This document shows positions 1-64,000 of a stretch of DNA of 64,000 nt, piece after piece. Within the stretch, counting starts at the first letter, position 1; the number at the start of each line of letters is the position of its first letter. The stretch lies in the NCBI GenBank assembly GCA_020072655.1, contig JAIQGH010000030.1, positions 1-64,000 on the forward strand, read 5' to 3'. The notes beneath the pieces were generated by a model. That model did not search any database and was not told the origin of the DNA. It saw only the letters and a list, made by a program, of their open reading frames with translations. The position numbers were made by a program, and so were the translations under genes. The DNA comes from Terriglobia bacterium (GTDB lineage Bacteria > Acidobacteriota > Terriglobia > UBA7540).

Positions 1-48
1 ATGCACGGATCGGGATTAGGTCTTCGCAACGCGGCCAACCGACTGGAC

Positions 49-77
49 GTAGAGACGCCCCGCCGGGGCGTCTCTAC
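49..77. repeat. 29-bp perfect palindrome, copy 1
   Basis: Two 13-base arms (GTAGAGACGCCCC and its exact reverse complement) are separated by GCC. An identical 29-base copy lies at 18413-18441 inside a transpeptidase gene. It is a REP-like dispersed palindrome. Here it lies in the non-coding stretch before the first gene, where it could also act as a hairpin in RNA. Confidence 0.85.
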
Positions 78-212
78 TTGGTCAATTCCGAATTCGCGAC
101 CGGAGTTGAAGTGATACAATCCGCCCTGCCGAGAGTCGCGCTTTCGTGCGCCTCCTCGGGCCGGTCGTAACTCTCTTTCTCCCGCGGAGGGTTTTTCGAG
201 GCGTCAGCCCCC

Positions 213-1745
213 ATGGCGCACCCAGATGACGCGGTCGTCGGGTTAGTGAACAACAGTGCGGGGAGCGCGTTCCCCCGGGCGCGAGTGGTCTTTTGGCTCG
301 GGACGGCGACGCTCACCGGCGCTGTGATCATGGGCTTGGAGCTTGTCTCCTTCCGCCTCTATGCCCCTTATCTCGGCTACTCGATTTACGTTTGGGGCAG
401 CATGATCTCCGTGGTCATGGCCGCACTCTCGGCCGGCTACGCCTTGGGCGGCTGGATGGCGGACCGCAGCGAAAGCGACCTTCCCCTCTATGCGACGGTG
501 CTCGCCAGCGGCCTTTATCAGCTCGTCGTCGTGTTCGGCGCCCTGGCGTTGCTCCGGCGGTTGGAGGGTTGGGGAGAATTTACCGGGACGGTCCTAGCGA
601 CGCTGCTGATCTTCGCGCCTCCCATGACGGCGCTGGCCATCACGTCGCCTTTTGTGATCCGCCTCCTGGCCCGAGCCGGCCGCGTGGGTGTGACGGCGGG
701 GCGAGTCTATGCCCTCTCCACGGTGGGAAGCATCGCCGGTGTGCTGGCTACCACCTTCTTGCTCATCCCACGCTTTGGGACGCGCATGACGCTGATCGTC
801 CTTTGCGTCGCGTCCGTCGTCCTGGGAGCCGCTGGACTCGCCGCCTTCAAGCGGATAGCGTTGGTCGGCCTTCTTCCCTTGACTATCTTCGCCCTGGTCC
901 CTGCGCCGGGCTTGCCCATCTATGAAATCTGGAGGGCTGAGTCCGTGTATAACTCCGTCCGCGTTATCCGCTGGGGAGGATATCTTTGGCTGGCGCTCAA
1001 CCAGTTGCGGTACAGCCACACGACGCGCAAAGAGAGAGCCTTGTGGGCAGGCTCATACCAGGACGATTATGCCCTCGGACCGCTGCTCGTGCGGGGACGG
1101 CGCCTGCTGGTACTGGGCATGGGCGCGGGCGCGTCGATCATCGTGACGCGGGCGGTGGCCGAAGACATCCAGGTGGACGCCGTCGAAATCGATCCCCAGG
1201 TCGTGGAAGCTGCGGGACTCTTCTTCGGCATACGCTCCGACCCGCGGTGGCTGCGCATTCACGTGGCCGATGCCCGGCCCTGGCTGGCGCAAGACTCGCG
1301 CACCTACGATCTGGTCCACGTGGACCTCTACCATGGCGGGCCTTACATCCCCTTCTATCTCGCCACTGAGGAGTTCTTTCGCCTGGTGCGCGCACGACTC
1401 GCCGCAGACGGGCTCCTGATAATGAACGTTTACGACCTGGGGAAGAAGCGTGAACTGCTATCGGCTACCGTGGCGACCTTGCAGCGCGTCTTCGCGACGG
1501 TCGCCGTGCTCTCGCGCGACGATGGGAACCACATCCTTTTCGCGTCCCCCCAAAAGCGCACGCTCGACTCCTTGCGAGCCGCTCTCGTGGGGGCCGGGAG
1601 CGATGAGAAGGTGGGCGAGCTGGCCCGCCGGGCGGCGTCGCGGATTGCAGAAATCCGTTCGCCCGAAGGCGCGCCCGTTTTCACTGACGACCACGCCCCT
1701 ATCGAAGAGTTGATTCGGAAGACGCTGGTCGCACCGCAGCCCTGA
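213..1745 (+). CDS. Fused multi-pass membrane / spermidine synthase-like protein
   Basis: The protein has 510 residues. Residues about 25-235 form a series of hydrophobic helices of the kind found in fused MFS/spermidine-synthase proteins. The C-terminal half is a Rossmann methyltransferase-fold domain: the nucleotide-binding loop is LVLGMGAGAS, followed by the acidic strand end VDAVEIDP and a second acidic motif, DLVHVDLYHGGP. In this family the soluble domain resembles polyamine aminopropyltransferases, but substrates are mostly unproven, so polyamine synthesis is only a possibility. The next frame begins immediately after the stop (TGA-GTG), suggesting co-transcription with the cyclase. 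No strong ribosome site precedes the chosen ATG; the nearest GGAGGG is about 20 bases upstream, so the start is somewhat uncertain. Confidence 0.85.
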   Translation: MAHPDDAVVGLVNNSAGSAFPRARVVFWLGTATLTGAVIMGLELVSFRLYAPYLGYSIYVWGSMISVVMAALSAGYALGGWMADRSESDLPLYATVLASGLYQLVVVFGALALLRRLEGWGEFTGTVLATLLIFAPPMTALAITSPFVIRLLARAGRVGVTAGRVYALSTVGSIAGVLATTFLLIPRFGTRMTLIVLCVASVVLGAAGLAAFKRIALVGLLPLTIFALVPAPGLPIYEIWRAESVYNSVRVIRWGGYLWLALNQLRYSHTTRKERALWAGSYQDDYALGPLLVRGRRLLVLGMGAGASIIVTRAVAEDIQVDAVEIDPQVVEAAGLFFGIRSDPRWLRIHVADARPWLAQDSRTYDLVHVDLYHGGPYIPFYLATEEFFRLVRARLAADGLLIMNVYDLGKKRELLSATVATLQRVFATVAVLSRDDGNHILFASPQKRTLDSLRAALVGAGSDEKVGELARRAASRIAEIRSPEGAPVFTDDHAPIEELIRKTLVAPQP

Positions 1746-2348
1746 GTGACGCGGGATCGCATGAGCGCCCTTGGTCCTTGGATCAAATCGAAATGGGTCC
1801 AGGCGGTGGTACTCGGTCTGGCAAGCGGCGTGGTCGTCTTCGGCGCCGATCGGCTAGGCTGGCTTGACACCGTGGAACGTAAGTCGCTCGACTGGCGTTT
1901 CCGCGCTTTCACCGAGCCGGGGCGCGCCAGCCGCGACATCGTCATCGTGGCGCTGGACGACACGAGCTTCGGCTCGCGCGAGATGCTCGACAATTTCGGT
2001 CGTTGGCCTTGGCGGCGCAAGCTCTATGCGGGCCTGGTTCACTACCTCAACGAGTGCGGCGCACGGACCATCGGTGTAGATATCGTGTTTCAGGGCGCGG
2101 ATCCTCACGCGGGCGATGACGCGCTATTTGCCGAGGCCCTCGGCGAGCGCAGGAACGTCGTCCTGGCCTGCGCGCTCAACATGAGCACCTACCGCGAGAT
2201 GGACCCAACCACGCAGGAGAAGCTCGGGAAGAAGCTCGCCCCCCTCACCGTCCCGGTCCGGCAGGAAGCGGCCCTCGATCTGCGGCCTCGCCACACTCCG
2301 GGAGCATCTCGATTCAATCGGACCCCGACGGGCCGGTGCGCACGGTGA
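1746..2348 (+). CDS. CHASE2-domain adenylate cyclase, 5' part (frameshifted)
   Basis: This frame starts with GTG at 1746 or ATG at 1761. It encodes one transmembrane helix (about residues 20-38) and the first two thirds of a CHASE2 extracytoplasmic sensor domain: DWRFRAF near the start, DIVIVALDDTSF, GRWPWRR and a GVDIVFQG strand. The coding sense is lost after about residue 170, at roughly 2265-2300. The typical CHASE2 motif SDPDGPVRTVTPL is then read in another frame, which continues as the cyclase half at 2300-3700. One base appears to be missing relative to an intact gene, or there is a slightly larger lesion. Whether this is a real mutation or an assembly error cannot be told here. Confidence 0.8.
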   Translation: MTRDRMSALGPWIKSKWVQAVVLGLASGVVVFGADRLGWLDTVERKSLDWRFRAFTEPGRASRDIVIVALDDTSFGSREMLDNFGRWPWRRKLYAGLVHYLNECGARTIGVDIVFQGADPHAGDDALFAEALGERRNVVLACALNMSTYREMDPTTQEKLGKKLAPLTVPVRQEAALDLRPRHTPGASRFNRTPTGRCAR

Positions 2349-3700
2349 CGCCGCTCTTTCGTTTCCGCAATACTTATCTGCCGTCGCTCCCGCTGGCCGT
2401 CGCGGCGCTGGCGCTCAGCGAAAGTGCGGAATTGCGGATTGCGCCCGGGCCGGCGCTGCATTTCGCGGGGCGGACAATTCCGCTCGATGCGCAGGGCCGC
2501 ATGCTCATCCGGTGGTACGGGCCTGCGTACACCTACCGGCGTTACTCCGTGTGGAAAGTCTTCAACTCCGCCTTCCACTACGAGAATGGCGAGAAGCCGG
2601 AAATCCCGCCCGAAGCCTTCAAAGACAAGATCGTGTTGATCGGGGCGACGGCGGCCAGCGCCTCCGATTTTCGTACCACCGCCTTCTCGGCAACCTATCC
2701 GGGCGTGGAGATTCACGCCACGGTCATCGACAACCTGCTCAAGGGGGACTTTCTGCGCGCGGCCAATCCGCGCTGGACCGTTGTGGCGGTTTTCGTCTTG
2801 GCGCTGCTGATGGCCGGGATCGTGTATGGGTTCAACTCGGCGCTCATGTACACGCTGCTGGCCCTGCTCGCCGGGCTGGCGTATTTCGCGGTGGTCTGCG
2901 GGCTCTTCCGCACACAGAACCTGTGGGTGGCGATGGTTCCGCCGCTCGCTGCGGGGACTCTTTCCTTCACGGGTTCGACCCTCACGCGATACGGGACGGA
3001 AGGCCGAGAAAAGCGCAAGTACCGCAAGACCCTCCTCAAATACCTCTCGCCCCAGCTCGTCCAGACCATCATGCAGGATTTCAGTTGGGAGACCTTGCGC
3101 GCCGAAAAGCGGGACCTGACGGTGCTCTTCAGCGACATCCGAGGTTTCACGAGCATTTCCGAGAAACTGCCCCCCGAGGCGGTGGTCCGAACCCTCAACG
3201 AGCACCTGAACATGATGGTTTCCGTCATCTTCAAAAACGGCGGCACCCTCGACAAATTCGTGGGTGACTGCGTGATGGCCTTCTGGGGCGCGCCCTTGCC
3301 CCAGGCGAACCACGCCGAACTGGCCGCGCGGGCCGCGCTGGAGATGATCGAGGGGCTGGAAAAACTGAACCAAAAGTGGCAGAGTGAGGGGCGCCCGACG
3401 CTCAAAATCGGCGTGGGCATCAATAGCGGGGAGATGCTTTTCGGCAACATCGGCTCCGAGCAGCGGATGGATTTCACCGTCATCGGAGACAACGTCAACC
3501 TGGGTTCGCGGCTGGAGGGCGCCACGAAGGACCTCCACGTACCGATCATCATCAGCGACGCCACCTATCAGCGTGTCCGCGACGTGGCGGAGGTCCGCCC
3601 GCTCGGCGAAATTTCCGTGAAAGGCAGGGAACACCGCATCCTGGTCTATGAGCTCGTAGGAATGAAAGATCACGCGCAACGAAGTGAGGCCGCATCATGA
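2300..3700 (+). CDS. CHASE2-domain adenylate/guanylate cyclase, 3' part (frameshifted)
   Basis: The coding frame resumes just before the SDPDG motif; an isolated gene call would start at the GTG at 2336. It holds the end of CHASE2 (IVLIGATAASASDF, PGVEIHATVIDNLL), a group of about three transmembrane helices, then a class III nucleotidyl cyclase domain. The metal-binding motif is VLFSDIRGFTS, the hairpin is GGTLDKFVGDCVMAFWGAP, and the catalytic end is GDNVNLGSRLEGA. All usual catalytic positions look present, so the enzyme would make cAMP or cGMP in response to an extracytoplasmic signal if the frame were restored. It overlaps the next gene by ATGA. Confidence 0.85.
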   Translation, partial: GSISIQSDPDGPVRTVTPLFRFRNTYLPSLPLAVAALALSESAELRIAPGPALHFAGRTIPLDAQGRMLIRWYGPAYTYRRYSVWKVFNSAFHYENGEKPEIPPEAFKDKIVLIGATAASASDFRTTAFSATYPGVEIHATVIDNLLKGDFLRAANPRWTVVAVFVLALLMAGIVYGFNSALMYTLLALLAGLAYFAVVCGLFRTQNLWVAMVPPLAAGTLSFTGSTLTRYGTEGREKRKYRKTLLKYLSPQLVQTIMQDFSWETLRAEKRDLTVLFSDIRGFTSISEKLPPEAVVRTLNEHLNMMVSVIFKNGGTLDKFVGDCVMAFWGAPLPQANHAELAARAALEMIEGLEKLNQKWQSEGRPTLKIGVGINSGEMLFGNIGSEQRMDFTVIGDNVNLGSRLEGATKDLHVPIIISDATYQRVRDVAEVRPLGEISVKGREHRILVYELVGMKDHAQRSEAAS

Positions 3701-4068
3701 AACGCCGATACCAACTCATTGCCGTAGGAGTGCTCTGGGCCGTGCTGGTGACCTTGGGACCGGCCATGCCAGGTGCCCAAGACCAGACCCAGCAGCAGAA
3801 TCAACCGCAATCCGAGAAGGAGCAGAAAGAGAAGAAAAAGAAGGGCGGCTTCTTCTCGGGCTTGAAGGCCGTCACCGGGCAGAGCTCCGAACAGCAGGAA
3901 GACACCGCCACCGCCGGCACCAAGGGCGTGGGGGAAGGCGTGCAGATCGGAAAAACCACTCCTTCCGCTGCCGACCGGCGGGCGGTCAGCGCGATGGAGA
4001 GCTACTCGATCCCGCAGCCCGATCTGAAGAAGTTCCAGGAGGATGGCGCATTAAAGCCCGCGAAATAG
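3697..4068 (+). CDS. Small exported protein of unknown function
   Basis: The protein has 123 residues. An N-terminal signal peptide (hydrophobic stretch about residues 8-22, cleavage after about PGAQ) is followed by a highly charged Gln/Lys/Glu region with a KEKKKKGGFFSG segment. The C-terminus is rich in Pro and Lys. Its ATG overlaps the cyclase stop (ATGA), and the M48 protease starts nine bases after its stop, so translational coupling is likely. No domain was recognised. Its place between a signalling enzyme and an exported protease suggests an envelope role, but this is only context. Confidence 0.75.
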   Translation: MKRRYQLIAVGVLWAVLVTLGPAMPGAQDQTQQQNQPQSEKEQKEKKKKGGFFSGLKAVTGQSSEQQEDTATAGTKGVGEGVQIGKTTPSAADRRAVSAMESYSIPQPDLKKFQEDGALKPAK

Positions 4069-4077
4069 GGAGGACTT

Positions 4078-4953
4078 ATGAACCTCGCGAACCCCGTGCG
4101 AGGCTGGCTGCGTGTGGCGGAGATTCTGGCGACGCTGGCGGCGCTCGCGGCCGGAACCACAGCCCAGGCGCAGTTCGGCGACATTTTCCGGAAGGCCACG
4201 GAGAAAGCCCAAAAGGTCCAACAGGCCCTGAAGCCCATGTCCGTCGAGGAAGAGCGCGACGTGGGCCGGGAAGTGGCGGCCAAGCTGATTGCGCACTTTC
4301 ACCTCTACAACAACGACGGACTGACGCGCTACGTCAACCTGGTGGGCTCGTCGGTCGCCGCACAGTCCGAGCGACAGGACATCGGCTATCACTTCGCCGT
4401 CCTCGATTCGAACACCATCAACGCCTTCTCCGCCCCGGGCGGCTACATCTTCATCACCCGAGGCGCGCTCCGGCTTTGCGAAGACGAGTCGCAGTTGGCG
4501 GCGGTGCTGGCGCACGAGGTTGGCCACGTGGCGGGCAAGCACGTCATCCACATCGTCGAGCGCGACAAGGCCCTGCGCTCCGGCATGGACGAGGCCAAAG
4601 CTTATACACCCGGCAGCGAATACCTGCAGAAGATGAGCCAGGGGATCCTGGTCAAAATGCTTGATCAGGGCCTGGCGCCGGGGGACGAATTCGACGCCGA
4701 TCAGCGGGGCGTCAAATACGCTCATGCAGCCGGCTATCCCGCCGACGGCCTGCCAAGCTTCCTGACCAAGCTCGATCAGGCCACCGAGCAGGGTGGCCTG
4801 TCGTTCTGGACGCGCACGCATCCGCCGGTCAAGGACCGCAACCAAAGGATTGAGCAGTTCCTCAGCACCCAACATTGGCAGGATGCCGACCGGCCCCGGC
4901 TGGCCAACCGGTACTCCGTCGTGGCCGCGGCGCTCAAAGGGAAGAAGCTCTGA
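4078..4953 (+). CDS. M48-family zinc metalloprotease
   Basis: The protein has 291 residues and begins with a signal peptide (hydrophobic about residues 12-33, ending TAQAQ), so it should be periplasmic. The zinc-binding motif HEVGH lies in LAAVLAHEVGHVAGKH, preceded by the family motif NAFSAPGGYIFITRGAL. The downstream acidic ligand region is DEFDADQRGVKYAHAAGY, close to the family ExEAD pattern. M48 peptidases of this size (BepA/LoiP-like) act in outer membrane protein quality control. The N-terminal linker after the signal is rich in Lys and Gln. A GGAGG ribosome site precedes the ATG. It sits in a rightward cluster with the small exported protein and the DinB-like gene. Confidence 0.9.
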   Translation: MNLANPVRGWLRVAEILATLAALAAGTTAQAQFGDIFRKATEKAQKVQQALKPMSVEEERDVGREVAAKLIAHFHLYNNDGLTRYVNLVGSSVAAQSERQDIGYHFAVLDSNTINAFSAPGGYIFITRGALRLCEDESQLAAVLAHEVGHVAGKHVIHIVERDKALRSGMDEAKAYTPGSEYLQKMSQGILVKMLDQGLAPGDEFDADQRGVKYAHAAGYPADGLPSFLTKLDQATEQGGLSFWTRTHPPVKDRNQRIEQFLSTQHWQDADRPRLANRYSVVAAALKGKKL

Positions 4954-4987
4954 AAAGGGCGCCGACCAATCCCTGGGGAGGCCTTTC

Positions 4988-5494
4988 ATGCTGAAGAGTG
5001 TCTTTGGCATCCTCGCCACAACGCCGGACAAAATCCGCCGCGAGATCGCCGCGATGTCGCCGCGCGAGCTGCGCGTTCGTCCCGCGCCGGGAAAGTGGTC
5101 AGTCCAGGAAATCGTCGCGCACCTCGAAGACATCGAACAGGTCGGTTTCCGGGAGCGCGTTGAGGCGATCGTCGAACAGGACGGCCCTTTGCTCCTGCCT
5201 GTCGACCAGGAAAAGCGGGCCGTCGAATTGCATTACTATCGCAGAGATTCCAAACAGATGCTCGCCTCCTGGGCGCGGCAGCGGCGCGCCAACTTGGCGT
5301 GGCTGCGCAAGCTTCGGCCCGCGCTGCTCAAGCGCCAAGGGACGCACCAGGAGGTCGGCGAGATTAGCGTGCAGGAGTTAGTCTGCGAGTGGGCCTTTCA
5401 CGACCTCGGCCACTTGCGGCAGATCCTGGAGGTGAAGCGCTACGCCCTCTATCCGCACATCGGGACGATGCAGGCGTTCTACAAGCTGAGTTAA
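4988..5494 (+). CDS. DinB-family (DinB_2) protein
   Basis: The protein has 168 residues counted from the ATG at 4988, which has GGGGAGG just upstream; the frame is open further upstream but that part overlaps the protease gene and is not protein-like. It has the four-helix DinB/YfiT-like pattern: GKWSVQEIVAHLEDIE in the first helix and a C-terminal HDLGHLRQI motif. The conserved histidines form the divalent-metal site of the fold. Related proteins are thiol-dependent transferases or of unknown activity, so the substrate cannot be given. The next ATG begins one base after this stop. Confidence 0.85.
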   Translation: MLKSVFGILATTPDKIRREIAAMSPRELRVRPAPGKWSVQEIVAHLEDIEQVGFRERVEAIVEQDGPLLLPVDQEKRAVELHYYRRDSKQMLASWARQRRANLAWLRKLRPALLKRQGTHQEVGEISVQELVCEWAFHDLGHLRQILEVKRYALYPHIGTMQAFYKLS

Positions 5495-5495
5495 G

Positions 5496-5831
5496 ATGGA
5501 AGTCAACAGCATCGTGATCGTGAGCCTGGCGGCACCCAAAGAAAAGGTGTGGGGTCAGTTGCTGGCCCTCAGCACGGCAGGCGTAACCGTCCGGGGGATC
5601 GAACTCAATTCCTTTGACGACTTGGTGCGCCAGATTCTCGACCACGAGGAGACGACCGTCGGCATGGCCACGGTGTTTTATCCCCTTCACCGCGTGGAGC
5701 GCATCGCTCGGGACGAACCGAGCGGCACACTGCCTTCACTTTCCGAACGCTTCCGGGCCAAGGTGGGCGTGACGATCCAGGAGTACCTCGGCATCGAACC
5801 AGAAGCCTCGAGCCGGAGGATGGGCGATTGA
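5496..5831 (+). CDS. Conserved protein of unknown function
   Basis: The protein has 111 residues with no signal or membrane segment. It starts one base after the DinB stop (TAA-G-ATG), so the two are very probably translated together. The N-terminus, MEVNSIVIVSLAAPKEKVWG, is followed by a region with many acidic residues (SFDDLVRQILDHEE). It resembles small conserved proteins seen in soil bacteria, but no function is known to me. Alternative internal starts are not needed because the spacing to the upstream stop is ideal for coupling. Confidence 0.75.
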   Translation: MEVNSIVIVSLAAPKEKVWGQLLALSTAGVTVRGIELNSFDDLVRQILDHEETTVGMATVFYPLHRVERIARDEPSGTLPSLSERFRAKVGVTIQEYLGIEPEASSRRMGD

Positions 5832-5852
5832 CCACGGACGACTGATTTCACT

Positions 5853-6446
5853 ATGCCTTCGCGCGTACTCAGCCCTGCCAATCAGATCACCATCCTGCGG
5901 CTGGTGTTTGTTCCGGTGTTTGCCATCCTGGTCATTGATCGACACTATGGCTGGGCGCTGGGAGTGCTGGTGCTGGCGGCAGTCTCCGACATCGCGGACG
6001 GCACGGTGGCCCGCATCTTCCACCAGCAATCCCCCCTGGGCATGGCGCTCGACCCCATCGCCGACAAGATCCTGATGACGACCGCGTACCTGGTTCTGGC
6101 CTGGCGCGACGCGCTCCCCACTTGGCTGATGGTGCTGGTCATCAGCCGTGATGTGGCGATCGTCACGACCGCGGCGCTCATCAGCCTGGTGGCGGGCTAT
6201 CGGCCTTTCACGCCGAGCATCCTGGGGAAGGTCTCGACGGTCACACAAATCATCACGATCTTTCTTGCCGTGGCGCATCAAGCAGGGATTCCACTGGCGA
6301 GCGGCGGGCTGCTTTACCTCTTCATCTATCTCACGGCCGGTTTCACCTTGGGATCGGGAATGCATTATCTCATCGTCATTCGCAACCGTTACGGCCGTCC
6401 CGAATCAGGAGCCAAACCGACACCGCCGCCCACCGCGGGGGCATAG
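5853..6446 (+). CDS. CDP-alcohol phosphatidyltransferase (PgsA/cardiolipin-synthase type)
   Basis: The protein has 197 residues and about six hydrophobic helices. It carries the complete CDP-alcohol phosphatidyltransferase signature DGxxAR-x8-GxxxDxxxD as DGTVAR...GMALDPIAD at residues about 50-72, which binds the metal ions and CDP. The reaction transfers a phosphatidyl group from CDP-diacylglycerol to an alcohol such as glycerol-3-phosphate or phosphatidylglycerol in the inner membrane. The N-terminal NQITILRLVFVPVFA is typical of PgsA-like enzymes. The alcohol acceptor cannot be decided from sequence alone. It ends the rightward cluster; the next gene is on the opposite strand. Confidence 0.9.
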   Translation: MPSRVLSPANQITILRLVFVPVFAILVIDRHYGWALGVLVLAAVSDIADGTVARIFHQQSPLGMALDPIADKILMTTAYLVLAWRDALPTWLMVLVISRDVAIVTTAALISLVAGYRPFTPSILGKVSTVTQIITIFLAVAHQAGIPLASGGLLYLFIYLTAGFTLGSGMHYLIVIRNRYGRPESGAKPTPPPTAGA

Positions 6447-6528
6447 TGGCCGGCAGCAGCGCTCGCGGTGCGCCGAGGCGGGACGGGCGTCGCCAAGACC
6501 CCGCCGCCCTCTGAGTTTTCGACCCGTG

Positions 6529-7089
6529 CTATGCAGGCGACACGCGGCTGGAGGTTGCCCGCGCGCGATAGATCAGCCAGCCGACGGTCGAGAGCATTCC
6601 CAGCCAGCCCAGGACACGCACCGTGCCGCCGATGGCGCGGTCGTACGGGAGAAGCCCCAGGCTGGAGAAAATGTTGAACCAATCGTGCCCTCCCGACTCG
6701 GCGTCGCCCACCGTGACCAGCGGCAAGCCCTGCGAGCGCGCGTCGGCCATGTAGGTCGCGATGTAGAGGAAATTCTCAAAGAAGAAGAACGCCGCAAAGG
6801 CGGCGGCAGAGGTCTGCCGCTGGAAGGTGAAGTAAATCGCCAGGGCCAGCGGCACGAGCAGTTCGAGCAGTGTTCCTCCCCAAAGCCCCAGGGTCGAGCC
6901 GAGCCAGCCAAAGAGCAGGTGGCCGCCCTCATGGACGACGAGGTTGACATGGTCGATCAGCAGGAATCCGCCGCGGGCGCGCAACGCGTAGAGAAGAAAC
7001 ACGCCATAGAAGGCCAGCCACGCGATGAGCGCCGGCTTCGAGATGGGCCGCCAGTCTTCGTGGAGGGCTTCCAGAAACTCCCATCGCAT
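6529..7089 (-). CDS. Multi-pass membrane protein with HEGGH motif
   Basis: The protein has 186 residues with four to five predicted membrane segments. A zinc-protease-like HExxH sequence (VVHEGGHLLFGWLG, about residues 52-65) sits at the start of a hydrophobic helix, which is the arrangement of site-2 (M50-type) intramembrane metalloproteases. A second conserved-looking polar patch is GGHDWFNIFSSLGLL near residue 137. No classical M50 NPDG motif was seen, so the call is by motif only and the protein may be a non-proteolytic relative. It lies alone between convergent and divergent neighbours. Confidence 0.7.
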   Translation of the reverse strand: MRWEFLEALHEDWRPISKPALIAWLAFYGVFLLYALRARGGFLLIDHVNLVVHEGGHLLFGWLGSTLGLWGGTLLELLVPLALAIYFTFQRQTSAAAFAAFFFFENFLYIATYMADARSQGLPLVTVGDAESGGHDWFNIFSSLGLLPYDRAIGGTVRVLGWLGMLSTVGWLIYRARATSSRVSPA

Positions 7090-7342
7090 GCTGCAAACCC
7101 CTTCAGAAGTTGTGCCATTCTACCAACATTACAGGTGAAGGCAGGACAGTAATTTCGCAAGCTGAGACTCGGAGCGGATTGCTTGGTCCGCAGTTCGACC
7201 TTCGAGACGCGTACCATTGTGCAAGGCGGCGAGCGGGCGACCGCCTACCGGTAACATTCTGCCAATCAGTGGTAATCTGTGGGGCGAATGAGAGGATGGC
7301 CTGCACGTGCCGGGGCCACGATCACCGCGAGGAGATTCCACC

Positions 7343-9094
7343 ATGAATTCGTCGGATGAGCGCGTCGCGAAACTCCGCAGCCGCCAGTGGTTCGGGAAGC
7401 GGGACCGCTGGGGATTTGGGCACCGCGCCTGGCTGCGCGCGGAAGGATTCAGCGAAAAAGTCTTCGAGGGCAAGCCGGTCATCGGCATCTGCAATTCCTG
7501 GAGCGAACTGAACAATTGCAACGCCCATCTGCGCCAGGTGGCTGAAGCCGTCAAGCGCGGCGTCTGGGCAGCGGGCGGATTTCCGCTGGAATTCCCCACC
7601 ATCTCGCTCGGCGAAATGCTGATGAAGCCCACCACGATGCTCTATCGCAACCTGATGGCCATGGATGTCGAGGAGTGCATCCGCGCCTATCCGCTCGACG
7701 GCGTCGTGCTGCTCTGCGGTTGCGACAAGACCACGCCCGCGCAACTGATGGGCGCGGCGAGCGCCGACGTGCCGGCCATCATGGTGCCTGGCGGGCCGAT
7801 GCTGCGCGGCATGTGGCGCGGCCAGCCGATCGGGTCGGGGACCGACATGCGGCGTTTCTGGGACGAAGTCCGTGCCGGACGCATGAGCGAGGAGGAGTGG
7901 TGCGAGGTCGAGGGCTGCATTTCGCGCAGCGCCGGCCACTGCACGGTGATGGGAACCGCTTCCACGATGGCTTGCCTGGCCGAGGCGCTCGGGATGACGC
8001 TCGCCGGCGCGGCCGACATTCCCGCCGCGGATTCCCGCCGCCTGGCGTCGGCGGAAGAGAGCGGCCGGCGAATCGTCACCATGGCGCTGGAGGACCTGCG
8101 GCCTTCTCGTATTCTCACGCGCGAGGCTTTTGAGAACGCCATCCGCGTTGACATGGCGATTGGCGGCTCGACGAACGCCATCGTGCACCTCGTGGCGCTC
8201 GCGGGGCGAGTGGGGATGGATCTGCCGCTCTCGAAGTTTGATGAGATTTCGCGCTCCACGCCGGTCGTCGCCAACCTCAAACCCTCGGGCGAGTTCCTCA
8301 TGGAGGACTTTTGCTATGCCGGCGGCCTGCCCGCGGTGATGAAGGAGATCAGCCCGCTGCTGAAGCTCGACGCGCTGACCGTGACGGGGAAGGCCGTGGG
8401 TGATAACCTGGCGAACGCCGCATGCTTCAACCGGGATGTCATCAAACCCTTTGCAGAACCATTGAAAACGGAGGGAGGCACAGTGGTTCTGAACGGCAAC
8501 CTCGCGCCGCGCGGTGCGGTCCTCAAGCAGTCGGCCGCCTCGGCTCATCTGCTCAAACACACCGGCCGCGCCGTGGTTTTCGAGAACAATGAGGATTTGA
8601 TTGCTCGCTTGGACGATCCCAACCTTGACGTGGACGAGTCGTGCGTCTTGGTGCTCAAGAACGCCGGGCCGAAAGGTGCGCCCGGCATGCCGGAATGGGG
8701 CCACCTGCCGATCCCGGCTAAGCTTGTGAAGGCCGGGGTGCGTGACATGGTGCGCATCAGCGACGCGAGGATCAGCGGCACGAGCTTTGGGACGATCGTT
8801 GTCCACGTCACGCCCGAAGCCGCAGTTGGCGGCCCCCTTGCGGCCGTGAAGAACGGGGATCGGATCGAGCTGAATGTCCCTGAGCGGAGGCTGGAACTGC
8901 TGATCCCCGAGGCCGAGCTGAAGCAACGCCTTGCCGCCTGGCGGCCACCAGAACCGCATTACGACCGCGGCTACGGGAAACTCTTCCTCGAGCACATCCT
9001 CCAGGCGGATGAAGGCTGCGATTTCGACTTCCTGCGCGGCCGCACCGCGCGCGAGGGTGGCGCCGTCGGCAGCTTCCGCAATCCGGCGATGTAG
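7343..9094 (+). CDS. IlvD/Edd-family dehydratase, probably a sugar-acid (arabonate/xylonate) dehydratase
   Basis: The protein has 583 residues from the ATG at 7343, with GAGGAG upstream; an upstream GTG in frame at 7307 adds no conserved sequence. It is full length for the family. Fe-S and active-site motifs are VVLLCGCDKTTPAQLMGA, HCTVMGTASTMACLAEALG, DMAIGGSTNAIVHLVALA and RISDARISGTSFGTIVVH. The pattern with GCDKTTPA and an N-terminal RSRQWFG is closer to L-arabonate/D-xylonate dehydratases than to dihydroxy-acid dehydratase of branched-chain amino acid synthesis. It would remove water from an aldonic acid to give a 2-keto-3-deoxy acid. The surrounding sugar hydrolases and ROK-type protein in the window agree with sugar catabolism. 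Confidence 0.9.
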   Translation: MNSSDERVAKLRSRQWFGKRDRWGFGHRAWLRAEGFSEKVFEGKPVIGICNSWSELNNCNAHLRQVAEAVKRGVWAAGGFPLEFPTISLGEMLMKPTTMLYRNLMAMDVEECIRAYPLDGVVLLCGCDKTTPAQLMGAASADVPAIMVPGGPMLRGMWRGQPIGSGTDMRRFWDEVRAGRMSEEEWCEVEGCISRSAGHCTVMGTASTMACLAEALGMTLAGAADIPAADSRRLASAEESGRRIVTMALEDLRPSRILTREAFENAIRVDMAIGGSTNAIVHLVALAGRVGMDLPLSKFDEISRSTPVVANLKPSGEFLMEDFCYAGGLPAVMKEISPLLKLDALTVTGKAVGDNLANAACFNRDVIKPFAEPLKTEGGTVVLNGNLAPRGAVLKQSAASAHLLKHTGRAVVFENNEDLIARLDDPNLDVDESCVLVLKNAGPKGAPGMPEWGHLPIPAKLVKAGVRDMVRISDARISGTSFGTIVVHVTPEAAVGGPLAAVKNGDRIELNVPERRLELLIPEAELKQRLAAWRPPEPHYDRGYGKLFLEHILQADEGCDFDFLRGRTAREGGAVGSFRNPAM

Positions 9095-9229
9095 GAGCCG
9101 TTTGCGAACCGCCCCGCCGCCTTGCCCGACGGCCGCGGTCCATTCGCCCCGACGTAGTTCGTCGGGGGCCGTGGGTTCAAGGAACGCAAAAGCCCGCGGT
9201 CAGAAAAACGGTAATCGTCGCTACCCCTC

Positions 9230-10024
9230 TCACCGCAGCATCGAGAAGCTTGTGGGCGCGAGAATCATGTTCTTAATGTTCCGCACGATCTCGCCTCCGC
9301 GGCGGATGGAATCCTCGCGGAGCTTGATCCAGTCAGGATGATCGCGGAACGCTTGCCAAGCTTTCTCGCGCTGCGCGGGGCTCTCGAACGGGATGAGGTA
9401 AATCATGTTGGGCTGGTTGGGCCCGATGAGCGTATCCGCATAGAGCACAGGATGGATGCCGCTCTTGTGGAAGACGTCGATCTCGCCGCCCGCGAAGCGT
9501 TCGTGCAAATACTCAAGCTGCCGCCACGTCGGTGATTCGTAGATGCGGAGTTCGTAGAGCGCGTGCGCGGGATCGCCCGGCGCGGCGGGCTTGATGGGAG
9601 GTGAAAAGGACGTCGAGAGGAGGAGCATCGAGTCCTCCCGAAAGAACGCCGGCCCCTCCTTCTCGAGATCGGCGACGGCGGCTTTCCAGGCCGGATCAGA
9701 GCTCAGCCTGCTCCACACCAACTGGCGATCCGCCAGCGACGAGTAGACGCGCAGGAAAAGAACCGCGGGAAGGTGTTCTCCTACGTCTACGGTGAAAACT
9801 CCGACCGGCCCGAAACCGTGTTTCTCCCAAAGCGGCATGGCCCGCTTCTCAAGCCACGCGAGGGCGTTGCCCATCTGCGCGCCGGAATGCAGACGGAAAG
9901 TGACGCAGTCCACTAAATACTGCGGGAGTGTCTCGGCATCGCGCGCCTTGCCCAGCCCGGCCATCGCCGCCGATGCCATGGCCGCGCCGGAAGTGCTTTT
10001 TAGAAACGAGCGGCGGTTGATCAT
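9230..10024 (-). CDS. Tat-exported protein with two NIPSNAP domains
   Basis: The protein has 264 residues from the ATG at 10024, preceded by GAGGTG; an in-frame ATG nine codons upstream would only disturb the signal. The N-terminus, INRRSFLKSTSGAAMASAA, is a twin-arginine signal. Two repeats of the NIPSNAP ferredoxin-like fold follow: one around residues 40-120 (VDCVTFRLHSG, AVLFLRVYSS) and a better one around 150-240 (YELRIYESPTW, GPNQPNMIYLIPFES, HPDWIKLREDSI). NIPSNAP proteins are dimeric alpha/beta barrel relatives without a general biochemical function. An exported form next to sugar-acid metabolism genes is common in Acidobacteria-type genomes, but its role is unknown. Confidence 0.85.
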   Translation of the reverse strand: MINRRSFLKSTSGAAMASAAMAGLGKARDAETLPQYLVDCVTFRLHSGAQMGNALAWLEKRAMPLWEKHGFGPVGVFTVDVGEHLPAVLFLRVYSSLADRQLVWSRLSSDPAWKAAVADLEKEGPAFFREDSMLLLSTSFSPPIKPAAPGDPAHALYELRIYESPTWRQLEYLHERFAGGEIDVFHKSGIHPVLYADTLIGPNQPNMIYLIPFESPAQREKAWQAFRDHPDWIKLREDSIRRGGEIVRNIKNMILAPTSFSMLR

Positions 10025-10244
10025 GGTCGCACCTCGCGAAGAGTTTGGCACTTTGCGAAGCCTACAATGAACGGCTTTCGCTCCAGCGTCAAGTTTTTTG
10101 GCTCATCCTTAGCTCATGCGTGGGCCGACAGACGGGGCGGTCCGTGGAAATGTCGCCCTCGCATTCGGTCGCCGAGAATTGGAGTTGCAGTCGTGACTCT
10201 ACGCCGGAATAATGGCCGGTGCAGGACTTCATGAAGGAGATGCA

Positions 10245-12332
10245 ATGGTGAGCCGACTGTGGCTTAGGGCATGGGTTTTGTGCCTCGTGCTGGCGAGTTC
10301 GGCGCGCGGAGCGGAGACAATTTCAATCGAGGGCGCGCCTTCGGACACGGGCTACAACGTGGATTCGGAAGTGACGATTCGAGCCACGCTTCGCGGCGAC
10401 GCCACGCGCGATCTCGCGCGCTTCCTCGTGTTTGCCGACATCTCCTACTTCGGCAAGACGGCGGTGAGCAGCGTCCAACTTGACCGTCAGTCGGAGAGTG
10501 GGGCCGATGGGGCGCGGTTCGAAGGTGTGTGGCTGATTCCTCCCGAAGCGCCGACCGGCGTTTACAGCGTCACGCTGCGGGTCGAGGACCGCGCCGCGCA
10601 CAGGGTCTTCGCTCGGCAGAGGATTCGCGGTTTTTCCGCTTATCGCAAGTCGGTGCGCATCGCGCGGCTGGCGCTTGATAACACCTTCTATACGGTCGGC
10701 GATCCCATCGAATGTGAGGTCGTGCTTCAGAACCTCACAGCCGCTCCGATGAAGGATCTGAGGGTTGAATTCTCCAGAACGAGCTATCCCGGAATTAGGC
10801 TCCCTTCAAGCGAGGGCGGCGCGGCACGTGATGCTTCGAACCCCGAGCCCGCCCTGAAGGTCCTGCGTGAACACCTCGACCTGCCCGCGCGCAGTGAGAC
10901 GATCCTCCCCCCGACGGTGGCGGGGGCGGCGACGCTCTTGCAGGGGCAACAAGCAGCCGCGCCCGGTTCGAGGGGGCCGGTGCGGCAAGAGAGCGTGACG
11001 GCGCCCGAAGTGCAGAGCTACGCCCTCGCCGTGTGGAACGCGGGCCGCACGGTGCTCTATGACGTGCAGGTCACGACCTCCGCCATCGTGCGTCCGCCGA
11101 GCCGCGATCTGCCGAAACCCTACGACCGCAATTTTGCCCACGCCTACAACTCCGACATCGACTTCGTAAAGTATCGTGAGTTCTACCCGCCAGGAATGGT
11201 CTCCCCGGCCATTGCGCTTGACCGGTCGCGCACGCTTTTCCGGCCCGGTGACACGGTGCACGTCAAGGTGACATTGGAGAATCCGGACGCCGTGGCGTGG
11301 CGCAATATCACCCTGCGCGCGGAATTTGATGACGCGAGCGGAAAGGCGGTGCAATCCGCGACGCTCGCTTCCGGCCTCACGCTCGACCCGGGTGCGGCCC
11401 GCGCTGTCGAAGCCGATGCGTGGCCAATTCCCGCCGCCGTCGCGCCCGGCACTTACCGGCTCAAGCTCGTGCTCGTTACGTCTGAGGGAAGGCCGCTGGC
11501 GAGGACGACTTCCGACATCGCCATCAACAACGTCCCGGCCTCGCTGATGATTTTCAATGCCCACGAAGACGATGAGGTGGCCTACGGCGGTTTGGTGCGC
11601 GCTGCGGTTGAAGCCGGAATCCCGGTGCGTGTGGTGTTCTTCACCAGCGGCGACGTGGGCGCTTGCGAACGCTACTACTCCAAACCCTGTGGGCCCAACG
11701 AGGCGCGCGAGTTCGGCATGGTGCGCATGGAAGAGAGCGCCGAGGCCCTCGAGCACCTCGGGCTCCCGCGCGAGAATCTCGTTTTCCTGGGCCTGCCCGA
11801 CGGCGGCTCGGAAGAAATCTGGTCGCAGCACATCAACGTTTCGAACCCGTTTCTCTCCACTTCTCTGGCTGCCGACCACGCGCCCTTCGAGAACGTGTTG
11901 CGGCCGAACCTGCCTTATGCGCGCGAGTCCGTCGTCGAAGTAGTGAAGCAGCTCATCGCCGATTTTCGTCCGACGATGATCGCCCTGACGCACCCGGATG
12001 AGCGCGACGTAGACCATCGCGTGGCGGCTTGGTTCGCGCTGAAGGCGTGCGACGCGCTGCTGCGCGAGAACCGGCTCGACCCCGCGACGGTGGTGCTGGC
12101 GAATGCCAGCTACGGTGCCGGCGGGTTCAAACCGGCTCCGTACAAATACGATAAGGCGACGATCTACCTGAGCGGCGAAGCGGCAGCACTGAAGCAGGAA
12201 ATGACCTGGATTTATCAGTCTCAGGACGGCAATCGTTCCGAAGGCATGCGCCGCACTTGGGCAGAACTGCGGCGCGAGGAACATCACTTGCGCATCCTCG
12301 ATTGGCAGCAACACGAAGGATGGAATGAGTAA
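10245..12332 (+). CDS. Secreted PIG-L (LmbE)-family deacetylase with N-terminal Ig-like regions
   Basis: The protein has 695 residues from the ATG at 10245 (AAGGAG upstream). A signal peptide ends near SSARGAE. Residues about 25-430 are beta-rich Ig/CARDB-like segments without a known catalytic motif. Residues about 435-640 are a PIG-L zinc deacetylase domain: MIFNAHEDDEVAYGG holds the metal ligands, with HEDD in place of the usual HPDD, and LTHPDERDVDHRVAAWFALKA holds the distal histidine. Such enzymes remove N-acetyl groups from sugar derivatives; an exported version would work on extracellular glycans. The change of Pro to Glu in the first motif is conservative for the ligands themselves (His and Asp kept). 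Confidence 0.88.
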   Translation: MVSRLWLRAWVLCLVLASSARGAETISIEGAPSDTGYNVDSEVTIRATLRGDATRDLARFLVFADISYFGKTAVSSVQLDRQSESGADGARFEGVWLIPPEAPTGVYSVTLRVEDRAAHRVFARQRIRGFSAYRKSVRIARLALDNTFYTVGDPIECEVVLQNLTAAPMKDLRVEFSRTSYPGIRLPSSEGGAARDASNPEPALKVLREHLDLPARSETILPPTVAGAATLLQGQQAAAPGSRGPVRQESVTAPEVQSYALAVWNAGRTVLYDVQVTTSAIVRPPSRDLPKPYDRNFAHAYNSDIDFVKYREFYPPGMVSPAIALDRSRTLFRPGDTVHVKVTLENPDAVAWRNITLRAEFDDASGKAVQSATLASGLTLDPGAARAVEADAWPIPAAVAPGTYRLKLVLVTSEGRPLARTTSDIAINNVPASLMIFNAHEDDEVAYGGLVRAAVEAGIPVRVVFFTSGDVGACERYYSKPCGPNEAREFGMVRMEESAEALEHLGLPRENLVFLGLPDGGSEEIWSQHINVSNPFLSTSLAADHAPFENVLRPNLPYARESVVEVVKQLIADFRPTMIALTHPDERDVDHRVAAWFALKACDALLRENRLDPATVVLANASYGAGGFKPAPYKYDKATIYLSGEAAALKQEMTWIYQSQDGNRSEGMRRTWAELRREEHHLRILDWQQHEGWNE

Positions 12333-12340
12333 GGGCCGGG

Positions 12341-12369
12341 ATTCGGGACTCGCCCCTCGACTCCGCTCG
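12341..12369. repeat. Dispersed CTCG-rich repeat, copy 1
   Basis: Twenty-nine bases beginning ATTCGGGACTCGCCCC recur exactly at 22217-22245. Both copies are followed by GGGCCCTGAGCCTGCCGAAG-type sequence, a well-known kind of dispersed intergenic repeat. It fills the gap of about 200 bases between the deacetylase and the ROK-type gene; nothing else was seen in that gap. Confidence 0.8.
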
Positions 12370-12529
12370 GGGCCCTGAGCCTGCCGAAGCGCGACTCGGG
12401 GCTCGGGTTTCGGAAGCGCAGTGCAGAGGCGTTTCCTGACTCAGCGGCTTGGGTATTTCAATTCCGGAGAGGCCGCACTGGTTGCCTACCCGGCGCAACC
12501 AAGGCGACCATGCGGAAGGAAAGAAAAGG

Positions 12530-13939
12530 ATGGGCAAGCATCTGGAGAAACTGGCAGCGCTGGCGAAGCCAGCCGTCGCGCCGCCCCTCCAGGAGCGATT
12601 CGCCCCGGCAGCGCTGGCGAACCGGGCCTATCGCGAGCGAGTGCGAGCCTGCGGCCGCGCCGTGCCGCTCGCTATCGCGCTCGAGCGCGGGGATGGGTCG
12701 GTTTCTGTCTACCGGACCGAGTGCTTCGACGAGCGCGCGAATGGCGCTGAGCTGAACCTGCCCTATGCCGAGCGCTTGGTCAAATTCCTCCTTTGGCAGC
12801 GCGGCGGTTGGCGCGTGATCGTCGGCGGGCCGCGGTCCATTGGCGAACACATTCGCGACGTCTATGCGCCGCGCGGCGCGCGAGCCTTCGACTCTGACTT
12901 CATGGCAGGGGTTTACGAGCATCCGTTCTCGGTCGAGATCACGGATGCCGACAAGGTTCCCGAGCCGTGCGAGAGCACGCTGCGCCTTGGCGGGCACCTC
13001 GAAGGCTGCCGCATCGGTTTCGACCTTGGCGCCACGGACCGCAAGGTGGCGGCGGTCATCGACGGCGAAACGGTCTACGCCGAAGAAGAGGTGTGGGATC
13101 CGTGCCACGCCTCCGACCCGAGCTACCATTTCCATGAGATCAACGCGGCGCTCAAATCCGCGGCCAAGTATTTGCCGCGTGTGGAGGCCATTGGCGGCAG
13201 CGCCGCCGGGGTGTATATCAACAATCGCCCGCGCGTGGCCTCGCTTTTCCGCGCTGTCCCGAAAGACGTCTTCGATGCCAAGATCACGCGACTTTTCCTC
13301 GACCTCCAGGAGGCGTGGGGCGGCGTGCCTTTCGTTGTGGTGAACGATGGAGAAGTGGCAGCACTCGCCGGCGCGAGGTCGCTCGACGACCACGCCGTGC
13401 TCGGCATCGCCCTCGGCTCGAGTCAGGCGGGCGGCTATGTGACCGAAACCGGCAAGATTACCAACTGGCTCAACGAGCTGGCCTTCGCGCCCGTTGACTA
13501 CGATCCCATGGCGCCGCAGGACGAGTGGTCGGGCGACCGCGGTGTGGGGGCGCAGTACTTCTCCCAACAGGCGGTATTTCGGATGGCGCGGCAGGCCGGG
13601 CTGGAGCTCGCGGAGTCGCTCGGCCCGGCGGAGGGGCTGAAGGCGGTGCAGGAAAAGCTCGACGCCGGCGACGAGCGCGCTCGCCGGATCTTCGAGTCCA
13701 TCGGATGCTTCGTGGGTTATGGCGTAGCGCATTATAGCGAGTTTTATACGCTGCGGCACGTGCTGGTGCTCGGCCGCGTGACTTCGGGCGAGGGCGGTTC
13801 GATCATCCTCCACCAGGCGCAAGAGGTGTTGCGGCAGGAGTTCGCTGAGCTCGCTGGCCGCATCGCGCTGCATCTACCCGATGAATCCAGCCGGCGGGTC
13901 GGCCAAGCCGTCGCCGCCGCCAGCCTGCCAGAGCTGTAG
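12530..13939 (+). CDS. ROK-family protein with long N-terminal extension
   Basis: The protein has 469 residues from the ATG at 12530 (AGGA six bases upstream); the open frame upstream to 12449 covers repeat sequence. The ATP-binding phosphate-1 motif of the ROK/actin-like fold, GFDLGATDRKVAAVIDGE, does not appear until about residue 187. About 180 residues of unrecognised sequence precede it. Downstream features are GGSAAGVYINNRP, VVVNDGEVAALAG (catalytic Asp candidate), and IALGSSQAGGYV. The classical ROK zinc-binding CxCGxxGCxE motif was not found, so sugar kinase activity is uncertain and it may be a sensor or an unusual kinase. It follows the PIG-L gene in the same direction. Confidence 0.75.
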   Translation: MGKHLEKLAALAKPAVAPPLQERFAPAALANRAYRERVRACGRAVPLAIALERGDGSVSVYRTECFDERANGAELNLPYAERLVKFLLWQRGGWRVIVGGPRSIGEHIRDVYAPRGARAFDSDFMAGVYEHPFSVEITDADKVPEPCESTLRLGGHLEGCRIGFDLGATDRKVAAVIDGETVYAEEEVWDPCHASDPSYHFHEINAALKSAAKYLPRVEAIGGSAAGVYINNRPRVASLFRAVPKDVFDAKITRLFLDLQEAWGGVPFVVVNDGEVAALAGARSLDDHAVLGIALGSSQAGGYVTETGKITNWLNELAFAPVDYDPMAPQDEWSGDRGVGAQYFSQQAVFRMARQAGLELAESLGPAEGLKAVQEKLDAGDERARRIFESIGCFVGYGVAHYSEFYTLRHVLVLGRVTSGEGGSIILHQAQEVLRQEFAELAGRIALHLPDESSRRVGQAVAAASLPEL

Positions 13940-13971
13940 CGGCTCTCAGCGCCTGCTCCGCGCGGCCGTTC

Positions 13972-14000
13972 TTGACTTGATCCGCCAGCGGGCCCATAAT
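13972..14000 (+). promoter_or_regulatory. Predicted sigma-70 promoter of the thiolase gene
   Basis: TTGACT (13972-13977) and CATAAT (13995-14000) are separated by 17 bases, a good vegetative promoter. The expected transcription start lies about 12 bases before the thiolase ATG. Predicted by eye only. Confidence 0.6.
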
Positions 14001-14018
14001 CGCGCCGGTTGGTGAATC

Positions 14019-15203
14019 ATGCATGAAGCCGTGATTATTGCCGCCTGCCGCACTGCGGTGGGAAAGTTTCAAGGTTCTCTTTCTCCCTTTTCCGCCGTTG
14101 ATCTTGGAGCTTTCGTCGTCCGCGAGGTGGTGCGCCGGGCGGGCATCGAGCCTAGCAGTGTAGACGAGATCATCATGGGCAACGTGGTCTCGGCGGGCCT
14201 CGGGCAGAACCCGGCCCGGCAGGCGGGGCTGAAGGGCGGCCTCTCCCCTCACGTCGCGGCGATGACCATTAACAAGGTTTGCGGCTCGGGCCTGAAGGCC
14301 GTGGCCCTTGCCGCCCAGGCTATCCAAACCGACAACGCCCAAATCATTGTCGCGGGCGGCATGGAATCGATGACCAATGCGCCCTACCTCCTGCCCGGCC
14401 TCCGGCAGGGTTTGCGTCTCGGGCATGGCAAGGTGCTCGACGCCATGATCCACGACGGCCTGTGGGACGCCTTCGAGGACTTCCACATGGGCATGACGGC
14501 GGAGCTGGTGGCGGAGAAGTATCGGATCACGCGCCCGCGGCAGGATGCCTACGCGTTTGAAAGCCATCGTCGCGCGGTCGAGGCCATCAAGACTTGCCGT
14601 TTCCAGGACGAAATCGTCCCCATCAGCATCCCGCAGAAGAAGGGCGAGCCCGTCCAGTTTGCCACCGACGAATCCCCGCGCGCTGATACGACGCTCGAGG
14701 CGCTCGCGAAGCTCAAGCCCGCCTTCAAGCCCGACGGCACGGTCACGGCAGGCAACGCTCCGGGCACGAATGACGGCGCGGCGGCGCTGGTGGTGACTCC
14801 AGCAGATAAAGCCAAAGAGCTGGGCAAAACGCCTATGGCGCGCATCGTTGGCCAGGCCGTGAGCGGCGTCGAGCCGCGCTGGGTGATGATGGCGCCCGTC
14901 AGCGCCGTGCAATCGCTGCTCAAAAAGGTCGGCTGGAAGCTAGAGGACGTTGACTTCTTCGAACTCAACGAAGCCTTTGCAGTGCAAGCCCTCGCGGTGA
15001 TTCAAGAGCTCGGCCTCGATCCCGAGCGCACGAATGTCAACGGCGGCGCCGTCGCGCTGGGCCACCCCATTGGCGCGTCGGGAGCACGAATCCTCGTCAC
15101 CTTGCTCTACGAGATGGCCCGCCGCAACGCGCGCCGCGGCATCGCGGCGCTTTGCCTGGGCGGAGGCAACGCAGTCGCGCTGGGGATTGAACGAGCAGAT
15201 TGA
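14019..15203 (+). CDS. Acetyl-CoA C-acetyltransferase (thiolase)
   Basis: The protein has 394 residues, normal for the family. The acyl-accepting cysteine lies in [16 protein letters not shown] (about residue 88). The catalytic histidine is in [16 protein letters not shown] and the second cysteine in [13 protein letters not shown] near the C-terminus. The N-terminus, [17 protein letters not shown], is typical. It condenses two acetyl-CoA molecules or performs the reverse thiolysis in beta-oxidation. The 3-hydroxyacyl-CoA dehydrogenase follows within 90 bases in the same direction, so the two enzymes catalyse consecutive steps of short-chain acyl-CoA metabolism. Confidence 0.95.
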
Positions 15204-15305
15204 TCCATTGGTCCATTGAATCATTGATCCATTCGGCCAATGAACGATCAAGTCCAGCAACGACACTTTTCAAGGCGGTTCAATCAGTCAATGAATCAAT
15301 GGGAA
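15204..15305. repeat. ATTGATCC-type short repeat block
   Basis: The spacer after the thiolase contains several degenerate copies of CCATTGATC and TCAATGAATC in both orientations, which extend into the first codons of the next gene. The block looks like low-complexity repeat sequence rather than a regulatory site. It makes the start of the following gene uncertain. Confidence 0.65.
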
Positions 15306-16163
15306 AATGAGTCAATCAGAGTCGTGGGGGTTGCCGGTGCGGGCACAATGGGGCATGGGATTGCCCAGGTGCTGGTGCGCTGCGGGTACGCGGTCATCCT
15401 GAACGACGTGGTCCAACAATTTCTCGACCGCGCGGTGGAGAGGATATCCAAAGGGCTCGCGCGCGATGTGGAGAAGGGGCGCATGACGGCCGAAGAGCGC
15501 GAGCAGGCGCTCGGGCGGCTCAAGACTACGACCGATCCTGCTGCCGTGGCGGATGCCGACTTCATCATCGAGGCGGTCATCGAGAACTTTGAAGCGAAGG
15601 CAGGCGTTTTCAAAGCGCTCGAAATCCATGCCCGGCCGGATGTCATCTTCGCCACCAACACATCTTCAATTTCCATCAGCAAGCTCGCGGCCGAGACCAA
15701 GCGCCCGGCGCAGTTCATTGGCCTGCACTTCTTCAATCCCGTGCCGGTGATGAAGTTGGTCGAGGTGGTTCCCGGCCTCGATACGGCGCCGGAGACGGTT
15801 GAGGCGGCGATGCAGCTTGCCACGTCGCTGGGCAAGACGCCCATTCGTGTGAACGATTTTCCGGGTTTCGTCTCGAACCGCGTCCTGATGCCGATGATTA
15901 ATGAGGCGGTCTTCTGCGTGATGGAAGGCGTGGGCGACGCGGCGGCAGTGGACAGTGTGATGAAGCTGGGCATGAACCACCCCATGGGCCCGCTGGAGCT
16001 GGCGGATCTGATTGGCCTGGACGTTTGTTTGGATATAATGCGGGTGCTGTACGAGGGGTTCCACGACTCGAAGTACCGCCCTTGCCCGCTGCTCGAAAAG
16101 ATGGTCGCCGCCGGCCGCCTGGGCCGCAAGACAGGACGTGGGTTTTACGAGTATCCTAAGTAG
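15291..16163 (+). CDS. 3-hydroxyacyl-CoA (3-hydroxybutyryl-CoA) dehydrogenase
   Basis: The protein has about 290 residues from the ATG at 15291; an upstream ATG at 15240 is possible, but the sequence between is repeat-derived. The Rossmann NAD-binding loop is GVAGAGTMGHGIAQVL, right at the N-terminus. The catalytic histidine is in GLHFFNPVPVMKLVEVV, followed by NDFPGFVSNRVLMPMINEA and the C-terminal helical domain with NHPMGPLELADLIGLD. It oxidises (S)-3-hydroxyacyl-CoA with NAD+, or runs in reverse. Length and the absence of a fused hydratase domain match single-function butyryl-pathway enzymes. Confidence 0.93.
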   Translation: MNQWENESIRVVGVAGAGTMGHGIAQVLVRCGYAVILNDVVQQFLDRAVERISKGLARDVEKGRMTAEEREQALGRLKTTTDPAAVADADFIIEAVIENFEAKAGVFKALEIHARPDVIFATNTSSISISKLAAETKRPAQFIGLHFFNPVPVMKLVEVVPGLDTAPETVEAAMQLATSLGKTPIRVNDFPGFVSNRVLMPMINEAVFCVMEGVGDAAAVDSVMKLGMNHPMGPLELADLIGLDVCLDIMRVLYEGFHDSKYRPCPLLEKMVAAGRLGRKTGRGFYEYPK

Positions 16164-16192
16164 CAGACAAGAAAGTCGGAAAGGGTACTGTC

Positions 16193-16390
16193 ATGAAGTA
16201 CAAAGTCGTGCTTAAGGAATCCGAGGAGGGCTTCAGCGTCTCATGTCCTGGCCTGCCAGGGTGCTGGTCCCAAGGCAGTACCGAGAAAGAAGCTCTCGAA
16301 AACATCCGCTCAGCGATTCGCGAGTACCTGGAGGCCCTTGACAAGCTGGCGGAGGGAAGCAACGTTCGCGAAGTTGAAGTCACGGTCTGA
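16193..16390 (+). CDS. hicB: HicB-type antitoxin
   Basis: The protein has 65 residues forming a single HicB domain: MKYKVVLKESEEGFSVSCPG, then LPGCWSQGSTEKEALENIRSAI split over two motifs, the typical partial RNase-H fold with the LPG/C turn. It is a short form lacking a recognisable C-terminal DNA-binding helix-turn-helix, so it may neutralise the toxin without being a strong repressor. Its stop is two bases before the toxin GTG, which gives the antitoxin-first order seen in many HicBA loci. Confidence 0.85.
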   Translation: MKYKVVLKESEEGFSVSCPGLPGCWSQGSTEKEALENIRSAIREYLEALDKLAEGSNVREVEVTV

Positions 16391-16392
16391 TT

Positions 16393-16605
16393 GTGCCGAA
16401 GATTCCCGGGGTCAACCATCTCCGCGCAGTGAAAGCACTCGAGAAGGCTGGCTTCCGAATTATCCACGAAGGAAAGCATGTCGTGATGAGTGACGGTGTG
16501 CGAATTGTTACGATCCCTCGCCACGATCCTGTGAACGCCTACACAATGGGAGGCATACTGCGCGACGCGGGATTGACGATTGAGGAATTTCGGAAGCTCT
16601 TGTGA
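16393..16605 (+). CDS. hicA: HicA-type mRNA interferase toxin
   Basis: The protein has 70 residues and starts with GTG. It has the double-stranded RNA-binding-like HicA/YcfA pattern: helix VNHLRAVKALEKAGFRI followed by the catalytic-histidine hairpin HEGKHVVMSDG, then VTIPRHDPVNAYTMGGILRDAG and EEFRKLL. HicA cleaves mRNA in a translation-independent manner. The catalytic His position appears filled. It lies directly behind the antitoxin with a two-base gap, in an otherwise housekeeping neighbourhood just before recA. Confidence 0.85.
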   Translation: MPKIPGVNHLRAVKALEKAGFRIIHEGKHVVMSDGVRIVTIPRHDPVNAYTMGGILRDAGLTIEEFRKLL

Positions 16606-16656
16606 AAAGAACCGGAGCTCCCAAAGTGTAGGAGGGAAACTGCGGAAGCGCTTCTT

Positions 16657-16977
16657 TTGATTCTCTTTCTGGCTGCGTTCTTATTGGTCATTTCCGCCGT
16701 TCCAATCTTCCTCGCGAGAAGAGGCCACGGGAGCAGGTTGACTTGGTTCGGAAGCGGGGGCCTTGGGTTGGTTTTGCTTGTGGCATATTCCTTCGCATGG
16801 TCGATAATGACGCACCCGTCTCGTCCAGCGGTTGGGGTCCGCCAACCCCAACCGTCCCAGGCTCCGGGCCCAGGGGCCCAAGAAACCGACGTGGCGTTCG
16901 AGCCCATAGGCATCTACCCGCCGCGCTCGCCGCTTGGTGGCGCGGAGCTGTATTGCATTGCCGCATCGCAGCGTTGA
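16657..16977 (+). CDS. Small membrane protein of unknown function (doubtful start)
   Basis: An open frame of 106 residues starts at a TTG with GGAGGG about 20 bases upstream. Two hydrophobic segments (residues about 1-20 and 31-50) are followed by a Pro-rich soluble tail. The two-helix pattern suggests a real small membrane protein, but a rare start codon and no recognised family keep the call weak. It fills the space between hicA and recA. Confidence 0.4.
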   Translation: MILFLAAFLLVISAVPIFLARRGHGSRLTWFGSGGLGLVLLVAYSFAWSIMTHPSRPAVGVRQPQPSQAPGPGAQETDVAFEPIGIYPPRSPLGGAELYCIAASQR

Positions 16978-17055
16978 TCATGGCGGGATTTTTCTACAGG
17001 CCGAAGAAGGAACTCACCGAGGGATTATTAAGCACACATGAAGGGAGCATCCCAA

Positions 17056-18111
17056 ATGCCGGAAGAGCGAACCGAGAAAACGAAGGCCATTGACTTGGCG
17101 CTGACGCAGATTGAGAAGCAATTTGGCAAGGGGTCGATCATGCGGCTGGGCACGAAGGAGGCGCTGGTGCCAGTGGAAGTAATTCCCACGGGCTCCACAG
17201 CCTTTGACGCCGCGCTGGGCGTGGGCGGCGTGCCCCGCGGGCGGGTGATTGAGGTCTTCGGCCCCGAGTCAAGCGGCAAAACCACGATTGCTTTGCACAT
17301 CATTGCAGAGGCACAGAAACGCGGCGGCATGGCGGCGTTTGTCGATGCCGAGCACGCGCTCGACGCATCCTATGCCAAGCGGCTGGGCGTGGATGTGGAT
17401 AACCTCCTGGTCTCGCAGCCCGACTACGGTGAGCAGGCGCTCGAGATCGCGGAGGCGCTGGTGCGCTCGAACGCCGTGGATGTGCTGGTAATTGACTCCG
17501 TGGCGGCGCTCGTCCCCAAAGCCGAACTCGATGGCGACATGGGCGATTCGCTGCCGGGGCTTCAGGCGCGGCTGATGTCGCAGGCGCTGCGCAAGCTTGC
17601 CGGAATCGTCGCCAAGTCGAAGACCTGCTTCATCTTCATCAACCAAATCCGCGAGAAAATCGGCATTATGTTCGGTAACCCCGAGACGACGACGGGGGGC
17701 CGCGCCTTGAAGTTCTATGCCACCGTCCGCGTGGATATCCGGCGCATCGCCTCGATCAAAGACGGCGACCGGGTGGTGGGCAACCGGACGAAGGTAAAAA
17801 TCGTCAAAAACAAAATTGCCGCTCCCTTTCGGGAGGCGGAATTTGATATCCTATACGGCGAGGGGATCTCGAAGGAAGGCGACCTGATCGACGTCGCCGC
17901 CGAGCGCAACATCCTGGAAAAGAGCGGCTCGTGGTTTTCCTACGGCGGGGAACGCATCGGCCAGGGACGCGAAAACGCCCGGCAGTTCCTCCGGGATAAT
18001 CCCGATGTCCGAAAGAAACTCGAAGTGGAGGTTCGCAAGACCTTGAACCTCCCTCTTCCGAGTGAGCCAACCGCGCAGGAAGGGGCGGCTTCAGCACGCG
18101 GAAAGAAATAA
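17056..18111 (+). CDS. recA: Recombinase RecA
   Basis: The protein has 351 residues from the ATG at 17056, which has GGGAG at good spacing; a second ATG six codons upstream is less likely. Walker A is GPESSGKTT at residues 69-77. Other hallmarks are [28 protein letters not shown], and [22 protein letters not shown] (loop L2). The C-terminus is short and basic/acidic as usual. It forms nucleoprotein filaments for homologous recombination and triggers LexA self-cleavage. The gene stands alone after the HicBA pair; no obvious SOS box was identified. Confidence 0.98.
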
Positions 18112-18259
18112 GTCGGCTCGACCCATGGCGGCCGCACGTGTGGGGCGTGACGGCCGAGGCTGGCGAAAGTTCGATATCTCCCCATTTCCCAAATGACCGG
18201 CGCCAGGGTCGGAGGGAGGTGGGAATCAGTCAACCCAACCAAGGAGGTTCTACATATCC

Positions 18260-19195
18260 TTGCGTCAAATAATCGCCATCCTGGCAGTGGCAGCGTTTTG
18301 GATTTTGGGTTTCGATCTTCTCGGCGCCGTAGTCTCCACGACCGCTCCCGCCCGCACTAAGTCCAAAAGCACGGGATCCACAATTGCTTCCTCGCCCTCG
18401 CGGGCCGCGGCGGTAGAGACGCCCCGCCGGGGCGTCTCTACAAGGGCGCGGACCTCGTCCGCCAAAAGAAAGCGGGCGAGCTCACGCGCGCGCCGGCGAC
18501 GGCCCAGCCCGTGGCGGATCAGTTCCTATAGCGATCCCGCCGCCCATGACAATCCCGCGAGTGAGGACCGGATCGTGCGCGAGGCGGCGATTGATGCCCT
18601 CGGGCGGTGGAATGGCAGCGTCGTGGTCGTCGATCCAAACTCGGGCCGGATTCTCACGATTGTCAACCAGCCTTTGGCGTTCGCGAGCGGCTTCACGCCC
18701 TGCTCGAACTTCAAGCCCGTCGTGGCGCTGGCGGCGCTCAAGGAAGGGGTGATCACCTCGGACACCAAGCTGCGGGTCGGCCGCCGTCTGCGCATGGACC
18801 TGACCGAAGCCTTGGCCCATTCGAATAATCTCTTCTTTTCCAAGCTGGGCCAGCAATTGGGTTTCGACCGGGTGGCCGAATACGCGCACCAGTTCGGACT
18901 GGGTGAAAAGGCCGGTTACAACATCCCCGAGGAGAGCCCCGGCAAGTTTCCCGAAGTTGCGCCGAAAGAAGGCGGTGTGGGGCTCCTGTCGAGCTACGGG
19001 CGTAGCATTGAGGTCACGCCACTGCAGATGGCCGCCCTCATATCCGCCATCGCCAACGGCGGCACGCTCTACTACCTGCAATATCCGCGCAGCGCAGAGG
19101 AACTCGCAACTGGACGGCCTCGAGGAATATGTTGCGCACGTGAAGGAAGGACTCGCCGCTGCGGTGCTGTACGGGACGGGGCGTCTGGCCTATGA
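18260..19195 (+). CDS. Penicillin-binding transpeptidase, 5' part (frameshifted)
   Basis: It starts with TTG at 18260 after a strong AAGGAGG at 18241. An N-terminal membrane anchor (residues about 4-25) is followed by a basic linker rich in Ser/Arg (about 30-85) that is partly encoded by a palindromic repeat. The transpeptidase domain then begins: active-site serine motif SNFK (S149-K152) and second motif SNN (188-190). The family-typical RSIEVTPLQMAALISAIANGG split over two motifs is present. The frame is lost near 19106-19110; the conserved KTGT motif lies in the next frame. No dimerisation/pedestal domain is present, so it is a compact penicillin-binding protein that cross-links peptidoglycan if intact. 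Confidence 0.82.
   Translation: MRQIIAILAVAAFWILGFDLLGAVVSTTAPARTKSKSTGSTIASSPSRAAAVETPRRGVSTRARTSSAKRKRASSRARRRRPSPWRISSYSDPAAHDNPASEDRIVREAAIDALGRWNGSVVVVDPNSGRILTIVNQPLAFASGFTPCSNFKPVVALAALKEGVITSDTKLRVGRRLRMDLTEALAHSNNLFFSKLGQQLGFDRVAEYAHQFGLGEKAGYNIPEESPGKFPEVAPKEGGVGLLSSYGRSIEVTPLQMAALISAIANGGTLYYLQYPRSAEELATGRPRGICCAREGRTRRCGAVRDGASGL
18413..18441. repeat. 29-bp perfect palindrome inside a gene, copy 2
   Basis: It is identical over 29 bases to the copy at 49-77. Here it is read in frame as VETPRRGVST within the basic linker of the transpeptidase. It looks like a REP-type element tolerated because the linker is unstructured. Confidence 0.85.
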
Positions 19196-19448
19196 CCCCG
19201 ACGTGCAGATCTACGGCAAGACAGGAACGTGCAGCGAGGATGGCGCGCGCCTGGGCTGGTTCGTCTCCTACGCGACGGAACCCCAACCCAAATACGTCGT
19301 CGTGGTCTTGCTGCGCGGCGGGCGCATGATGTTCGGCCCTCACGCCGCGGAAATTGCCGGCCGCCTCTACCACAACCTTCGCCTGCGCGAACAACCCCCG
19401 GCGCAGGCCAGCACTCCTTTGCCCATGCCTCTCGGCATCGCTCGCTGA
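19110..19448 (+). CDS. Penicillin-binding transpeptidase, 3' part (frameshifted)
   Basis: This is the continuation of the transpeptidase in another frame. It starts at LDGLEEYVAHVKEGL and carries the third active-site motif KTGT in VQIYGKTGTCSED, then LGWFVSYA and YVVVVLLRGG of the C-terminal sheet. Removing one A near 19109 joins it to the 5' part as EELALDGLEEY, so a one-base insertion (biological or assembly) explains the break. Coordinates of the left end are estimated from that reading. Confidence 0.78.
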   Translation: MDGLEEYVAHVKEGLAAAVLYGTGRLAYDPDVQIYGKTGTCSEDGARLGWFVSYATEPQPKYVVVVLLRGGRMMFGPHAAEIAGRLYHNLRLREQPPAQASTPLPMPLGIAR

Positions 19449-19533
19449 GCGGAATCGGCGCCCCCGACCTTGCCGAAATCATCGCGTGGATCGCAGAGAT
19501 GAGGAGGGGCGATTGAGAACCGCCCCCACATCT

Positions 19534-20034
19534 TCAAGCCGCGACTTCGTTCAGTTTGCCGGTCTTCACATCGTAGATGAATCCCCGCACGACCACGTGC
19601 TTAGGGATCCAAGGATGGGACTTTATCCTCTGGATTTGCTCGCGCACGTTGTCTTCCAGCCTCGTAAACGAGTAGAAGTGGACCGGCGCCACGGTTGCGG
19701 TGCCCGTCTGCCGCTGGAGTCTCCCCCGCAGGTCGTCATCCTTGAACGTGAGCATTCCGCAATCGGTGTGATTGATGACCATGAATTCCTGCGTCCCCAG
19801 CAGGTGGTGCGAAATGATCAGGGAGCGCAGCGCATCTTCGGTCGCGACGCCACCAGCGTTACGGATGATGTGGGCCTCACCAGTCTTGAGCCCCAGCAAC
19901 TGCGAGACGGTCAGCCGGGCATCCATGCAGGCGAGCACCGCCAGCTTGCGAGCGGGCGGCATCGGTAGATGCCCCAGGGTGAAACCTTTGGCGTAAGTCT
20001 TGTTAGCTTCCAGCACTTCATCGATAACGCTCAT
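19534..20034 (-). CDS. Beta-class carbonic anhydrase
   Basis: The protein has 166 residues, short form. Zinc ligands are C36 in ACMDARL, H89 and C92 in NHTDCGML; the D38/R40 dyad of the beta class is present. The motif RNAGG follows at residue 58. It interconverts CO2 and bicarbonate in the cytoplasm. The ATG is preceded by a strong AAAGGAGG. Upstream lies a promoter with a palindrome, a structured RNA and an intrinsic terminator, so expression is probably controlled by attenuation or is read through from a small RNA gene. Confidence 0.93.
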   Translation of the reverse strand: MSVIDEVLEANKTYAKGFTLGHLPMPPARKLAVLACMDARLTVSQLLGLKTGEAHIIRNAGGVATEDALRSLIISHHLLGTQEFMVINHTDCGMLTFKDDDLRGRLQRQTGTATVAPVHFYSFTRLEDNVREQIQRIKSHPWIPKHVVVRGFIYDVKTGKLNEVAA

Positions 20035-20109
20035 GACTTATCCTCCTTTGGGATTTGCGCCCTTGGGCTCACGGTCAGCCAACTACAGGCACCCGCGCTC
20101 CCAACGAGC

Positions 20110-20162
20110 GGAGTCACACAAAACAGAAACGCCCGCCAGCGTCGTCTTTGCCAGCGGGCGTT
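20110..20162 (-). terminator. Intrinsic terminator upstream of the carbonic anhydrase
   Basis: On the minus strand a 9-bp GC-rich stem (AACGCCCGC at 20128-20136 pairing with GCGGGCGTT at 20154-20162) is followed by GTTTCTGTTTTG. It lies between the structured RNA and the carbonic anhydrase start, as expected for an attenuator or the end of a small RNA. Confidence 0.6.
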
Positions 20163-20300
20163 CCGAATGAGAACTGAATTAGAGGCTTACAGGCTCGTTA
20201 TCTCAAAGGGAGAGGCTCCGCTAGCGGATGGACAACAACAGCACATCCGCTGCGCCTCGTTCACCCTTATCGACCTGTAAGAGCCACCAAGCATTGTTGA
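20163..20300 (-). ncRNA. Structured leader or small RNA before carbonic anhydrase
   Basis: On the minus strand the stretch 20186-20281 folds as one long interrupted hairpin: closing helix CTTACAGG/CCTGTAAG, then AAGGG/CCCTT, GAGGC/GCCTC and an apical helix AGCGGATG/CATCCGCT with a U-rich loop. A terminator follows at 20128-20162 and a promoter-like sequence precedes it. The total transcript would be about 170-190 bases. I compared it from memory with SRP RNA, 6S RNA, tmRNA and the common riboswitches; none has matching conserved nucleotides. Class unknown. Confidence 0.5.
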
Positions 20301-20307
20301 ACTAACA

Positions 20308-20337
20308 AGACTACTACGGACAAATTGTCCGCGTCAA
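20308..20337 (-). promoter_or_regulatory. Promoter-like sequence with palindromic operator candidate
   Basis: On the minus strand, TTGACG (20332-20337) and TAGTCT (20308-20313) are 18 bases apart. The spacer contains a perfect 15-base palindrome, CGGACAAATTGTCCG on the plus strand, at 20317-20331. A palindrome between -35 and -10 is a classic repressor position. The regulator is unknown. Confidence 0.5.
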
Positions 20338-20420
20338 CACATTTCTGTGCCTCTGACAGAATGTCGTACCCGCGCCTTCAGGCTAATTCCCCCTCGCCCC
20401 GATGTCCGACACCCCCAGCG

Positions 20421-21725
20421 CTAGACCCGCTCCAGCGCGATCTGCAAGTCGCCGATGATGTCGTGCCAATCCTCCAGCCCGATCGACAGCCTGACGCCTT
20501 CCGGATGCATGCCGAAGGCGCGTTTCTGCTCGTCGGGCAGCGCCGAATGGGTCATCGAGAACGGGTGCTCGATAAGCGTCTTAACCTGCCCCAAGCTCAC
20601 GGCCAAGGTAATCGTGTAAGCGTGTTCGGCCAGGTAATCCACCAGCTTCTCGGCGCGCGAAGGCTTGCTGCCCGACTCTTTGAGGACAAAGTACAGCATC
20701 CCGCCCGGCGCAAACTTGCCGTCTGGATTCACCATCTGCCGGTGGGCCAAAGCCTTCTGCGCGAAGCACTCGGCGCCGGGATAGGCGACGCGCTCCACCT
20801 TCGGGTGTTCGGAGAGGAACTTGGCGACGCGCTGCGCGGTCTTCTGTTGATTGATCATGCGCGTGGCGAGCGTCGGCAGTCCATAGACGAGGATGCCCCA
20901 GGCGCTGCGCGGCGTGAGCACGCCGCCGAAATCTTTGCGGAAGAGCATCAGGTGGTTGTACCAGGCTGACGGAGCGATCACCGCGCCGCCCATGTCCGTC
21001 CCGAAGCCGCCGATATCTTTCGTCAGGCTCTCGGCGACGATGTCCGCGCCCAGCTTGAGTGGCCGCTGGCAATAGGGCGTAGCAAAAGTGTTGTCCACGA
21101 CCACCAGCACGCGATCCTTCTCCTCGCGGCCGGCGTTGATCTGGTCGGCAAGGCGGCGGATTTCCCCGATATCAATCAGCTCCATCGTGGGATTCACCGG
21201 CGTCTCGAAATAGAGCACGCGCGTCGCGGGCGTCACCTGCGCCGCCAGCGCTTCGGGCTTGAGGAAATCGCCAAAGCGCACCTGCATGCCAAAGCGCGGC
21301 AGCCAGTTGGTCATCAGGCTGTAGGTGCAGCCGTAGAGGATTTGGTGGGCGAGCACTTCCTGCCCCTGGCGCAGCGCCACGCCCAGCACCGTGCTGATCG
21401 CGGCCATGCCGCTGGCGAAGGTCACGCAGACGTCGCCGCCCTCGGCGTAGGCCAAGTTCTCCTCGAGCATGGAGCGCGTCGGCTCGTCCAGACGGTCGTA
21501 AATGTAGATGGGCATGTGGCCGCTCAGCGCCTCGTCGGCGGAGGCGAATTGCACAAAGCCCTGCGCGCCGCGATGCAAGGACGTCAGCCGGAAGGCCGTC
21601 GAGTGCGAGATGGGCGGTACCACGTGGTGGTTGTAGTCCCACTTCTTGCTCTCGAAGTTGCCGTGAATCAGATGCGTGCGCATCCGGTAGTCTTCCTTGC
21701 GGGCATGCGGCTTGCGAGTTTCCAT
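20421..21725 (-). CDS. PLP-dependent Cys/Met metabolism enzyme (methionine gamma-lyase / cystathionine gamma-synthase type)
   Basis: The protein has 434 residues. It has the fold type I trans-sulfuration pattern: YDRLDEPTRSMLEENLAYAE, VTFASGMAAIS, YFETPVNPTMELIDI, VVVDNTFATPYCQRPL, and the Schiff-base lysine in AESLTKDIGGFGTDMGG. The lysine context (TKDIGGFGTD) differs from the usual TKYxxGHSD, which marks a divergent subgroup annotated as cystathionine gamma-synthase/methionine gamma-lyase-like. It would act on homoserine or cysteine derivatives; synthesis versus degradation cannot be decided. The ATG at 21725 is likely, with an internal ATG 14 codons later as alternative. No SAM riboswitch was seen upstream. 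Confidence 0.88.
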   Translation of the reverse strand: METRKPHARKEDYRMRTHLIHGNFESKKWDYNHHVVPPISHSTAFRLTSLHRGAQGFVQFASADEALSGHMPIYIYDRLDEPTRSMLEENLAYAEGGDVCVTFASGMAAISTVLGVALRQGQEVLAHQILYGCTYSLMTNWLPRFGMQVRFGDFLKPEALAAQVTPATRVLYFETPVNPTMELIDIGEIRRLADQINAGREEKDRVLVVVDNTFATPYCQRPLKLGADIVAESLTKDIGGFGTDMGGAVIAPSAWYNHLMLFRKDFGGVLTPRSAWGILVYGLPTLATRMINQQKTAQRVAKFLSEHPKVERVAYPGAECFAQKALAHRQMVNPDGKFAPGGMLYFVLKESGSKPSRAEKLVDYLAEHAYTITLAVSLGQVKTLIEHPFSMTHSALPDEQKRAFGMHPEGVRLSIGLEDWHDIIGDLQIALERV

Positions 21726-22553
21726 GGCGACACCTCGGCTGGGCGAGTTTTCACACTATGAGAAGCTTAGGCCCGCCGTTCGCCCCGGTCAAGCGCGCTT
21801 CGGGATTCGGGAGTCGGGAGTCGCGATTCGGTGTTCAGGACTCGGGATTCGGCTCTGTCCCTAGTCCCTAATCCCTAACCCCTAATCCCTGCTCTTCTGT
21901 CCCTAACCCCTAATCCCTGCTCTTCTGCCCCTAACCCCTAATCCCTGCTCTCCGCCCCTAATCCCTGCCCTTGGTGGCTTCGTTTTGGGTTCGTTTTTTG
22001 AACTTTCACTGATTCTAAAGCACATCTTGGGTTCGTTTCCTCAATCTGCTTGTGTCGCCCTAAACCCTGAATCCCGAATCCTGATCCCTGAATCCTGATT
22101 CCTTAGCCCTGAATCCTGAATCCTGACACCTGAATCCTGCTATTTCTAGCCTAGCATTCTTGTCCATTTCCGTCAAGCGACAACGGGCAATCGGAACTGG
22201 CAATTCGGAGTTAGGCATTCGGGACTCGCCCCTCGACTCCGCTCGCCCCTCGGCTTTCGCTCGGGGCCCTGAGTGAAGTCGAACGGGGGGCCCTGAGCCT
22301 GCCGAAGGGCGACTCGGGCCTCTGGTTTGTCCCTAGCACCCAGCCCCCAGCACCTAGCCCCTTCCGTTCGGCCCCCTAATCCCTAGCCCCTGACCCCTAG
22401 TCCCTGCCTTTTCCCCTTGCTTCCTCCCCCCGCCAGGTGTATATATTCGCCAACATTGCTTCGTGGTTACACCCCAGCGGCCGCCTGCGTTGCGACATCC
22501 GCGACGGACGAGCGGCGACAATCGGCGAGTTCGTCTAAGGTTGCGGAGGGATC
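21726..22553. repeat. Gene-free repeat region (about 0.8 kb)
   Basis: No gene was seen. The stretch is made of short degenerate repeats: GGGATTCGG/GGAGTCGG runs at 21796-21855, CCCTAATC-type runs at 21858-21970, CCTGAATC-type runs at 22060-22140, and the CTCG-rich dispersed repeat at 22217-22325. A second CCCAGCACC/CCCTAATCC group is at 22330-22410. The repeats resemble the interspersed intergenic sequences of some soil bacteria. They separate the PLP enzyme from the orphan effector-like gene. Confidence 0.8.
21873..21970. repeat. 28-bp tandem repeat, about 3.5 copies
   Basis: Units begin CCCTAACCCCTAATCCCT and end GCTCTTCTG plus T or C. Copies are at 21873-21900, 21901-21928, 21929-21955 (27 bases, slightly diverged) and a partial copy to 21970. 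The core resembles a telomere-type CCCTAA motif by chance composition. There are no spacers, so it is not a CRISPR array. Confidence 0.85.
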
Positions 22554-23675
22554 ATGGTCGCCAACCAAGAGCAAGAACCGAAGGCCCCAATCGAACCTGT
22601 CACCTCTAGTCGGAAGACCAAGAGACGCAAGCGTCGGAAGAGAGCCGGCGCGCGGACTGCGGGCGAAGGCGGAAAACGAACCGCGCCCTTGGCATTCCCC
22701 AAACACGCCGTCTCGAAGTGCCTGAGAATTCCGAGGGCCATTCTGGAGCAGAATGCAGGAAAGGAATGCCCAGACCGCGAAGCTGCGAAATTCGCGGGGA
22801 TCGGCTATACAGGCGATATCGGAGTTGAGATCAGTTCCGCCATAAAGTACGGACTTCTTGAGCGCCCAGTGCCGGGAACCGTAAAGCCGACGGATATCAC
22901 GCGCAGGATCGTCAGACCACAGAAGCCAAACGACGTGACCGACGCGATGAGAGAGGCTGTACTGCGTGCACCGCTGATTTCTGACGCTTATAAGCATTAC
23001 CGTGGCGAGAATCTCCCCGATCTGACATTCTTGGCGAACGCGGCGAGGGATACGTTCAAGGTGCCTGCGGAAAAAGTTGATGAGTTCGTCAGCGTTTTCG
23101 TTGAGACGCTGGAGGATGCAAAGTTGCTTGAGGAGGTCGGGGGTAAGAGAAGAGTGCTCGACGTTACGCGGACACCGGACGTCCAGGGGAGCGGCACCAC
23201 TGCCGAGGAACACCTCAAGAAGGTCAGCAAGGGCGTTTCCGTCCAGCCGACAGACACGTGTTTTGTGATGATGCCGTTCGCAGGCCCGTTGGGTGGGTAC
23301 TACACCAGCATCTATGAGCCAGCCATAAAGAGGGCCGGCCTCGGCCCTATACGTGCGGACACAGACATCTTCGGGACTGGCAAAATCATCGATCAGATCT
23401 GGTCTGGGATAAACAAGGCCCGGGTGCTTGTGGCAGAGCTGACAGGGCGGAACCCGAACGTCCTATATGAGCTCGGGCTTGCGCACGCATTGCGCAAACC
23501 AGTCGTACTTGTCTCCTCGAACGAGCCGGACGTCCCCTTTGACGTTCGCCACGTCAGGGTCATCTACTACGATGTCACCGACCCTTTCTGGGGCGATAAG
23601 CTCATCGACAAAGTTGCGGAGAACATTATCTCCGCCCTAAAAAACCCGAAGGAGGCCATCCTTTTTGGCGATTGA
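22554..23675 (+). CDS. Two-domain protein with deoxyribosyltransferase/TIR-like C-terminus (possible defence effector)
   Basis: The protein has 373 residues. A Lys/Arg-rich N-terminal stretch (about 20-45) leads into a predicted helical winged-helix-like region (about 50-215) with the phrases DREAAKFAGIGYTGDIGVEI and AYKHYRGENLPD. From about residue 236 there is a nucleotide-hydrolase-like domain: CFVMMPFAGPLGGYY, RADTDIFGTGKIIDQIW, and GRNPNVLYELGLAHALRKP with the probable catalytic Glu, then VPFDVRHVRVIYYD. This pattern belongs to the nucleoside 2-deoxyribosyltransferase/TIR-like superfamily whose members include NAD- or nucleotide-cleaving immune effectors. Flanking repeats and its isolation fit an accessory gene. 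Activity and any partner are unknown. Confidence 0.65.
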   Translation: MVANQEQEPKAPIEPVTSSRKTKRRKRRKRAGARTAGEGGKRTAPLAFPKHAVSKCLRIPRAILEQNAGKECPDREAAKFAGIGYTGDIGVEISSAIKYGLLERPVPGTVKPTDITRRIVRPQKPNDVTDAMREAVLRAPLISDAYKHYRGENLPDLTFLANAARDTFKVPAEKVDEFVSVFVETLEDAKLLEEVGGKRRVLDVTRTPDVQGSGTTAEEHLKKVSKGVSVQPTDTCFVMMPFAGPLGGYYTSIYEPAIKRAGLGPIRADTDIFGTGKIIDQIWSGINKARVLVAELTGRNPNVLYELGLAHALRKPVVLVSSNEPDVPFDVRHVRVIYYDVTDPFWGDKLIDKVAENIISALKNPKEAILFGD

Positions 23676-23751
23676 GCGCGTAGCAGGGCAGCAAGGTAAG
23701 GCTGAGTTGGTTTGTAGCTCTGCGGCCCGTGATCGTGGGCGATGACAAGCC

Positions 23752-23974
23752 GCCCCGATAAAGTGAATCGGGGCGCTACCAACTACAGACTCTTCGCTGC
23801 GCTCAGAGTGACAGATCGCGGAGGGCTCAGAGTGACAGGCGGCGAAAGGGCACGGATTTATCCGTGCCGATAGAAAACCTCCAAACATTTCCGGGGCTTC
23901 AGCCCCTGCGGGCCTCAGCGGCTAAAGCCGCAGTAAAGATCTCATGGTTGAGGCCAGCACGAGTAAACTCGTGC
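23752..23974. repeat. Cluster of five palindromic elements
   Basis: Perfect inverted repeats follow each other: GCCCCGAT/ATCGGGGC (23752-23774), GGCACGGAT/ATCCGTGCC (23849-23868), GGGGCT/AGCCCC (23893-23906), GCGGCT/AGCCGC (23918-23931) and GCACGAGT/ACTCGTGC (23957-23974). The first has a second copy at 63456-63479. They fill the gap after the effector-like gene and the end of the next, leftward reading frame. Confidence 0.8.
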
Positions 23975-24277
23975 CCTTTCGCCTGCCCGCTTCGGTGGCC
24001 AGCGCGCAACCACGGCGTAGCGTTTCTGCGCGGCGCGCTTGGCTTCCGCGCGTTGGCAAATCCGCGGCACAAGGATCGTATGGTGGCTACTAACTGTGCG
24101 GGCGGCGTCGGAGGCCGCCGCCTCAGGACCCCTCGGGGCTGATGTTTGATTCCGCGCTCGCTGCTCAGCCCGCTCCTGCCGTCGGGCCGTGCGTTTTTCG
24201 GCCTTCATTTTCTGTTTCTCAAGACGCTTGACTTCCTTCTGTCGCTTCTGAAAAGTCGTTCTCTGTCGACCTGCCAT
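23942..24277 (-). CDS. Small basic Lys/Arg-rich protein
   Basis: A frame of 111 residues is counted from the ATG at 24277, which has GAGGAG seven bases upstream; the frame is open further upstream without support. Residues 1-50 are a charged helix (TFQKRQKEVKRLEKQKMKAE then KRTARRQERAEQRA) like those of small basic proteins common in these bacteria. The C-terminal third overlaps the palindromic repeat cluster and looks like read-through of repeat DNA, so the natural end may have been lost. Nucleic-acid binding is possible from charge only. Confidence 0.55.
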   Translation of the reverse strand: MAGRQRTTFQKRQKEVKRLEKQKMKAEKRTARRQERAEQRARNQTSAPRGPEAAASDAARTVSSHHTILVPRICQRAEAKRAAQKRYAVVARWPPKRAGERARVYSCWPQP

Positions 24278-24417
24278 GTAAGCTCCTCTCAGGGTTCTAC
24301 GGGGAAGAGCACCCCCGGGTGGCGCATCCATTGTCGTTGATTTCGGCGCGCTTCGGCAAGGGGGCAAGACGGCTCGCCTGCCTGAACGAGGCCCACCGCA
24401 CAGGCTTTGGGGCGCGG

Positions 24418-24879
24418 CTACATCCCGAAGTGGAAAACGTCCACGATCAGGAAATTGCGGCGATTGAGCAGGAGGATGCGACCGCCGATGAGGACGTGCT
24501 CACACTCGGGAGGAGGCGGGGGCAGCATCCGCACGAGCTCCGGCGGGCAGGGCCGATACTTCTTCCTCAGCCCCGGCGGAAGCGTGCCGCGCTCCACAAG
24601 CTGCCTTTGCAGGCCGGGCGGCAACTCGTCGCGCTTGGCTAGCCCAGGCGGGAGATTGCCCCGACGCCCAACGTACCAGTTGTGCAGGGCCTCGCGCTCG
24701 TCGTTGTAGTGGCGAAACTCACGAGCCTCCTGCTTCTCCTGCCCTTTATGCTTGCCCCGACCCTGACCTTGACCCTGGCCGTGGCCCTTGCCCTTACCCT
24801 GTGGTTTGGCGAACGCCGAGGTGGTGACCAGGACCAGCACCGCCACCACACAGGCAACGATCCATTTTCTAGGTTTCAT
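24418..24879 (-). CDS. Exported Gly/Lys-rich protein with LPPGL repeats (RcnB-like)
   Basis: The protein has 153 residues from the ATG at 24879 (GGAGGGAAGG upstream). A clear signal peptide (KWIVACVVAVLVLVTTSAFA) is followed by a low-complexity KGKGHGQGQGQGRGKHKGQ segment. Three LPPGL motifs follow (NLPPGLAKR, ELPPGLQRQ, TLPPGLRKKY), ending with VLIGGRILLLNRRNFLIVDVF. The last segment resembles RcnB/DUF1236-type periplasmic proteins, some of which influence metal homeostasis. His-poor, so metal binding is not evident here. Periplasmic location is likely, function unknown. Confidence 0.75.
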   Translation of the reverse strand: MKPRKWIVACVVAVLVLVTTSAFAKPQGKGKGHGQGQGQGRGKHKGQEKQEAREFRHYNDEREALHNWYVGRRGNLPPGLAKRDELPPGLQRQLVERGTLPPGLRKKYRPCPPELVRMLPPPPPECEHVLIGGRILLLNRRNFLIVDVFHFGM

Positions 24880-25119
24880 GCCTTCCCTCCCTTCCACGAA
24901 TGGGCATAGGTTAGCACGAGGCGGGTCGCCGCCGCACCGGGTTTGTGCCGCGGGCTTTTGGTCTCCGGCGCGTCCACGCACGGCCTCGATGACGCAGAGC
25001 CCTCCCGCGGAAACATCGTCATAAGCTGACATATTGTCCGAGAATCGGTGTATACTACCTTCCCCCGGGACACCGCAGAGAGTTCCCGGCTAACCTCAAA
25101 TCTCAAAAGGAGAATGCCC

Positions 25120-25521
25120 ATGCTCGGAGAGCAGATTGGTGAATCGCGTGGAAAGCGGACGGGAAGAAGAGCACTCTCGGCGAATGGCGGATTCAAGGTT
25201 GAAGTCTCGTTCGAAGACAGCGGGAAGATACTGGGGATCGACGTGGACGATTTCGGGACCTACGTGGCGGCGCCCAGGCCCGACGGCACTCTGTACGGAG
25301 AGGGGCAAGGAGTCACCATGACGCGGGACGGGGAGATGGCCGCCTGGAAGGGCCAGGGCATCGGGAGGTTCGTGGGCGGCGGTGCCGTCAGCTACCGGGG
25401 CGCGCTGTACTACAGCACGGCAGCGGCGAAACTGGCGCGCCTCAACACGGTGGCCGTGGTCTTCGAGTTCGAAGTGGACGCGAACGGAAACACCCACACC
25501 AAGATGTGGGAGTGGAAATAG
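25120..25521 (+). CDS. Conserved protein of unknown function
   Basis: The protein has 133 residues from the ATG at 25120, eight bases behind AAAAGGAG; an ATG two codons earlier sits too close to that site. It is beta-rich with regular Gly turns: GEQIGESRGKRTGRR, KILGIDVDDFGTYVAAPRPD, GTLYGEGQGVTMTRDGEMA and AVSYRGALYYSTAAAKLARLN. It has neither signal nor membrane segment. I recall homologous conserved proteins in several phyla, without known function; the all-beta pattern suggests a lipocalin-like or barrel fold, which is a guess. Confidence 0.78.
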   Translation: MLGEQIGESRGKRTGRRALSANGGFKVEVSFEDSGKILGIDVDDFGTYVAAPRPDGTLYGEGQGVTMTRDGEMAAWKGQGIGRFVGGGAVSYRGALYYSTAAAKLARLNTVAVVFEFEVDANGNTHTKMWEWK

Positions 25522-25536
25522 GGCAGGCGCCAGCCA

Positions 25537-25821
25537 TCACAAGCCGGGGGTTGGGGGCTCCTCGCGGCGGCCCCAGATGCGGTCGAGCCACTGGCGCGCG
25601 CGGACGGACGCTTCGTGGGATTTCTGCGCCAGCCGAGGGAAGCGCGCGCGGATTCGCTGCATCAGCCCGTGCGCCCAGGAATACTGCGTGGAGAGAATGA
25701 TCAGCCCGATGAGGATGAAGAGGATTCCTTGCAAAATGGGCAGGAAGAGCCCGATGATTCCCACCACAATGAAGGCCCAACCCACGAGCTGCACGGCCAG
25801 TCGTTTGAAGAATGCCTTCAT
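25537..25821 (-). CDS. Small membrane protein of the PGPGW (DUF454-like) type
   Basis: The protein has 94 residues from the ATG at 25821. Two adjoining hydrophobic helices (about residues 9-50: VGWAFIVVGIIGLFLPILQG then ILFILIGLIILS) are separated by a Pro-Gly-type turn, as in putative transmembrane PGPGW proteins. A basic amphipathic tail follows (RIRARFPRLAQKSHEAS). No enzymatic motif. The longer frame upstream overlaps unrelated sequence and is not used. Inner membrane location is expected. Confidence 0.75.
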   Translation of the reverse strand: MKAFFKRLAVQLVGWAFIVVGIIGLFLPILQGILFILIGLIILSTQYSWAHGLMQRIRARFPRLAQKSHEASVRARQWLDRIWGRREEPPTPGL

Positions 25822-25982
25822 GGAGCCGTCATCACCGCGGAAACAACCCGGCCGATCCCTTACGGCATGATAGCCGATTGCGGGGCGTTTGTGACGGGGA
25901 CCGATTGCGCGCAACAAGTGTGTGCTCGCTCGCCGGGGGCGCAGGCAGGCGTCGGCGTCCTGCGCGGGTGACCACACCTGCG

Positions 25983-26366
25983 TCATGCCTTCTCGACGAT
26001 ATCGTCCTTGTACTTCTCGAAGATCGCCAGAAACTCTTCCTTCTCCCTCGGCGCCACACCGAATTTGTCCAGGGCGGCGGCCGTGTGCTGCCGATTGGCT
26101 TGCCACTCAGCTTCGGTAATGCCAAGCCCGGCGTGGGAGGTCTTCATGTCGCGGCCAATGTAGACGCACGGGCCTCCAGCGAGCGCGGCGATCTGATCCA
26201 CAATCAACTGGCGAGCCCGCTGCTGCGTGTCCAGGGCGCGCCCCCCGGCGAAGCGCGCAAACCGCGGATCGCTCCTCAGGCGCATGAGGAAATCGTCAAT
26301 GACGCCCGCAATTACATCGTACCCGCCCAAACGCTGGTAAAGGGTTTTGCCCTCCGCAGATGACAT
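25983..26366 (-). CDS. Group I truncated haemoglobin
   Basis: The protein has 127 residues from the ATG at 26366 (GGGAGGA upstream). It shows the 2-on-2 globin pattern: TLYQRLGGYDVIAGVIDDFL, DPRFARFAGG with the distal-side Phe pair, and the proximal histidine in MKTSHAGLGITEAEW. The last helix is KEEFLAIFEKYKDDIVEK. Such haemoglobins bind O2 or NO and often serve NO detoxification or oxygen sensing. It lies next to the alpha-fucosidase gene on the same strand, but a functional connection is not evident. Confidence 0.9.
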   Translation of the reverse strand: MSSAEGKTLYQRLGGYDVIAGVIDDFLMRLRSDPRFARFAGGRALDTQQRARQLIVDQIAALAGGPCVYIGRDMKTSHAGLGITEAEWQANRQHTAAALDKFGVAPREKEEFLAIFEKYKDDIVEKA

Positions 26367-26424
26367 ACATGTCCTCCCTTCACGTGGTTTTTTGAATCCC
26401 CATGGGCCGCCGACGCGGCTGATC

Positions 26425-27804
26425 TTACGCGCTGATGCCGACGCCGCGGCGTGGCCGCTCCTTGCGGACCCATTCCTCATCCTGAACGGGTTCGCCGTCG
26501 CACTCGATTTCAATCACCGTGGCCAGGTTATCCGGAGCCTTTTCCGGCAGCCCGGTGAATTGCACGCGGAACTCTTCCTGTTTGAAGTCAACCTTCTGAC
26601 TCGTCGTGAGCAGCCGGGCGTTTAACACCTTCGTGCGCAGGCCGCCGAGCGCCACCGTGCTTCCGGGCCAGTAATGCACGTGCATGTAGAGCGTGTTGCC
26701 CGCGCGGGTGAACTCGGCAAAGAGCGAGCTCGTGACCTTGCTGCGCTCTGACTCGTAAATCGTCGCGCCGTATTTCGCCATCCATTGGCCCACGGCGGTC
26801 AGGATGCGGACCGACTCGTCCGGAATGGAGCCGTCGGGTTTCGGGCCGATATTCAGCAAGTAGTTGCCCCCGCCGCCCGCGCAGCGTGCCAGGTTGCGCA
26901 GGATGGCCTTGGGGGTCTTCCAATTGTCGTCGGCCTGGTGGTATCCCCAACTGTCGTTCATGGTCATGCAGGTTTCCCAGGCCCGGCCTTCTTTCTCCGC
27001 CTCGATGTGCTGCTCGGGAGTGGAGAAATCCCCGGGGAGCCCGTTGCGGTTGTTGACGATGGTGTCCGGCTCGAGCTCGAACACCATCTTGTTCATCTTC
27101 TCGGATTCCCAGCCCTTCACGTCCAGCGGCCAGTTGACGTCGTACCAGAGCACATCCAGCTTGCCGTAGTTCGAGCAGATCTCACGCACGTGGCCGTGGA
27201 TGTAATCCACAAAGCGTCGCCGCGCCGCTTCGTCCGTAAGGCAGCGCGCGCCGTCGGGATGGTGCCAGTCCATCAGCGAGTAATAGAGGCCGGCTCGCAG
27301 ACCTTCGCCGCGCGCCGCCTCGAAATACTCCTTGACCAGGTCGCGTCCCGCCGCCTGCTGGGGCGCGCAGTAGTCCGTCAGCTTCGTGTCAAACAGGCAG
27401 AACCCCTCGTGATGCTTGCTGGTCATCACCATGTATTTCATCCCCGCCTGCTTGGCCAGCTTGGCCCAGGCCCGCGCGGCGTTGGGCTGCGGCTTGAAGC
27501 GTTTGGCTAATTGCTCGTACTCAGCCACCGGAATGCCTTCCACCTCCATCGCCCACTCGTGGCGGCCCAGAACGCTGTAGAGGCCCCAGTGAACAAACAT
27601 TCCAAACTTGGCCTCGTGCCACCACTTCATGCGGCGAGCGCGGTTGGCAACTTCCGCCGGGCTGGGCTCAGCGGGCTTTTCCGTGATAGCTCGTTCTTGC
27701 TTCACTCCGCCGCAACTCGCGCCCACGGCGGAAGCGGCCAGCGCCGTTGCCCCAACTCCCGCCCATTGCAGATACTCGCGCCTCGTCAAGCCTTCTCTCT
27801 CCAT
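26425..27804 (-). CDS. Tat-exported alpha-L-fucosidase (GH29)
   Basis: The protein has 459 residues. It begins with a twin-arginine signal (LTRREYLQWAGVGATALAAS) whose ASCGG end is a lipobox-like cysteine, so it may be a lipoprotein. The GH29 barrel has WWHEAKFGMFVHWGLYSV, MVMTSKHHEGFCLFDTKLTD, GLYYSLMDWHHPD, the nucleophile region KLDVLWYDVNWP, and NYLLNIGPKPDGSIP. A C-terminal beta domain follows. It should release L-fucose from extracellular glycans. The GH2 enzyme and the sugar-acid dehydratase elsewhere in the window fit a saccharolytic lifestyle. A GAGGTGG site precedes the ATG. Confidence 0.93.
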   Translation of the reverse strand: MEREGLTRREYLQWAGVGATALAASAVGASCGGVKQERAITEKPAEPSPAEVANRARRMKWWHEAKFGMFVHWGLYSVLGRHEWAMEVEGIPVAEYEQLAKRFKPQPNAARAWAKLAKQAGMKYMVMTSKHHEGFCLFDTKLTDYCAPQQAAGRDLVKEYFEAARGEGLRAGLYYSLMDWHHPDGARCLTDEAARRRFVDYIHGHVREICSNYGKLDVLWYDVNWPLDVKGWESEKMNKMVFELEPDTIVNNRNGLPGDFSTPEQHIEAEKEGRAWETCMTMNDSWGYHQADDNWKTPKAILRNLARCAGGGGNYLLNIGPKPDGSIPDESVRILTAVGQWMAKYGATIYESERSKVTSSLFAEFTRAGNTLYMHVHYWPGSTVALGGLRTKVLNARLLTTSQKVDFKQEEFRVQFTGLPEKAPDNLATVIEIECDGEPVQDEEWVRKERPRRGVGISA

Positions 27805-28105
27805 GGTTCCACCTCATGATTGTGAAATAAGACCTCGTTCGTTCCCCGTGCGGAATGCCACCGATTCCTCTGATCCCGGGTCGCTATTAGTCAAGACTCA
27901 GGCAAGCGGCAGTGTACACCATCCAACCGGCCGCGCGCGGGTTGAGAAGGCCCGTGGCCGGTAGTACGATCTTCAAGACCGCGGCCAAACTTTTTTTGAC
28001 CTCTTGGCCTCTCACCGCAAAACCCTCGCCAAGCAATCCCCCAAGGCAACCCATGGACTATTTGTCTCATCCAACGGGGTCACAACTGGAGTGGTGGAGC
28101 GCTTG
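27805..28105. other. Intergenic region, about 300 bases
   Basis: Divergent spacer between the fucosidase and a small exported protein. A weak hairpin (TGGCCG...CGGCCA) followed by CTTTTTTT lies near 27952-27996 on the plus strand, but no gene ends there. Nothing else was seen. Confidence 0.6.
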
Positions 28106-28402
28106 ATGCGAAGTGTGCGTGGACTAATCCTCGTGCTTGTCCTGGGGGTGCTGGGATGGGGAACACCGGCGTTCCTGATCACCAGCGACTACGAGTCTGC
28201 GGACGTGCAAACGGACGTCTCTTCCAAAGAAGTTGCGAACGTCTTCTCACGTCAATCGGAGAAGGAAACTGCCCCCCGAAGCGAGAGAGACAATCGGCCC
28301 GGTGTAGGTAGCCCTGGCGGGCATGCTTCCACAATTCCTGTCTCGGCACCGAAGAGGGCTGGGCGGGACCTCTTGCATCTTCTCACCTTGCAGCGGGAAT
28401 AA
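28106..28402 (+). CDS. Small exported protein of unknown function
   Basis: A frame of 98 residues starts at the ATG at 28106 with GGAG upstream. A strong hydrophobic signal (LILVLVLGVLGWGTPAFL) leads a polar, charged remainder without a known domain. The frame is also open upstream to 28004 but has no protein-like character there. Predicted periplasmic or membrane-anchored; low base bias compared with neighbours. Confidence 0.5.
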   Translation: MRSVRGLILVLVLGVLGWGTPAFLITSDYESADVQTDVSSKEVANVFSRQSEKETAPRSERDNRPGVGSPGGHASTIPVSAPKRAGRDLLHLLTLQRE

Positions 28403-28538
28403 TCCGCTCAATTCATCGAACTTGGCTAGAGGCGAACCGCGGCCGGTTCGCATGACCCACGCAAGTCACTCAATCAGGGTGATCGGTGGCGGAGTCTCAT
28501 GACTCCCCTGCCTGAAACCCAACCGAATAGGAGGAACA

Positions 28539-29171
28539 ATGAACTCGAATCACTTCAAAGCAAGCTCACACCGATTGGTCAATCTGCTCGCTCTCACGCT
28601 GCTGCTCCCCCTCGGGGCAGCAGCTTCCACAAAAACGTGTGACCCGGGCACGCCAACTCGCGATTCCCATACGTGGGACTTCCCCAGTGAAACCACGAAT
28701 TTGATCGAGCAGATGCGGTCCCACGCCGCCCGGGTGAGCCGGAACGCTGAAACCCTGCAGTCTTTCGGGCGGTCGAGGCAAGTTAGTTGGCAGACCCACG
28801 CCGCTGAGCTTACGCAGGTCCGCGAAGGCGTCAACGCCATGGGAACGCTGCTCTGCCGACTGCAGGCCATCCGGCATGTGGCATTGCCTTGGCAACAGCG
28901 CACGATCGACCAGATCCTGCCGAGGCTCGCGCCCCTCGCAAGCCGGACGGAGGCAGCCATCGAGGTGCTGGATGACAACCGAAACAGCCTGTTCGCTACC
29001 GACTATGCGGAACACGTGAACGATATCTACGGCTACGCTAGTTCGATCAGCGAATCAGTCGGCGCCTTGCTCGAATACGCCAAACTACAAGACAGGCTCG
29101 AGCAATCTAAGGAGGAGTTGGAGGGAAAACTCCAGCAGCTCAATGTGGTCCCGCCAGATAAGGAGGGATAA
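28539..29171 (+). CDS. Exported helical protein of unknown function
   Basis: The protein has 210 residues with AGGAGG upstream of the ATG. A signal peptide (VNLLALTLLLPLGAAAS) is followed by a short region with one Cys and then long helices (about residues 50-200): LIEQMRSHAARVSRNAETL, a Leu/Ala-rich middle, and a C-terminal coiled coil with KLQDRLEQSKEELEGKLQQL. This is the pattern of a periplasmic helical-bundle protein. No family was recognised. The 35-residue membrane peptide gene follows within 90 bases. Confidence 0.7.
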   Translation: MNSNHFKASSHRLVNLLALTLLLPLGAAASTKTCDPGTPTRDSHTWDFPSETTNLIEQMRSHAARVSRNAETLQSFGRSRQVSWQTHAAELTQVREGVNAMGTLLCRLQAIRHVALPWQQRTIDQILPRLAPLASRTEAAIEVLDDNRNSLFATDYAEHVNDIYGYASSISESVGALLEYAKLQDRLEQSKEELEGKLQQLNVVPPDKEG

Positions 29172-29260
29172 ACACCCGGTGCGGGTGCTCAGGGGCGGCT
29201 CCGGCTTTAAGGGCTGCCCCTGGGCGGCCTGCCCAGTTTGCCAAGCAGGAGGTGACGAGC

Positions 29261-29368
29261 ATGGAGACGTTCGCAGACCTGTTTCAGATTGGCTACTTCA
29301 TTTTCTGTCTCCTCTTGTTCCTGATGCTCGTCGTCGCGCCCTTCCTCCGCAATCCGCCTGGCAGGTAA
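29261..29368 (+). CDS. 35-residue single-span membrane peptide
   Basis: A short frame starts with ATG at 29261 behind GCAGGAGG (optimal spacing) and ends TAA at 29366-29368. The peptide is METFADLFQIGYFI followed by FCLLLFLMLVVAPF and a basic LRNPPGR end, i.e. one transmembrane helix with a positive C-terminus. The strong ribosome site and clean hydrophobic profile argue that it is translated. Function unknown. Confidence 0.6.
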   Translation: METFADLFQIGYFIFCLLLFLMLVVAPFLRNPPGR

Positions 29369-30025
29369 CGGCGATTTGTGTAGCCACAGATTTTCCCTTC
29401 CCTCGTTTGGACCCTCTGAGAGCAGGACTGAGGATCTGAGATTCACTTGGGACGAGGCGCCTTGGTGGGGATGGTCTCGCCCACTCTCCCCCTCGCGTGG
29501 AGTGGGAGGGTCTCGGTCCGCCTCGTTTATCGTCGGTACCGTTCGCGGTTTGCAGTATTACTGCAACAACTTCAGGTACCGAAGGGTAGAATGTCTCACC
29601 GACAAGGTTCGAACGATTGGTCCATGCGTCAAGACTCTTGCTTTCTGCCGGAAGCGGGCAGTGGCAGCTTGAGGCACGCCTAATACATTTAGAATGAATA
29701 TATTACGCCTTAGCAGAAAGCCGATAAGGGCCCTTCGCAGTGCCCACGCAAGCGCCTGCTGCTAAGCAGCCGTGTCCCCCAAAGCCACATAGTTCGTTAG
29801 GCTTGGCGAGAGTCGCCGGTGTAGCACCTTGGTGCTATAGCTGTAGCACCTGGGTGCCATTCACAGCGTCCCCTGACGGAGTAGATTGGGCTCTGGGCAA
29901 AGACTGCAAGCATGAATCCCTCGTTCTCCCGCAGCGATGGAGGTTGGGGATGTGTTGTCGTCGGTCGGAGTGAGGGTCGGAAAGGGCAACCGCCATTTAT
30001 CTTTTTCCGCAGACGAAGGAGAGAA
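29369..30025. other. Intergenic region of about 650 bases with palindromes
   Basis: No convincing gene. It contains a perfect 17-base palindrome TTGCAGTATTACTGCAA (29550-29566) flanked on both sides by CGGTACCG or GGTACCG, an AT-rich segment around 29686-29710 (AATACATTTAGAATGAATAT), and paired GTAGCACCTTGGTGCTA / GTAGCACCTGGGTGCC hairpins at 29820-29860. The region precedes the RsbT-like kinase gene and may hold its promoter. Confidence 0.6.
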
Positions 30026-30484
30026 ATGACTCTCATGCCAGTCGAAAAGTTTGAGAAAAATCCAGCAGTTGTTGGGGACGGCGCACGGGTTGAAATCCGG
30101 TCACAAAGCGATCTGGCTTCTGCCCGCGAACTGGGCCGCACTTTGGCCGCGCACCTAGGTTTTCCTTCGTGCGATCTGCCCGTTATTGCGGCGGTCATAT
30201 CCGAACTGGCTCGGAATATCCTCGATTATGCCAAACACGGTGAGATCATCGTGATGTCGGCTGGAAACAACGGAACGCGAGGCATCAGGATTGTGGCGCA
30301 CGACGAGGGGCCAGGGATTCCGGATGTTGCTCAAGCCCTGCGGCTCGGCTACTCGACCTCTGGCGGTCTAGGACTTGGCCTGCCGGGTGTGAGACAGGTA
30401 ACAGACGATTTCGCGATTACCTCAGCTCCAGGCCGGGGAACAACCGTGTCAGTCATGAAGTGGAAGCGGCGGGTCACCCACTGA
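30026..30484 (+). CDS. RsbT-like anti-sigma regulatory serine/threonine kinase
   Basis: The protein has 152 residues from the ATG at 30026 (GAAGGAGAG upstream); an in-frame upstream start at 29912 adds a non-conserved leader. It is a single HATPase_c domain of the RsbT/RsbW type: VISELARNILDYAKHGEIIV (N box), VAHDEGPGIPDVAQAL (G1), TSGGLGLGLPGVRQVTDDF (G2), and SAPGRGTTVSV. RsbT kinases phosphorylate stressosome proteins and switch on a PP2C phosphatase to release a sigma factor. No RsbR, RsbS or RsbX partner is adjacent in the window, so the target is unknown. Confidence 0.9.
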   Translation: MTLMPVEKFEKNPAVVGDGARVEIRSQSDLASARELGRTLAAHLGFPSCDLPVIAAVISELARNILDYAKHGEIIVMSAGNNGTRGIRIVAHDEGPGIPDVAQALRLGYSTSGGLGLGLPGVRQVTDDFAITSAPGRGTTVSVMKWKRRVTH

Positions 30485-30603
30485 GGGGGCCGGCCCCGGC
30501 GACCTCTCGAATTATTTCCCCGGCCAGCTCACCCTGGCGCCGCATCAGCGGCCCGCGTAGTACGCGCGCCGTGCCACGGCCGCACTGACCTCCCGCGGGA
30601 GCA

Positions 30604-31032
30604 TCAACCGAAATAATCGGCGTGAATCTTGATGGTCTTGCCGGCGATCACGTGGATGCGTTCCTGATAGCGCGTGCGCCCTCGCGAATCGCGCAGTTCA
30701 ATGGTGTGCGTGCCCGCGCGAAGCGGAAACTTCTTGAGTTCGCCGGTCCGGCCCGCATACCCACCATCGACGTAAATCGCCTCGCCCTTGTGTTTGGTAA
30801 TAATCTTCACCTGACCGGTGCGCGGGCCAGGAACGTAGCCGGGACCCCACCACGACCCGTACCAAGGGTCATACCACCAGCCGGGACCATAGAGGCCCGG
30901 GTAGTAGCCATAACCGAAGAAGCCCTGAAAGTGGTATGGCCGGCCAGCGCCGAACCCCCGCGCAGAGGCTACCGGCGCCATCGTCAAGAGCGCCAAAAGG
31001 GCAATCGCCGAAATCTTCAACACGCGAGACAT
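30604..31032 (-). CDS. Exported PEGA-domain protein
   Basis: The protein has 142 residues from the ATG at 31032. A signal peptide (ISAIALLALLTMAPVASA) precedes a Gly/Tyr/Trp/Pro-rich segment (FGYGYYPGLYGPGWWYDPWY) and then a PEGA beta-sandwich domain: GEAIYVDGGYAGRTGELKKF, LRAGTHTIELRD and a C-terminal strand KTIKIHADYFG. PEGA domains are surface or periplasmic binding modules, often near S-layers or protein kinases. Cell-envelope location likely; ligand unknown. Confidence 0.85.
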   Translation of the reverse strand: MSRVLKISAIALLALLTMAPVASARGFGAGRPYHFQGFFGYGYYPGLYGPGWWYDPWYGSWWGPGYVPGPRTGQVKIITKHKGEAIYVDGGYAGRTGELKKFPLRAGTHTIELRDSRGRTRYQERIHVIAGKTIKIHADYFG

Positions 31033-31184
31033 GGCTCCAGCCTCCCTTCCGGCCTCGGCCTCGGTGACCAATCCGCCTCAGCCGACGCCAGCAAAGTTAG
31101 ATGCGCGAGTTGTCCGGCTCGCTGCACGCCGCAACTCGCTCAAATCCTTGGATCCGATCCCGAAGCCAGAATTCGGGAGCGGGG

Positions 31185-31667
31185 TTAGTTGGCGACAGGA
31201 GAGTCAGACGCGCTGGCCTGGCCGGTGGTGGTGCCCCGGATGACGTAGGTTTGATCGGTGAAATAGTAGGCCGACCCGCTGACCCCGACCTGCGTGGGGT
31301 TAGCGGTCACTGCGTATCCCTGATATCTTCCGGCGCCGTCGGGGAGCGCGGGCGTATAACTGAACGTGTAACCGCTCTTCACGCCGCCAGCCAGCACGCT
31401 GTCGATCAGGCCCGCGGCGGAAGGAGTCGTCATAAGGGTCGAAGGCGGTCCCAGTTGCACGAGATTACTGGAGTAGCCCACTCCATACGTGGAAGCGTAG
31501 GAGACCTCGGCGGTGTTGATGGTCCGGCAGCTCCCGATGGCGGACGCTTGGTTGGCCGCAATCCGGCTGCGCAACAAATTCGGTATGGCGATGGCGGCGA
31601 TGATCAGAATGATGGCGACTACAATCAGCAGCTCAATGAGAGAGAATCCTTGTTGGTCTCGACGCAT
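31185..31667 (-). CDS. Type IV pilin-like protein (PilA/PilE type)
   Basis: The protein has 160 residues. The prepilin leader is RRDQQG, cut before the methylated Phe of FSLIELLIVVAIILIIAAIA; the glutamate at +5 is kept, so it should be processed and assembled by a type IV pilus machine. The rest is Ser/Thr/Gly-rich with GSCRTINTAEVSYASTYG, typical of short acidobacterial-type major pilins; only one Cys is seen, so the usual C-terminal disulfide loop is absent. It stands alone, without pil assembly genes in the window. A sigma-54 site upstream was considered but the spacing is wrong. Confidence 0.9.
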   Translation of the reverse strand: MRRDQQGFSLIELLIVVAIILIIAAIAIPNLLRSRIAANQASAIGSCRTINTAEVSYASTYGVGYSSNLVQLGPPSTLMTTPSAAGLIDSVLAGGVKSGYTFSYTPALPDGAGRYQGYAVTANPTQVGVSGSAYYFTDQTYVIRGTTTGQASASDSPVAN

Positions 31668-31945
31668 AAGACGACACCATCCTTCGCGCCCGCTCGCCCA
31701 TTTCTCGGGCGCGCCGATTGCCTCTGTCCTGCTATCCTGTAAGAGTGTAGCAAGTTGAATTCCAGCGAGCGTTCTCCCCTGCTCTTTAAAGGACTTGGAA
31801 ATGAATCACTTGCGACTACTCTCGGCTCGCATCCTAGCACAACCTGCCAGAAAGTGGAACGGGCCGCGACAAAATTTGTTAGGGCTGTTAACTCGATGAT
31901 TAACGGGGACTTAGCGCAGGTCGCAGAAGCCCGAGGGCCGCAAGG

Positions 31946-34759
31946 ATGAGACCTCGAGGTTGCTTCCGACCGGTCGGTCGCGCGGGCGACCGTTTCCGGA
32001 GCGGCACGGGACTGTGGGCGCTCCTGCTTGGCCTCCTATTCTTCATGGGCAGCATTCGGCCTGGACTGGCACAGGTCGCGCGCGCAGACGTGGTCGGCGT
32101 GGTCGTATCGCCATCCGGCGAGCGGCTGGCCGGGGTCCAGGTGCGACTCGTCCGGGAGGGTTCGCAAGCGCTCATCTCCGCAACACCGACCGGCGTCAAC
32201 GGCGGGTTCAGGTTCTTGGCGATTCCCCCCGGCGTGTTCACCCTCGAGGCTACACGCCTGGGCTGGCGAGAGCTGCGCGAGGCGCACGTGGAGATCCGCT
32301 CGGGAAGCGCGCTCGACATCCGGATTATGTTGTCGCCGCTTTCGGCGCCCTCTCGAGCCAGCGTGGCGGAGGTCCGCAATCGCGAGGTCGACTGGGGGAC
32401 GATGTTTGAAGACTCTCGGCTGCGCCGTCTCCCCAACTCCGGAAACCTCTGGTCGCTCGTCGAGAGTCAGGCGCCGACCACCGTCACCAACCGCATCGAC
32501 GTGGGCGGCCTGGCGACCGGCGTCCCGGCGCTTTTCGGCGCGCTTGGCGCCTCCTGGACGGAGAACCAGTATTCCCTCCACGGGTTCAACGTGACGGACC
32601 CTTACGTCCCCGGCCGACCCCTCATCGACCCCGACCTGGACGCGGTCTCCGAACTCTTGGTAACAACAGGGGCGAAGCCCGCGCCGTTCGGGGCGAGTGG
32701 CGTGAACTTGACGCTCTCGACGCCACCGCCCGGCGCCGCCTTTCACGGTTCCACCCGCTGGTTCTATTCCGACGGAAGCCTGCAGTCGCACTTCAGCGAC
32801 GCCCGGCTCGCGCGGTTTCAATTCCCCGGCCCCGAGCGCTTCCGACATTTCGCGGACGGCAATGTTCAGTTGGGAGGCAAACTTCCGATCCCCTCCGCGT
32901 CGTGGCCCTTCTTTGCGTCGCTCTCCACACAGCAACTCTCAAAAACACTCGGCGGCTTCAATGCGCCGATGGACGTTCACGTGTATCGCGCGCTCACCGA
33001 GGTCACGCCGCTTTCGCGGGGCCGGAGCCGATTGGACCTGCTCTATTCCGGGCAACACATTTTCAACTCCCATGAAGGAGCTGACCCGCGAATCGCCGCC
33101 GACTCGACGACCCGCGGGAACGACAACTACCACCAAGTCCAAGCACGCGGCGAGCATCTCCTGAATCCCAATGCTTGGCTTGCCGCGGGCTTTGGCGTTG
33201 TACACGCCATTGTCTCCTCGGGCTTCGAGCCGGGGCTTGCCGAGCCGAGCGCGCTCGATTTGCCGCAGATGACTCGCACGGGAGCGGCGCCGCTTTCAAC
33301 CGCCGGGACCCGCACCCGCTATGAAGCGCATGCCTTGATTCAAGCCGTGCGCGATGGCCCCGTCGGCAGCCACAACTTGACGCTGGGCGGGGAATGGGAG
33401 CGGAACTTCATTGCCAATCGCTGGGACGCGCTGGGCGGCCTGGAGCGGACGGAAGTCGCTGGCGTCGGTTCGGAAGTGACCCTCTGGAACACGCCCAGCG
33501 CGGCTCGCAGCCACACCCAGAACGTCGCCATCTTCGCGCACGACGCTTGGCGGCCGACGAGTTGGCTGAGCCTACCGCTCGGGCTGCGACTGGATAGTTC
33601 ATCGGGGCGGGCAGCAGGTGTGGCCTCCGGAATCCGCTGGACGACGCTTGAGCCGCGCGCGGGCCTCGTCCTCCCGCTCCGCCGCCGCGGGCCGACGCTG
33701 CGGGCGAGCTGGGCACGCTACGGGCACCTCCTCCAAGGCCGTTATCTCGATTTCGGAAACCCCGCGGCGCTCGGCGGCCAGGTGTTCAGGTGGGATGACG
33801 CGAACGCCGACCTCGCCTTCGAGGCGGGAGAGATCTCGACGCTGCTTCGCCGTTTCGGCGGCCCTTACTCGGCCATTGATCCTGGGCTCGCGCGGCCGTT
33901 TACCGATGAGGTCAGCGTCGGCCTGGAACAGGAACTTGGCTCGGGCTTCCGCGCCGGCGTGCGCTTCTTCCGTCGCGATACGCACCGCCGCATCGCGGTC
34001 TCCAACGTCGGCGTTCCTTTTGCCGATTACACGCCGGTGAATTATCTCGACCCCGGAAATGACGGAATCCCCGGAACGGCGGATGACCAAGTGCTCGCCC
34101 TCTACAACCGCAATCCCGGCTCGCTCGGGCAGGATTTCTTGCTGCTCACCAATCCGCCCGGCTTGCACGGAAGCTTCAAGGGCTTCGAGGTCCGTCTGGC
34201 GAAACCGTTGCGCCGCGTCTGGGAATTCGAGGCCAGCTTTACGGCGATGCGCACGCTGGCCGCAACCAGTCCGGGCAACTCGGTGTTCGAGAATGACCCG
34301 GGATTCGTCGGCGCACTGGGAACTGACCCGAATACTTTTGTCTTGGATGCCAGCCGCACGTATTTCGATCGGGCGTTCATCGGCAAGGCGAGCGGCTATT
34401 ACTTCGCGCCCAAGGGATTCCAGGTGGGATGCGTGGCCAAGTATTACGACGGCTTGCCGTTCGGCCGCTTGCTTTTCGTGGACGGATTCAACCAGGGGCC
34501 GTTCTTTGTGCGCGCCACGCCGCGCGCCCACCCCGGCGGGTTTCAAACCCAATTCAACCTCACGCTCGATACTCGCGTGGCCCGTGAGTTCCGTCTCCGC
34601 CGGGGCGTTCTCTCCGGCTACTTCGATGTCTTCAACGTACTGAACCTCGACAAGAACACGCTCGAGGCAGACTTGACCGGACCATCGTTCGCCTCGCGCG
34701 TTCCGCTCGCCATCCAGGCGCCGCGCGCCGCCCGGCTGGGGGTGGAGTGGAGGTTCTAG
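31946..34759 (+). CDS. Outer-membrane TonB-receptor-like protein with carboxypeptidase-regulatory domain
   Basis: The protein has 937 residues. A signal region (ALLLGLLFFMGSIRPGLAQ) leads a carboxypeptidase-regulatory-like beta domain at about residues 45-130 (VVSPSGERLAGVQVRLV, GGFRFLAIPPGVFTLEA). A plug-like portion follows (YSLHGFNVTDPYVPGRPL) and then a long beta-barrel with alternating aromatic strands, ending ARLGVEWRF with the C-terminal aromatic residue expected for barrel insertion. This is the Oar/TonB-dependent-receptor-like architecture abundant in Acidobacteriota. The transported substrate is unknown. No clear TonB box was identified. The start may be a few codons downstream. Confidence 0.85.
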   Translation: MRPRGCFRPVGRAGDRFRSGTGLWALLLGLLFFMGSIRPGLAQVARADVVGVVVSPSGERLAGVQVRLVREGSQALISATPTGVNGGFRFLAIPPGVFTLEATRLGWRELREAHVEIRSGSALDIRIMLSPLSAPSRASVAEVRNREVDWGTMFEDSRLRRLPNSGNLWSLVESQAPTTVTNRIDVGGLATGVPALFGALGASWTENQYSLHGFNVTDPYVPGRPLIDPDLDAVSELLVTTGAKPAPFGASGVNLTLSTPPPGAAFHGSTRWFYSDGSLQSHFSDARLARFQFPGPERFRHFADGNVQLGGKLPIPSASWPFFASLSTQQLSKTLGGFNAPMDVHVYRALTEVTPLSRGRSRLDLLYSGQHIFNSHEGADPRIAADSTTRGNDNYHQVQARGEHLLNPNAWLAAGFGVVHAIVSSGFEPGLAEPSALDLPQMTRTGAAPLSTAGTRTRYEAHALIQAVRDGPVGSHNLTLGGEWERNFIANRWDALGGLERTEVAGVGSEVTLWNTPSAARSHTQNVAIFAHDAWRPTSWLSLPLGLRLDSSSGRAAGVASGIRWTTLEPRAGLVLPLRRRGPTLRASWARYGHLLQGRYLDFGNPAALGGQVFRWDDANADLAFEAGEISTLLRRFGGPYSAIDPGLARPFTDEVSVGLEQELGSGFRAGVRFFRRDTHRRIAVSNVGVPFADYTPVNYLDPGNDGIPGTADDQVLALYNRNPGSLGQDFLLLTNPPGLHGSFKGFEVRLAKPLRRVWEFEASFTAMRTLAATSPGNSVFENDPGFVGALGTDPNTFVLDASRTYFDRAFIGKASGYYFAPKGFQVGCVAKYYDGLPFGRLLFVDGFNQGPFFVRATPRAHPGGFQTQFNLTLDTRVAREFRLRRGVLSGYFDVFNVLNLDKNTLEADLTGPSFASRVPLAIQAPRAARLGVEWRF

Positions 34760-34955
34760 GCAAGAGGTGGGCCACTGCCCCGCCCCTACGGGGGAATCGC
34801 AACATTGGTGCCCGGCGCGCCGTCCTCCGCCAGGGCACGCAACGGGCGCGACAATTCGGTGTCCACGGGAGTATCATAAAAGGAGGTAGCTTGTGCCCGG
34901 CACAAGGCAAGCATGAAGACCCCACAGCCCAAAGGCTCGGGAGGAAGAAGGAACC

Positions 34956-36404
34956 ATGGTCGAAGAACGGCTGAAACTCGCCGTCTTTGTTGATTTCGAC
35001 AACATTCAGATCGGCATTAAGGACACCCTGCGGAAGGATTTCGACGTCTCTCTTGTGCTCGAGGCTTTGAAGGAGCGCGGCGAGGTCATGACCAAGATCG
35101 CGTACGGCGACTGGCCGAAGGCCGGCGAGTACAGCCGGCAGATGAGCCAGCATGCCGTGCAGATGGTGCAGCGCAACGTCACGCCGCGCGGCGACAAGAA
35201 CGGCGCGGACATCAACCTGGCCCTCGACGCGCTGGAGATGGCTTTCAACCGGCCTTACATCAATGCCTTCGTGATCGTCGGCGGGGACAGCGACTTCATC
35301 GCGCTGGTGGAAAAACTGAAGCAGTATGACAAGCGCGTTTTCGTCGTGGGAGGTCGAGCGTTCACCAGCAACATCTTGCAGCGCAACTGCCACGAGTTCA
35401 TCAGCTACGAGAACTTGCTCAAGGCGGCGGAGACCCCGCGCACCGCGCGCCCCTCGCGAGGCGCGGGACGGCCGGCTTCCGACACCCGCCCGCTCACGAG
35501 CGCGCTGCCCAACGTGCAGCGTGCCCTGAAGATCCTGGAGGAGCGCGAAGTCTCGCCCCAGGTCGGCCTGCTCAAGAGCACCCTGCTGCAGCTCGACCCG
35601 ACGTTCAGCGAGCGCGACTACGGCGCGAGCACCTTCCTCGAATTCATGCAGAAAATGGAGCGCGCCCATCTGGTGCGCCTGCGACGCACCGACCGCAGTT
35701 ATCTGGTCGAGCCAGCGAACGGGGAGACGGCAACTACAACCCCGGAGCCGGCGGTGGCCCAGAGCGGGACTACCGAGGCTGCCGAGGCGCCGGTCCCGGC
35801 CGAGGCCGCGCTGGAGGCACCGCCCGTCGTCCCGCCGCCCGCGGTGGTCGCGACGAACGGCGAGCCGATGGGAATCCTCCGACAGCTCGTGACCGACGCC
35901 GGAGCGAAGGCGCCGCATCGTCCGCTGTATCTGCGGCAGATCAGCCAGGCACTGCGCGGGGCGGGGAATCAGTTCGATACCCGGCATCATGGCTTCCGCG
36001 GCATCCTCGACTTGCTCCACCAGGCGCAGCGCGAAGGCTGGCTCCGCTTGCACCGCGACCGCAAAGGCGTCTGGCGAGTCTTCCCGGTCGAAGAAGCGGC
36101 CCCAGCGGCCGAAGTAGCTCCTCCAACAACCGAGATTGTGGAGCAGACAGTCGGTGAGCCCGCGGCGGAATTCACGCCTGTCGAAGTGGATGTCGCCTGG
36201 GACGAGCCGGCGCTGGGAGGGGATGAGTCCACGGAGGAAGCGCCGCCAGCCGAACCGGCGCCGGCGGTGCTTGAGCAGCCGGTTGCCGTCCAGGAGGCCC
36301 CGGAACGGAAGCCGCGCAAACCGCGCTCCCCACGGGCTTCTGCCAAGGGCGGCACACGACGGTCCTCGTCTCGCCGAAAACCCAAAGAACCCAGCGGCGA
36401 GTGA
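34956..36404 (+). CDS. NYN-domain ribonuclease-like protein with two OST-HTH (LOTUS) domains
   Basis: The protein has 482 residues; GGAGGAAG precedes the ATG. The N-terminal NYN/LabA domain has the PIN-like acidic sites: LAVFVDFDN (D13, D15) and VIVGGDSDFIALVEKL (about 105-120), plus KNGADINLALDALE. Two OST-HTH winged-helix RNA-binding modules follow: about 185-255 (QVGLLKSTLLQLDPTFSERD) and about 308-375 (LYLRQISQALRGAGNQFDTR). The tail is Pro/Ala/Glu-rich and ends in a basic RKPRKPRSPR cluster. The arrangement points to a metal-dependent RNase acting on RNA recognised by the OST domains. Substrate unknown. Confidence 0.9.
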   Translation: MVEERLKLAVFVDFDNIQIGIKDTLRKDFDVSLVLEALKERGEVMTKIAYGDWPKAGEYSRQMSQHAVQMVQRNVTPRGDKNGADINLALDALEMAFNRPYINAFVIVGGDSDFIALVEKLKQYDKRVFVVGGRAFTSNILQRNCHEFISYENLLKAAETPRTARPSRGAGRPASDTRPLTSALPNVQRALKILEEREVSPQVGLLKSTLLQLDPTFSERDYGASTFLEFMQKMERAHLVRLRRTDRSYLVEPANGETATTTPEPAVAQSGTTEAAEAPVPAEAALEAPPVVPPPAVVATNGEPMGILRQLVTDAGAKAPHRPLYLRQISQALRGAGNQFDTRHHGFRGILDLLHQAQREGWLRLHRDRKGVWRVFPVEEAAPAAEVAPPTTEIVEQTVGEPAAEFTPVEVDVAWDEPALGGDESTEEAPPAEPAPAVLEQPVAVQEAPERKPRKPRSPRASAKGGTRRSSSRRKPKEPSGE

Positions 36405-36471
36405 TCGGACGCGTGGGCCGCCGCAGGTTGCATTGAGTTTCCATGTGCTTGGGGTGTGTCGGTTGCGGCCG

Positions 36472-36957
36472 CTAGTGAGCAGCGACAGGGAGCCACCCGT
36501 CGACAATGCGGCGGGCGCGGGCGGCGGCTTCGTCGACGAGCGCGGCGACGGCGGGAGTCATCTCGGTCGAGAAGGTCGTCGGGTCGGAGACGGGGATGGC
36601 CAGGATGCGCACCTCGCGGGGAAAGCCGAGGCCAAGCCTTCGCATGACCTCGCGCACTTCGCCCAGGCCGACGAAATGAGGAGAGACGCCGCAGCTTTCG
36701 CCGACCGAATCAAGGTTGCGCTCTTGAATCTCCGACCCGACAAACTCTTCCGGAACGTAACTGTCGATCACCAGCACTTTCTCGCGGCCCAGCAGCTCGT
36801 CCAGCAGTGACAGTCCGAAAAGCGAAGTCGAGCGGACCTCAACTTCCGGAGGAAAGGCGCTCGCGAGTTTTTCCGCGACACGAATCCCCACCGCGTCGTC
36901 TTTGAGCAGATCATTTCCCAGCCCGAGGACCAGCATCGAGGCGGTTCTTAAAGACAT
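36472..36957 (-). CDS. Hydrogenase maturation endopeptidase (HyaD/HybD type)
   Basis: The protein has 161 residues. The M52 peptidase signature is VLGLGNDLLKDDAVGIRVAE, with the nickel-sensing Asp or Glu and the second metal ligand region KVLVIDSYVPEEFVG. The enzyme recognises nickel in the folded large subunit and removes its C-terminal tail. It is the last gene of the leftward hydrogenase cluster and its large-subunit partner directly upstream carries a 25-residue tail after the final CxxH. The C-terminal part is helical and slightly variable, as usual. A His for the metal (SPHFVGLGE) is present. Confidence 0.92.
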   Translation of the reverse strand: MSLRTASMLVLGLGNDLLKDDAVGIRVAEKLASAFPPEVEVRSTSLFGLSLLDELLGREKVLVIDSYVPEEFVGSEIQERNLDSVGESCGVSPHFVGLGEVREVMRRLGLGFPREVRILAIPVSDPTTFSTEMTPAVAALVDEAAARARRIVDGWLPVAAH

Positions 36958-36959
36958 TT

Positions 36960-37085
36960 CACCACCAAGTCACAGAGACACAAAGGCGGGCACTCGTTGA
37001 GGGTCCAGGGGCGAAAGCCACTGCCTGGGCCAGCGAGCAGTAGGACGTCGATGCTTTTCTTAGTGCCTTTGTGTCTCCGTGGTCC
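36960..37085. repeat. Inverted AGACACAAAGG-type repeat
   Basis: CACAGAGACACAAAGGC near the left end and GCCTTTGTGTCTCCGTGG near the right end form an inverted pair of a widely dispersed intergenic sequence. It lies between the protease and hydrogenase large-subunit genes and could form a hairpin in their common transcript. Confidence 0.7.
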
Positions 37086-37090
37086 AAATT

Positions 37091-38554
37091 TCACCGCCGG
37101 ATTTCCCGCAGCAAATTGCCCGCCGCGTCGCGCACACAGACCTTGAGCGGCATCGAGCCGGGGAGCGAATGCGTGCCGCAGCCGTGGCAAGGGTCGTAGG
37201 CGCGGAAGGCCATCTCCACCATGTTGAGCAGGCCGTCGTCATTGGCCGTGGAGGCGTTGATGAGCGCGCGCGCGACCTTGTCCACGGAGAGGGCGATGCG
37301 CGCGGCGTTGTTCTGCGTGGCGACGATGAGGTTGGCGCGGGTGATGACACCCGCCTCGTCCGTCTCGTAATGGTGGAAGAGCGTGCCGCGCGGCGCTTCG
37401 ACCACGCTCATCCCCACCTTGGGGATTTCCGTGGGCAGCGTGCGCACCTTCGGATCAACGATCTCCGGATCGTTCGCCAGTTCCGCGAAGCGCTCCGCGG
37501 CGTAAATCATCTCGATGACCCGCGCCCAATGATTCGCCAGGGTGTGATGGACGGGTTTGCCGGCCAGCGTGGCGAAAAGCTGCTCATAAGCCTCCTGGGC
37601 GCGCGGCGTCGCCATGCCGTCCGAAGCGTTCAAGCGCGCCAGCGGCGCCACGCTGTAAACGCCCGAATCCGCGCCGTCCACAAACCCCTTCCATCCAACC
37701 TTCTTGAGATAGGGGAACTTGATGTAGCTCCAGGGCTCGACGTGCTCAGCGATGGCGTCCAGATACTCGCGCGCGGTGAACACGCCGAATTCCTTGCCCT
37801 GCGGGTCCACAACGCGAATGCGGCCGTCATAGAAATTTCCTCGGTTCTTCCCGTCCACCATTCCCATCGAGTAAGTGCGGTGGGTGTACATCTCCGAGGT
37901 GATGGCATCCACGTACTGCTGGTTTTTCAGGACAATCGCCTCAAAGGTTGCGAGCGTGAACAAAGCAAAATCCACACCGCGCTTCGCCGCCTCGATAAAC
38001 CTCGGCTGATCGGCGGGCGCCATGGGCTTCGAGACGCCGCCCGGCAGGCCAAACACCGGGTGAATCACTTTGCCGCCCAGCAAGGCGATCAGGTCGCGCA
38101 GCTCTTTGCGCATCCCGATCACCTGCTTGCCCACTTCCACGCCGACTTTGCCGATTACGCCCAGGACGTTGCGCTCGGCCTTCGGGGCTTTGGGGCCGAC
38201 GACGAAGTCCGGGCCGCCCAGGAAATAGAAGTGCAGCGCGTGATCCTCCAGCATGAAGATGCTGTAGATCAGCTCGCGCAGCTTCTTCGCGGCGGGCGGC
38301 GGGTCAACCTGGTAGAGATCGTCGAGCGCCTTGGTCGCCGCCATGTGGTGGGCCGTGGGACAGACGCCGCAGATGCGCGAGGTGATTTGCGGCATCTCCT
38401 CGGCGGGGCGTCCCACGACGAATTGCTCGAAGCCGCGCAGCTCCGGCACCTGGAAGTAGGCGCGGCTGACATTGCCGGCGTCGTCGAGAAAGATCTCGAT
38501 CTTGCCGTGGCCCTCCAGCCGCGTGATGGGATCAATCGTTATTCTTTGCGCCAT
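37091..38554 (-). CDS. mvhA: [NiFe]-hydrogenase large subunit (MvhA-like, group 3c type)
   Basis: The protein has 487 residues. Nickel ligands are C62 and C65 in SRICGVCPTAHH and C456 and C459 in DPCHGCGTHSLPG. The N-terminus ITIDPITRLEGHGKIEIF is typical. Length and neighbours (MvhG, MvhD, HdrA) place it with F420-non-reducing hydrogenases that partner heterodisulfide reductase. It oxidises H2 or produces it and passes electrons to the small subunit. Twenty-five residues follow the last ligand His and should be removed by the adjacent protease. It starts nine bases after the MvhG stop. Confidence 0.94.
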   Translation of the reverse strand: MAQRITIDPITRLEGHGKIEIFLDDAGNVSRAYFQVPELRGFEQFVVGRPAEEMPQITSRICGVCPTAHHMAATKALDDLYQVDPPPAAKKLRELIYSIFMLEDHALHFYFLGGPDFVVGPKAPKAERNVLGVIGKVGVEVGKQVIGMRKELRDLIALLGGKVIHPVFGLPGGVSKPMAPADQPRFIEAAKRGVDFALFTLATFEAIVLKNQQYVDAITSEMYTHRTYSMGMVDGKNRGNFYDGRIRVVDPQGKEFGVFTAREYLDAIAEHVEPWSYIKFPYLKKVGWKGFVDGADSGVYSVAPLARLNASDGMATPRAQEAYEQLFATLAGKPVHHTLANHWARVIEMIYAAERFAELANDPEIVDPKVRTLPTEIPKVGMSVVEAPRGTLFHHYETDEAGVITRANLIVATQNNAARIALSVDKVARALINASTANDDGLLNMVEMAFRAYDPCHGCGTHSLPGSMPLKVCVRDAAGNLLREIRR

Positions 38555-38563
38555 GACTCACCT

Positions 38564-39532
38564 CTATGCGGCTTTGCGTTTTCCGGCCAGCAACGAAGCC
38601 GGCACGCTGTACCGGTAAAACGTCCCCGCCGGATCGGGGAGCGCTTCGAAGACCTTGGCGACGACCTTCTCGTCGGTGGAATCCACGATGGAGGCAATCG
38701 CCGAAAGTGCTTTGCCTCCGTAATCGCGCACGCGCCCGAGCGGCCCGAAGCATCCGGTGCACGGCATCCCGCCCTTGACACACTGCGCCTCGCAGCCGCC
38801 GCGCGTGACCGGGCCCAGGCAGAGAATGCCCTGAGCGAGCAGGCATTTCTCGCGGTCGATGATCACCTGGTGCGGCCGCTTCAAGTCCGTGACCAGGAGC
38901 TTTTCGGGCTTCGTGGAGTTCAGGTCGCACTCGTAGCAGAGCGCGCGGTCGCCCGCGAGCACGGCGCCCTTTTCCGGCAATTTCCCGCTGAGGATGGCTT
39001 CAATCGCCTGGAAAGTGATCTTCGCCGTGGGCGGGCAGCCGGGCAGGTAGTAATCAACGTCGATGACCTGATCGAGAGTTTTGACGGCCTCGTAGAACTC
39101 CGGCAGCTCCAAATCGCCTTCCGGCACCTTGAGGTGCGGCTGGGGGCGCGTGCCATTGCCATTGCTGGTCGAAGGAGATTGCTGGTAGACGTACTGGAGG
39201 ATCGCTTCCTTATCCGTCAGGTTGGCGAGGCCGGGGATGCCGCCCTGATACGCGCAGGCGCCGTAAGCAATGACGAGTCCCGCTTTCTTGCGCAGCAGCT
39301 TGGCCATTGCTTCCTGTTCGCTATTGCGGATGGCCCCGTTGATGAAGGCCACAGCGATTTCGCCGTCCGCCATCGCCTCGACATCCGAGCGCTTGAAGTC
39401 GAGCGCGACCGGCCAGAAGACGATATCCACCGCCTCGACGACCTTCAGCACGCCTTCGGCCAGATCGACGACCGATTCCTCGCAGCCCCCGCATCTCGCG
39501 CACCAGTAAAATGCGACTTTGGGTTTGGCCAT
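38564..39532 (-). CDS. mvhG: [NiFe]-hydrogenase small subunit (MvhG-like)
   Basis: The protein has 322 residues from the ATG at 39532 (GGAAGGAG upstream). The proximal cluster motif is FYWCARCGGCEESV, with GACAYQGGIPGL and PGCPPTAKI completing it; further Cys-rich motifs are CYECDLN and RGGCEAQCVKGGMPC with TGCFGP, ligands for additional Fe-S clusters. There is no Tat signal, so the enzyme is cytoplasmic, as in group 3 hydrogenases. It relays electrons from the NiFe centre to MvhD. The upstream spacer of 213 bases to mvhD contains repeat DNA. Confidence 0.93.
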   Translation of the reverse strand: MAKPKVAFYWCARCGGCEESVVDLAEGVLKVVEAVDIVFWPVALDFKRSDVEAMADGEIAVAFINGAIRNSEQEAMAKLLRKKAGLVIAYGACAYQGGIPGLANLTDKEAILQYVYQQSPSTSNGNGTRPQPHLKVPEGDLELPEFYEAVKTLDQVIDVDYYLPGCPPTAKITFQAIEAILSGKLPEKGAVLAGDRALCYECDLNSTKPEKLLVTDLKRPHQVIIDREKCLLAQGILCLGPVTRGGCEAQCVKGGMPCTGCFGPLGRVRDYGGKALSAIASIVDSTDEKVVAKVFEALPDPAGTFYRYSVPASLLAGKRKAA

Positions 39533-39569
39533 GATATTCGGCTCCTTCCCGCTTTCTGTAACGGCGGTC

Positions 39570-39720
39570 AATGACCGCCGGCTCCTCTGTCACCCTGAGC
39601 GCCGCGAAGGGTCTATGCATTGCTTCGCGCTGGCCAAATGCAGGCTTGCTTCGCGGAGTTTACCCTGAGCAATAACTGCAGATCCTTCGCTCCGCTCAGG
39701 ATGACAGCGAAGGGCTCAGC
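39570..39720. repeat. TTCGCTCCGCTCAGGATGAC-type repeats inside the hydrogenase operon
   Basis: Several copies of the dispersed sequence family CACCCTGAGCGCCGCGAAGG, ATCCTTCGCTCCGCTCAGG and GAAGGGCTCAGCATGAC occur in the spacer between mvhD and mvhG, in both orientations, so hairpins are likely in the mRNA. No gene was seen in the 213-base spacer. Confidence 0.75.
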
Positions 39721-39745
39721 ATGACTTCCGCGACAGGTTTCGCTC

Positions 39746-40186
39746 CTACGCCGCCACCGCCATCTGGGGCGCCGCCTGTTTCTTGTGCAGCGGCCCGAGG
39801 TGGCGGATCTCGGCCGTGAACTCATTCACCACATCGCGCAGGCGCTCGCCCTCTGAGGCGGAAATCCATTCCAGGCGCAGACGCTCCGGCTCGATGCCGA
39901 ATTGCGGCAGCATCTTGCGCAGCAGCTTCGAGCGGCGCAGCGCTTTGTAATTGCCCTCCTGATAGTGGCAATCGCCGGGATGGCAGCCGCCGATCAGCAC
40001 GCCGTCGGCGCCGTGGCGAAAGGCCCACAGGATCATCTGCGGATCGACGCGGCCCGAACACATGGTGCGCACCACGCGCACGTTGGGCGCGTACTTCATC
40101 CGCGACGTTCCCGCGAGATCCGCCGCCAGATACGTGCACCAGTTGCAGAAGAATCCCACGATGGAGGGATTGAAATTGTTGCTCAT
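39746..40186 (-). CDS. mvhD: Hydrogenase iron-sulfur subunit MvhD
   Basis: The protein has 146 residues. Conserved Cys motifs are FFCNWCTYLAADLAG, RTMCSGRVDP and GGCHPGDCHYQEGN, binding the [2Fe-2S] cluster that joins hydrogenase to HdrA. MvhD is the electron bridge between MvhAG and the HdrA flavin in the methanogen complex. Its ATG overlaps the hdrA stop by four bases, a sign of tight coupling. The C-terminal tail (LHKKQAAPQMAVAA) is variable. Confidence 0.93.
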   Translation of the reverse strand: MSNNFNPSIVGFFCNWCTYLAADLAGTSRMKYAPNVRVVRTMCSGRVDPQMILWAFRHGADGVLIGGCHPGDCHYQEGNYKALRRSKLLRKMLPQFGIEPERLRLEWISASEGERLRDVVNEFTAEIRHLGPLHKKQAAPQMAVAA

Positions 40187-42174
40187 ACGAGGACTCCTTC
40201 CACTTCGGCGAAGAGCTGCTCATCCCTGAAAAGATTCTGTTGCGCCGAGCCGGAGGGACATGCCGCCACGCAGCTCCCGCAGCCTTTGCACAGGGCTTCG
40301 TTCAAAACCGCGACTTTCTTTTCTGTATCGAAATGGATCGCGCTGTAGGGACACATGCCGATACAGACGTGACAACCGGAGCAAAGTTCCTCATCGATCC
40401 AGGCGGTGTTGGGCTCCATTTCGACGAATCCCTTGTCGATGTGCGCCATGCACTGTGCGGCGGCGGCGCCCGCCTGGGCGACGGTGTCGGGAATATCTTT
40501 GGGGCCCTGGTTGCATCCCGCGAGGAAGATGCCGTCCGTGAACGTGTCGACCGGGGCCAGCTTCGGATGGCGCTCGAGGAACCAACCCTCCGCCGAGCAA
40601 CCGAGGTTGAAAAGGCGCCGCACTTCCTGCTGGTCCGCCTGCGGTTCGAGGCCCGTCGAGAGCACAACCATGTCCACGGGGATGCGCCGAATGATGCCGA
40701 GCAGCGTATCTTCCACGCGCAGGATCATCTTGCCTTCCTCGGCGGGCGATTGTGCCCAGCCGCTTACTTCCGCCACCTTGCCGCGGATAAAGCTGACGCC
40801 TTCGTCCAGAACGCGCTTGTAGAATTCCTCGAAGCCTTTGCCCGGCGTGCGCATGTCGATATAGAAGTTGTAAAGGTGTGCGCCGGTCTTCTCCTTGAGC
40901 AGGTGGGCGAGCTTGAGCGAGTACATGCAGCAGACGCGCGAGCAGTACTTGTTGGTGTTCTCATCGCGCGAGCCGATGCAGTGCAGAATGCCGATGGACT
41001 CCGGGCGCCGGCCGTCGCGCAGAATGACCTGCCCGAGCGTCGGCCCGGAGGCATTCACCAGGCGCTCGATCTCCAGGCTGGTGTAAACGTTGGGGAATTT
41101 GCCGTAGCCGTACTGCGGCAGGCGGCGCGGATCGAAGGTCTTGAAGCCCGTGGCCATGATGATCGTGCCCACCTCGAGCTCGACCTCCTCCACCTTCTGA
41201 GTGAAATCGATGGCGTTGCGATCGCCGCACTTCTCGACGCAACCCTTCGGGCACTTGTGCGACTTGAACTCGATGCAGGTGGCGGAATCGATCAGCGGGA
41301 TGGAAGGCACGGCCTGCGGGAAAGACATGTAGATGGGCTTGCGCTTCCCCAGACCCAGGTCAAACTCGTTCGGGTACTTGCCCTCCTTATAGACGCATTC
41401 CTCGATGCACTCCCCGCAGCCCACGCACTTGGCTTCGTCGATGTAGCGGGGGTACTTCTTCACCTTGACTTTGAAGTTCCCCACGAACCCGCTCACCTCG
41501 CTGACCTCCGAGAGGCTGTAGAGGTGAATGTTGGAGCTCTGCTTTACCGCCGTCATCTTGGGCGTGAGGATGCAGGCCGCACAGTCGAGCGTCGGAAACG
41601 TCTTGTCGAACTGCGCCATGTGGCCGCCGATGGAGGGCTCGCGCTCGACCAGGTAGACCTGCTTGCCGGCGCTCGCCAGCGTCAGCGCCGCATGGATGCC
41701 GGCGATGCCGCCCCCCACAATCAGCACGTTGGGGTTGACCGGGAAGCGGCGCGGCTCGAGTTCCTCGTGCCAGACCGCCCGCAGCACGGCCGCCTTCACC
41801 AGCGCCTTGGACTTCTCCGTGGCGGCAATCGGGTCTTCGCTCACCCAGGACACGTGCTCGCGCAGGTTGACCATGTGGAAGAGATAGGGATTCTGCCCGG
41901 CATTCGCCGTGGTCTTGCGGAAGGTCAGCTCGTGCAGGTGCGGCGAGCACGACGCCACCACGACGCGGTTCAGCTTGAGATCTTTGACGTCCTTGACGAT
42001 CAGCTCCTGGCCGGGGTCCGAGCACATATACTTGTACTCGCGCGAGACGATAACCCCCGGAAGTTTGCCGGCATACTCCGCCAAGGCGTTTACATCTACC
42101 TTGCCGGCGATGTTCGTGCCGCAATGGCAGACGTAGACTCCGATCCTTGCGTTGTGGTTTCCGTTGCCCTTCAT
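40183..42174 (-). CDS. hdrA: CoB--CoM heterodisulfide reductase-like subunit HdrA
   Basis: The protein has 663 residues. An N-terminal Cys motif (VYVCHCGTNIAG) is followed by the FAD-binding loop VLIVGGGIAGIHAALTLA at about residue 148, GHMAQFDKTFPTLDCAACI, and an internal cluster site KCVGCGECIEEC with KSHKCPKGCVEKCG. The C-terminus holds two [4Fe-4S] ferredoxin motifs (CSGCHVCIGMC, CKGCGSCVAAC). HdrA carries the bifurcating flavin in Hdr-type complexes, splitting electron pairs between a low-potential carrier such as ferredoxin and a high-potential disulfide. Bacteria with this set use related substrates that are not known here. It is directly followed by mvhD. Confidence 0.94.
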   Translation of the reverse strand: MKGNGNHNARIGVYVCHCGTNIAGKVDVNALAEYAGKLPGVIVSREYKYMCSDPGQELIVKDVKDLKLNRVVVASCSPHLHELTFRKTTANAGQNPYLFHMVNLREHVSWVSEDPIAATEKSKALVKAAVLRAVWHEELEPRRFPVNPNVLIVGGGIAGIHAALTLASAGKQVYLVEREPSIGGHMAQFDKTFPTLDCAACILTPKMTAVKQSSNIHLYSLSEVSEVSGFVGNFKVKVKKYPRYIDEAKCVGCGECIEECVYKEGKYPNEFDLGLGKRKPIYMSFPQAVPSIPLIDSATCIEFKSHKCPKGCVEKCGDRNAIDFTQKVEEVELEVGTIIMATGFKTFDPRRLPQYGYGKFPNVYTSLEIERLVNASGPTLGQVILRDGRRPESIGILHCIGSRDENTNKYCSRVCCMYSLKLAHLLKEKTGAHLYNFYIDMRTPGKGFEEFYKRVLDEGVSFIRGKVAEVSGWAQSPAEEGKMILRVEDTLLGIIRRIPVDMVVLSTGLEPQADQQEVRRLFNLGCSAEGWFLERHPKLAPVDTFTDGIFLAGCNQGPKDIPDTVAQAGAAAAQCMAHIDKGFVEMEPNTAWIDEELCSGCHVCIGMCPYSAIHFDTEKKVAVLNEALCKGCGSCVAACPSGSAQQNLFRDEQLFAEVEGVLV

Positions 42175-42227
42175 GGCTGTGTCCTTTCCACGTTCAGTTA
42201 GCTCGCGCTGGGTTTCCCGTTCTTCAT

Positions 42228-42295
42228 GGTCATTCTGAGCCCTTCGCTTGTCATGCTGAGCAGAGCGAAGAATCTGCAGATTCCGCTCAGGGTGA
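42228..42295. repeat. CTGAGC/GCGAAG dispersed repeat before hdrA
   Basis: GTCATTCTGAGCCCTTCGC and GTCATGCTGAGCAGAGCG with GAAGAATCTGCAG and CCGCTCAGGGTGAG form an imperfect inverted structure in the 126-base spacer between the membrane Fe-S gene and hdrA. The same family occurs at 39570-39720. Confidence 0.7.
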
Positions 42296-42300
42296 GAAGC

Positions 42301-44346
42301 TCACGCAGCCCTCTTCTGGACGACTTCCGCTGCCTCCCCAATAACGGCTTCTGCCACCAGGTCGGTCAAATCCTTGACGATGATCCGGCCTTCCAGCCCG
42401 GTCGTCTTCAATGCATCCGTGAACATCACAAAGTCTTTCGGGCAGGCAACGACGAGCATCTCGACGCCCGCGAGTGCCGCCGCTTCGCGGACTCTGCTCT
42501 CGCTGGGGCGCGACTGGGCTTCGCCGATCTCTTCCATCCACACACGCCCGCCGCCCCCGCCACAGCAGAAGCTGTCGCGGCGCGAGCGCGGCATCTCTCG
42601 CAAATCCACGCCCAGCGCTTTCAGCACCTTGCGGGGCGCTTCGTAGACCCCGTTATACCGGCCTAGATAGCACGGGTCGTGATAGGTCACGCGGTGGGAA
42701 AGTTTGCGCGCGACCTTTAGCCGTCCGCGCTCGAGCAAGTCGGCCAGCAGCTCCGTGTGATGGCGGATCGGATGCCTACCGTGGTTGAGCTCCGGATACT
42801 CGTTCTTGAACGTGTTGTAGACGTGCGGGTCCGTCGAAAAGATGTTGTTGAACTTGGCCTTCTCGAGGGCAGCCATATTCTTCTCGCGAAGCAGCTCAAA
42901 CAGACCCTCTTCGCCAGCCCGGCGGGCATCGTTGCCGGTATTGCGCTCCGCCTCGTAGAGAATGCCGTAATCTACCTCCGCGACCCGCAACACGCGCGCT
43001 AACGATCGGGTCGTCTCCTGCAGCGCCGGGTGGTAGCAGGCATACTCGCCCAAAAACCACAGCCACTCGACGGGCTCCTTGCGGGCATCTTTGGGCTTGA
43101 AGTCAAGACCCTGAGTCCACACCGCGCGCTTGCGCTCCGACTGGCCGAAGGAGTTGCCGTAGCGCTGAAGGTTACTGAACGCTTCCTGAAGACGCGCGTC
43201 CACTTCCCCGCGCTCCACCAACCGTCGTCGCAGGTCCACCATGATGGAGAGATGTTCGTTTAGGACCGGACAGTGCTCGACGCAGGAGAGGCAGGTCGTA
43301 CAGGACCAAAGTTCCGCAGGCGCGATCAGGCCGCCGAGCAGCGCTGGCTCGCCACCGTCGGTCGCCGCCCGGGCCTTTTTGAGTAACGCGGGGCCGTACT
43401 GGAGCAATTGCACCTTCAGGTTGTGAACCAACTGGCGCGGCGAGCACGGTTCACCCACTTGGAAACTCGGGCAGGCGCGTTCGCAGCGCCCGCACTCCGC
43501 GCAGGCGAAGGCAGAGAGCAGTTCGCGCCACGTAAACTCCTCCAACCGTTCAGCACCGAGTCGTTGACCTTCCGGGGCGGGAGCGGGCAAACGACCCGGC
43601 GGATCAAGCCGGCTGAAGAAGGCGCCGAATGGCGAAGCCAGCAGGTGCAGGTGCTTCGAGTAAGGCAGGTAGGCAAGGAAGAAAAGAACAATCAGCACGT
43701 GCGCCCACCAAAAAACGTGAGAGAGCGCTTGAGCATTCGTTCGCAGGGTTTCTGACCGCGCGAACCAATCCGCCAAACCCCATGCAAACGGCAACCAGAC
43801 CTTGCTCTCGGCGGGCGACGCGACAATGCGGAAGCTCGACGCTCCCAAGTAGGTCACCATCAACGCTGCAATCAGGATGTTCACCAGCGTCGCATCCCAG
43901 GTCAATTGGAGCCCCGCCGGACGAAGCACGAAACGCCGGAAGGAAGTAACGGCCAGCGCGATCAACACGAGCGCCGCGAAGACATCGATCACCGGCGCGA
44001 CGTAGCGGTTTACTTCCAAGCTGGGCACATGGATGCCCGGCAAGAGGCCCTGAAGCAGCATGCTGCTGGTGGCCAGCAGGAAAACGAGAAAGCCGTAGAA
44101 AATCAGCACGTGCGGGATACCCACCAGCGGCTCATCGAGCAGGCGTCGCTGGCCCAGCACGTGTACCAAAACCTGCTTGATCCTCTCGGGGATCCGGTCC
44201 CAGCGTTTTTCCGACCGGCCCAGCCTGAGCAAGCGAATGAGGAACGTCACCCGCCACGCAAACAAGCCCACAGCGGTCAGAAATACCACCCAGAGGATTG
44301 CCCAGCCGGGCACCGGACCGAGTTGAGCGCTTGTAGGAACCATCAA
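42301..44346 (-). CDS. Membrane-bound Fe-S oxidoreductase (HdrDE-like) linked to EtfAB
   Basis: The protein has 681 residues. The N-terminal 250 residues hold about six membrane helices with several His, as in nitrate-reductase-gamma/HdrE-like cytochrome b domains. Two ferredoxin motifs follow (CAECGRCERACPSF, CTTCLSCVEHCPVL), then two CCG-type domains: HDPCYLGRYNG with SFCCGGGGGRVWM, and the first part with YACYHP. The combination is typical of bacterial ETF:quinone-type oxidoreductases that pass electrons from EtfAB to menaquinone or back. Its start codon overlaps the etfA stop by four bases, so the partnership with the flavoprotein is strongly implied. Confidence 0.9.
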   Translation of the reverse strand: MMVPTSAQLGPVPGWAILWVVFLTAVGLFAWRVTFLIRLLRLGRSEKRWDRIPERIKQVLVHVLGQRRLLDEPLVGIPHVLIFYGFLVFLLATSSMLLQGLLPGIHVPSLEVNRYVAPVIDVFAALVLIALAVTSFRRFVLRPAGLQLTWDATLVNILIAALMVTYLGASSFRIVASPAESKVWLPFAWGLADWFARSETLRTNAQALSHVFWWAHVLIVLFFLAYLPYSKHLHLLASPFGAFFSRLDPPGRLPAPAPEGQRLGAERLEEFTWRELLSAFACAECGRCERACPSFQVGEPCSPRQLVHNLKVQLLQYGPALLKKARAATDGGEPALLGGLIAPAELWSCTTCLSCVEHCPVLNEHLSIMVDLRRRLVERGEVDARLQEAFSNLQRYGNSFGQSERKRAVWTQGLDFKPKDARKEPVEWLWFLGEYACYHPALQETTRSLARVLRVAEVDYGILYEAERNTGNDARRAGEEGLFELLREKNMAALEKAKFNNIFSTDPHVYNTFKNEYPELNHGRHPIRHHTELLADLLERGRLKVARKLSHRVTYHDPCYLGRYNGVYEAPRKVLKALGVDLREMPRSRRDSFCCGGGGGRVWMEEIGEAQSRPSESRVREAAALAGVEMLVVACPKDFVMFTDALKTTGLEGRIIVKDLTDLVAEAVIGEAAEVVQKRAA

Positions 44347-45332
44347 CTTGCTTTCTTCAAACCTTGCTTGCGAGCTTCTTCCGTCAGCATTGGGATCAAT
44401 TCAACCACGTCCGTGACCGCGCCATAATGGGCAGCCCCGAAGATAGGAGCCTTCGGGTCGGTGTTGACAGCGACGATCAATTCCGACTGCTTCATGCCTT
44501 CCAGGTGCTCAGGCGCCCCGCTGATACCCAACGCCAGGTACAGTTTCGGCTTCACGGTCATTCCGGACTTGCCGACCTGTCGCGTAAGGGGCAGCCACCC
44601 CTGGTCAATCACCGGCCGCGACGCACAGACCGCGCCGCCGAGCGCTTCCGCAAGCTCTCCCGCGAGAGGAAGATTGTCGGCGTTCTGGATTCCCCGTCCC
44701 ACCGCCACCAGGATAGGCACCTTGGTGATGTCCACATCGCCGGAGGGAGGCTCGATCAGCCTGTGGAAGGTGATGCGCGATACGGGAAGGTCTGCCGGCA
44801 AAGTAAGTTCGCGGACCTCGGGGCGTCCCGACGGCTGGTCTGCAGGTTTGGCGAAGGAACCCGGCACGACGGCTACCAGCGTCGTGGCTGAAGAGAGGGC
44901 CACTTCCACAAAAAGCTTGCCGCCGTAAATCTGGCAGGTGGCCAGGAGTTGGCTCGCGCGCAGATCGAGGCGCGTGCAGCTATCGAGGCAGGCGAATCCC
45001 GTGCGCGCCGACAGGACGCTCAGCAGGTCCAGGCCCACCGACGTGCTGCCCATGAGCACGAGCCGGGGTGGCGCTTCCTTCAGCGCGGCCTCGATCGCCC
45101 CGCCATAAGCCTCGGGCGTGAACTCCCGGAACTCCGGACGCCGCGCCAGCAAGATGAGGTCGGCGGCGGCGAGGGAATTGATTTGGTTCCTCTCGTCATC
45201 GGTTAGGAGCAAGGCCACCAGCTTGCCGCCCGTTGCGTGCGCCAACTCGCGCCCCTTGCCGACGGTTTCTAGCGTGCTCTCACTCAATTGCCCGCGCGCG
45301 TGTTCAGCGACGACCCAGACATCGTTGCTCAT
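44343..45332 (-). CDS. etfA: Electron transfer flavoprotein alpha subunit
   Basis: The protein has 329 residues. The C-terminal FAD domain has ILVAVGRGIQNADNLPLAGELA, VCASRPVIDQGWLPLTRQVG, KPKLYLALGISGAPEHLEGM and VAVNTDPKAPIFGAAHYG, the standard EtfA signature. It receives electrons from acyl-CoA dehydrogenases or other flavoenzymes. etfB is three bases upstream and the membrane Fe-S gene overlaps its stop. Whether this Etf is a bifurcating type needs the AMP/second-FAD site, which sits in the beta subunit. Confidence 0.95.
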   Translation of the reverse strand: MSNDVWVVAEHARGQLSESTLETVGKGRELAHATGGKLVALLLTDDERNQINSLAAADLILLARRPEFREFTPEAYGGAIEAALKEAPPRLVLMGSTSVGLDLLSVLSARTGFACLDSCTRLDLRASQLLATCQIYGGKLFVEVALSSATTLVAVVPGSFAKPADQPSGRPEVRELTLPADLPVSRITFHRLIEPPSGDVDITKVPILVAVGRGIQNADNLPLAGELAEALGGAVCASRPVIDQGWLPLTRQVGKSGMTVKPKLYLALGISGAPEHLEGMKQSELIVAVNTDPKAPIFGAAHYGAVTDVVELIPMLTEEARKQGLKKAS

Positions 45333-45335
45333 ATC

Positions 45336-46100
45336 TCACCTTGTCACGCGACGTTCCGACAGCAGGTTGACGATCTGGCGCGCGATTTCCTCCGCGCTTC
45401 CGGAAAGCATTGCCGCTCCCGCCCCCTCTTCCGGCTTGTACATGCGCTCGACACTTACAGGCTCTTCCGACGCCGGCTCGGCTTCCTGCTCTTCGACCTG
45501 GGCTGTTTTCATCACCTGGCGAAGGCGGGTCACCGGCACGTAACGAGGCGGCTGCTCAGCAGCTTGGATGCCCAAGACCGCAGGCAGCTTCACACCCAAC
45601 TCCGCAGCAAAGCCGCCGGGGTACTCTTTCTCGACCGTCGCGGCACCGTCTACGAGTTCTACTTTGCGGACCAGACCGACGTACGGCAGGCCGAGATATC
45701 CCGCCAGCAGTCCTCCGACCGAGCCGTCGAGGTCGTCAATCGCCCGCACACCGGTGAGAATCAAATCGAACGGCAAGCCCTTCAGGACCGAAGCGAACAT
45801 TCTCGCCGCAGCGTGGTTGCTGGGCGGCGTCTCCTGCCCCGCAAGGATCATGACAACGCGGTCGGCCCCCTTAGCGAGAGCCGTACACAGGCCGTCCCGG
45901 ACTTCCCCCGTCTCCAAAGAAAAGACTTCAACATGCGCCTGGCTGCGCTCCTTGAGGAGCAGGGCCTCTTCCAGCGCGTGATCATCGGATTCGCTCAGGA
46001 TGTAGCGGATCGAATCGCGGTCGACCGCCCTGCCGCTCGCGTCGATTTCGATGCCTTCCACTAGGTCCGCCACTTGCTTCGTCAGAACCGCAATATTCAT
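45336..46100 (-). CDS. etfB: Electron transfer flavoprotein beta subunit
   Basis: The protein has 254 residues. It begins MNIAVLTKQVADLVEGIE and continues with EEALLLKERSQAHVEVFSLE, ADRVVMILAGQETPPSN, and FDLILTGVRAIDDLDGSVGGLLAGYLG, the usual nucleotide-binding signature. The signature spacing VRAIDDLDGSVGG resembles that of ETFs with a bound second nucleotide, but FAD-versus-AMP cannot be settled by eye. The C-terminus (about 45 residues) is longer and more acidic than normal. It is 14 bases behind the HdrD-like gene. Confidence 0.93.
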   Translation of the reverse strand: MNIAVLTKQVADLVEGIEIDASGRAVDRDSIRYILSESDDHALEEALLLKERSQAHVEVFSLETGEVRDGLCTALAKGADRVVMILAGQETPPSNHAAARMFASVLKGLPFDLILTGVRAIDDLDGSVGGLLAGYLGLPYVGLVRKVELVDGAATVEKEYPGGFAAELGVKLPAVLGIQAAEQPPRYVPVTRLRQVMKTAQVEEQEAEPASEEPVSVERMYKPEEGAGAAMLSGSAEEIARQIVNLLSERRVTR

Positions 46101-46114
46101 GGCCCCGTCCTCCT

Positions 46115-47320
46115 CTACTGGACTTCCATGGACTCGGCCAACAATTCGATGATGTCTCGGACGACGAGCTTCTCTTCGTTCCCCGTCAGCTTGACGGCGT
46201 CTTCGAAGCGCGCCGGTTCAAACGGGCAAGCCACGGCCAGGATTCCCGCGCCCGTCGCCGCTGCCTGCATCACCCGCCGGTCGGCCAGGCGATCCTTCAT
46301 GCGCTCCTGAATAAAGCGATCGAGATAGATCGTGCTGGCCCCGCCCCCACAGCACAAGCTCGATTCGCGGTTCTGGACCATCTCCACCATCTTCAGGCCA
46401 GGAATCGCCCGGAGCAGCAGGCGCGGCTCCTCATAATGATTGGTCTTCCGCCCCAGGCAGCAGGAGTCGTGATAGGTCGCGGTGGTGTTGAGCTTCTTTT
46501 TCAACCGGGGCTTCAACTGATCGAGCCGCTCCGCCAGGAACTGTACGACCGGCTTTACCTTGTAGCGCCCGCCCAGAGCGGGATAGATGTTGAGCAGCGT
46601 GCGGTAAGAGTGCGGGTCGGTCATGATGATTTCACGGAACTTGTACTTCCCCAGAATTTCGATGTTGCGCTCGATGAGCATCTCGAACAGTCCACGCTCG
46701 CCGGCCAACCACTCGCAGTCCCCGAGGCAGCGTTCCTCATGACCCAGGATGGCGAAGTCCACGCCCAGCGCGTTCAGGATGCGCGCCAGCAGCTTCGAAA
46801 TCTCCTGCCCACGGGGCTCGAAGGACGGATAGCATTCCACAATCCAGAGCACATCCACGGGCCGGCGCAGCTGCGAGATAATCGGCACCGGAACGCCGGC
46901 TGTTTTCGCCCAGTCGGCGCGCTTCTTGGGGGAGATCCCCATGGGGTTGCCATAGAGGTAGGTGTTCTGAAGGGCCTTCTGGAGATCCTGATCGAGCGCC
47001 TTGCCCTCGGCCATCACCGCGGCTCGAAGTGCCGGGAATAGCCCGTCGGAGATAGCCAACTGGCTGGGGCAGCGCACCGCACAGGTGTGGCACGATACGC
47101 ACAGCCAGGGCGTGTTGCTCTCGACGACTTCGTTAAACCGGCCTTCCAGCAGCATCTTCACCGCTTTGCGAGGTGCGTAGTCCATGGCCTCGCCCATGGG
47201 GCAGGACCCGCTACACACCCCGCACTGAATGCATTTGCGGAACTTCTCCTCGGCACTGGCTAATTCGGGAAACAGAGGGCCCGGGGTCTCAGGAATGGAG
47301 GGGACCTGAGCGACGCCCAT
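46115..47320 (-). CDS. HdrD-like Fe-S protein (fused HdrC/HdrB architecture)
   Basis: The protein has 401 residues from the ATG at 47320, which has GGGAGG upstream; a longer frame upstream overlaps the hdrB end. The N-terminal HdrC-like part has two cluster motifs, KCIQCGVCSGSCPMG and LCVSCHTCAVRCPSQ. The C-terminal CCG region has VECYPSFEPRG, YHDSCCLGRKTNHYEEPR and SLCCGGGASTIYLDRF, and VACPFEP. Fusion of both parts is the HdrD pattern. It may provide a second disulfide-reducing or electron-relay unit beside HdrBC. Gene order places it between hdrB and etfB. Confidence 0.9.
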   Translation of the reverse strand: MGVAQVPSIPETPGPLFPELASAEEKFRKCIQCGVCSGSCPMGEAMDYAPRKAVKMLLEGRFNEVVESNTPWLCVSCHTCAVRCPSQLAISDGLFPALRAAVMAEGKALDQDLQKALQNTYLYGNPMGISPKKRADWAKTAGVPVPIISQLRRPVDVLWIVECYPSFEPRGQEISKLLARILNALGVDFAILGHEERCLGDCEWLAGERGLFEMLIERNIEILGKYKFREIIMTDPHSYRTLLNIYPALGGRYKVKPVVQFLAERLDQLKPRLKKKLNTTATYHDSCCLGRKTNHYEEPRLLLRAIPGLKMVEMVQNRESSLCCGGGASTIYLDRFIQERMKDRLADRRVMQAAATGAGILAVACPFEPARFEDAVKLTGNEEKLVVRDIIELLAESMEVQ

Positions 47321-47360
47321 GGTAAACCTCCCAGTTCGTCTGCGCGTTGCCCCGGCGGTC

Positions 47361-47834
47361 TCACGCGGCCGCTGGTTCAGGGGCGGCAAAAGCCTTTTCA
47401 CCCACCTCCCACCGGAGCGGAACAAGCAGCTTGTCGAGCCCCAGGGCCTTCCCCGGGAGTCCGAGGGCCATCCCGATCAACTGTGTGAAATAAGGAATCG
47501 GGACCGTGACGTCCTCGCCGTATTGACGCTTAATCTTGCCTTGGTGCGCTTCCAAATTGAGCTGACAGAGCGGGCAGACGGTGACCAGTGCATGGGCATT
47601 GGCGAGCTTGGCCTGATGGAGAAGGATGTAAACCAGCCGATGTCCCACATCCTCGATCGTGCCGGGGAGGGAGCCTCCACAGCAGTGAGCTTTCAACTCA
47701 AAGTCCACCAAGTTGGCGCCCAGGGCGGGGATGAAGGCATCGAAAGCTTCCAGCGAGAACCCCTCACTCAGCGCGTAGGGCCGCGCGATCAGGCAGCCGT
47801 AATAAGGCGCCACGTTCCAGCCGCGCAGGGGCTT
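47361..47834 (-). CDS. hdrB: Heterodisulfide reductase-like subunit HdrB, 3' part (frameshifted)
   Basis: The frame begins at KPLRGWNVAPYYGCLIARP, the standard beginning of the second CCG domain, and continues with ELKAHCCGGSLPG and VTVCPLCQLNLEAHQG, ligands of the non-cubane [4Fe-4S] cluster. An isolated call would start at the GTG at 47813. Adding one G in the AAAGG run (minus strand, near 47836) joins it cleanly to the 5' part as VKGKPLRGWN, so one base is missing. Confidence 0.85.
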   Translation of the reverse strand, partial: KPLRGWNVAPYYGCLIARPYALSEGFSLEAFDAFIPALGANLVDFELKAHCCGGSLPGTIEDVGHRLVYILLHQAKLANAHALVTVCPLCQLNLEAHQGKIKRQYGEDVTVPIPYFTQLIGMALGLPGKALGLDKLLVPLRWEVGEKAFAAPEPAAA

Positions 47835-48232
47835 CCTTTCACGCCGACATCGCGGAGCAGGACCTCCAAAGGGTGGAGGATACGGATCTTGCCTTCGTAG
47901 CGTAGTCCCGCGGTGGCCAGCGCCGCGTCAATCTTTGATCGCATGTCGCTGTAGCGGCCCAAGTAGTCCTGGGTTTTCTTCAGGATCATGTAACAGGCGG
48001 TGCAGGGCGCGACAATCTCCGGGCCGATTTGCTCGGCCATGGCCAGGTTGCGCGCGCCCAGCGCGAAGGCCTGGTATTCGTCAACCGCAATGTAGGTGGT
48101 GGCCCCGCAGCAGTTCCAGTCCGGCAGCTCGCGGAGTTCCAGGCCGAGGGCGGCAAAGACCGCATAAAGAGAGTCTTGGCAATGCCGCGCAAAGCCGTGC
48201 ATGCAGCAGCCGGGAAAATAGGTGTATGCCAT
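47789..48232 (-). CDS. hdrB: Heterodisulfide reductase-like subunit HdrB, 5' part (frameshifted)
   Basis: This frame holds the first CCG domain: YTYFPGCCMHGFARHCQDSL, ELPDWNCCGATTYIAV and IVAPCTACYMILKKTQDYL. HdrB is the disulfide-reducing subunit of Hdr complexes, using two CCG motifs to bind catalytic clusters. The coding sense stops after about residue 129 (LLRDVGVKG); the remaining residues to the stop are out of frame. The intact protein would be about 290 residues. A one-base loss is the simplest explanation. The gene lies 25 bases behind hdrC. Confidence 0.88.
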   Translation of the reverse strand: MAYTYFPGCCMHGFARHCQDSLYAVFAALGLELRELPDWNCCGATTYIAVDEYQAFALGARNLAMAEQIGPEIVAPCTACYMILKKTQDYLGRYSDMRSKIDAALATAGLRYEGKIRILHPLEVLLRDVGVKGSPCAAGTWRLITAA

Positions 48233-48257
48233 GGTTGGGACCCTCTCTCCTCGTCCT

Positions 48258-48935
48258 TCAGGCGGCCTTGGCCGGGGAACAGCAGACTGCCTGCTGCTCG
48301 TCGGCGGTGGACAATGGCGCCACAGTCGCCGGTTTTCGCACCGCGGAGCCGCTCGATTCTATGGAATCCAGAATGCGCAACAAGTCCTCGTTGGCAGCTC
48401 GCGGAATTCGGCTGGCAGCAAGGCACAGGCGGCCGCGCCGCCACAGGCGCAGTCCGAGCGGCCACGACGTGAGCAACTTCAGGGGCGCGGTTCTCAGTAG
48501 CACCTTCAGGACGAGCCAGAATTCGTTGTTGCGCCCGGTTCCCTTCAGCATGTGGATGAATTCCTTCGCCAGGACCGGCACCGGAAATCGCCGCGGGTAG
48601 ATACCTTCCCGGATGGCGATCCGCTTCAGCGCGTACATCACGTCCGTCACCTTGATGCCAGCGGGACACTTGACCGTACACTCATAGCACGACGCGCACA
48701 GCCAGATGGCGAAACTGGTGACCACTTCCTCCTTGAAGCCCTCGCGCACCATCCCGATCAGGCGCCGCGGCGTGTAGTCCATATAGACGGAGACCGGGCA
48801 CGCGCTGCCGCAGGTCCCGCACTGCAGGCAGGAGAAGATTTTCTCCCCGCCTGGTGTGGCGACGACTTCGGCGGCGAGATCTCTCTTCAGGTCTTTCTCA
48901 TATTTGACCTTGCGGAAAAAGGTGGGCTGCGCCAT
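48258..48935 (-). CDS. hdrC: Heterodisulfide reductase-like subunit HdrC
   Basis: The protein has 225 residues from the ATG at 48935, with GGGGAGG upstream; an ATG six codons upstream is less likely. Two [4Fe-4S] motifs are present: SCLQCGTCGSACPVS and LCASCYECTVKCPAG. It passes electrons between HdrA and HdrB. The protein is longer at the C-terminus than archaeal HdrC, ending in an Ala/Ser-rich tail. It is the first gene of the leftward cluster; a region with inverted repeats lies upstream. Confidence 0.92.
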   Translation of the reverse strand: MAQPTFFRKVKYEKDLKRDLAAEVVATPGGEKIFSCLQCGTCGSACPVSVYMDYTPRRLIGMVREGFKEEVVTSFAIWLCASCYECTVKCPAGIKVTDVMYALKRIAIREGIYPRRFPVPVLAKEFIHMLKGTGRNNEFWLVLKVLLRTAPLKLLTSWPLGLRLWRRGRLCLAASRIPRAANEDLLRILDSIESSGSAVRKPATVAPLSTADEQQAVCCSPAKAA

Positions 48936-49418
48936 CCCCTTGCCTCCCCTCATCCTGCGGCATTGTCAGGAATGACGATCACTATCAGCTGCTGCCAGAG
49001 CCATCCGAGGCACGAGATGAATCAGACATCTTGACCCGTGCCCCAGGACACTTCCTCAGGCCGCGAAGAAAGCACGCTGCGGGCCATCACGAGTGCCCGA
49101 AGCCTCTGCAGCCGCCAAAATGTCCTTCCAGAAATTGCGTCCGCTGGCGAGAGGGTTCAGACTTGCCGTCTGGGCATTTTTGTACCTGTCCCTGCCCGAA
49201 TATGTTGAACACTGCGACACAGTTCTCTCCGCCTTGCTGATTTCTGCGACGGCTGGGTTCCAAGCTGCTGTATGGTTGAATAGGCGGGCCGGTCTGGTCA
49301 AGGCCCAACTGAGCGGCAGGTCGGGTTTTCGCGCTGCGCTAAAAGACTCCCACCGACTCAGCCAAGCCGGAGTGGCCGATTTAGTGGCGGGCTCGAGGCA
49401 CCCCATCTGAGGCTGACC
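48936..49418. other. Intergenic region before the Hdr cluster
   Basis: Nearly 480 bases without a supported gene. GGCACGAGATG (49009-49019) and a partly complementary CATCTTGACCCGTGCC (49027-49042) form an imperfect hairpin resembling the dispersed GGCACGAG palindromes. Frames open on both strands between 49056 and 49410 lack ribosome sites or recognisable motifs. The promoter of the Hdr cluster should be here but no good -35/-10 pair was identified. Confidence 0.6.
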
Positions 49419-50435
49419 CTACTTCCCACTAACGTAGCGGCTATAGGCCTCGGCGACCTTTGCTTCGGTAGTGTCGCCCTCGTGTATCAGGACGCGGTAC
49501 CGGAAAGTCAGCGATCCACCCGGTGGGATGGTGAGACTGCCATCGCGCTTGGGGTCGTTGTAGAAATCGCGCTCGCCAAAAGGATTCACCGCGAACAGCC
49601 CGTAGCCTCGCGCGTGCCAGTAGGTAGGATGCTTGGGGTTCGAGGGGTTATCGAAAATGGCGAGGCCAAGTTTCTTGCCCTCGACGGTGCCGGAGTAATC
49701 AACCCAGTTGGCGCGCTTCCCCCAGATTTCTTTCTCGCCCACACGCCCCGCCGAGTCGGTCATCTTCATCCCGGAAGATTCCTCCAGCGCTTTGACGACG
49801 CGGATGGCGAAGGTTCCTTCCTTCGTGTCGCCCATCTTCACTGGCGTGCCAAGCGCACGAAGGATGAACTCGCAGTCGATCGTACGCGTCGCGGCGTCGC
49901 CCCGAAAGGTGTAAGCTTGAGTTTCCTCAGCGATGACCTTGCCGTCCGGGCCGGCCAGGTTGAAGTCCGCGCGCAATGATCCCGCATCTCGACCGCTCTT
50001 GACTTCTTCCAGTTTTGTGAAGACCGTGCGCCCGTGCGGCAGATGCTCTGACGCCTGATACGTCCGCGATCCAACCTGCACCGGCGCATTTTCCTCAAAC
50101 TCCGCTTCCGTCCAGAAGTCGATTCCGTTCACATCCCCGTGGGCGAAGTACATGCCGCGGTGGTGAGGATGGTCGGTGCTTTCGCCGGGAATGTCTTTGC
50201 GCATGGGGAAGCCCCGCGTGACCACAATCCCCTCCGCGCTGCGCAGGGGATGCAGGTAGGGCTTCGGAACCTTCGGATCAAAATAGAAGGTCGTGAAAGG
50301 CTTCCCCCCGATCAGAACATCAATCTGGTGATCGCTGCGCTTCAAGTCCACGGACTCACCGGCACAAATCGACGAGCTCAAGACAAGAAGCACGGGGAAA
50401 ACAAGGGTTGATGCAGCAAGCGTGGTTCGAGCCAT
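49419..50435 (-). CDS. Exported PmoA-type (DUF6807) protein
   Basis: The protein has 338 residues. A signal peptide (VFPVLLVLSSSICAGE) precedes a beta-sandwich domain with TTFYFDPKVPKPYLHPLRS, GESTDHPHHRGMYFAHGD and GTFAIRVVKALEESS, and PTYWHARGYGLFAVNPFGERDF. This is the family named methane oxygenase PmoA in Pfam-type databases, a misleading label because these are exported proteins in carbohydrate-degrading bacteria and not methane monooxygenase subunits. The conserved His cluster HPHHRG may bind metal or substrate. It stands beside GH2 in the same direction. Confidence 0.88.
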   Translation of the reverse strand: MARTTLAASTLVFPVLLVLSSSICAGESVDLKRSDHQIDVLIGGKPFTTFYFDPKVPKPYLHPLRSAEGIVVTRGFPMRKDIPGESTDHPHHRGMYFAHGDVNGIDFWTEAEFEENAPVQVGSRTYQASEHLPHGRTVFTKLEEVKSGRDAGSLRADFNLAGPDGKVIAEETQAYTFRGDAATRTIDCEFILRALGTPVKMGDTKEGTFAIRVVKALEESSGMKMTDSAGRVGEKEIWGKRANWVDYSGTVEGKKLGLAIFDNPSNPKHPTYWHARGYGLFAVNPFGERDFYNDPKRDGSLTIPPGGSLTFRYRVLIHEGDTTEAKVAEAYSRYVSGK

Positions 50436-50512
50436 GAATCATTCACCTTGTGTGGGATTGACATCGCCTCGAAATGCTATCACGCTCGAATGACCAGCAC
50501 GATGTCCGGGCC

Positions 50513-52630
50513 TCAGGGCTTCCACCAAACCGTCGCCGCCGAAATGCCCGTCGGCCGGAGCAAGTCCACCCGGATGCGCCTGGGAGCTTTCTCCTCGAAC
50601 GCCACCTCCTGGATCACGCCCTCGCCTGGCGCCATTTTCGGCAACGGAACAAAATACTGCTCCACCGGCAGATCGCCATAGCCATAAACAATCGCGCGCA
50701 GGCTGTAGCCCTCCACAGTGTAGGCGGGCAAGGTCTGCTGAACCAACAGGGAAGTCGTGATCCACCGACCGTCGATCGAAACCCGGAATTCCGAAAAGGG
50801 GCTGACCTCCTCACGCAGCGCATCGAACGAGGGTTTCCGGTTTCCCAGGAGGTCCACGACTCCGTGCACGCGTTGTTGCAGCGCGTTCGCGCCTTTGTCG
50901 CCGAGGTGGGTCCGGTAGTCGTTGTAATCGAAGAAGATCGCACCGGCGACGCGGTCGAAGTCGCGGAAGACCTTGGTGTGCTCGCGCAAGATCTCGATCC
51001 GCCGCGCGTCGCCTCCTGTGCGGTCCGGCGTACACTCACAGTAGCCAAATTCGGAAATCACGATCGGCTTGGAAGGAAAAGCCTGCTGAATCGCCTGAAG
51101 GTTCCCCCGCACGGAGTCGGCATCACCCTTCCGCCAGCTCCCGTAATACTCGTTCCAGGAGATGAAATCCAGCTCGCCGGCGACATCGCGTTCGGGGGCG
51201 TCGTATAGCGAGTGCGAGGCGTAAGTCAGCGGCCGGGTCGGGTCGAGTTTTCGCGCCTCCTCCGCCATGCGCCGGATGAACTTTTGCGCTACAGGGTTCT
51301 GGCCGTTGACCTCGTTGCATAAGCCCCAGGCAACGACGCTGGGATGATTGCGGTCGCGCTCGATCATCTCGCGCAACTGTTCGAGCCCGTTCTGCATGAT
51401 TTCCGGTGAAGGCTCCTCTTTCATCCCTTGGAACGTGCCCGGCCCCCAGGCGGGAACTTCCTCCTGAAACAGAATCCCGTGCCGGTCGCAGAAATCGAGC
51501 ACCCGCTTGTCCTGCGGCCAGTGGGCGCGCGTGAACACACAGTCGAGTTCCTTCAGATCGTTATGGTCATGCTCGATCCAGGAGGATGGCTCAGCCATGC
51601 CATAGTCCGGGTTGCTGCCCGCCATGCGCTCGACGCCCATCAATCGCACGCGCTCGCCGTTCAGGTGGAACCCGCCGTCTCTAACTTCAAACTTGCGGAC
51701 GCCGAAGGTCTCTGTGGAACTATGAATCGGCTTGCCGCCTTGTTCGATATCGACAACTAGCTGATAGAGCGTCGGCCGGTCGAAGTGCCAGAGCTGCAAA
51801 TCGAGAGGCGGCGAGGTGAGAAGAATGGTCTCCGTCGCGCCGGGCTTCAGGGTCATGGTTGAAGGTCCGGAGAATGCCGCAACCGGCCGACCGGAGTCGT
51901 CTTCCAGCACGCGGCAGCTAACTCGAAGCGCGGCGGCGTCCTGCCTTGCGTTGCGGAGCGTGACGTTGGTCCTCACCTCGGTCCGCTTGGTTTCGAGGTT
52001 GGGTTGCGCGTCGATCCCGATGCGTTCAATGAAGATCCGCGGTGTGACCAGCAGGTTGACAGGCCGGACGATCCCACCATCGAGTGTCCAGTCGAAGGAT
52101 TTGCCTCGCGGAAGCATATCCTCGTAGAAAGAATTATCGACTCTGACGACGAGCGTGTTATCACGGCCCGCACGCAGCGCCGGCGTAGCATCGAGTGTGA
52201 ACGCCGTGTAGCCCTTGCGAAGGTGCTCGCCGAGGCGCGCGCCATTCAGCCAGACGTTGACGCTGTGGGAGACGGCTTCGAACTCCACGCGGACGAATCG
52301 CGCGGCCCAGTCCTCGGGCGCTTTGAAGGTGCGTCGGTACCAAGCGTTTCCTTGGTAGGCGCTCCACTCCTCAGAAGTTTGCCAGGTGTGCGGAACGGTG
52401 ACGGCTGTCCATCCATCGGCGCCGGCAGCAACGCGATGCCAGCCTTGCGACTCCCCCGCGCTATTTCGGTCAATCCGAAACATCCAGGGGCCGTTCAATG
52501 GGACAAGGCCACACGGCTCAAGCAGGTTCTGCGCCGGGTCCGGAGTGGAACCGACACGCGGTGCAGCCGCTAGCGCTGCGCCGAATGCAGCCAGATTCTG
52601 CAACAGTCTGCGGCGGGGGAATTCTCCCAT
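50513..52630 (-). CDS. Glycoside hydrolase family 2 enzyme (beta-galactosidase/glucuronidase type)
   Basis: The protein has 705 residues. The N-terminus RRRLLQNLAAFGAALAAAP is a Tat-like signal. The sugar-binding domain has WYRRTFKAPEDW and VNVWLNGARLGEH, the Ig-like middle follows, then the barrel with the acid/base Glu in VVAWGLCNEVNGQ and the nucleophile Glu in KPIVISEFGYCECTP. All are in order and at normal spacing for GH2. Substrate (galactose, glucuronic acid or mannose) is undecided. Its gene starts 20 bases in front of the stop of the alcohol dehydrogenase gene, so co-transcription is likely. Confidence 0.92.
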   Translation of the reverse strand: MGEFPRRRLLQNLAAFGAALAAAPRVGSTPDPAQNLLEPCGLVPLNGPWMFRIDRNSAGESQGWHRVAAGADGWTAVTVPHTWQTSEEWSAYQGNAWYRRTFKAPEDWAARFVRVEFEAVSHSVNVWLNGARLGEHLRKGYTAFTLDATPALRAGRDNTLVVRVDNSFYEDMLPRGKSFDWTLDGGIVRPVNLLVTPRIFIERIGIDAQPNLETKRTEVRTNVTLRNARQDAAALRVSCRVLEDDSGRPVAAFSGPSTMTLKPGATETILLTSPPLDLQLWHFDRPTLYQLVVDIEQGGKPIHSSTETFGVRKFEVRDGGFHLNGERVRLMGVERMAGSNPDYGMAEPSSWIEHDHNDLKELDCVFTRAHWPQDKRVLDFCDRHGILFQEEVPAWGPGTFQGMKEEPSPEIMQNGLEQLREMIERDRNHPSVVAWGLCNEVNGQNPVAQKFIRRMAEEARKLDPTRPLTYASHSLYDAPERDVAGELDFISWNEYYGSWRKGDADSVRGNLQAIQQAFPSKPIVISEFGYCECTPDRTGGDARRIEILREHTKVFRDFDRVAGAIFFDYNDYRTHLGDKGANALQQRVHGVVDLLGNRKPSFDALREEVSPFSEFRVSIDGRWITTSLLVQQTLPAYTVEGYSLRAIVYGYGDLPVEQYFVPLPKMAPGEGVIQEVAFEEKAPRRIRVDLLRPTGISAATVWWKP

Positions 52631-52650
52631 GGCGATTCTCGCAACGAAGG

Positions 52651-53709
52651 CTAGAGCGCAACCTGGAGGACACCGGCACCGCGGATCCGGCTGTGTTTGA
52701 GGGCCTGGAGAGCGCGATTGGCATCTTCCAAGGCAAAGGTCTCAACTTCGGTCCGGATCGGGATGGCGGCGGCGAGGCGCAGGAAGTCTCGGGCATCCTC
52801 CCGCGTGGCGTTGGCGACGCTGCGCAAGATGCGCTCGTGGTAGAGCAGGCGGTCGTAGTCGATGGCGGGAATCGGGCTCATGGTGATGTCGGCAAGAGAG
52901 ACCGTTCCACCCTTGCGAAGCACGCGCAACGCGTCGAGGACCAGTGAGCCCACAGGCGCAAAGATCACCGCCGCGTCCAGTTTCTCGGGCGGCGTCTCCT
53001 CTGCCCCGCCAACCCACGCGGCGCCCATCTCGCGAGCCAATTGCCGGTGGCGCTCGGCGCGGGTGAATACGTAGACCTCGCAGCCGAGATGCCGAGCCGC
53101 CTGCAGGATGATGTGCGCTGAGGCCCCGAAACCGTAAAGACCGACGCGCTCGCCCGGCTGCGTGTTGCTCAAGCGGAACGACCGGTAGCCGACGACCCCT
53201 GCACAGAGAAGGGGCGCTGCCTGGAAATCTGGGAAGGTGGGCGGGAGCTTATACGCAAACGACTCGGGGGCGACCGCAAACTCAGCGTAGCCCCCGTCCA
53301 CATCCCAGCCCGTGAAGCGGGCAAGGTCGCAGAGGTTCTCCAACCCTTTTCGGCAGTAGGCGCACTTGCCGCAGGTCGAATACACCCAGGCCACACCGAC
53401 ACGGTCGCCTTCGCGGAGGCTTCTCGCGCCGTTTCCCAGAGCCTCCACGACACCCACAATTTGGTGACCGGGAATGACCGGCGATTTCCTGAGCTTCAGA
53501 TCGCCTTCCGCGGCGTGTAGGTCCGTGCGGCAGAGCCCGCACGCACGCACGCGAATGCGGATCTCCCCAGCGCCTGGAAAGGGCGTCGGCACATCGCGCA
53601 ATTCGAGGGGATTCTCTTCCGCCGGCCGGGGATGTTCGAGCACCATCGCGCGCACGGACTCTACTTTAATGGACCGCTCGGCAACTGACAAGCGCCGTCC
53701 CTGTCTCAT
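52651..53709 (-). CDS. Zinc-dependent alcohol dehydrogenase (AdhP-like MDR)
   Basis: The protein has 352 residues from the ATG at 53709 (GGAG ten bases upstream); the ATG at 53646, just before VLEHPRPAEENP, is an equally possible start, and the open frame further upstream crosses repeat DNA. Catalytic zinc ligands are in RACGLCRTDLHAAEG and GHQIVGVVEALG; the structural zinc Cys cluster is STCGKCAYCRKGLENLC. The nucleotide-binding loop is GLYGFGASAHIILQAARHL. It interconverts alcohols and aldehydes with NAD(P). It closes a leftward run with GH2 and the DUF6807 gene. Confidence 0.88.
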   Translation of the reverse strand: MRQGRRLSVAERSIKVESVRAMVLEHPRPAEENPLELRDVPTPFPGAGEIRIRVRACGLCRTDLHAAEGDLKLRKSPVIPGHQIVGVVEALGNGARSLREGDRVGVAWVYSTCGKCAYCRKGLENLCDLARFTGWDVDGGYAEFAVAPESFAYKLPPTFPDFQAAPLLCAGVVGYRSFRLSNTQPGERVGLYGFGASAHIILQAARHLGCEVYVFTRAERHRQLAREMGAAWVGGAEETPPEKLDAAVIFAPVGSLVLDALRVLRKGGTVSLADITMSPIPAIDYDRLLYHERILRSVANATREDARDFLRLAAAIPIRTEVETFALEDANRALQALKHSRIRGAGVLQVAL

Positions 53710-53998
53710 TGTGACGTAGCTCCGGCCTTTGCGCCGGCATTTTGAAGAGCTTGGCGGGCTGCCCCTCGACATGCTCGGGGCGGTGAGCAACGCCGACCGA
53801 AGCCCGGCGCTACAGACGCGAGTTGCTGGGGAGCCCGCAATACTTCCAGGAGCGGCGGTAGGGAACGGAAACGGCTGGTACTGGTGGAAGCCCGCGAGCA
53901 CAACGATCGGACGGCGACATGGCAGAAGAGGCGAGGGACAAGGGGTCTGTTTTTTTCTCTTGGCAGAGATATAGTGTACTAGTACACTGTCACTTTAT
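53710..53998. other. Divergent intergenic region with repeats and GntR operator
   Basis: CTCCGGCCTTTGCGCCGGC (53719-53737) is a palindromic dispersed repeat next to the dehydrogenase start. AGCCCGGCGCTACAG near 53803 belongs to another common repeat. The right end (53960-53988) holds the promoter and operator of the GntR-type gene. No gene otherwise. Confidence 0.65.
53960..53988 (+). promoter_or_regulatory. Promoter with 16-bp palindromic operator for the GntR operon
   Basis: TTGGCA (53960-53965) and TACACT (53983-53988) are 17 bases apart. The perfect palindrome AGTGTACTAGTACACT covers 53973-53988, including the -10 box, which fits autorepression by the YtrA-type regulator encoded next. 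The transcription start should lie about four bases before the ATG at 53999, so the message would be nearly leaderless. Confidence 0.7.
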
Positions 53999-54418
53999 AT
54001 GAGCGAATCGACCCCAGTTTTTCGGCTGCCGTTCCAGTTCCGGCTGGATCTCCAAAGCGGCGTTCCGGTGTACCGCCAGCTCATCGATCAAGTGCAGGCC
54101 GGGATTGCCACGGGCGTGTTGCAGCCCGGCCACCAGCTCCCCACTGTCCGCCAGGTCGCCGTCGACCTGGCAATCAATCCCAATACCGTGCTGCGTGCCT
54201 ACCGGGAACTGGAGATTCGGGGTGTGCTGGAAACGCAGCAAGGCACGGGCACCTTTATTTCGCATCGCGAGGTCCGACCGGACCACGCGGAGCGCCAGCG
54301 GCAACTGGAACAACTGGTGAATGAGTTTGAGGCCCGCGCCGGAGCCGCCGGCTTCACCATTCAGGACGTCGCGGAAGTGTTGCTTGACCGCCACCCCGAC
54401 TTGGGTAGGAGGAAATGA
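53999..54418 (+). CDS. GntR-family repressor, YtrA subfamily
   Basis: The protein has 139 residues. The winged helix-turn-helix is VPVYRQLIDQVQAGIATG, GHQLPTVRQVAVDLAINPN, TVLRAYRELEIRGVLETQ and GTGTFI. The C-terminal part is only about 50 residues and helical, as in YtrA-type regulators that control ABC or membrane-stress operons. The 16-base palindrome in its own promoter is the probable operator. No Shine-Dalgarno sequence was seen, matching a near-leaderless message. Its stop overlaps the stomatin ATG (ATGA). Confidence 0.92.
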   Translation: MSESTPVFRLPFQFRLDLQSGVPVYRQLIDQVQAGIATGVLQPGHQLPTVRQVAVDLAINPNTVLRAYRELEIRGVLETQQGTGTFISHREVRPDHAERQRQLEQLVNEFEARAGAAGFTIQDVAEVLLDRHPDLGRRK

Positions 54419-55287
54419 CCATGTACCAGAGACTGCAGCAGCAGGTCAGTAGTGTGGGCGTCACGGTCTTCGTGGTGTGCGTGATCGCGGGCGGGGTTGG
54501 AACCCGGCTCTTGGGGCATCCTGCGCCCGCCGTCGTGGGGGCGCTCGTGGGCCTCTACTTCATGTTCGCGATCAAGGTGGTCCGCCAATGGGAGAAGGTG
54601 GCGTTGCTGCGCTTCGGTCGCTACGTCGGCCTGCGGGGCCCTGGGATGTTCACGATTATTCCCATCGTGGACAGCCTAAGCCGCTACGTGGACCAGCGCG
54701 TGCGGGTCACTAAGGTCACGGCCGAATCGGCCCTGACGCGCGACACGGTGCCGGTGAACGTCGATGCCATCGTCTTCTGGGTAGTATGGAACGCCGAAAA
54801 GTCGATTCTGGAAGTGGAGAGCTTCACCGACGCCATCATCATGAGCGCCCAGACTGCCTTGCGCGAATCCATTGTGCGTCACGAACTGGCGCAGATGATC
54901 ACCGCGCGCGAGACGCTCGGCCACGAACTGCAGCGCATCCTGGACGAGAAGACCAATCCCTGGGGCATCACCGTGCAGTCGGTGGAGATCCGCGACGTCC
55001 GCATTCCCCAGGCGCTCGAAGACGCCATGTCGCGGCAAGCCCAGGCCGAGCGCGAGCGCCAGGCCCGCATCATCTTGGGGCAGGCCGAAACCGAGATCGC
55101 GTCCAAATTCGAGCAGGCCGCTCAAGTCTACGCCGACAAGCCTGTGGCCTTGCACCTACGCGCCATGAACATGCTGTACGAGGCGCTCAAGGAACGCGGC
55201 TCGATGGTGGTGGTTCCCTCCTCAGCAATTGAAACCATGGGCCTCGGCGGGTTGCTGGGCACGACCGCCCTGGCCAAAGAGCAATGA
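54415..55287 (+). CDS. SPFH-domain (stomatin/slipin) membrane protein
   Basis: The protein has 290 residues. Two adjacent hydrophobic segments (about 13-55) anchor it; an SPFH domain follows: WEKVALLRFGRYVGLRGPGM, FTIIPIVDSLSRYVDQRV, DTVPVNVDAIVFW, and the coiled-coil helix EDAMSRQAQAERERQARIIL, then GQAETEIASKFEQAAQ. Slipins scaffold membrane microdomains and often pair with NfeD; no NfeD gene is adjacent. Translation is coupled to the GntR gene upstream (ATGA) and probably to the ExbD-like gene downstream. Confidence 0.93.
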   Translation: MTMYQRLQQQVSSVGVTVFVVCVIAGGVGTRLLGHPAPAVVGALVGLYFMFAIKVVRQWEKVALLRFGRYVGLRGPGMFTIIPIVDSLSRYVDQRVRVTKVTAESALTRDTVPVNVDAIVFWVVWNAEKSILEVESFTDAIIMSAQTALRESIVRHELAQMITARETLGHELQRILDEKTNPWGITVQSVEIRDVRIPQALEDAMSRQAQAERERQARIILGQAETEIASKFEQAAQVYADKPVALHLRAMNMLYEALKERGSMVVVPSSAIETMGLGGLLGTTALAKEQ

Positions 55288-55364
55288 GTATCAGCCCGGA
55301 GGTGGAAATAGCCATGGGAAAACATCTCAGTTTCGCAACCATGGCCGCGAAAGGAGAAAAAGGT

Positions 55365-56096
55365 ATGAGTTGGCCTGCAAGATATCCTCAGGGAAAACCG
55401 TGGCGCCCGGTCGGGAGCGTCACGTTCGTGGCCTTTGTAACCATGCTGTTTGCTCCCCTTAGGTGCACCGCCCAGGCGCTGAAAAAGGGAATCAGCGTAG
55501 AGTTAGCGGTCACCAGTAATGCGGTAGCAATGCCCGATGCGGACAAAGAAGACTCCTTGATCGTGGCTGTTACCCACAAGGGCAGCGTGTACTTCGGAAT
55601 CGATCCGATCACTCCCGCTGCCTTGGCGGAAAAGGTCAAGGGTGGCCTGTCCACCCGCACAGAGAAGAAGCTTTACATAAAAGCAGACGCTCGTACTCCG
55701 TATGCCAACGTGATGAAGGTTCTAGACGCCGTGCGTAAGGCAGGCGTCACAGCGCCAATCCTGCTGACCGCCCAACGTGAGACGCCGGAACCCGGGAAAC
55801 TAGTGCCCCCGAAAGGTTTGGAAGTGCTGGTTGGGCCGTCGTCGCCTTCTGGCGCAGAATCAACCGTCGTGCAACTGCTCAACTCGGGGGAGCGATGGCC
55901 CGTACTGAAGATCAGCAACGAGGACATTCCCTGGGCTAGTCTCGAAAGCAGGCTAAGGCAGCGCTTCACGAGCCGAAGTGAGAAAGTGGTTCTCGTGAAA
56001 GCAGACGGGCTGTTGCCATTTGCGCGTGTGGTGCACGTGATCGACGTGTGCCGTTCGACGGGAGCTCAAGTCTTTCTGGTCACGCCAGCAACGTAA
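55365..56096 (+). CDS. Protein with two ExbD/TolR-like domains
   Basis: The protein has 243 residues from the ATG at 55365, which has AAAGGAG nine bases upstream; the ATG at 55284 overlaps the stomatin stop and would add 27 residues. One membrane helix (about 18-36) is followed by an ExbD-type periplasmic domain (VELAVTSNAVAMP, KKLYIKADARTPYANVMKVL) and, after about residue 150, a second copy in degenerate form (KVVLVKADGLLPFARVVHVI). In normal ExbD the helix carries an Asp for proton flow; here it reads VTFVAFVTMLFAPL without one, so motor function is doubtful. No ExbB gene is adjacent. Confidence 0.7.
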   Translation: MSWPARYPQGKPWRPVGSVTFVAFVTMLFAPLRCTAQALKKGISVELAVTSNAVAMPDADKEDSLIVAVTHKGSVYFGIDPITPAALAEKVKGGLSTRTEKKLYIKADARTPYANVMKVLDAVRKAGVTAPILLTAQRETPEPGKLVPPKGLEVLVGPSSPSGAESTVVQLLNSGERWPVLKISNEDIPWASLESRLRQRFTSRSEKVVLVKADGLLPFARVVHVIDVCRSTGAQVFLVTPAT

Positions 56097-56405
56097 TGCG
56101 GACGCCGCACTTGCGTCCGCGGCTTGTCCCCTCTGGAAGGCCTTTTCTCGATTATCTTGGAAGCAAGTCGCGGTCAGCGGTTAGCAGGTAGGGTTAGCGC
56201 AGCGGCAGTAAGACGGGAGATTATTCCAACGGGAAACGTGCATGTAGCCGCCCATGCGCCAATGACCCACCAGTCTCGCCGCCTTCTTCACCGGGCTCGA
56301 TCAACTCCCCGATAGTCGTGACTTTTCTCACGGATGCCCGCGGCCCCTGCCCGCAGGTTTGCAGCGCCGCGTCCAACAGGGTAGACTGTCCCTCTGGAGG
56401 TCAAA
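56097..56405. other. Intergenic region, about 310 bases
   Basis: Nothing recognisable apart from a TCTGGAGG ribosome site just before the pirin-like reading frame at 56406. No repeat, tRNA or strong promoter was identified. Confidence 0.6.
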
Positions 56406-57139
56406 ATGTCACTTCGACCCATCAAGCGGCTCATCAAAGCAAAGCCCACGCTCGAAGGCGCGGGCGTGCACCTGCGCCGGGCGTTTGGCTTCGGCAGCAC
56501 GTCCGACTTCGATCCGTTCCTCCTCCTGGACGACTTCCGTAACGAGCGGCCGGAGGATTATCTGGCAGGTTTCCCCTCCAGTTGTGGGGGAACCTTCCGT
56601 CATCGCTCAAGATGACCTCACCTCGTTACCAGGAGGTGAAGGCGGCTGAAATCCCCGCCATCACAGATGACGATGGGACGCAGGTTCGCGTCGTTTGCGG
56701 AGACTTCTGGGGGAAGAGCGGCCCTGTGGATGGGGTCGCCGCCGATCCGATCTACATCGATGTGTCCGTCCCGCCAGGCAGGAGGAAGACCCTCCCGGTC
56801 GAGACCACTCGCAATGCTTTCGCGTACGTGTTTGCCGGGGCGGGAAAGTTCTGCAACGCGTCTGGCCCCCTTGCAGTGCCAACGGAACCGGTCGGATGGG
56901 CCGACACAAAGCCTCCCACGGAGGCGGATAACCGCTCCCTCGTCCTCTTTGACCGCGGCGACGAGCTCACCGTGCAGGCCGGGGACGAAGGGATCCGTTT
57001 CCTCCTAGTCTCGGGAAAGCCGCTCCAGGAGCCGGTGGCGTGGTACGGCCCCATCGTAATGAACACGCAGGAGGAACTTCGGCAGGCGTTCCAGGAACTC
57101 GAACGCGGGACGTTCCTGAAGCATCAGACACCGAGGTAG
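56406..57139 (+). pseudogene. Pirin-family protein, internally deleted
   Basis: The N-terminal frame reads SLRPIKRLIKAK, GAGVHLRRAFGFGS, DPFLLLDDFRNERPEDYLAGFP, exactly as pirins begin. It then runs into LQLWGNLPSSLKMTSPRYQEV in another frame (from about 56576), which is the pirin sequence normally found some 60-70 residues later. The missing part carries the HPHRGxE and HxE metal ligands of the cupin. The C-terminal cupin half (RVVCGDFWGKSGPVDGVAAD, FAYVFAGAGKFCN) continues to 57139. Metal binding should be lost. An assembly collapse cannot be excluded. Confidence 0.85.
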
Positions 57140-57282
57140 GAGAAAGCCCGCGGGAAGGGCCCAAAGCCTCCGGGAGGGCAGTCACGTTTCGCCTGCCTCT
57201 CATCAGCTAGGTGGGGGCTCTGACTAACATCGCAACGTTGAACTGGCTCTTCAGCGGCACGACGTCGTGCCCATCGTTAATT

Positions 57283-58218
57283 ATGGACAAGCCTTCGTTT
57301 GACCCCGGCTTCACGGAAAAATACCGCGGCGACTTACATCGAATCATCAACCCCAACGGGGAATTCAATGTTCGTCGGCGCGGTGCCACCTGGCGGGACG
57401 TCCACCCCTATCTCTTCATGATCAACACCTCGTGGCCCGTTTTTGTGGGCTTGATTTTCGCTGCGTATGTGATTGCCAACCTGGTGTTTGCCTTCGTTTA
57501 CCTGGGGATCGGTATCGAACACCTGCGCGGCGCTGAGGACGGCGCGGCGTTCGCCCGCTTTCAGAGCGCCTTCTTCTTCAGCGCTCAGACGTTTACCACC
57601 CTGGGATACGGTCGGATCTCTCCTGACGGCCTTCTGGCCAATCTGGTGGCGGCTTCACAAGCCCTCCTCGGACTGATGGCGTTTGCCATTGTCACCGGTC
57701 TGGTCTTCGGACGATTCTCCCGGCCCGCGGCGCGGCTCGCCTTCAGCCGGCAGATGGTCGTGGCGCCCTATCAGACCGGCAACAGCCTGCAATTCCGCGT
57801 CGCGAATCGGCGCAGCAACAACTTAATGGAGATTGAAGCGCGGGTGCTCCTGATGACCGTGGAACCCTCGGACCGCGGGCTGGTGCGCAAGTACAAGCCC
57901 CTTACGCTCGAACGCGCCTCTGTCCTGTTCCTGCCGCTCACCTGGACGATCGTTCACCCTATCGAGGAGGCCAGCCCGCTCTGGGGCCAGACAGCCGAAG
58001 ACCTCGCCCGGCAGCAGGCCGAGTTTCTGATTCTGATAAAGGCTTTCGACGATACATTCTTCCAGACCGTCCACGTCCGCCATTCCTATCGTCACGAACA
58101 AGTAATCTGGGGAGCCCGCTTCGTCCCCGCTTTTGAGGCGGACGCAGGGGGCGAAATGGTGCTCGACCTCAAGCGGCTCAGTGAGACCACTCCCGCCCAG
58201 AACCTGGGCGCTCCGTGA
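57283..58218 (+). CDS. Inward-rectifier (KirBac-type) potassium channel
   Basis: The protein has 311 residues from the ATG at 57283, or 335 from a GTG at 57211; neither has a strong ribosome site. The N-terminal GEFNVRRRGATWRDVHPYLF slide-helix region is typical. Two membrane helices enclose the pore with selectivity filter TTLGYGRIS. The cytoplasmic immunoglobulin-like domain follows: MVVAPYQTGNSLQFRVANRR and the acidic TWTIVHPIEEASPLWG. Full-length for KirBac proteins. It conducts K+ across the inner membrane. Confidence 0.92.
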   Translation: MDKPSFDPGFTEKYRGDLHRIINPNGEFNVRRRGATWRDVHPYLFMINTSWPVFVGLIFAAYVIANLVFAFVYLGIGIEHLRGAEDGAAFARFQSAFFFSAQTFTTLGYGRISPDGLLANLVAASQALLGLMAFAIVTGLVFGRFSRPAARLAFSRQMVVAPYQTGNSLQFRVANRRSNNLMEIEARVLLMTVEPSDRGLVRKYKPLTLERASVLFLPLTWTIVHPIEEASPLWGQTAEDLARQQAEFLILIKAFDDTFFQTVHVRHSYRHEQVIWGARFVPAFEADAGGEMVLDLKRLSETTPAQNLGAP

Positions 58219-58496
58219 ACAGTGGGGAGTTGGAGGGCTGGGACTGATTCTCTGGCTGCGTCCCAGGAAGCATCGGGCAATTCTTATCCCATCCCCGGCT
58301 TACGATCGCAGGCCCGGTTGCTTCTCCAAAGTTTCGCGGCGGGGCCGCCCAACCGGGCGGTCAATGAGACAAATAGTCGGTATTCCTGGAGACTGACCCC
58401 AGGCGGACTTTGGAACATGAATGCCGGGGCGGCGGAGGCATCACAATCTGCTTCCACGGCCGCCGCTCGCCAGGTCCTAACGAGCGGAATCCGGGC

Positions 58497-59243
58497 TTAA
58501 TTCCGGTAGGAGAGATCGGGTGGGAGGAACTCGACGCCCCGCTCATCGTTCAGCTTCTCAGTCGCCTTGAGGTCGAGGTCGGCGAGGGCGATTCGCCTGG
58601 TTGCCTGGCCCGCAAAGACCCAAAGCGTTTGTCCAAGGATAGCGTAATTCTGTACCTCCGCCCGGCGGCCGTCGCGATATACCAGGGCTAGAGGGACAAA
58701 CTCTTGCTGAGCGGCCGCCCGCGGCGCGACGGCGGACGCTTGTGCAGGCTCACGGGCGGCTCGCTCTTCCTGCAGCGATTCGACTGCCTGGGTGAGCTTC
58801 TCGATCTGGCCAGCAAGCATCTCGGTTTGGTCTGGCTGCGGCGCCGACGGTTCCTCGACCGGCTGGTAATCAGAGGGCGAGTACCCGATGTAGTAAGGAA
58901 CGATCAAGGGTGCGTTGAAAGCCGATTGCTGGCCGGGGTAGTGCGACCGGCAGGTAATGCCGCCCATGTTGTACGGATCGGCGAGGCAAAGGGTCTGAGG
59001 AATGTTGCTAAGGAACGAAGGGTTCCCGGAAGTAGCGCGGCCTGGCCGGCGGCTGGCGGAAGGCGCAGGCCTCATCGCCGTCGGCCTCATAGGACTGAAT
59101 GTGGGCCGAACCGACGCGGGGCGCATGGCCACTCTGGGCGGGCCTGAGGCCATCGGTCTCGCCGCCCAACCGCGTTGTGCCTCGAGCGGCAGGGGGAGAG
59201 TCAAACCCGCCACGAGAACCGAAACGGCAAGCAGTCGCCTCAT
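58497..59243 (-). CDS. Exported proline-rich protein of unknown function
   Basis: The protein has 248 residues. A signal peptide (LLAVSVLVAGLTLPLPLEAQ) precedes a low-complexity Pro/Ser/Arg region (about 28-70). A short Cys pair region (TLCLADPYNMGGITCRSHYP) follows, then a Gln/Glu-rich predicted coiled coil (EMLAGQIEKLTQAVESLQEE). The end is a small beta domain, FVPLALVYRDGRRAEVQNYA, ending in LDLKATEKLNDERGVEF. No known family was recognised; the last 70 residues may form a PilZ-like or SH3-like unit, which is a guess. Secreted or periplasmic. Confidence 0.72.
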   Translation of the reverse strand: MRRLLAVSVLVAGLTLPLPLEAQRGWAARPMASGPPRVAMRPASVRPTFSPMRPTAMRPAPSASRRPGRATSGNPSFLSNIPQTLCLADPYNMGGITCRSHYPGQQSAFNAPLIVPYYIGYSPSDYQPVEEPSAPQPDQTEMLAGQIEKLTQAVESLQEERAAREPAQASAVAPRAAAQQEFVPLALVYRDGRRAEVQNYAILGQTLWVFAGQATRRIALADLDLKATEKLNDERGVEFLPPDLSYRN

Positions 59244-59415
59244 GAGCGTATTTTACCGAAGTCCAAGGCTCCAGACATCCACACGGGAGGTCCAGCCGCG
59301 CTCCCTCTGCTGAGGTATGGCGCCATCTCAACACTCCGGACACCGCCGAGCAACGAGGGTTCCGGTAGATGAGATGCCTGCCCCCTGACAGACGTTGCCG
59401 ACAGGTCGTGTCTCC

Positions 59416-60021
59416 TCAACGGAGCAGATATGCACCCAGGACTGCGCGACAAAGGTCACGGTAGGTTTCTACCGGGGTGGTGGGCGGTCCCATCAGCCAC
59501 TGCCAGCAATATCCATCCACCAAGGCCCGGATCGTTGCCGCGGCGTCTTCAGGCCGCACACGGCGGAACAGCTGCTGCCGGATCCCCTCTTCGACGATGG
59601 CGATGTCCCGGCGGCGGCAGACCGCGAAGAAGTCGGCAAAAAGCGCCTTAAAGTTCTCCCTCCGCGCGCCCAAGGCGGCAAAGTCAAAAAGCACCAAATA
59701 AAGCTTGCGGTTGACGTCTGCGCTGTGGAATAGAACCTCCAGCTCTGCCGCCAGCCGAGCCCGTGGCGACTCGCCGCTTCGAGCGATTTCGTCCAACGTG
59801 TGGTTGAGCTGAGCGAAAAGCCAGCGCAGAACGGCGTGCAGGAGCTCATCCTTCTTGCGGAAGTAGTAGAGCGCTCCCCCCTTGCTCGAACCCGCCCGCG
59901 CCACGACGGACTCCAGGGTGAAATCGCTGATGCCCTTCTCAAGGATTTCTGCATACCCAGCCTTGACCAGTGCTTCGCGGCGGCGGTCAGCGAGTTGGGG
60001 GTCGGCTCTTCTTGGACTCAT
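59416..60021 (-). CDS. TetR-family transcriptional regulator
   Basis: The protein has 201 residues from the ATG at 60021 (GAGG upstream); an ATG four codons earlier is possible. The helix-turn-helix is AGYAEILEKGISDFTLESVV, ARAGSSKGGALYYFRKKDEL, in the standard position. The C-terminal ligand domain has the helix LYLVLFDFAALGARRENFKAL and a Trp-rich end, YCWQWLMGPPTTP, like BetI/AcrR-type proteins. Ligand unknown. The gene is divergently oriented to rlmN; the near-consensus promoter 34 bases upstream should give strong expression unless repressed. Confidence 0.93.
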   Translation of the reverse strand: MSPRRADPQLADRRREALVKAGYAEILEKGISDFTLESVVARAGSSKGGALYYFRKKDELLHAVLRWLFAQLNHTLDEIARSGESPRARLAAELEVLFHSADVNRKLYLVLFDFAALGARRENFKALFADFFAVCRRRDIAIVEEGIRQQLFRRVRPEDAAATIRALVDGYCWQWLMGPPTTPVETYRDLCRAVLGAYLLR

Positions 60022-60054
60022 GATCGACCTCACATGGAAAAGCAGTCTGGACGG

Positions 60055-60082
60055 ATTATAAACTACTATGCTTGTTTGTCAA
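60055..60082 (-). promoter_or_regulatory. Near-consensus sigma-70 promoter of the TetR gene
   Basis: On the minus strand TTGACA (60077-60082) and TATAAT (60055-60060) are separated by 16 bases. Both boxes match the consensus perfectly. The predicted leader is about 27 bases and carries the GAGG ribosome site. No clear inverted repeat covers the boxes. Confidence 0.75.
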
Positions 60083-60169
60083 TGTGTTGTAAACGCTTCG
60101 ATCTCGTTATGCCAAAATGTTCAGCACGGCCCAAGCGCCCGCCAGGCGCATTGATGGGCCACTGAAGCC

Positions 60170-61240
60170 ATGCTACTATCGCAGCCGTCAAATAGCATGA
60201 CCGAGCGCCACAGCAGGAATATCTTAGGGCTCAGCCTGGCCGAGCTTGAGCAACTCGCCATCGCTCTTGGCCAGTCACGCTATCGCGGAAAGCAACTCTA
60301 TCGGGCAATCTACGCCCGCCGCGTGCAATCCTTAGAGAGCCTGACTGACCTGAAGCGCGAATTCCGCGGCGCCCTCGCCAGCCAGTACCACATCGCCTAT
60401 CCCGAAATCCAGGGCGAATTCGCCTCCCGAGACGGAGCGGTCCGGTCCGTGTTGCGTCTCGGAGATGGGAACACTGTCGAGTCCGTCTACATGCCGGAAG
60501 AGGACCGAACCACGCTCTGCCTCTCGAGCCAAGTTGGCTGTGGGCTGGACTGCAAGTTCTGTTTTACCGGTCTGCTGGGAATGAGGCGGAATCTCACTCC
60601 GGGTGAGATTATCGGCCAGGTTCTGGCCATCGCCAAGGCTCGGAGCATCCCCCGACGGGCGCGGCTCAACATTGTCTTCATGGGCATGGGCGAGCCGCTG
60701 CTAAACCTCCCGGCGGTGATGCAGTCAGCGAGGGTTCTCGCCGACACCGACGGCCTGGGTATCCCGTTACGGCGTATCACAATTTCGACTGCCGGTGTCG
60801 TGCCGAAAATCCACGAGCTGGGCCGCGAGCCGGCGCGGCCCAAGCTGGCGGTGTCTCTCAACGCCTCCCATGACGAGCAGCGGACGGCGCTGATGCCACT
60901 GAACCGCAAGTACCCCCTGCGACAACTCCTCGATGCCTGCCGCGTTTTTCCCCTCCACCCGCGCGAGCGATTGACGTTCGAATACGTCATGCTGGATGGC
61001 ATCAACGACTCCAACGCCGACGCCGAGCGCGTCGCCGCTCTTGTGAGGGGTATCCGCTCCAAAATCAATCTCATCCCGTATAACTCCGGGGCCGAATTGC
61101 CCTACCGGCCCTCGCCGCTCAAACGTGTCATGGAGTTCCAGGAAATCCTCACGGCCCGGAATGTCCCTGCGTTTATCCGTATTTCCCGCGGGCAAGACGT
61201 GCGCGCCGCCTGCGGCCAGTTAAGCCTGGCAGGAGCCTAG
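60170..61240 (+). CDS. rlmN: Dual-specificity rRNA/tRNA methyltransferase RlmN (radical SAM)
   Basis: The protein has 356 residues from the ATG at 60170; the ATG at 60197 fits the family start about as well, and neither has a strong ribosome site. Radical-SAM cluster cysteines are C124, C128 and C131 in GCGLDCKFCFTG. The second catalytic pair, C117 (TTLCLSS) and C351 (AACGQLS), is present. It methylates C2 of A2503 in 23S rRNA and A37 in some tRNAs. Other motifs: GMGEPLLNLPAV, ISTAGVVPKI, LAVSLNASHDE. The 3' end overlaps pgeF by four bases, tail to tail. Confidence 0.95.
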   Translation: MLLSQPSNSMTERHSRNILGLSLAELEQLAIALGQSRYRGKQLYRAIYARRVQSLESLTDLKREFRGALASQYHIAYPEIQGEFASRDGAVRSVLRLGDGNTVESVYMPEEDRTTLCLSSQVGCGLDCKFCFTGLLGMRRNLTPGEIIGQVLAIAKARSIPRRARLNIVFMGMGEPLLNLPAVMQSARVLADTDGLGIPLRRITISTAGVVPKIHELGREPARPKLAVSLNASHDEQRTALMPLNRKYPLRQLLDACRVFPLHPRERLTFEYVMLDGINDSNADAERVAALVRGIRSKINLIPYNSGAELPYRPSPLKRVMEFQEILTARNVPAFIRISRGQDVRAACGQLSLAGA

Positions 61241-62175
61241 GGTCGGATCCCAATCACGGCCAACATCCGTCCGGTGCCGCCGCCCTCCTTGCGGTGGGAG
61301 AAGAAGAGGTCAGCCCGGCAGGCGGTACAGAGGCCGCTCACGGCGATGTTTCGCGCGGAAAGGCCTGCCGCCCGAAGTTGTGCGACGACGACCGCCGCAA
61401 GGTCCAGGCGGGCCGCCGGGCCGGTAGCCAGCGACCGCCCCGGTGGATGCTGAGAGAGTGAGACTGCCGGCGAGCGGCTGGTCGCGGCCTCGGAAGGCTT
61501 GCTCGGCAACACTGGGCAAAAGAACCGTTCGCTGTCGGTGAAGCGCCCAGAGTAAGCTGCCACCACTTCTTCACCCACCTCGTAACAGCAAGGTTGGATT
61601 CCTGGCCCTACGGCCGCGAGCATTTGCCGCGGGTCCGAGCCGAAGGTGGCTCGCATCAGGCCGACGGTCTTTTCCACAATACGCGCCAAACCGCCCCGCC
61701 AACCCGCATGCACCGCCGCCACGGCGCGCCTCCGCGGGTCAACAAGCAGGATCGGGACGCAGTCGGCTGTCCGAACGGACAGCAGAATTCCCGCCTCTTC
61801 GGTCAGTAGAGCGTCTCCTACCGGGGGATTACCGTCGGAACGATGGGGCAGAGGGCTGCCCGCCGCGAGGTACGCAAGCTTGCCGGCCTTGTCTCGCGTC
61901 ACCTGGTAGATGTGCGTCGAGTGGATTTGCCGCAAGGTCGCGAGGGAAAAGCCCTGCGCGCCGAGAGCCGCAAGAAAGCGCCGGCGATTCTCCTCAACGT
62001 TCCGGCGGCGATCCGCGCCGACAAAACCGAGATTGAGTCCCGACACCGTGCCGCGGCTCACTCCGCCGCGGCGTGTACTGAAGGCGTGGATTAGCCACGG
62101 AAACCGGGCCAGCGCAGCGCACTCGAGCCAGCTCAGCCCCGCGCGCACAACGATTCCGAAGCGCTGCCGGGCCAT
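61237..62175 (-). CDS. pgeF: Peptidoglycan editing factor PgeF / YfiH-type purine nucleoside phosphorylase
   Basis: The protein has 312 residues. The multicopper-oxidase-like YfiH motifs are all present: RQIHSTHIYQV, LLSVRTADCVPILLVDP, AAVHAGWRGGLARIVEK and GPGIQPCCYEVGEEV, with zinc ligands His, Cys and His. Members have adenosine-phosphorylase/deaminase activity and remove mis-incorporated residues from peptidoglycan precursors. An insertion of about 40 residues (LPSKPSEAATSRSPAVSLSQ region) before the C-terminal part is unusual. The stop codon overlaps that of rlmN. Confidence 0.92.
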   Translation of the reverse strand: MARQRFGIVVRAGLSWLECAALARFPWLIHAFSTRRGGVSRGTVSGLNLGFVGADRRRNVEENRRRFLAALGAQGFSLATLRQIHSTHIYQVTRDKAGKLAYLAAGSPLPHRSDGNPPVGDALLTEEAGILLSVRTADCVPILLVDPRRRAVAAVHAGWRGGLARIVEKTVGLMRATFGSDPRQMLAAVGPGIQPCCYEVGEEVVAAYSGRFTDSERFFCPVLPSKPSEAATSRSPAVSLSQHPPGRSLATGPAARLDLAAVVVAQLRAAGLSARNIAVSGLCTACRADLFFSHRKEGGGTGRMLAVIGIRP

Positions 62176-62271
62176 CGAGCCAATATAGCACGGCGCTTTA
62201 GTGACGAAAGGCAGACCGTATAGACTCTGCCCTGCCGACTTGATAATATTCTGTGTATTCAGGGTTTATCC

Positions 62272-63408
62272 ATGCTGCTTGGCGACGATAGGGTCTACGC
62301 TTATTCCGCCTTGGGGTTCGGCATCGGAATCCTTCTCTTCTTCAAAGGCTTCCGCAAGTTTCGTAAGTATCGGGTCCTAGCCGACACACCTGAGGTTCCC
62401 ATCCGGAGCGTCCCGATGGGGCTCGTGGAGATTCACGGCACGGCCCTTGGTGACGACAAGCTGGCAAGCCCCGTCAGCCATACCCCTTGCTATCTCTACA
62501 AGGTCCAAATCGATCGGTGGAAGGAGGACTCGAAAGGCCGGGGCGGCTGGGTTCACCACCGCACAGACATCGAAAGGGTGAAATTTTACCTCCAGGACAA
62601 AACCGGGAAGGTGCTCGTAGACCCTGGCGACGCGGAGCTGGATCTGCCTGAATACGCCCAGCGGAAAATCGGAGAGGGACGCACTTCTTCGGGCGGGCGG
62701 GGAGCCACTGAAAGCGAGCTGCGCAATTACGTCACCCAAGCCGACGTGCACCGGCTCTCGGGTTTTGTCGAACGCGCACTGGAACACGTCGGCCCGCGTA
62801 GCGACCCCAAGCAGGAGGAGACCCGACAGAGCCTTGTCGAAGCCTTCCAGCACACGCCCGGCTTCCCGGACTTCCAGCAGCGCATCGCGGGCCTCATGGC
62901 GTCGAAGCTCCAGCAGCGCCTCCAGGAGATAGGCCCGCAGCCTGATCCCCAAAAGGAACAGGCGAGGCTTGCGGCGCTCGAGGCATTCAAACACCCGCGC
63001 GGGAGCCCCGAGTATGGGGAACAGATGCGGCGCGCCGTGGTCTTTGCCCCTTCCTGGGGGCAACAGGAATTCCTGGAGGCGATGGGGGTGGCAACGTCAA
63101 ATGCGCCAGCTACGCTCCTGAACTTCCCCCAGGCGTCGGGCCGCTATCGCTTCACAGAATATTGCATCGTGCCCGGCCGATCCTACGACATCACCGGCAC
63201 GTGTACCGAGAATCCCAACCCCCGGGACGAGGACGATCGGAACATGATCGTCAAGGGCCAGAACGAACCGACTTTCCTGATCTCCTCGAAAACTGAGAAG
63301 CAACTGGAATCCGACCTGCGTTCTCGTGCGCAGTTGATGATCGTGGGCGGCGCGATCCTTTCCATTGTTTGCCTGGCGATCTTCCTCGCCAAGCTTGGCC
63401 TTTTCTAG
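62272..63408 (+). CDS. GIDE-domain membrane protein (E3-ligase-like)
   Basis: The protein has 378 residues. One membrane helix at the N-terminus (about 9-27) and one at the C-terminus (about 351-373) enclose a soluble region with the GIDE signature: VPIRSVPMGLVEIHGTALGD, SPVSHTPCYLYKVQIDRW and LIDxG-like DKTGKVLVDPGDAELDLP. An internal helical duplication (residues about 155-260) has two QxxL-DPKQEE-like repeats. The C-terminal GIDE part is YCIVPGRSYDITGTCTENP. The family is named after eukaryotic MULAN but bacterial members have no RING finger. It is followed by LemA, a usual partner. Confidence 0.85.
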   Translation: MLLGDDRVYAYSALGFGIGILLFFKGFRKFRKYRVLADTPEVPIRSVPMGLVEIHGTALGDDKLASPVSHTPCYLYKVQIDRWKEDSKGRGGWVHHRTDIERVKFYLQDKTGKVLVDPGDAELDLPEYAQRKIGEGRTSSGGRGATESELRNYVTQADVHRLSGFVERALEHVGPRSDPKQEETRQSLVEAFQHTPGFPDFQQRIAGLMASKLQQRLQEIGPQPDPQKEQARLAALEAFKHPRGSPEYGEQMRRAVVFAPSWGQQEFLEAMGVATSNAPATLLNFPQASGRYRFTEYCIVPGRSYDITGTCTENPNPRDEDDRNMIVKGQNEPTFLISSKTEKQLESDLRSRAQLMIVGGAILSIVCLAIFLAKLGLF

Positions 63409-63455
63409 ACGGGTGCGGGCGGGGCACCGCGGTAGGGTCCCCATTCGAAGGTAGC

Positions 63456-63479
63456 GCCCCGATTCATCTTCATCGGGGC
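63456..63479. repeat. GCCCCGAT palindrome, copy 2
   Basis: GCCCCGAT and ATCGGGGC arms with an eight-base loop; both this copy and 23752-23774 share the flanking GGTAGC. The rest of the 290-base gap to the LemA gene holds other fragments of the same repeat family (CCCGGCGCTACA) and no gene. Confidence 0.8.
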
Positions 63480-63701
63480 AAATGCCGGGCTCCTGACACC
63501 GTCGGGCCAACTTCTGCCCGGCGCTACATCCCAAATCAGGACACTGCCGTTGCCGCCCATCGGTGGACTTCCAGAGGCAATTCGAGTACGATTTCGCCGC
63601 ACCAGGGCCGGGGCACGGGCCCGACCGCAACGGCCCTGGCCCCGATGACCTGCATCGGCGCGGCGGCTTCGGTTCCTGTGACCTGAGGTGGAGGGTATTC
63701 C

Positions 63702-64000
63702 ATGATCGGCCTGACGATCTTGATCGGGCTCGTGGTAATTCTGTTCGTGGTAGGGATCATCATCTACTTCATCACCATCTATAACAGTCTGGTCCGGCTG
63801 CGAAACGACATCGACAAAGCCTGGGCCAACATTGACGTCTTGCTCAAGCAGCGACACGACGAACTGCCCAAGCTCATCGAGACCTGCAAGGGCTACATGC
63901 AGTACGAGCAGAAAACCTTTCTGCTCGTTACCGAAGCCCGCACGGCTTTCCTGCGGGCGACCTCGGTGTCGGAGAAGGCGCAGGCGGATAACCTCATCAG
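63702..64000 (+). CDS. lemA: LemA-family protein (3' end beyond window)
   Basis: The first 99 residues are visible, from the ATG at 63702 with GGTGGAGGG upstream. A hydrophobic N-terminal anchor (IGLTILIGLVVILFVVGIII) is followed by the LemA helical signature: YNSLVRLRNDIDKAWANIDV, LLKQRHDELPKLIETCKGYM and EQKTFLLVTEARTAFLRA. LemA proteins are membrane-anchored helical proteins of uncertain function, often encoded with GIDE or TPM-domain proteins. The gene is cut by the window edge. Confidence 0.92.
   Translation, partial: MIGLTILIGLVVILFVVGIIIYFITIYNSLVRLRNDIDKAWANIDVLLKQRHDELPKLIETCKGYMQYEQKTFLLVTEARTAFLRATSVSEKAQADNLI

What the first reader, a model, noticed from the sequence alone, without database searches (positions are those of the whole stretch)
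18413..18441. Palindromic repeat recruited into a coding sequence
A 29-bp perfect palindrome identical to one at 49-77 is inside the transpeptidase linker and read in frame. Selection seems to tolerate REP-like insertion in unstructured linkers. The RNA hairpin could also slow translation between the membrane anchor and the catalytic domain.
Basis: seen in the sequence. Interest (0 to 1): 0.5.

Follow-up and report, generated by a model that had tools for sequence, protein, structure and literature searches.

The report
REP palindrome inside a transpeptidase gene
A 29-letter mobile DNA palindrome of an already described kind, associated with an unusual transposase in many bacterial phyla, lies in the flexible linker of a cell-wall enzyme gene and is read in frame; the case is neat, but the kind of element and this habit are known.

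Summary
In detail: GTAGAGACGCCCCG-C-CGGGGCGTCTCTAC lies at 18413-18441, identical to 49-77, read in frame as VETPRRGVST between membrane anchor and transpeptidase domain. The own genome has 9 copies with unrelated flanks. None of 26 aligned orthologues has it. It is a symmetric "double-foot" REP (GTAG at one end, CTAC at the other), a type published for TnpA_REP subclass 2.4 (PMC6006769). Genes of that type carry or adjoin this palindrome in other phyla and in genome G009 of the window's family; none was found in the window's genome. Hence a new member of a known kind: probably an orphan copy in a permissive linker. Cautions: several palindrome-rich genomes lack a clear transposase hit; 29 is not a multiple of 3, so a nearby indel must have kept the frame; the gene has a later apparent frameshift, so an intact product is unproven; translation slowing is untested. 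Elsewhere copies supply a gene's TAG stop (4 of 9 here) and lie in frame past the portal domain of four phage proteins.

The parts
18413..18441 (.). 29-bp symmetric (double-foot) REP palindrome, read in frame as VETPRRGVST
49..77 (.). Second identical copy, at the start of the contig and upstream of the ORF at 213
18260..19195 (+). Transpeptidase ORF (TTG start, 311 aa open frame): N-terminal anchor, linker and first part of PF00905
   Evidence: 60 of 61 genomes have a match to the query, the weaker ones being other penicillin-binding proteins by their size
18332..18613 (+). Length-variable linker between anchor and PF00905 match, holding the palindrome
18903..19448 (+). Frame that carries the rest of the transpeptidase (KTG part) after the apparent frameshift

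Best explanation
The palindrome is one copy of a non-autonomous, symmetric 'double-foot' REP (GTAG at the 5' end of both strands). It belongs to a REP family that, by its association and by the literature, is moved as single-stranded DNA by TnpA_REP (HuH/Y1) transposases of the type published as subclass 2.4. One copy inserted into the poorly conserved linker of a transpeptidase gene. It survived there because the linker tolerates length change, because the palindrome is open in two of its three frames, and because a nearby small indel restored the frame (29 = 3n+2). No such transposase is found in the window's genome, so its copies are probably orphans of an earlier wave; the relative G009 still has the gene with copies before, inside and after it, although the gene matches in two frames there. 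Shown: identity and copies, absence in orthologues, covarying stem, association with the transposase in other genomes and in one member of the family. Inferred: mobilisation in trans, exact insertion of the unit, order of events, tolerance of the protein. Translation slowing is neither needed nor shown.
For: Nine copies in the own genome, exact unit from GTAG to CTAC, unrelated flanks; reversed-pattern control 0. Same outer arms in 6 of 61 relatives counting the own genome, 0 in the one other genome of the genus. Of 260 copies with distinct flanks, 193 are 28 bp and 54 are 29 bp although the pattern allowed 23-35. The five inner pairs covary (70-97% Watson-Crick; shuffles 28-69%). Of 35 different subclass-2.4-like genes fetched, 14 have the GTAGAGAC palindrome inside (10) or within 70 bp (4), and 3 others have a GTAGGGRC double foot inside. 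The label is clustered on the tree: 5 changes against 11.2 shuffled, 0 of 500 as low. G009, same family: copies 98 bp upstream, inside (degenerate) and 22 bp downstream of such a gene. The motif is in none of 29 fetched orthologue loci, 26 of which were aligned. Published: subclass 2.4 has double-foot REPs and REPs inserted in frame in its own genes (PMC6006769, section 13).
Against: No subclass-2.4-like gene in the window's genome (96% complete): best hit E 9.9e-4, a Y1 gene of another kind. Presence of gene and palindrome do not go together genome by genome: of the 6 palindrome carriers among 61 relatives only G009 has a clear hit (E below 1e-20) and G017 a partial one (2.8e-19), while 11 of the 55 others have a clear hit and no palindrome. 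Of 16 named carriers 5 lack a clear hit, among them three with 271, 210 and 154 copies. The association is not one clade: 5 changes, no bootstrap tree with one. No clean empty site was found, so exact insertion of the unit is inferred; at the window locus the G001 gap is 48 nt, more than the element.
Confidence: 0.85

Rival explanations
1. The insertion sits in a gene that is already dead or dying, so its in-frame reading is accidental rather than tolerated.
For: Apparent frameshift near 19090-19115 against G001 separates the KTG part from the rest; the residue after the catalytic serine is N in the window and T in the other orthologues.
Against: Only 1 of 55 columns that are at least 90% conserved in the other 25 orthologues deviates (G001 0; 15 of the 25 deviate in 1 to 9 columns), and synonymous codon differences to G001 exceed non-synonymous ones on both sides of the frameshift (44 vs 29 and 25 vs 12, not corrected for sites). 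mnmE of the same genome also seems to change frame near its end, which hints at assembly errors.
Confidence: 0.3
2. The hairpin was kept because it acts in the mRNA, slowing ribosomes between anchor and catalytic domain.
For: The 89-nt region folds at -48.3 kcal/mol, z -3.07; 1 of 200 shuffles folds as well.
Against: In none of the 26 aligned orthologues; the same palindrome lies in unrelated genes and between genes, so the fold belongs to the element, not to this gene.
Confidence: 0.04
3. The palindrome is moved by a Y1 transposase of another subclass, for instance one of the six PF01797 genes that this genome does hold.
For: Six PF01797 genes in G000, three of them near canonical GTAG hairpins; three named genomes with 154-271 copies lack a clear subclass-2.4 hit.
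Against: Those hairpins have GTAG outside the stem and other stems; no intact palindrome lies in the six loci, only one degenerate copy about 740 bp from L015. In other genomes the palindrome sits in or beside subclass-2.4-like genes.
Confidence: 0.1
4. Ancestral coding sequence or a chance palindrome.
For: It is open in the reading frame.
Against: 0 in 100 shuffles, 9 genomic copies, in none of the aligned orthologues.
Confidence: 0.01

Closest known systems
Double-foot REP sequences of TnpA_REP subclass 2.4 (Quentin et al. 2018, PMC6006769; section 13 and passages read)
   Same: 5' GTAG and 3' CTAC, long palindrome, Cyanobacteria, Bacteroidetes and other phyla, in-frame insertion in the transposase's own genes.
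   Different: The window's genome lacks a detectable transposase of this type; the target here is a transpeptidase linker. Whether that paper lists this exact sequence could not be seen (figures and supplements not held).
GTAG- and CGTC-tagged REPs, intragenic REPs (Di Nocera et al. 2013, PMC3733652; Results and the first of two parts of the Discussion read)
   Same: Small GTAG palindromes, copies inside ORFs, termini that supply TAG stop codons, GT pairs in stems, linker tolerance proposed.
   Different: Those REPs are described with an unpaired GTAG at one end; here GTAG is paired with CTAC.
Rickettsia palindromic elements (RPE; as mentioned in PMC3733652, otherwise recalled)
   Same: Palindromic repeat translated in frame inside proteins.
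   Different: RPE-4 and RPE-6 are classed there with CGTC repeats, which have no associated transposase.
Small dispersed repeats of cyanobacteria (Elhai et al. 2008; recalled only, not read)
   Same: Very small mobile repeats in cyanobacteria.
   Different: Sequence identity with this family not checked.

Membership tests
[quoted passage not shown]
   definition
Double-foot REP of TnpA_REP subclass 2.4 | Base-paired stem conserved as structure | tested here: met
   inner five pairs covary; the outer nine were fixed by the search pattern and say nothing
Double-foot REP of TnpA_REP subclass 2.4 | Dispersed multi-copy unit with fixed boundaries | tested here: met
   9 copies in own genome, low for a REP; 60 in an acidobacterial and up to 271 in a cyanobacterial genome
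Double-foot REP of TnpA_REP subclass 2.4 | Cognate subclass 2.4 gene in the same genome | tested here: not met
   none in G000, 96% complete; in G009 of the same family present with copies before, inside and after, the gene matching in two frames
Double-foot REP of TnpA_REP subclass 2.4 | REP copies in frame inside the transposase gene between HuH and Y motifs | tested here: met
   in other genomes carrying the same palindrome; subclass assigned here by motifs and profile, Pfam Y1_Tnp scores are weak or absent
Double-foot REP of TnpA_REP subclass 2.4 | Processing by the transposase as single-stranded DNA | not testable with these tools
   needs biochemistry
Canonical GTAG REP | Unpaired GTAG at one end of the hairpin | tested here: not met
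   GTAG is paired with CTAC in both window copies
IS or MITE with target duplication | Direct repeats flanking the insert | tested here: inconclusive
   258 copies: 1-3 bp as in shuffles (52 vs 48, 16 vs 16, 5 vs 6), 4 bp 7 vs 1.6; of the six such cases shown two are self-complementary and two are near-duplicates
Rickettsia palindromic element | Membership in the RPE sequence families | not tested
   no RPE sequences were compared

The most novel reading that the evidence does not exclude
This double-foot REP family is built to live in and at genes: the palindrome is open in two frames (VET..SL and RDA..VST) and gives an amber stop in the third, so it can add a short peptide or a new gene end. 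It repeatedly enters inter-domain linkers, including the segment after the portal domain of Mu-like phages, so that phages may carry REPs between hosts without the transposase gene.
Probability: 0.15. Interest if true: 0.6.

Novelty: new member of a known kind. Interest (0 to 1): 0.33.

Why it matters
It ties an oddity in one gene to a named transposase-repeat system, shows a bacterial family in which one member has the transposase gene beside the repeats and another only the repeats, and gives further examples (stop-codon supply, linker insertion, phage portal genes) of how a tiny repeat can change protein ends and linkers. The kind and the habit are in print; the instance and the phage cases are additions as far as my searches reach.

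Tried and rejected
Chance palindrome: rejected by shuffles. Ancestral coding: rejected by the orthologue alignment. Association with the six PF01797 genes of the own genome: not supported; PF01797 scores the relevant transposases weakly or not at all, so the search was repeated with an alignment of eight genes. Literature search for the outer arm as a string: 20 of 143 listed papers seen, 3 of 3, 12 of 30; none of those seen is about this repeat, and only papers under open licences are held.

Empty sites: phage contigs with near-identical flanks gave only filled sites; one pair of phage contigs differs by the element but diverges at the junction; a Planktothrix species comparison with about 1.6 Mb of one genome gave shared or diverged sites and no clean one. 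Target preference: T at position -1 in 46% against 27% background, no strong CT signal. Frame statistics: of 520 element ends, an upstream frame open for at least 120 codons ends in the element's TAG in 38 and reads into it in 31 (GTA frame) or 16 (GT-AGA frame), against 61-68 expected for each at random sites of the same loci, so copies avoid gene interiors; open frames were not all checked as genes. Structure prediction was not run. Rows dropped: three orthologue loci (L038, L043, L044) were left out of the alignment but are covered by the motif scan; six duplicates and two fragments (L471 of G017, L507 of G074) were left out of the 35 genes; further matches were not fetched.

Full report
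What is there. The 29-mer GTAGAGACGCCCCG-C-CGGGGCGTCTCTAC occurs at 18413-18441 and 49-77 and nowhere else in the window with up to 3 mismatches; 100 shuffles give none. It is read as VETPRRGVST in the ORF from 18260, between a hydrophobic N-terminal stretch (read from the sequence) and the transpeptidase domain PF00905, whose match starts at residue 119.

Copies. The own genome (4.36 Mb, 209 contigs) has 9 copies of the form GTAGAGACG-N-CGTCTCTAC and none of the reversed control pattern. Each copy starts at GTAG and ends at CTAC, and the flanks are unrelated. In relatives, 6 of 61 genomes counting the own genome hold the pattern; the one other genome of the genus (88% complete) has none, and G009 of the same family has 25.

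Orthologues. 60 of 61 genomes have a match to the transpeptidase query; the weaker matches are longer frames, taken as other penicillin-binding proteins. Of 29 fetched orthologue loci none has the motif; 26 were aligned and the linker varies in length. Against G001 the alignment puts a 48-nt gap across the element (and a 3-nt gap the other way upstream), more than the 29-bp unit; since 29 is not a multiple of 3 a further change must have kept the frame (the linker alignment itself is uncertain).

A problem with the gene. Near 19090-19115 the window lacks 26 nt relative to G001 and the rest of the domain continues in another frame. In 55 columns conserved in at least 90% of the other 25 orthologues, the window deviates once (T to N after the catalytic serine) and G001 never; 15 of the 25 deviate in 1 to 9. 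Synonymous codon differences to G001 are 44 against 29 non-synonymous before and 25 against 12 after the break, uncorrected. This fits a gene under constraint until recently, or an assembly error; mnmE of the same genome also seems to change frame near its end.

Family across bacteria. Copy numbers in 16 of these genomes run from 1 to 271, control 0. Pooled, 260 copies with distinct flanks are 28 bp (193) or 29 bp (54), with 13 of other lengths. The inner five pairs covary strongly; the outer nine are fixed by the search itself.

The transposase. Reading frames through the palindrome showed four genes with HuH and Y motifs (recognised by eye; Pfam Y1_Tnp support is weak) that carry the palindrome in frame after the HuH motif. 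A profile from these four finds eight such genes among the 117 loci, the four seeds included; six have the palindrome inside the open frame and two within 48 bp; it finds none in the viral loci. With a wider set of 35 different genes, 14 have it inside (10) or within 70 bp (4), 3 others have a GTAGGGRC palindrome inside, and 18 have neither nearby. On a tree of the 35 the 14 fall in two groups of 6 and 13 rows; the 5 other rows in these groups come from genomes that do hold the palindrome. The association needs 5 changes against 11.2 in shuffles, so it is clustered but not one clade. In relatives, G009 has such a gene with copies 98 bp upstream, inside (degenerate) and 22 bp downstream, the gene matching in two frames; 11 relatives with clear hits and no GTAGAGACG copies (G003, G004, G018, G023, G025, G027, G034, G036, G041, G052, G056) lie outside the two groups.

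Against a simple pairing. The window's genome has no such gene, nor have G008, G010 and G016, which hold one copy each; G017 with two copies has only a partial match. Eleven of 16 named carriers have a clear hit (E below 1e-20) and five do not, among them the genomes with 271, 210 and 154 copies. Either repeats outlive their transposase, or the profile is too narrow, or another Y1 protein can serve.

Comparison with print. Quentin et al. 2018 (PMC6006769; passages, section 13) describe this type: TnpA_REP subclass 2.4, Cyanobacteria, Bacteroidetes and various phyla, double-foot REPs with GT[AG]G and C[TC]AC ends, and REPs inserted in frame within the transposase genes. Di Nocera et al. 2013 (PMC3733652; Results, half of the Discussion) describe intragenic REPs, possible linker tolerance and TAG stops from GTAG ends. 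Corneloup et al. 2021 (PMC8266576; abstract, two sections and passages) show cleavage of REPs at CT or CA by other groups of these enzymes. So the kind is known; the instance is new as far as my searches reach.

Side results. Four of 9 copies in the own genome supply the TAG stop of a gene: mnmE, a 2-hydroxyacid dehydrogenase, an amino acid permease and a methyltransferase. In G017 one copy ends two convergent genes, MurJ and MnmE, at once. One search lists 40 frames that run through a palindrome with at least 60 codons on both sides (the window's and four transposases among them). I tested 17, chosen by eye, against Pfam (element positions): 13 have a match, and in 11 the element lies outside the matched stretches: 7 to 58 residues past Portal_Mu in four phage proteins, in a phage capsid, a tape-measure protein, a winged-helix/TPR protein of G009, RecG (between two domains), an HlyD-like, an FHA and a Por-secretion protein. 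In two it lies inside a match: a glycoside hydrolase (L103) and a Mur-ligase-type FolC-like protein (L089).

Verdict. Probably an orphan double-foot REP in a permissive linker. Tolerance is plausible; recruitment and translational effect are not shown.

Noticed in passing
window 19090-19115: Apparent frameshift in the transpeptidase gene: 26 nt fewer than in G001, with the KTG part in another frame.
   Followed up: partly
L001, L003, L006, L007 (own genome): The palindrome's TAG is the stop codon of the upstream gene in 4 of 9 copies.
   Followed up: yes
L046 1501-1529 (G017): One palindrome between convergent MurJ and MnmE genes gives both their stop codons; the mnmE site is shared with the own genome (L001) but the inner stem differs.
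   Followed up: partly
L322, L320, L264, L288 (IMG/VR contigs): In-frame palindromes 7 to 58 residues past the Portal_Mu domain in four phage portal proteins; inner stems differ, and L288 repeats the encoded peptide in degenerate tandem copies.
   Followed up: partly
L506 2107-2974 (Calothrix sp. NIES-4105): Array of eight identical palindromes about 120 bp apart downstream of a subclass-2.4-like gene.
   Followed up: no
L508, L514, L467: A sister double-foot family with GTAGGGRC arms inside other transposases of the same type.
   Followed up: partly
L015 2447 (own genome): Degenerate copy of the palindrome about 740 bp from a weak PF01797 match.
   Followed up: partly
genomes of L063, L080, L061 (G069, G065, G070): Cyanobacteria with 271, 210 and 154 copies but no clear subclass-2.4-like gene in the A1 search.
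   Followed up: no

What the first reader, a model, noticed from the sequence alone, without database searches (positions are those of the whole stretch)
20110..20337. Structured leader or small RNA in front of carbonic anhydrase
On the minus strand a promoter with a perfect 15-bp palindrome in its spacer is followed by a 96-base multi-helix hairpin, a terminator and then the carbonic anhydrase with a strong ribosome site. This layout fits attenuation control or an unrecognised riboswitch (possible CO2/bicarbonate- or pH-related control), or a free-standing small RNA of about 180 bases. It does not match common classes I can recall.
Basis: partly seen in the sequence, partly recalled or inferred. 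Interest (0 to 1): 0.65.

Follow-up and report, generated by a model that had tools for sequence, protein, structure and literature searches.

The report
Cysteine-sensing leader peptide attenuator
The structured stretch in front of the carbonic anhydrase gene hides a short gene with a run of cysteine codons, and its RNA is built so that a ribosome stalling there for lack of cysteine should switch on the next gene; closely related switches sit in front of sulfur-assimilation genes across this group of Acidobacteriota.

Summary
In detail: promoter, long hairpin, intrinsic terminator, then the carbonic anhydrase. Homologous leaders occur in 29 of 40 genomes of the same order (30 loci). All keep the Cys codons, an open frame, the terminator, and a segment 12-22 nt after the first Cys codon that imitates the terminator's 3' arm. 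This antiterminator pairing covaries (7 of 10 pairs change on both sides; 0 of 500 shuffles). The leaders mostly precede TauE/SafE permease, ATP sulfurylase or APS reductase genes, not carbonic anhydrase; a second set of 25 Cys leaders precedes NIR_SIR (sulfite/nitrite reductase) genes. Best reading: a ribosome-mediated, cysteine-responsive transcription attenuator of sulfur assimilation, not a riboswitch or CO2/pH sensor. Amino-acid attenuation is a known kind; polycysteine leaders are known in Actinobacteria, where no conserved terminators were found; no paper I could search describes one in Acidobacteriota. The promoter palindrome is not conserved. No expression data were available, and how termination resumes after full translation is inferred.

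The parts
20332..20337 (-). -35 element TTGACG
   Evidence: TTGAC(A/G)-like -35 at the matching place in most homologous leaders
20317..20331 (-). 15-bp palindrome CGGACAATTTGTCCG in the promoter spacer; not conserved, role unknown
20308..20313 (-). -10 element TAGTCT (weak)
20187..20294 (-). Leader peptide ORF, 35 codons plus stop: MLGGSYRSIRVNEAQRMCCCCPSASGASPFEITSL*
   Evidence: open frame and Cys run kept in 30 homologous leaders
20232..20243 (-). Four Cys codons TGC TGT TGT TGT (sensor codons, apex of the hairpin)
20179..20290 (-). Hairpin 1:2 formed by the two halves of the leader ORF
20218..20225 (-). Segment 2, GCTAGCGG: antiterminator strand, pairs with the terminator 5' arm
20150..20162 (-). 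Segment 3: terminator 5' arm AACGCCCGCTGGC
20128..20140 (-). Segment 4: terminator 3' arm GCTGGCGGGCGTT
20120..20129 (-). T-rich tail of the terminator
19534..20034 (-). Controlled gene: beta-class carbonic anhydrase (Pro_CA), relatives include Rv1284 and COS hydrolase; ribosome site at 20035-20049
20421..21725 (-). Upstream neighbour: Cys/Met-metabolism PLP enzyme; also upstream of the leader in G001 and G017. Context only

Best explanation
A ribosome-mediated, cysteine-responsive transcription attenuator. RNA polymerase starts a few bases before an ORF for a 35-residue leader peptide with four consecutive Cys codons. Shown here: the ORF, the conserved frame and Cys run, the hairpin with the Cys codons at its apex, the terminator, and a covarying antiterminator pairing between the codons after the Cys run (segment 2) and the terminator 5' arm (segment 3). 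Inferred: when Cys-tRNA is scarce the ribosome stalls at the first Cys codons, occupies the 5' arm of the hairpin and leaves segment 2 just outside its leading edge; segment 2 pairs with segment 3, the terminator cannot form and the downstream gene is transcribed. When cysteine is plentiful, or the leader is not translated, segment 2 is taken up by the hairpin, the terminator forms and transcription stops after about 180 nt. In relatives the controlled genes are TauE/SafE permease, ATP sulfurylase, APS reductase and NIR_SIR reductases; here it is a beta-carbonic anhydrase that lies in the same kind of operon (leader-TSUP-CA-CysH) in the sister genome.
For: 30 homologous leaders in 29 of 40 genomes of the order, all with consecutive Cys codons, open frame and terminator. 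First ATG after the -10 is in frame with the Cys run and open in 28 of 30; other frames hold stops in 28 and 26 of 30. Cys codons at or next to the apical loop of the ORF hairpin in nearly all. Antiterminator covariation: 7 of 10 pairs changed on both sides, 0 of 500 shuffles, slid controls at most 2. Masking a ribosome at the first Cys codon gives the antiterminator in 30 of 30, median 16 nt from that codon; without a ribosome it is absent in 21 of 30, the window included. Downstream genes are sulfur assimilation in 27 of 30, plus this carbonic anhydrase. 25 more Cys leaders before NIR_SIR genes with the same logic.
Against: No expression or ribosome data. With a ribosome parked at the stop codon the crude equilibrium model still favours the antiterminator in 26 of 30, the window included, so the off-state after full translation is not shown. 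RNAalifold does not recover the ORF hairpin from the full alignment; it rests on single-sequence folds and a swap test. The antiterminator swap test is modest (21 of 30). Two leaders precede outer-membrane receptor-like genes with no known sulfur link. Loci are related by descent.
Confidence: 0.88

Rival explanations
1. A metabolite riboswitch, or an RNA sensing CO2/bicarbonate/pH, controls the carbonic anhydrase.
For: Strong conserved structure with a terminator in front of the gene.
Against: No Rfam match. Conservation centres on the Cys run and on segments complementary to the terminator. Relatives precede sulfur genes, not carbonic anhydrase. Diverged NIR_SIR leaders keep the Cys run while the rest of the sequence and terminator differ.
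Confidence: 0.03
2. The Cys leader controls translation of the downstream gene (as reported for mycobacteria) or Rho access instead of the intrinsic terminator.
For: Mycobacterial polycysteine ORFs are described as regulating translation (PMC9031893, PMC13236596).
Against: A strong intrinsic terminator lies between leader and gene in every locus, and the complementary segment targets that terminator's 5' arm with covariation.
Confidence: 0.06
3. A free-standing small RNA of about 180 nt acting in trans.
For: The terminated product has that size; own promoter and terminator.
Against: Leaders stay directly in front of sulfur genes on the same strand in 27 of 30 plus 25 loci; a coding frame and antiterminator are kept.
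Confidence: 0.03
4. In this particular genome the attenuator is a decaying relic left when the TSUP and CysH genes were lost, and it no longer regulates.
For: TSUP and CysH are missing behind the leader; no PAPS_reduct or NIR_SIR protein found in this genome; weak -10.
Against: Cys run, segment 2:3 pairing and terminator are all intact, and the CA has a strong ribosome site. The genome is a draft in 209 contigs, 96% complete.
Confidence: 0.1

Closest known systems
Classical amino-acid leader-peptide attenuators (trp, his, ilv type)
   Same: Leader peptide with repeated codons of the regulated amino acid, mutually exclusive antiterminator and intrinsic terminator, control of the matching biosynthetic genes.
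   Different: Cysteine-specific; leader ORF begins within a few nt of the inferred 5' end; the ORF continues about 15 codons beyond the sensor codons, so a ribosome at the stop does not cover segment 2 as in trp; Acidobacteriota.
Leaderless polycysteine short ORFs of mycobacteria (Canestrari et al. 2020, known here through PMC9031893 and PMC13236596)
   Same: Consecutive Cys codons in a short ORF at or near the mRNA 5' end, before cysteine/sulfur genes.
   Different: Those are described as acting on translation of downstream genes; here an intrinsic terminator and covarying antiterminator are present. No sequence relationship was shown.
Predicted cys leader peptides of Actinobacteria (Seliverstov et al. 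2005, PMC1262725)
   Same: Cys-run leader peptides before cys operons.
   Different: [quoted passage not shown] here the full attenuator is present.
Clade D beta-carbonic anhydrases / COS hydrolase (controlled gene)
   Same: Pro_CA fold family; sequence similarity to Rv1284 and to Thiobacillus COS hydrolase.
   Different: Better match to carbonic anhydrases than to COS hydrolase; substrate untested.

Membership tests
Ribosome-mediated transcription attenuator (leader-peptide class) | Short ORF with consecutive codons of one amino acid | tested here: met
   four Cys codons; 2-4 consecutive in all 30 relatives
Ribosome-mediated transcription attenuator (leader-peptide class) | Intrinsic terminator between leader ORF and gene | tested here: met
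Ribosome-mediated transcription attenuator (leader-peptide class) | Antiterminator that excludes the terminator and is exposed by a stalled ribosome | tested here: met
   (sequence and covariation; not by experiment)
Ribosome-mediated transcription attenuator (leader-peptide class) | Terminator wins when the leader is fully translated | tested here: inconclusive
   equilibrium model with a ribosome at the stop still favours the antiterminator in 26 of 30
Ribosome-mediated transcription attenuator (leader-peptide class) | Controlled genes belong to the pathway of the sensed amino acid | tested here: met
   across relatives; the window's own gene is a carbonic anhydrase, for which the link is indirect
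Ribosome-mediated transcription attenuator (leader-peptide class) | Expression responds to supply of the amino acid | not testable with these tools
   needs reporter or RNA-seq
Mycobacterial leaderless polycysteine sORFs | ORF begins at the mRNA 5' end (leaderless) | tested here: inconclusive
   start codon 9-21 nt after the -10, so 5' UTR inferred to be a few nt; start site not mapped
Mycobacterial leaderless polycysteine sORFs | Acts on translation, without a conserved terminator | tested here: not met
   conserved terminator and antiterminator
Rfam riboswitch or other described RNA family | Match to a curated covariance model | tested here: not met
COS hydrolase (clade D beta-CA), for the controlled gene | Sequence relationship to the Thiobacillus enzyme | tested here: inconclusive
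   clear homology, but Rv1284-type carbonic anhydrases score higher
COS hydrolase (clade D beta-CA), for the controlled gene | COS hydrolysis activity | not testable with these tools
   enzyme assay needed

The most novel reading that the evidence does not exclude
The beta-carbonic anhydrase behind this cysteine attenuator is a sulfur-supply enzyme: a carbonyl sulfide hydrolase that delivers H2S for cysteine synthesis under cysteine control, in an acidobacterium whose genome shows no PAPS/APS reductase or NIR_SIR reductase.
Probability: 0.2. Interest if true: 0.75.

Novelty: new variant of a known kind. Interest (0 to 1): 0.58.

Why it matters
A 2010 survey noted that almost none of the attenuators predicted in phyla such as Acidobacteria had an assigned function (PMC2965389). 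This gives one class of them a signal (cysteine), a testable mechanism and a gene set (sulfate and sulfite assimilation) across one order of Acidobacteriota. It also supplies what the Actinobacterial cys leaders lacked in the 2005 comparison, a terminator/antiterminator pair, here with covariation. The same searches turned up histidine leaders before hisG and hisI, so leader-peptide attenuation may be a common regulatory style in this class. A carbonyl-sulfide-hydrolase-like carbonic anhydrase under cysteine control suggests a direct test for COS use as a sulfur source.

Tried and rejected
Rfam at gathering and relaxed thresholds: nothing. First ORF reading (MCCCC starting at 20246 behind GAGG) rejected as the main start: that ATG and SD are missing in several relatives (G026, G013, G034, G021, G033, G025, G005), while an upstream in-frame start is present in all; internal initiation stays possible. 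RNAalifold on the full alignment recovers only the terminator. Promoter palindrome as a conserved operator: not conserved. Model R1 outside the order: matches are terminators or histidine leaders, apart from L101. Cys leaders upstream of ATP sulfurylase elsewhere: two in other families of the class (L101/G354, L162/G084), none convincing among loci sampled from other classes. Pattern hits L016, L017, L020, L023, L030 (mostly Proteobacteria) rejected as chance, no terminator hairpin. Whole genome in Python not available; the Canestrari paper is not held.

Full report
What is there. Folding is stronger than in all shuffles (z -3.9 with terminator, -3.2 for the hairpin). Rfam has nothing.

The overlooked gene. 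The hairpin is an ORF. From the ATG at 20294 it reads MLGGSYRSIRVNEAQRMCCCCPSASGASPFEITSL and stops at 20187-20189; the four Cys codons occupy 20232-20243 and lie at the apical loop.

Relatives. A DNA search of relatives, a pattern scan of named genomes (the genuine hits are Acidobacteriota, labelled Terriglobia or gp13 where named more closely) and a covariance model R1 gave 30 homologous leaders in 29 of the 40 genomes of the order. Every one has 2-4 consecutive Cys codons in an open frame of 25-37 codons. The start was tested without assuming the frame: the first ATG at least 5 nt after the best -10 is in frame with the Cys run and open in 28 of 30; of the two exceptions one has a GTG start and in the other the -10 was probably placed wrongly. 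The other two frames contain stops in 28 and 26 of 30. The start codon mostly lies 9-21 nt after the -10, so the inferred 5' UTR is only a few nucleotides. An SD-like GAGG before the internal ATG occurs in only some genomes. Synonymous changes are only mildly enriched (35:62 against 28:81 and 22:76 in the other frames), as expected if only the frame, the Cys run and the RNA pairing matter.

The switch. About 12-22 nt after the first Cys codon a segment imitates the 3' arm of the terminator, for example CGTTGGTGGGCG in the ORF against CGTTGGCGGGCG in the terminator of G023. On alignment A5 the pairing of this segment with the terminator 5' arm is kept in 87.6% of cells, with both-sided changes at 7 of 10 pairs; none of 500 shuffles reached this and slid controls gave at most 2. 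Masking a ribosome with its A site at the first Cys codon leads to the antiterminator in all 30 leaders, beginning a median 16 nt from that codon; without a ribosome it is absent in 21, including the window. With a ribosome at the stop codon the crude model still prefers the antiterminator in 26, so the last step of the cycle is inferred from known attenuators, not shown. The own-versus-swap energy test is modest for the antiterminator (21 of 30 better than the swap mean) and stronger for the ORF hairpin (29 of 30).

What it controls. The first gene downstream is a TauE/SafE permease in 13, ATP sulfurylase in 11, APS/PAPS reductase in 2, a NIR_SIR protein in 1, the carbonic anhydrase in 1 (the window) and an outer-membrane receptor-like protein in 2. 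A second model R2, built from weak R1 hits, found 25 leaders with Cys runs that all precede NIR_SIR proteins (one, G022:C135, is in both sets); the ORF-terminator complementarity recurs (mean z -2.6). In the sister genome the order is leader, TSUP, CA, CysH. In the window genome TSUP and CysH are not at this place. Family searches found no PAPS_reduct and no NIR_SIR protein anywhere in it, which may be real loss or a gap in a 96% complete draft.

The carbonic anhydrase. It is a Pro_CA protein whose best solved relatives are Rv1284 and other beta-CAs, with the carbonyl sulfide hydrolase of Thiobacillus close behind. Clade D beta-CAs include COS hydrolases and occur in Acidobacteria (PMC8209446), and a fungus can use COS as sole sulfur source (PMC10880591). 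Whether this protein hydrolyses COS is untested. Only 7 of 40 genomes have an orthologue, and only the two of this genus were seen behind a Cys leader, so the leader belongs to sulfur assimilation rather than to carbonic anhydrase as such.

Known or new. Leader-peptide attenuation is classical. Cys leaders were predicted in Actinobacteria without terminators (PMC1262725), and polycysteine leaderless ORFs regulate by attenuation in mycobacteria (PMC9031893, PMC13236596). My searches of the open literature found no report in Acidobacteriota, but most subscription papers were not searchable. I file it as a new variant of a known kind.

Limits. Everything is computational. The loci are related by descent, so counts are not independent events.

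Noticed in passing
L059/L108, L060/L109, L102, L104, L105, L106, L107: Histidine leader peptides (for example MQVHLHHRHHHHHHVTSVSADLSGLI) followed by a terminator in front of hisG or hisI in the same order and in other families of the class; apparently a second amino-acid attenuator type in Acidobacteriota.
   Followed up: partly
L110-L138: A second set of 25 Cys leaders with a different terminator (CCCACCGTCGG...), all before NIR_SIR (sulfite/nitrite reductase-type) genes; some carry two Cys runs (CCC.CCC) or six Cys codons.
   Followed up: yes
L070 and L071 (G036, G033): In two genomes the Cys leader precedes a large outer-membrane beta-barrel, TonB-receptor-like gene; perhaps uptake of organic sulfur.
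   Followed up: partly
L101 (G354) and L162 (G084): Short Cys leaders (MTLPLAMCCCPFRPAAEVCPGTCGLQA; MPLRLAFEMGCCCP) with a terminator upstream of ATP sulfurylase in other families of the class, with little sequence similarity to the window's leader.
   Followed up: partly
window 20317-20331: The perfect palindrome CGGACAATTTGTCCG is absent from the sister genome's promoter; sites within 2 mismatches number 26 in the genome against 12 for the reversed control pattern, so a small regulon of an unknown repressor is not excluded.
   Followed up: partly
window 18260-19448, + strand: A transpeptidase-like gene appears split over two overlapping frames (18260-19195 and 18903-19448), suggesting a frameshift or sequencing error near 19150 (judged from the translations only).
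   Followed up: no
whole genome G000: No PAPS_reduct (PF01507) or NIR_SIR (PF01077) protein found in the 96% complete draft, although close relatives have both; the only ATP sulfurylase match contains a TAG stop.
   Followed up: partly
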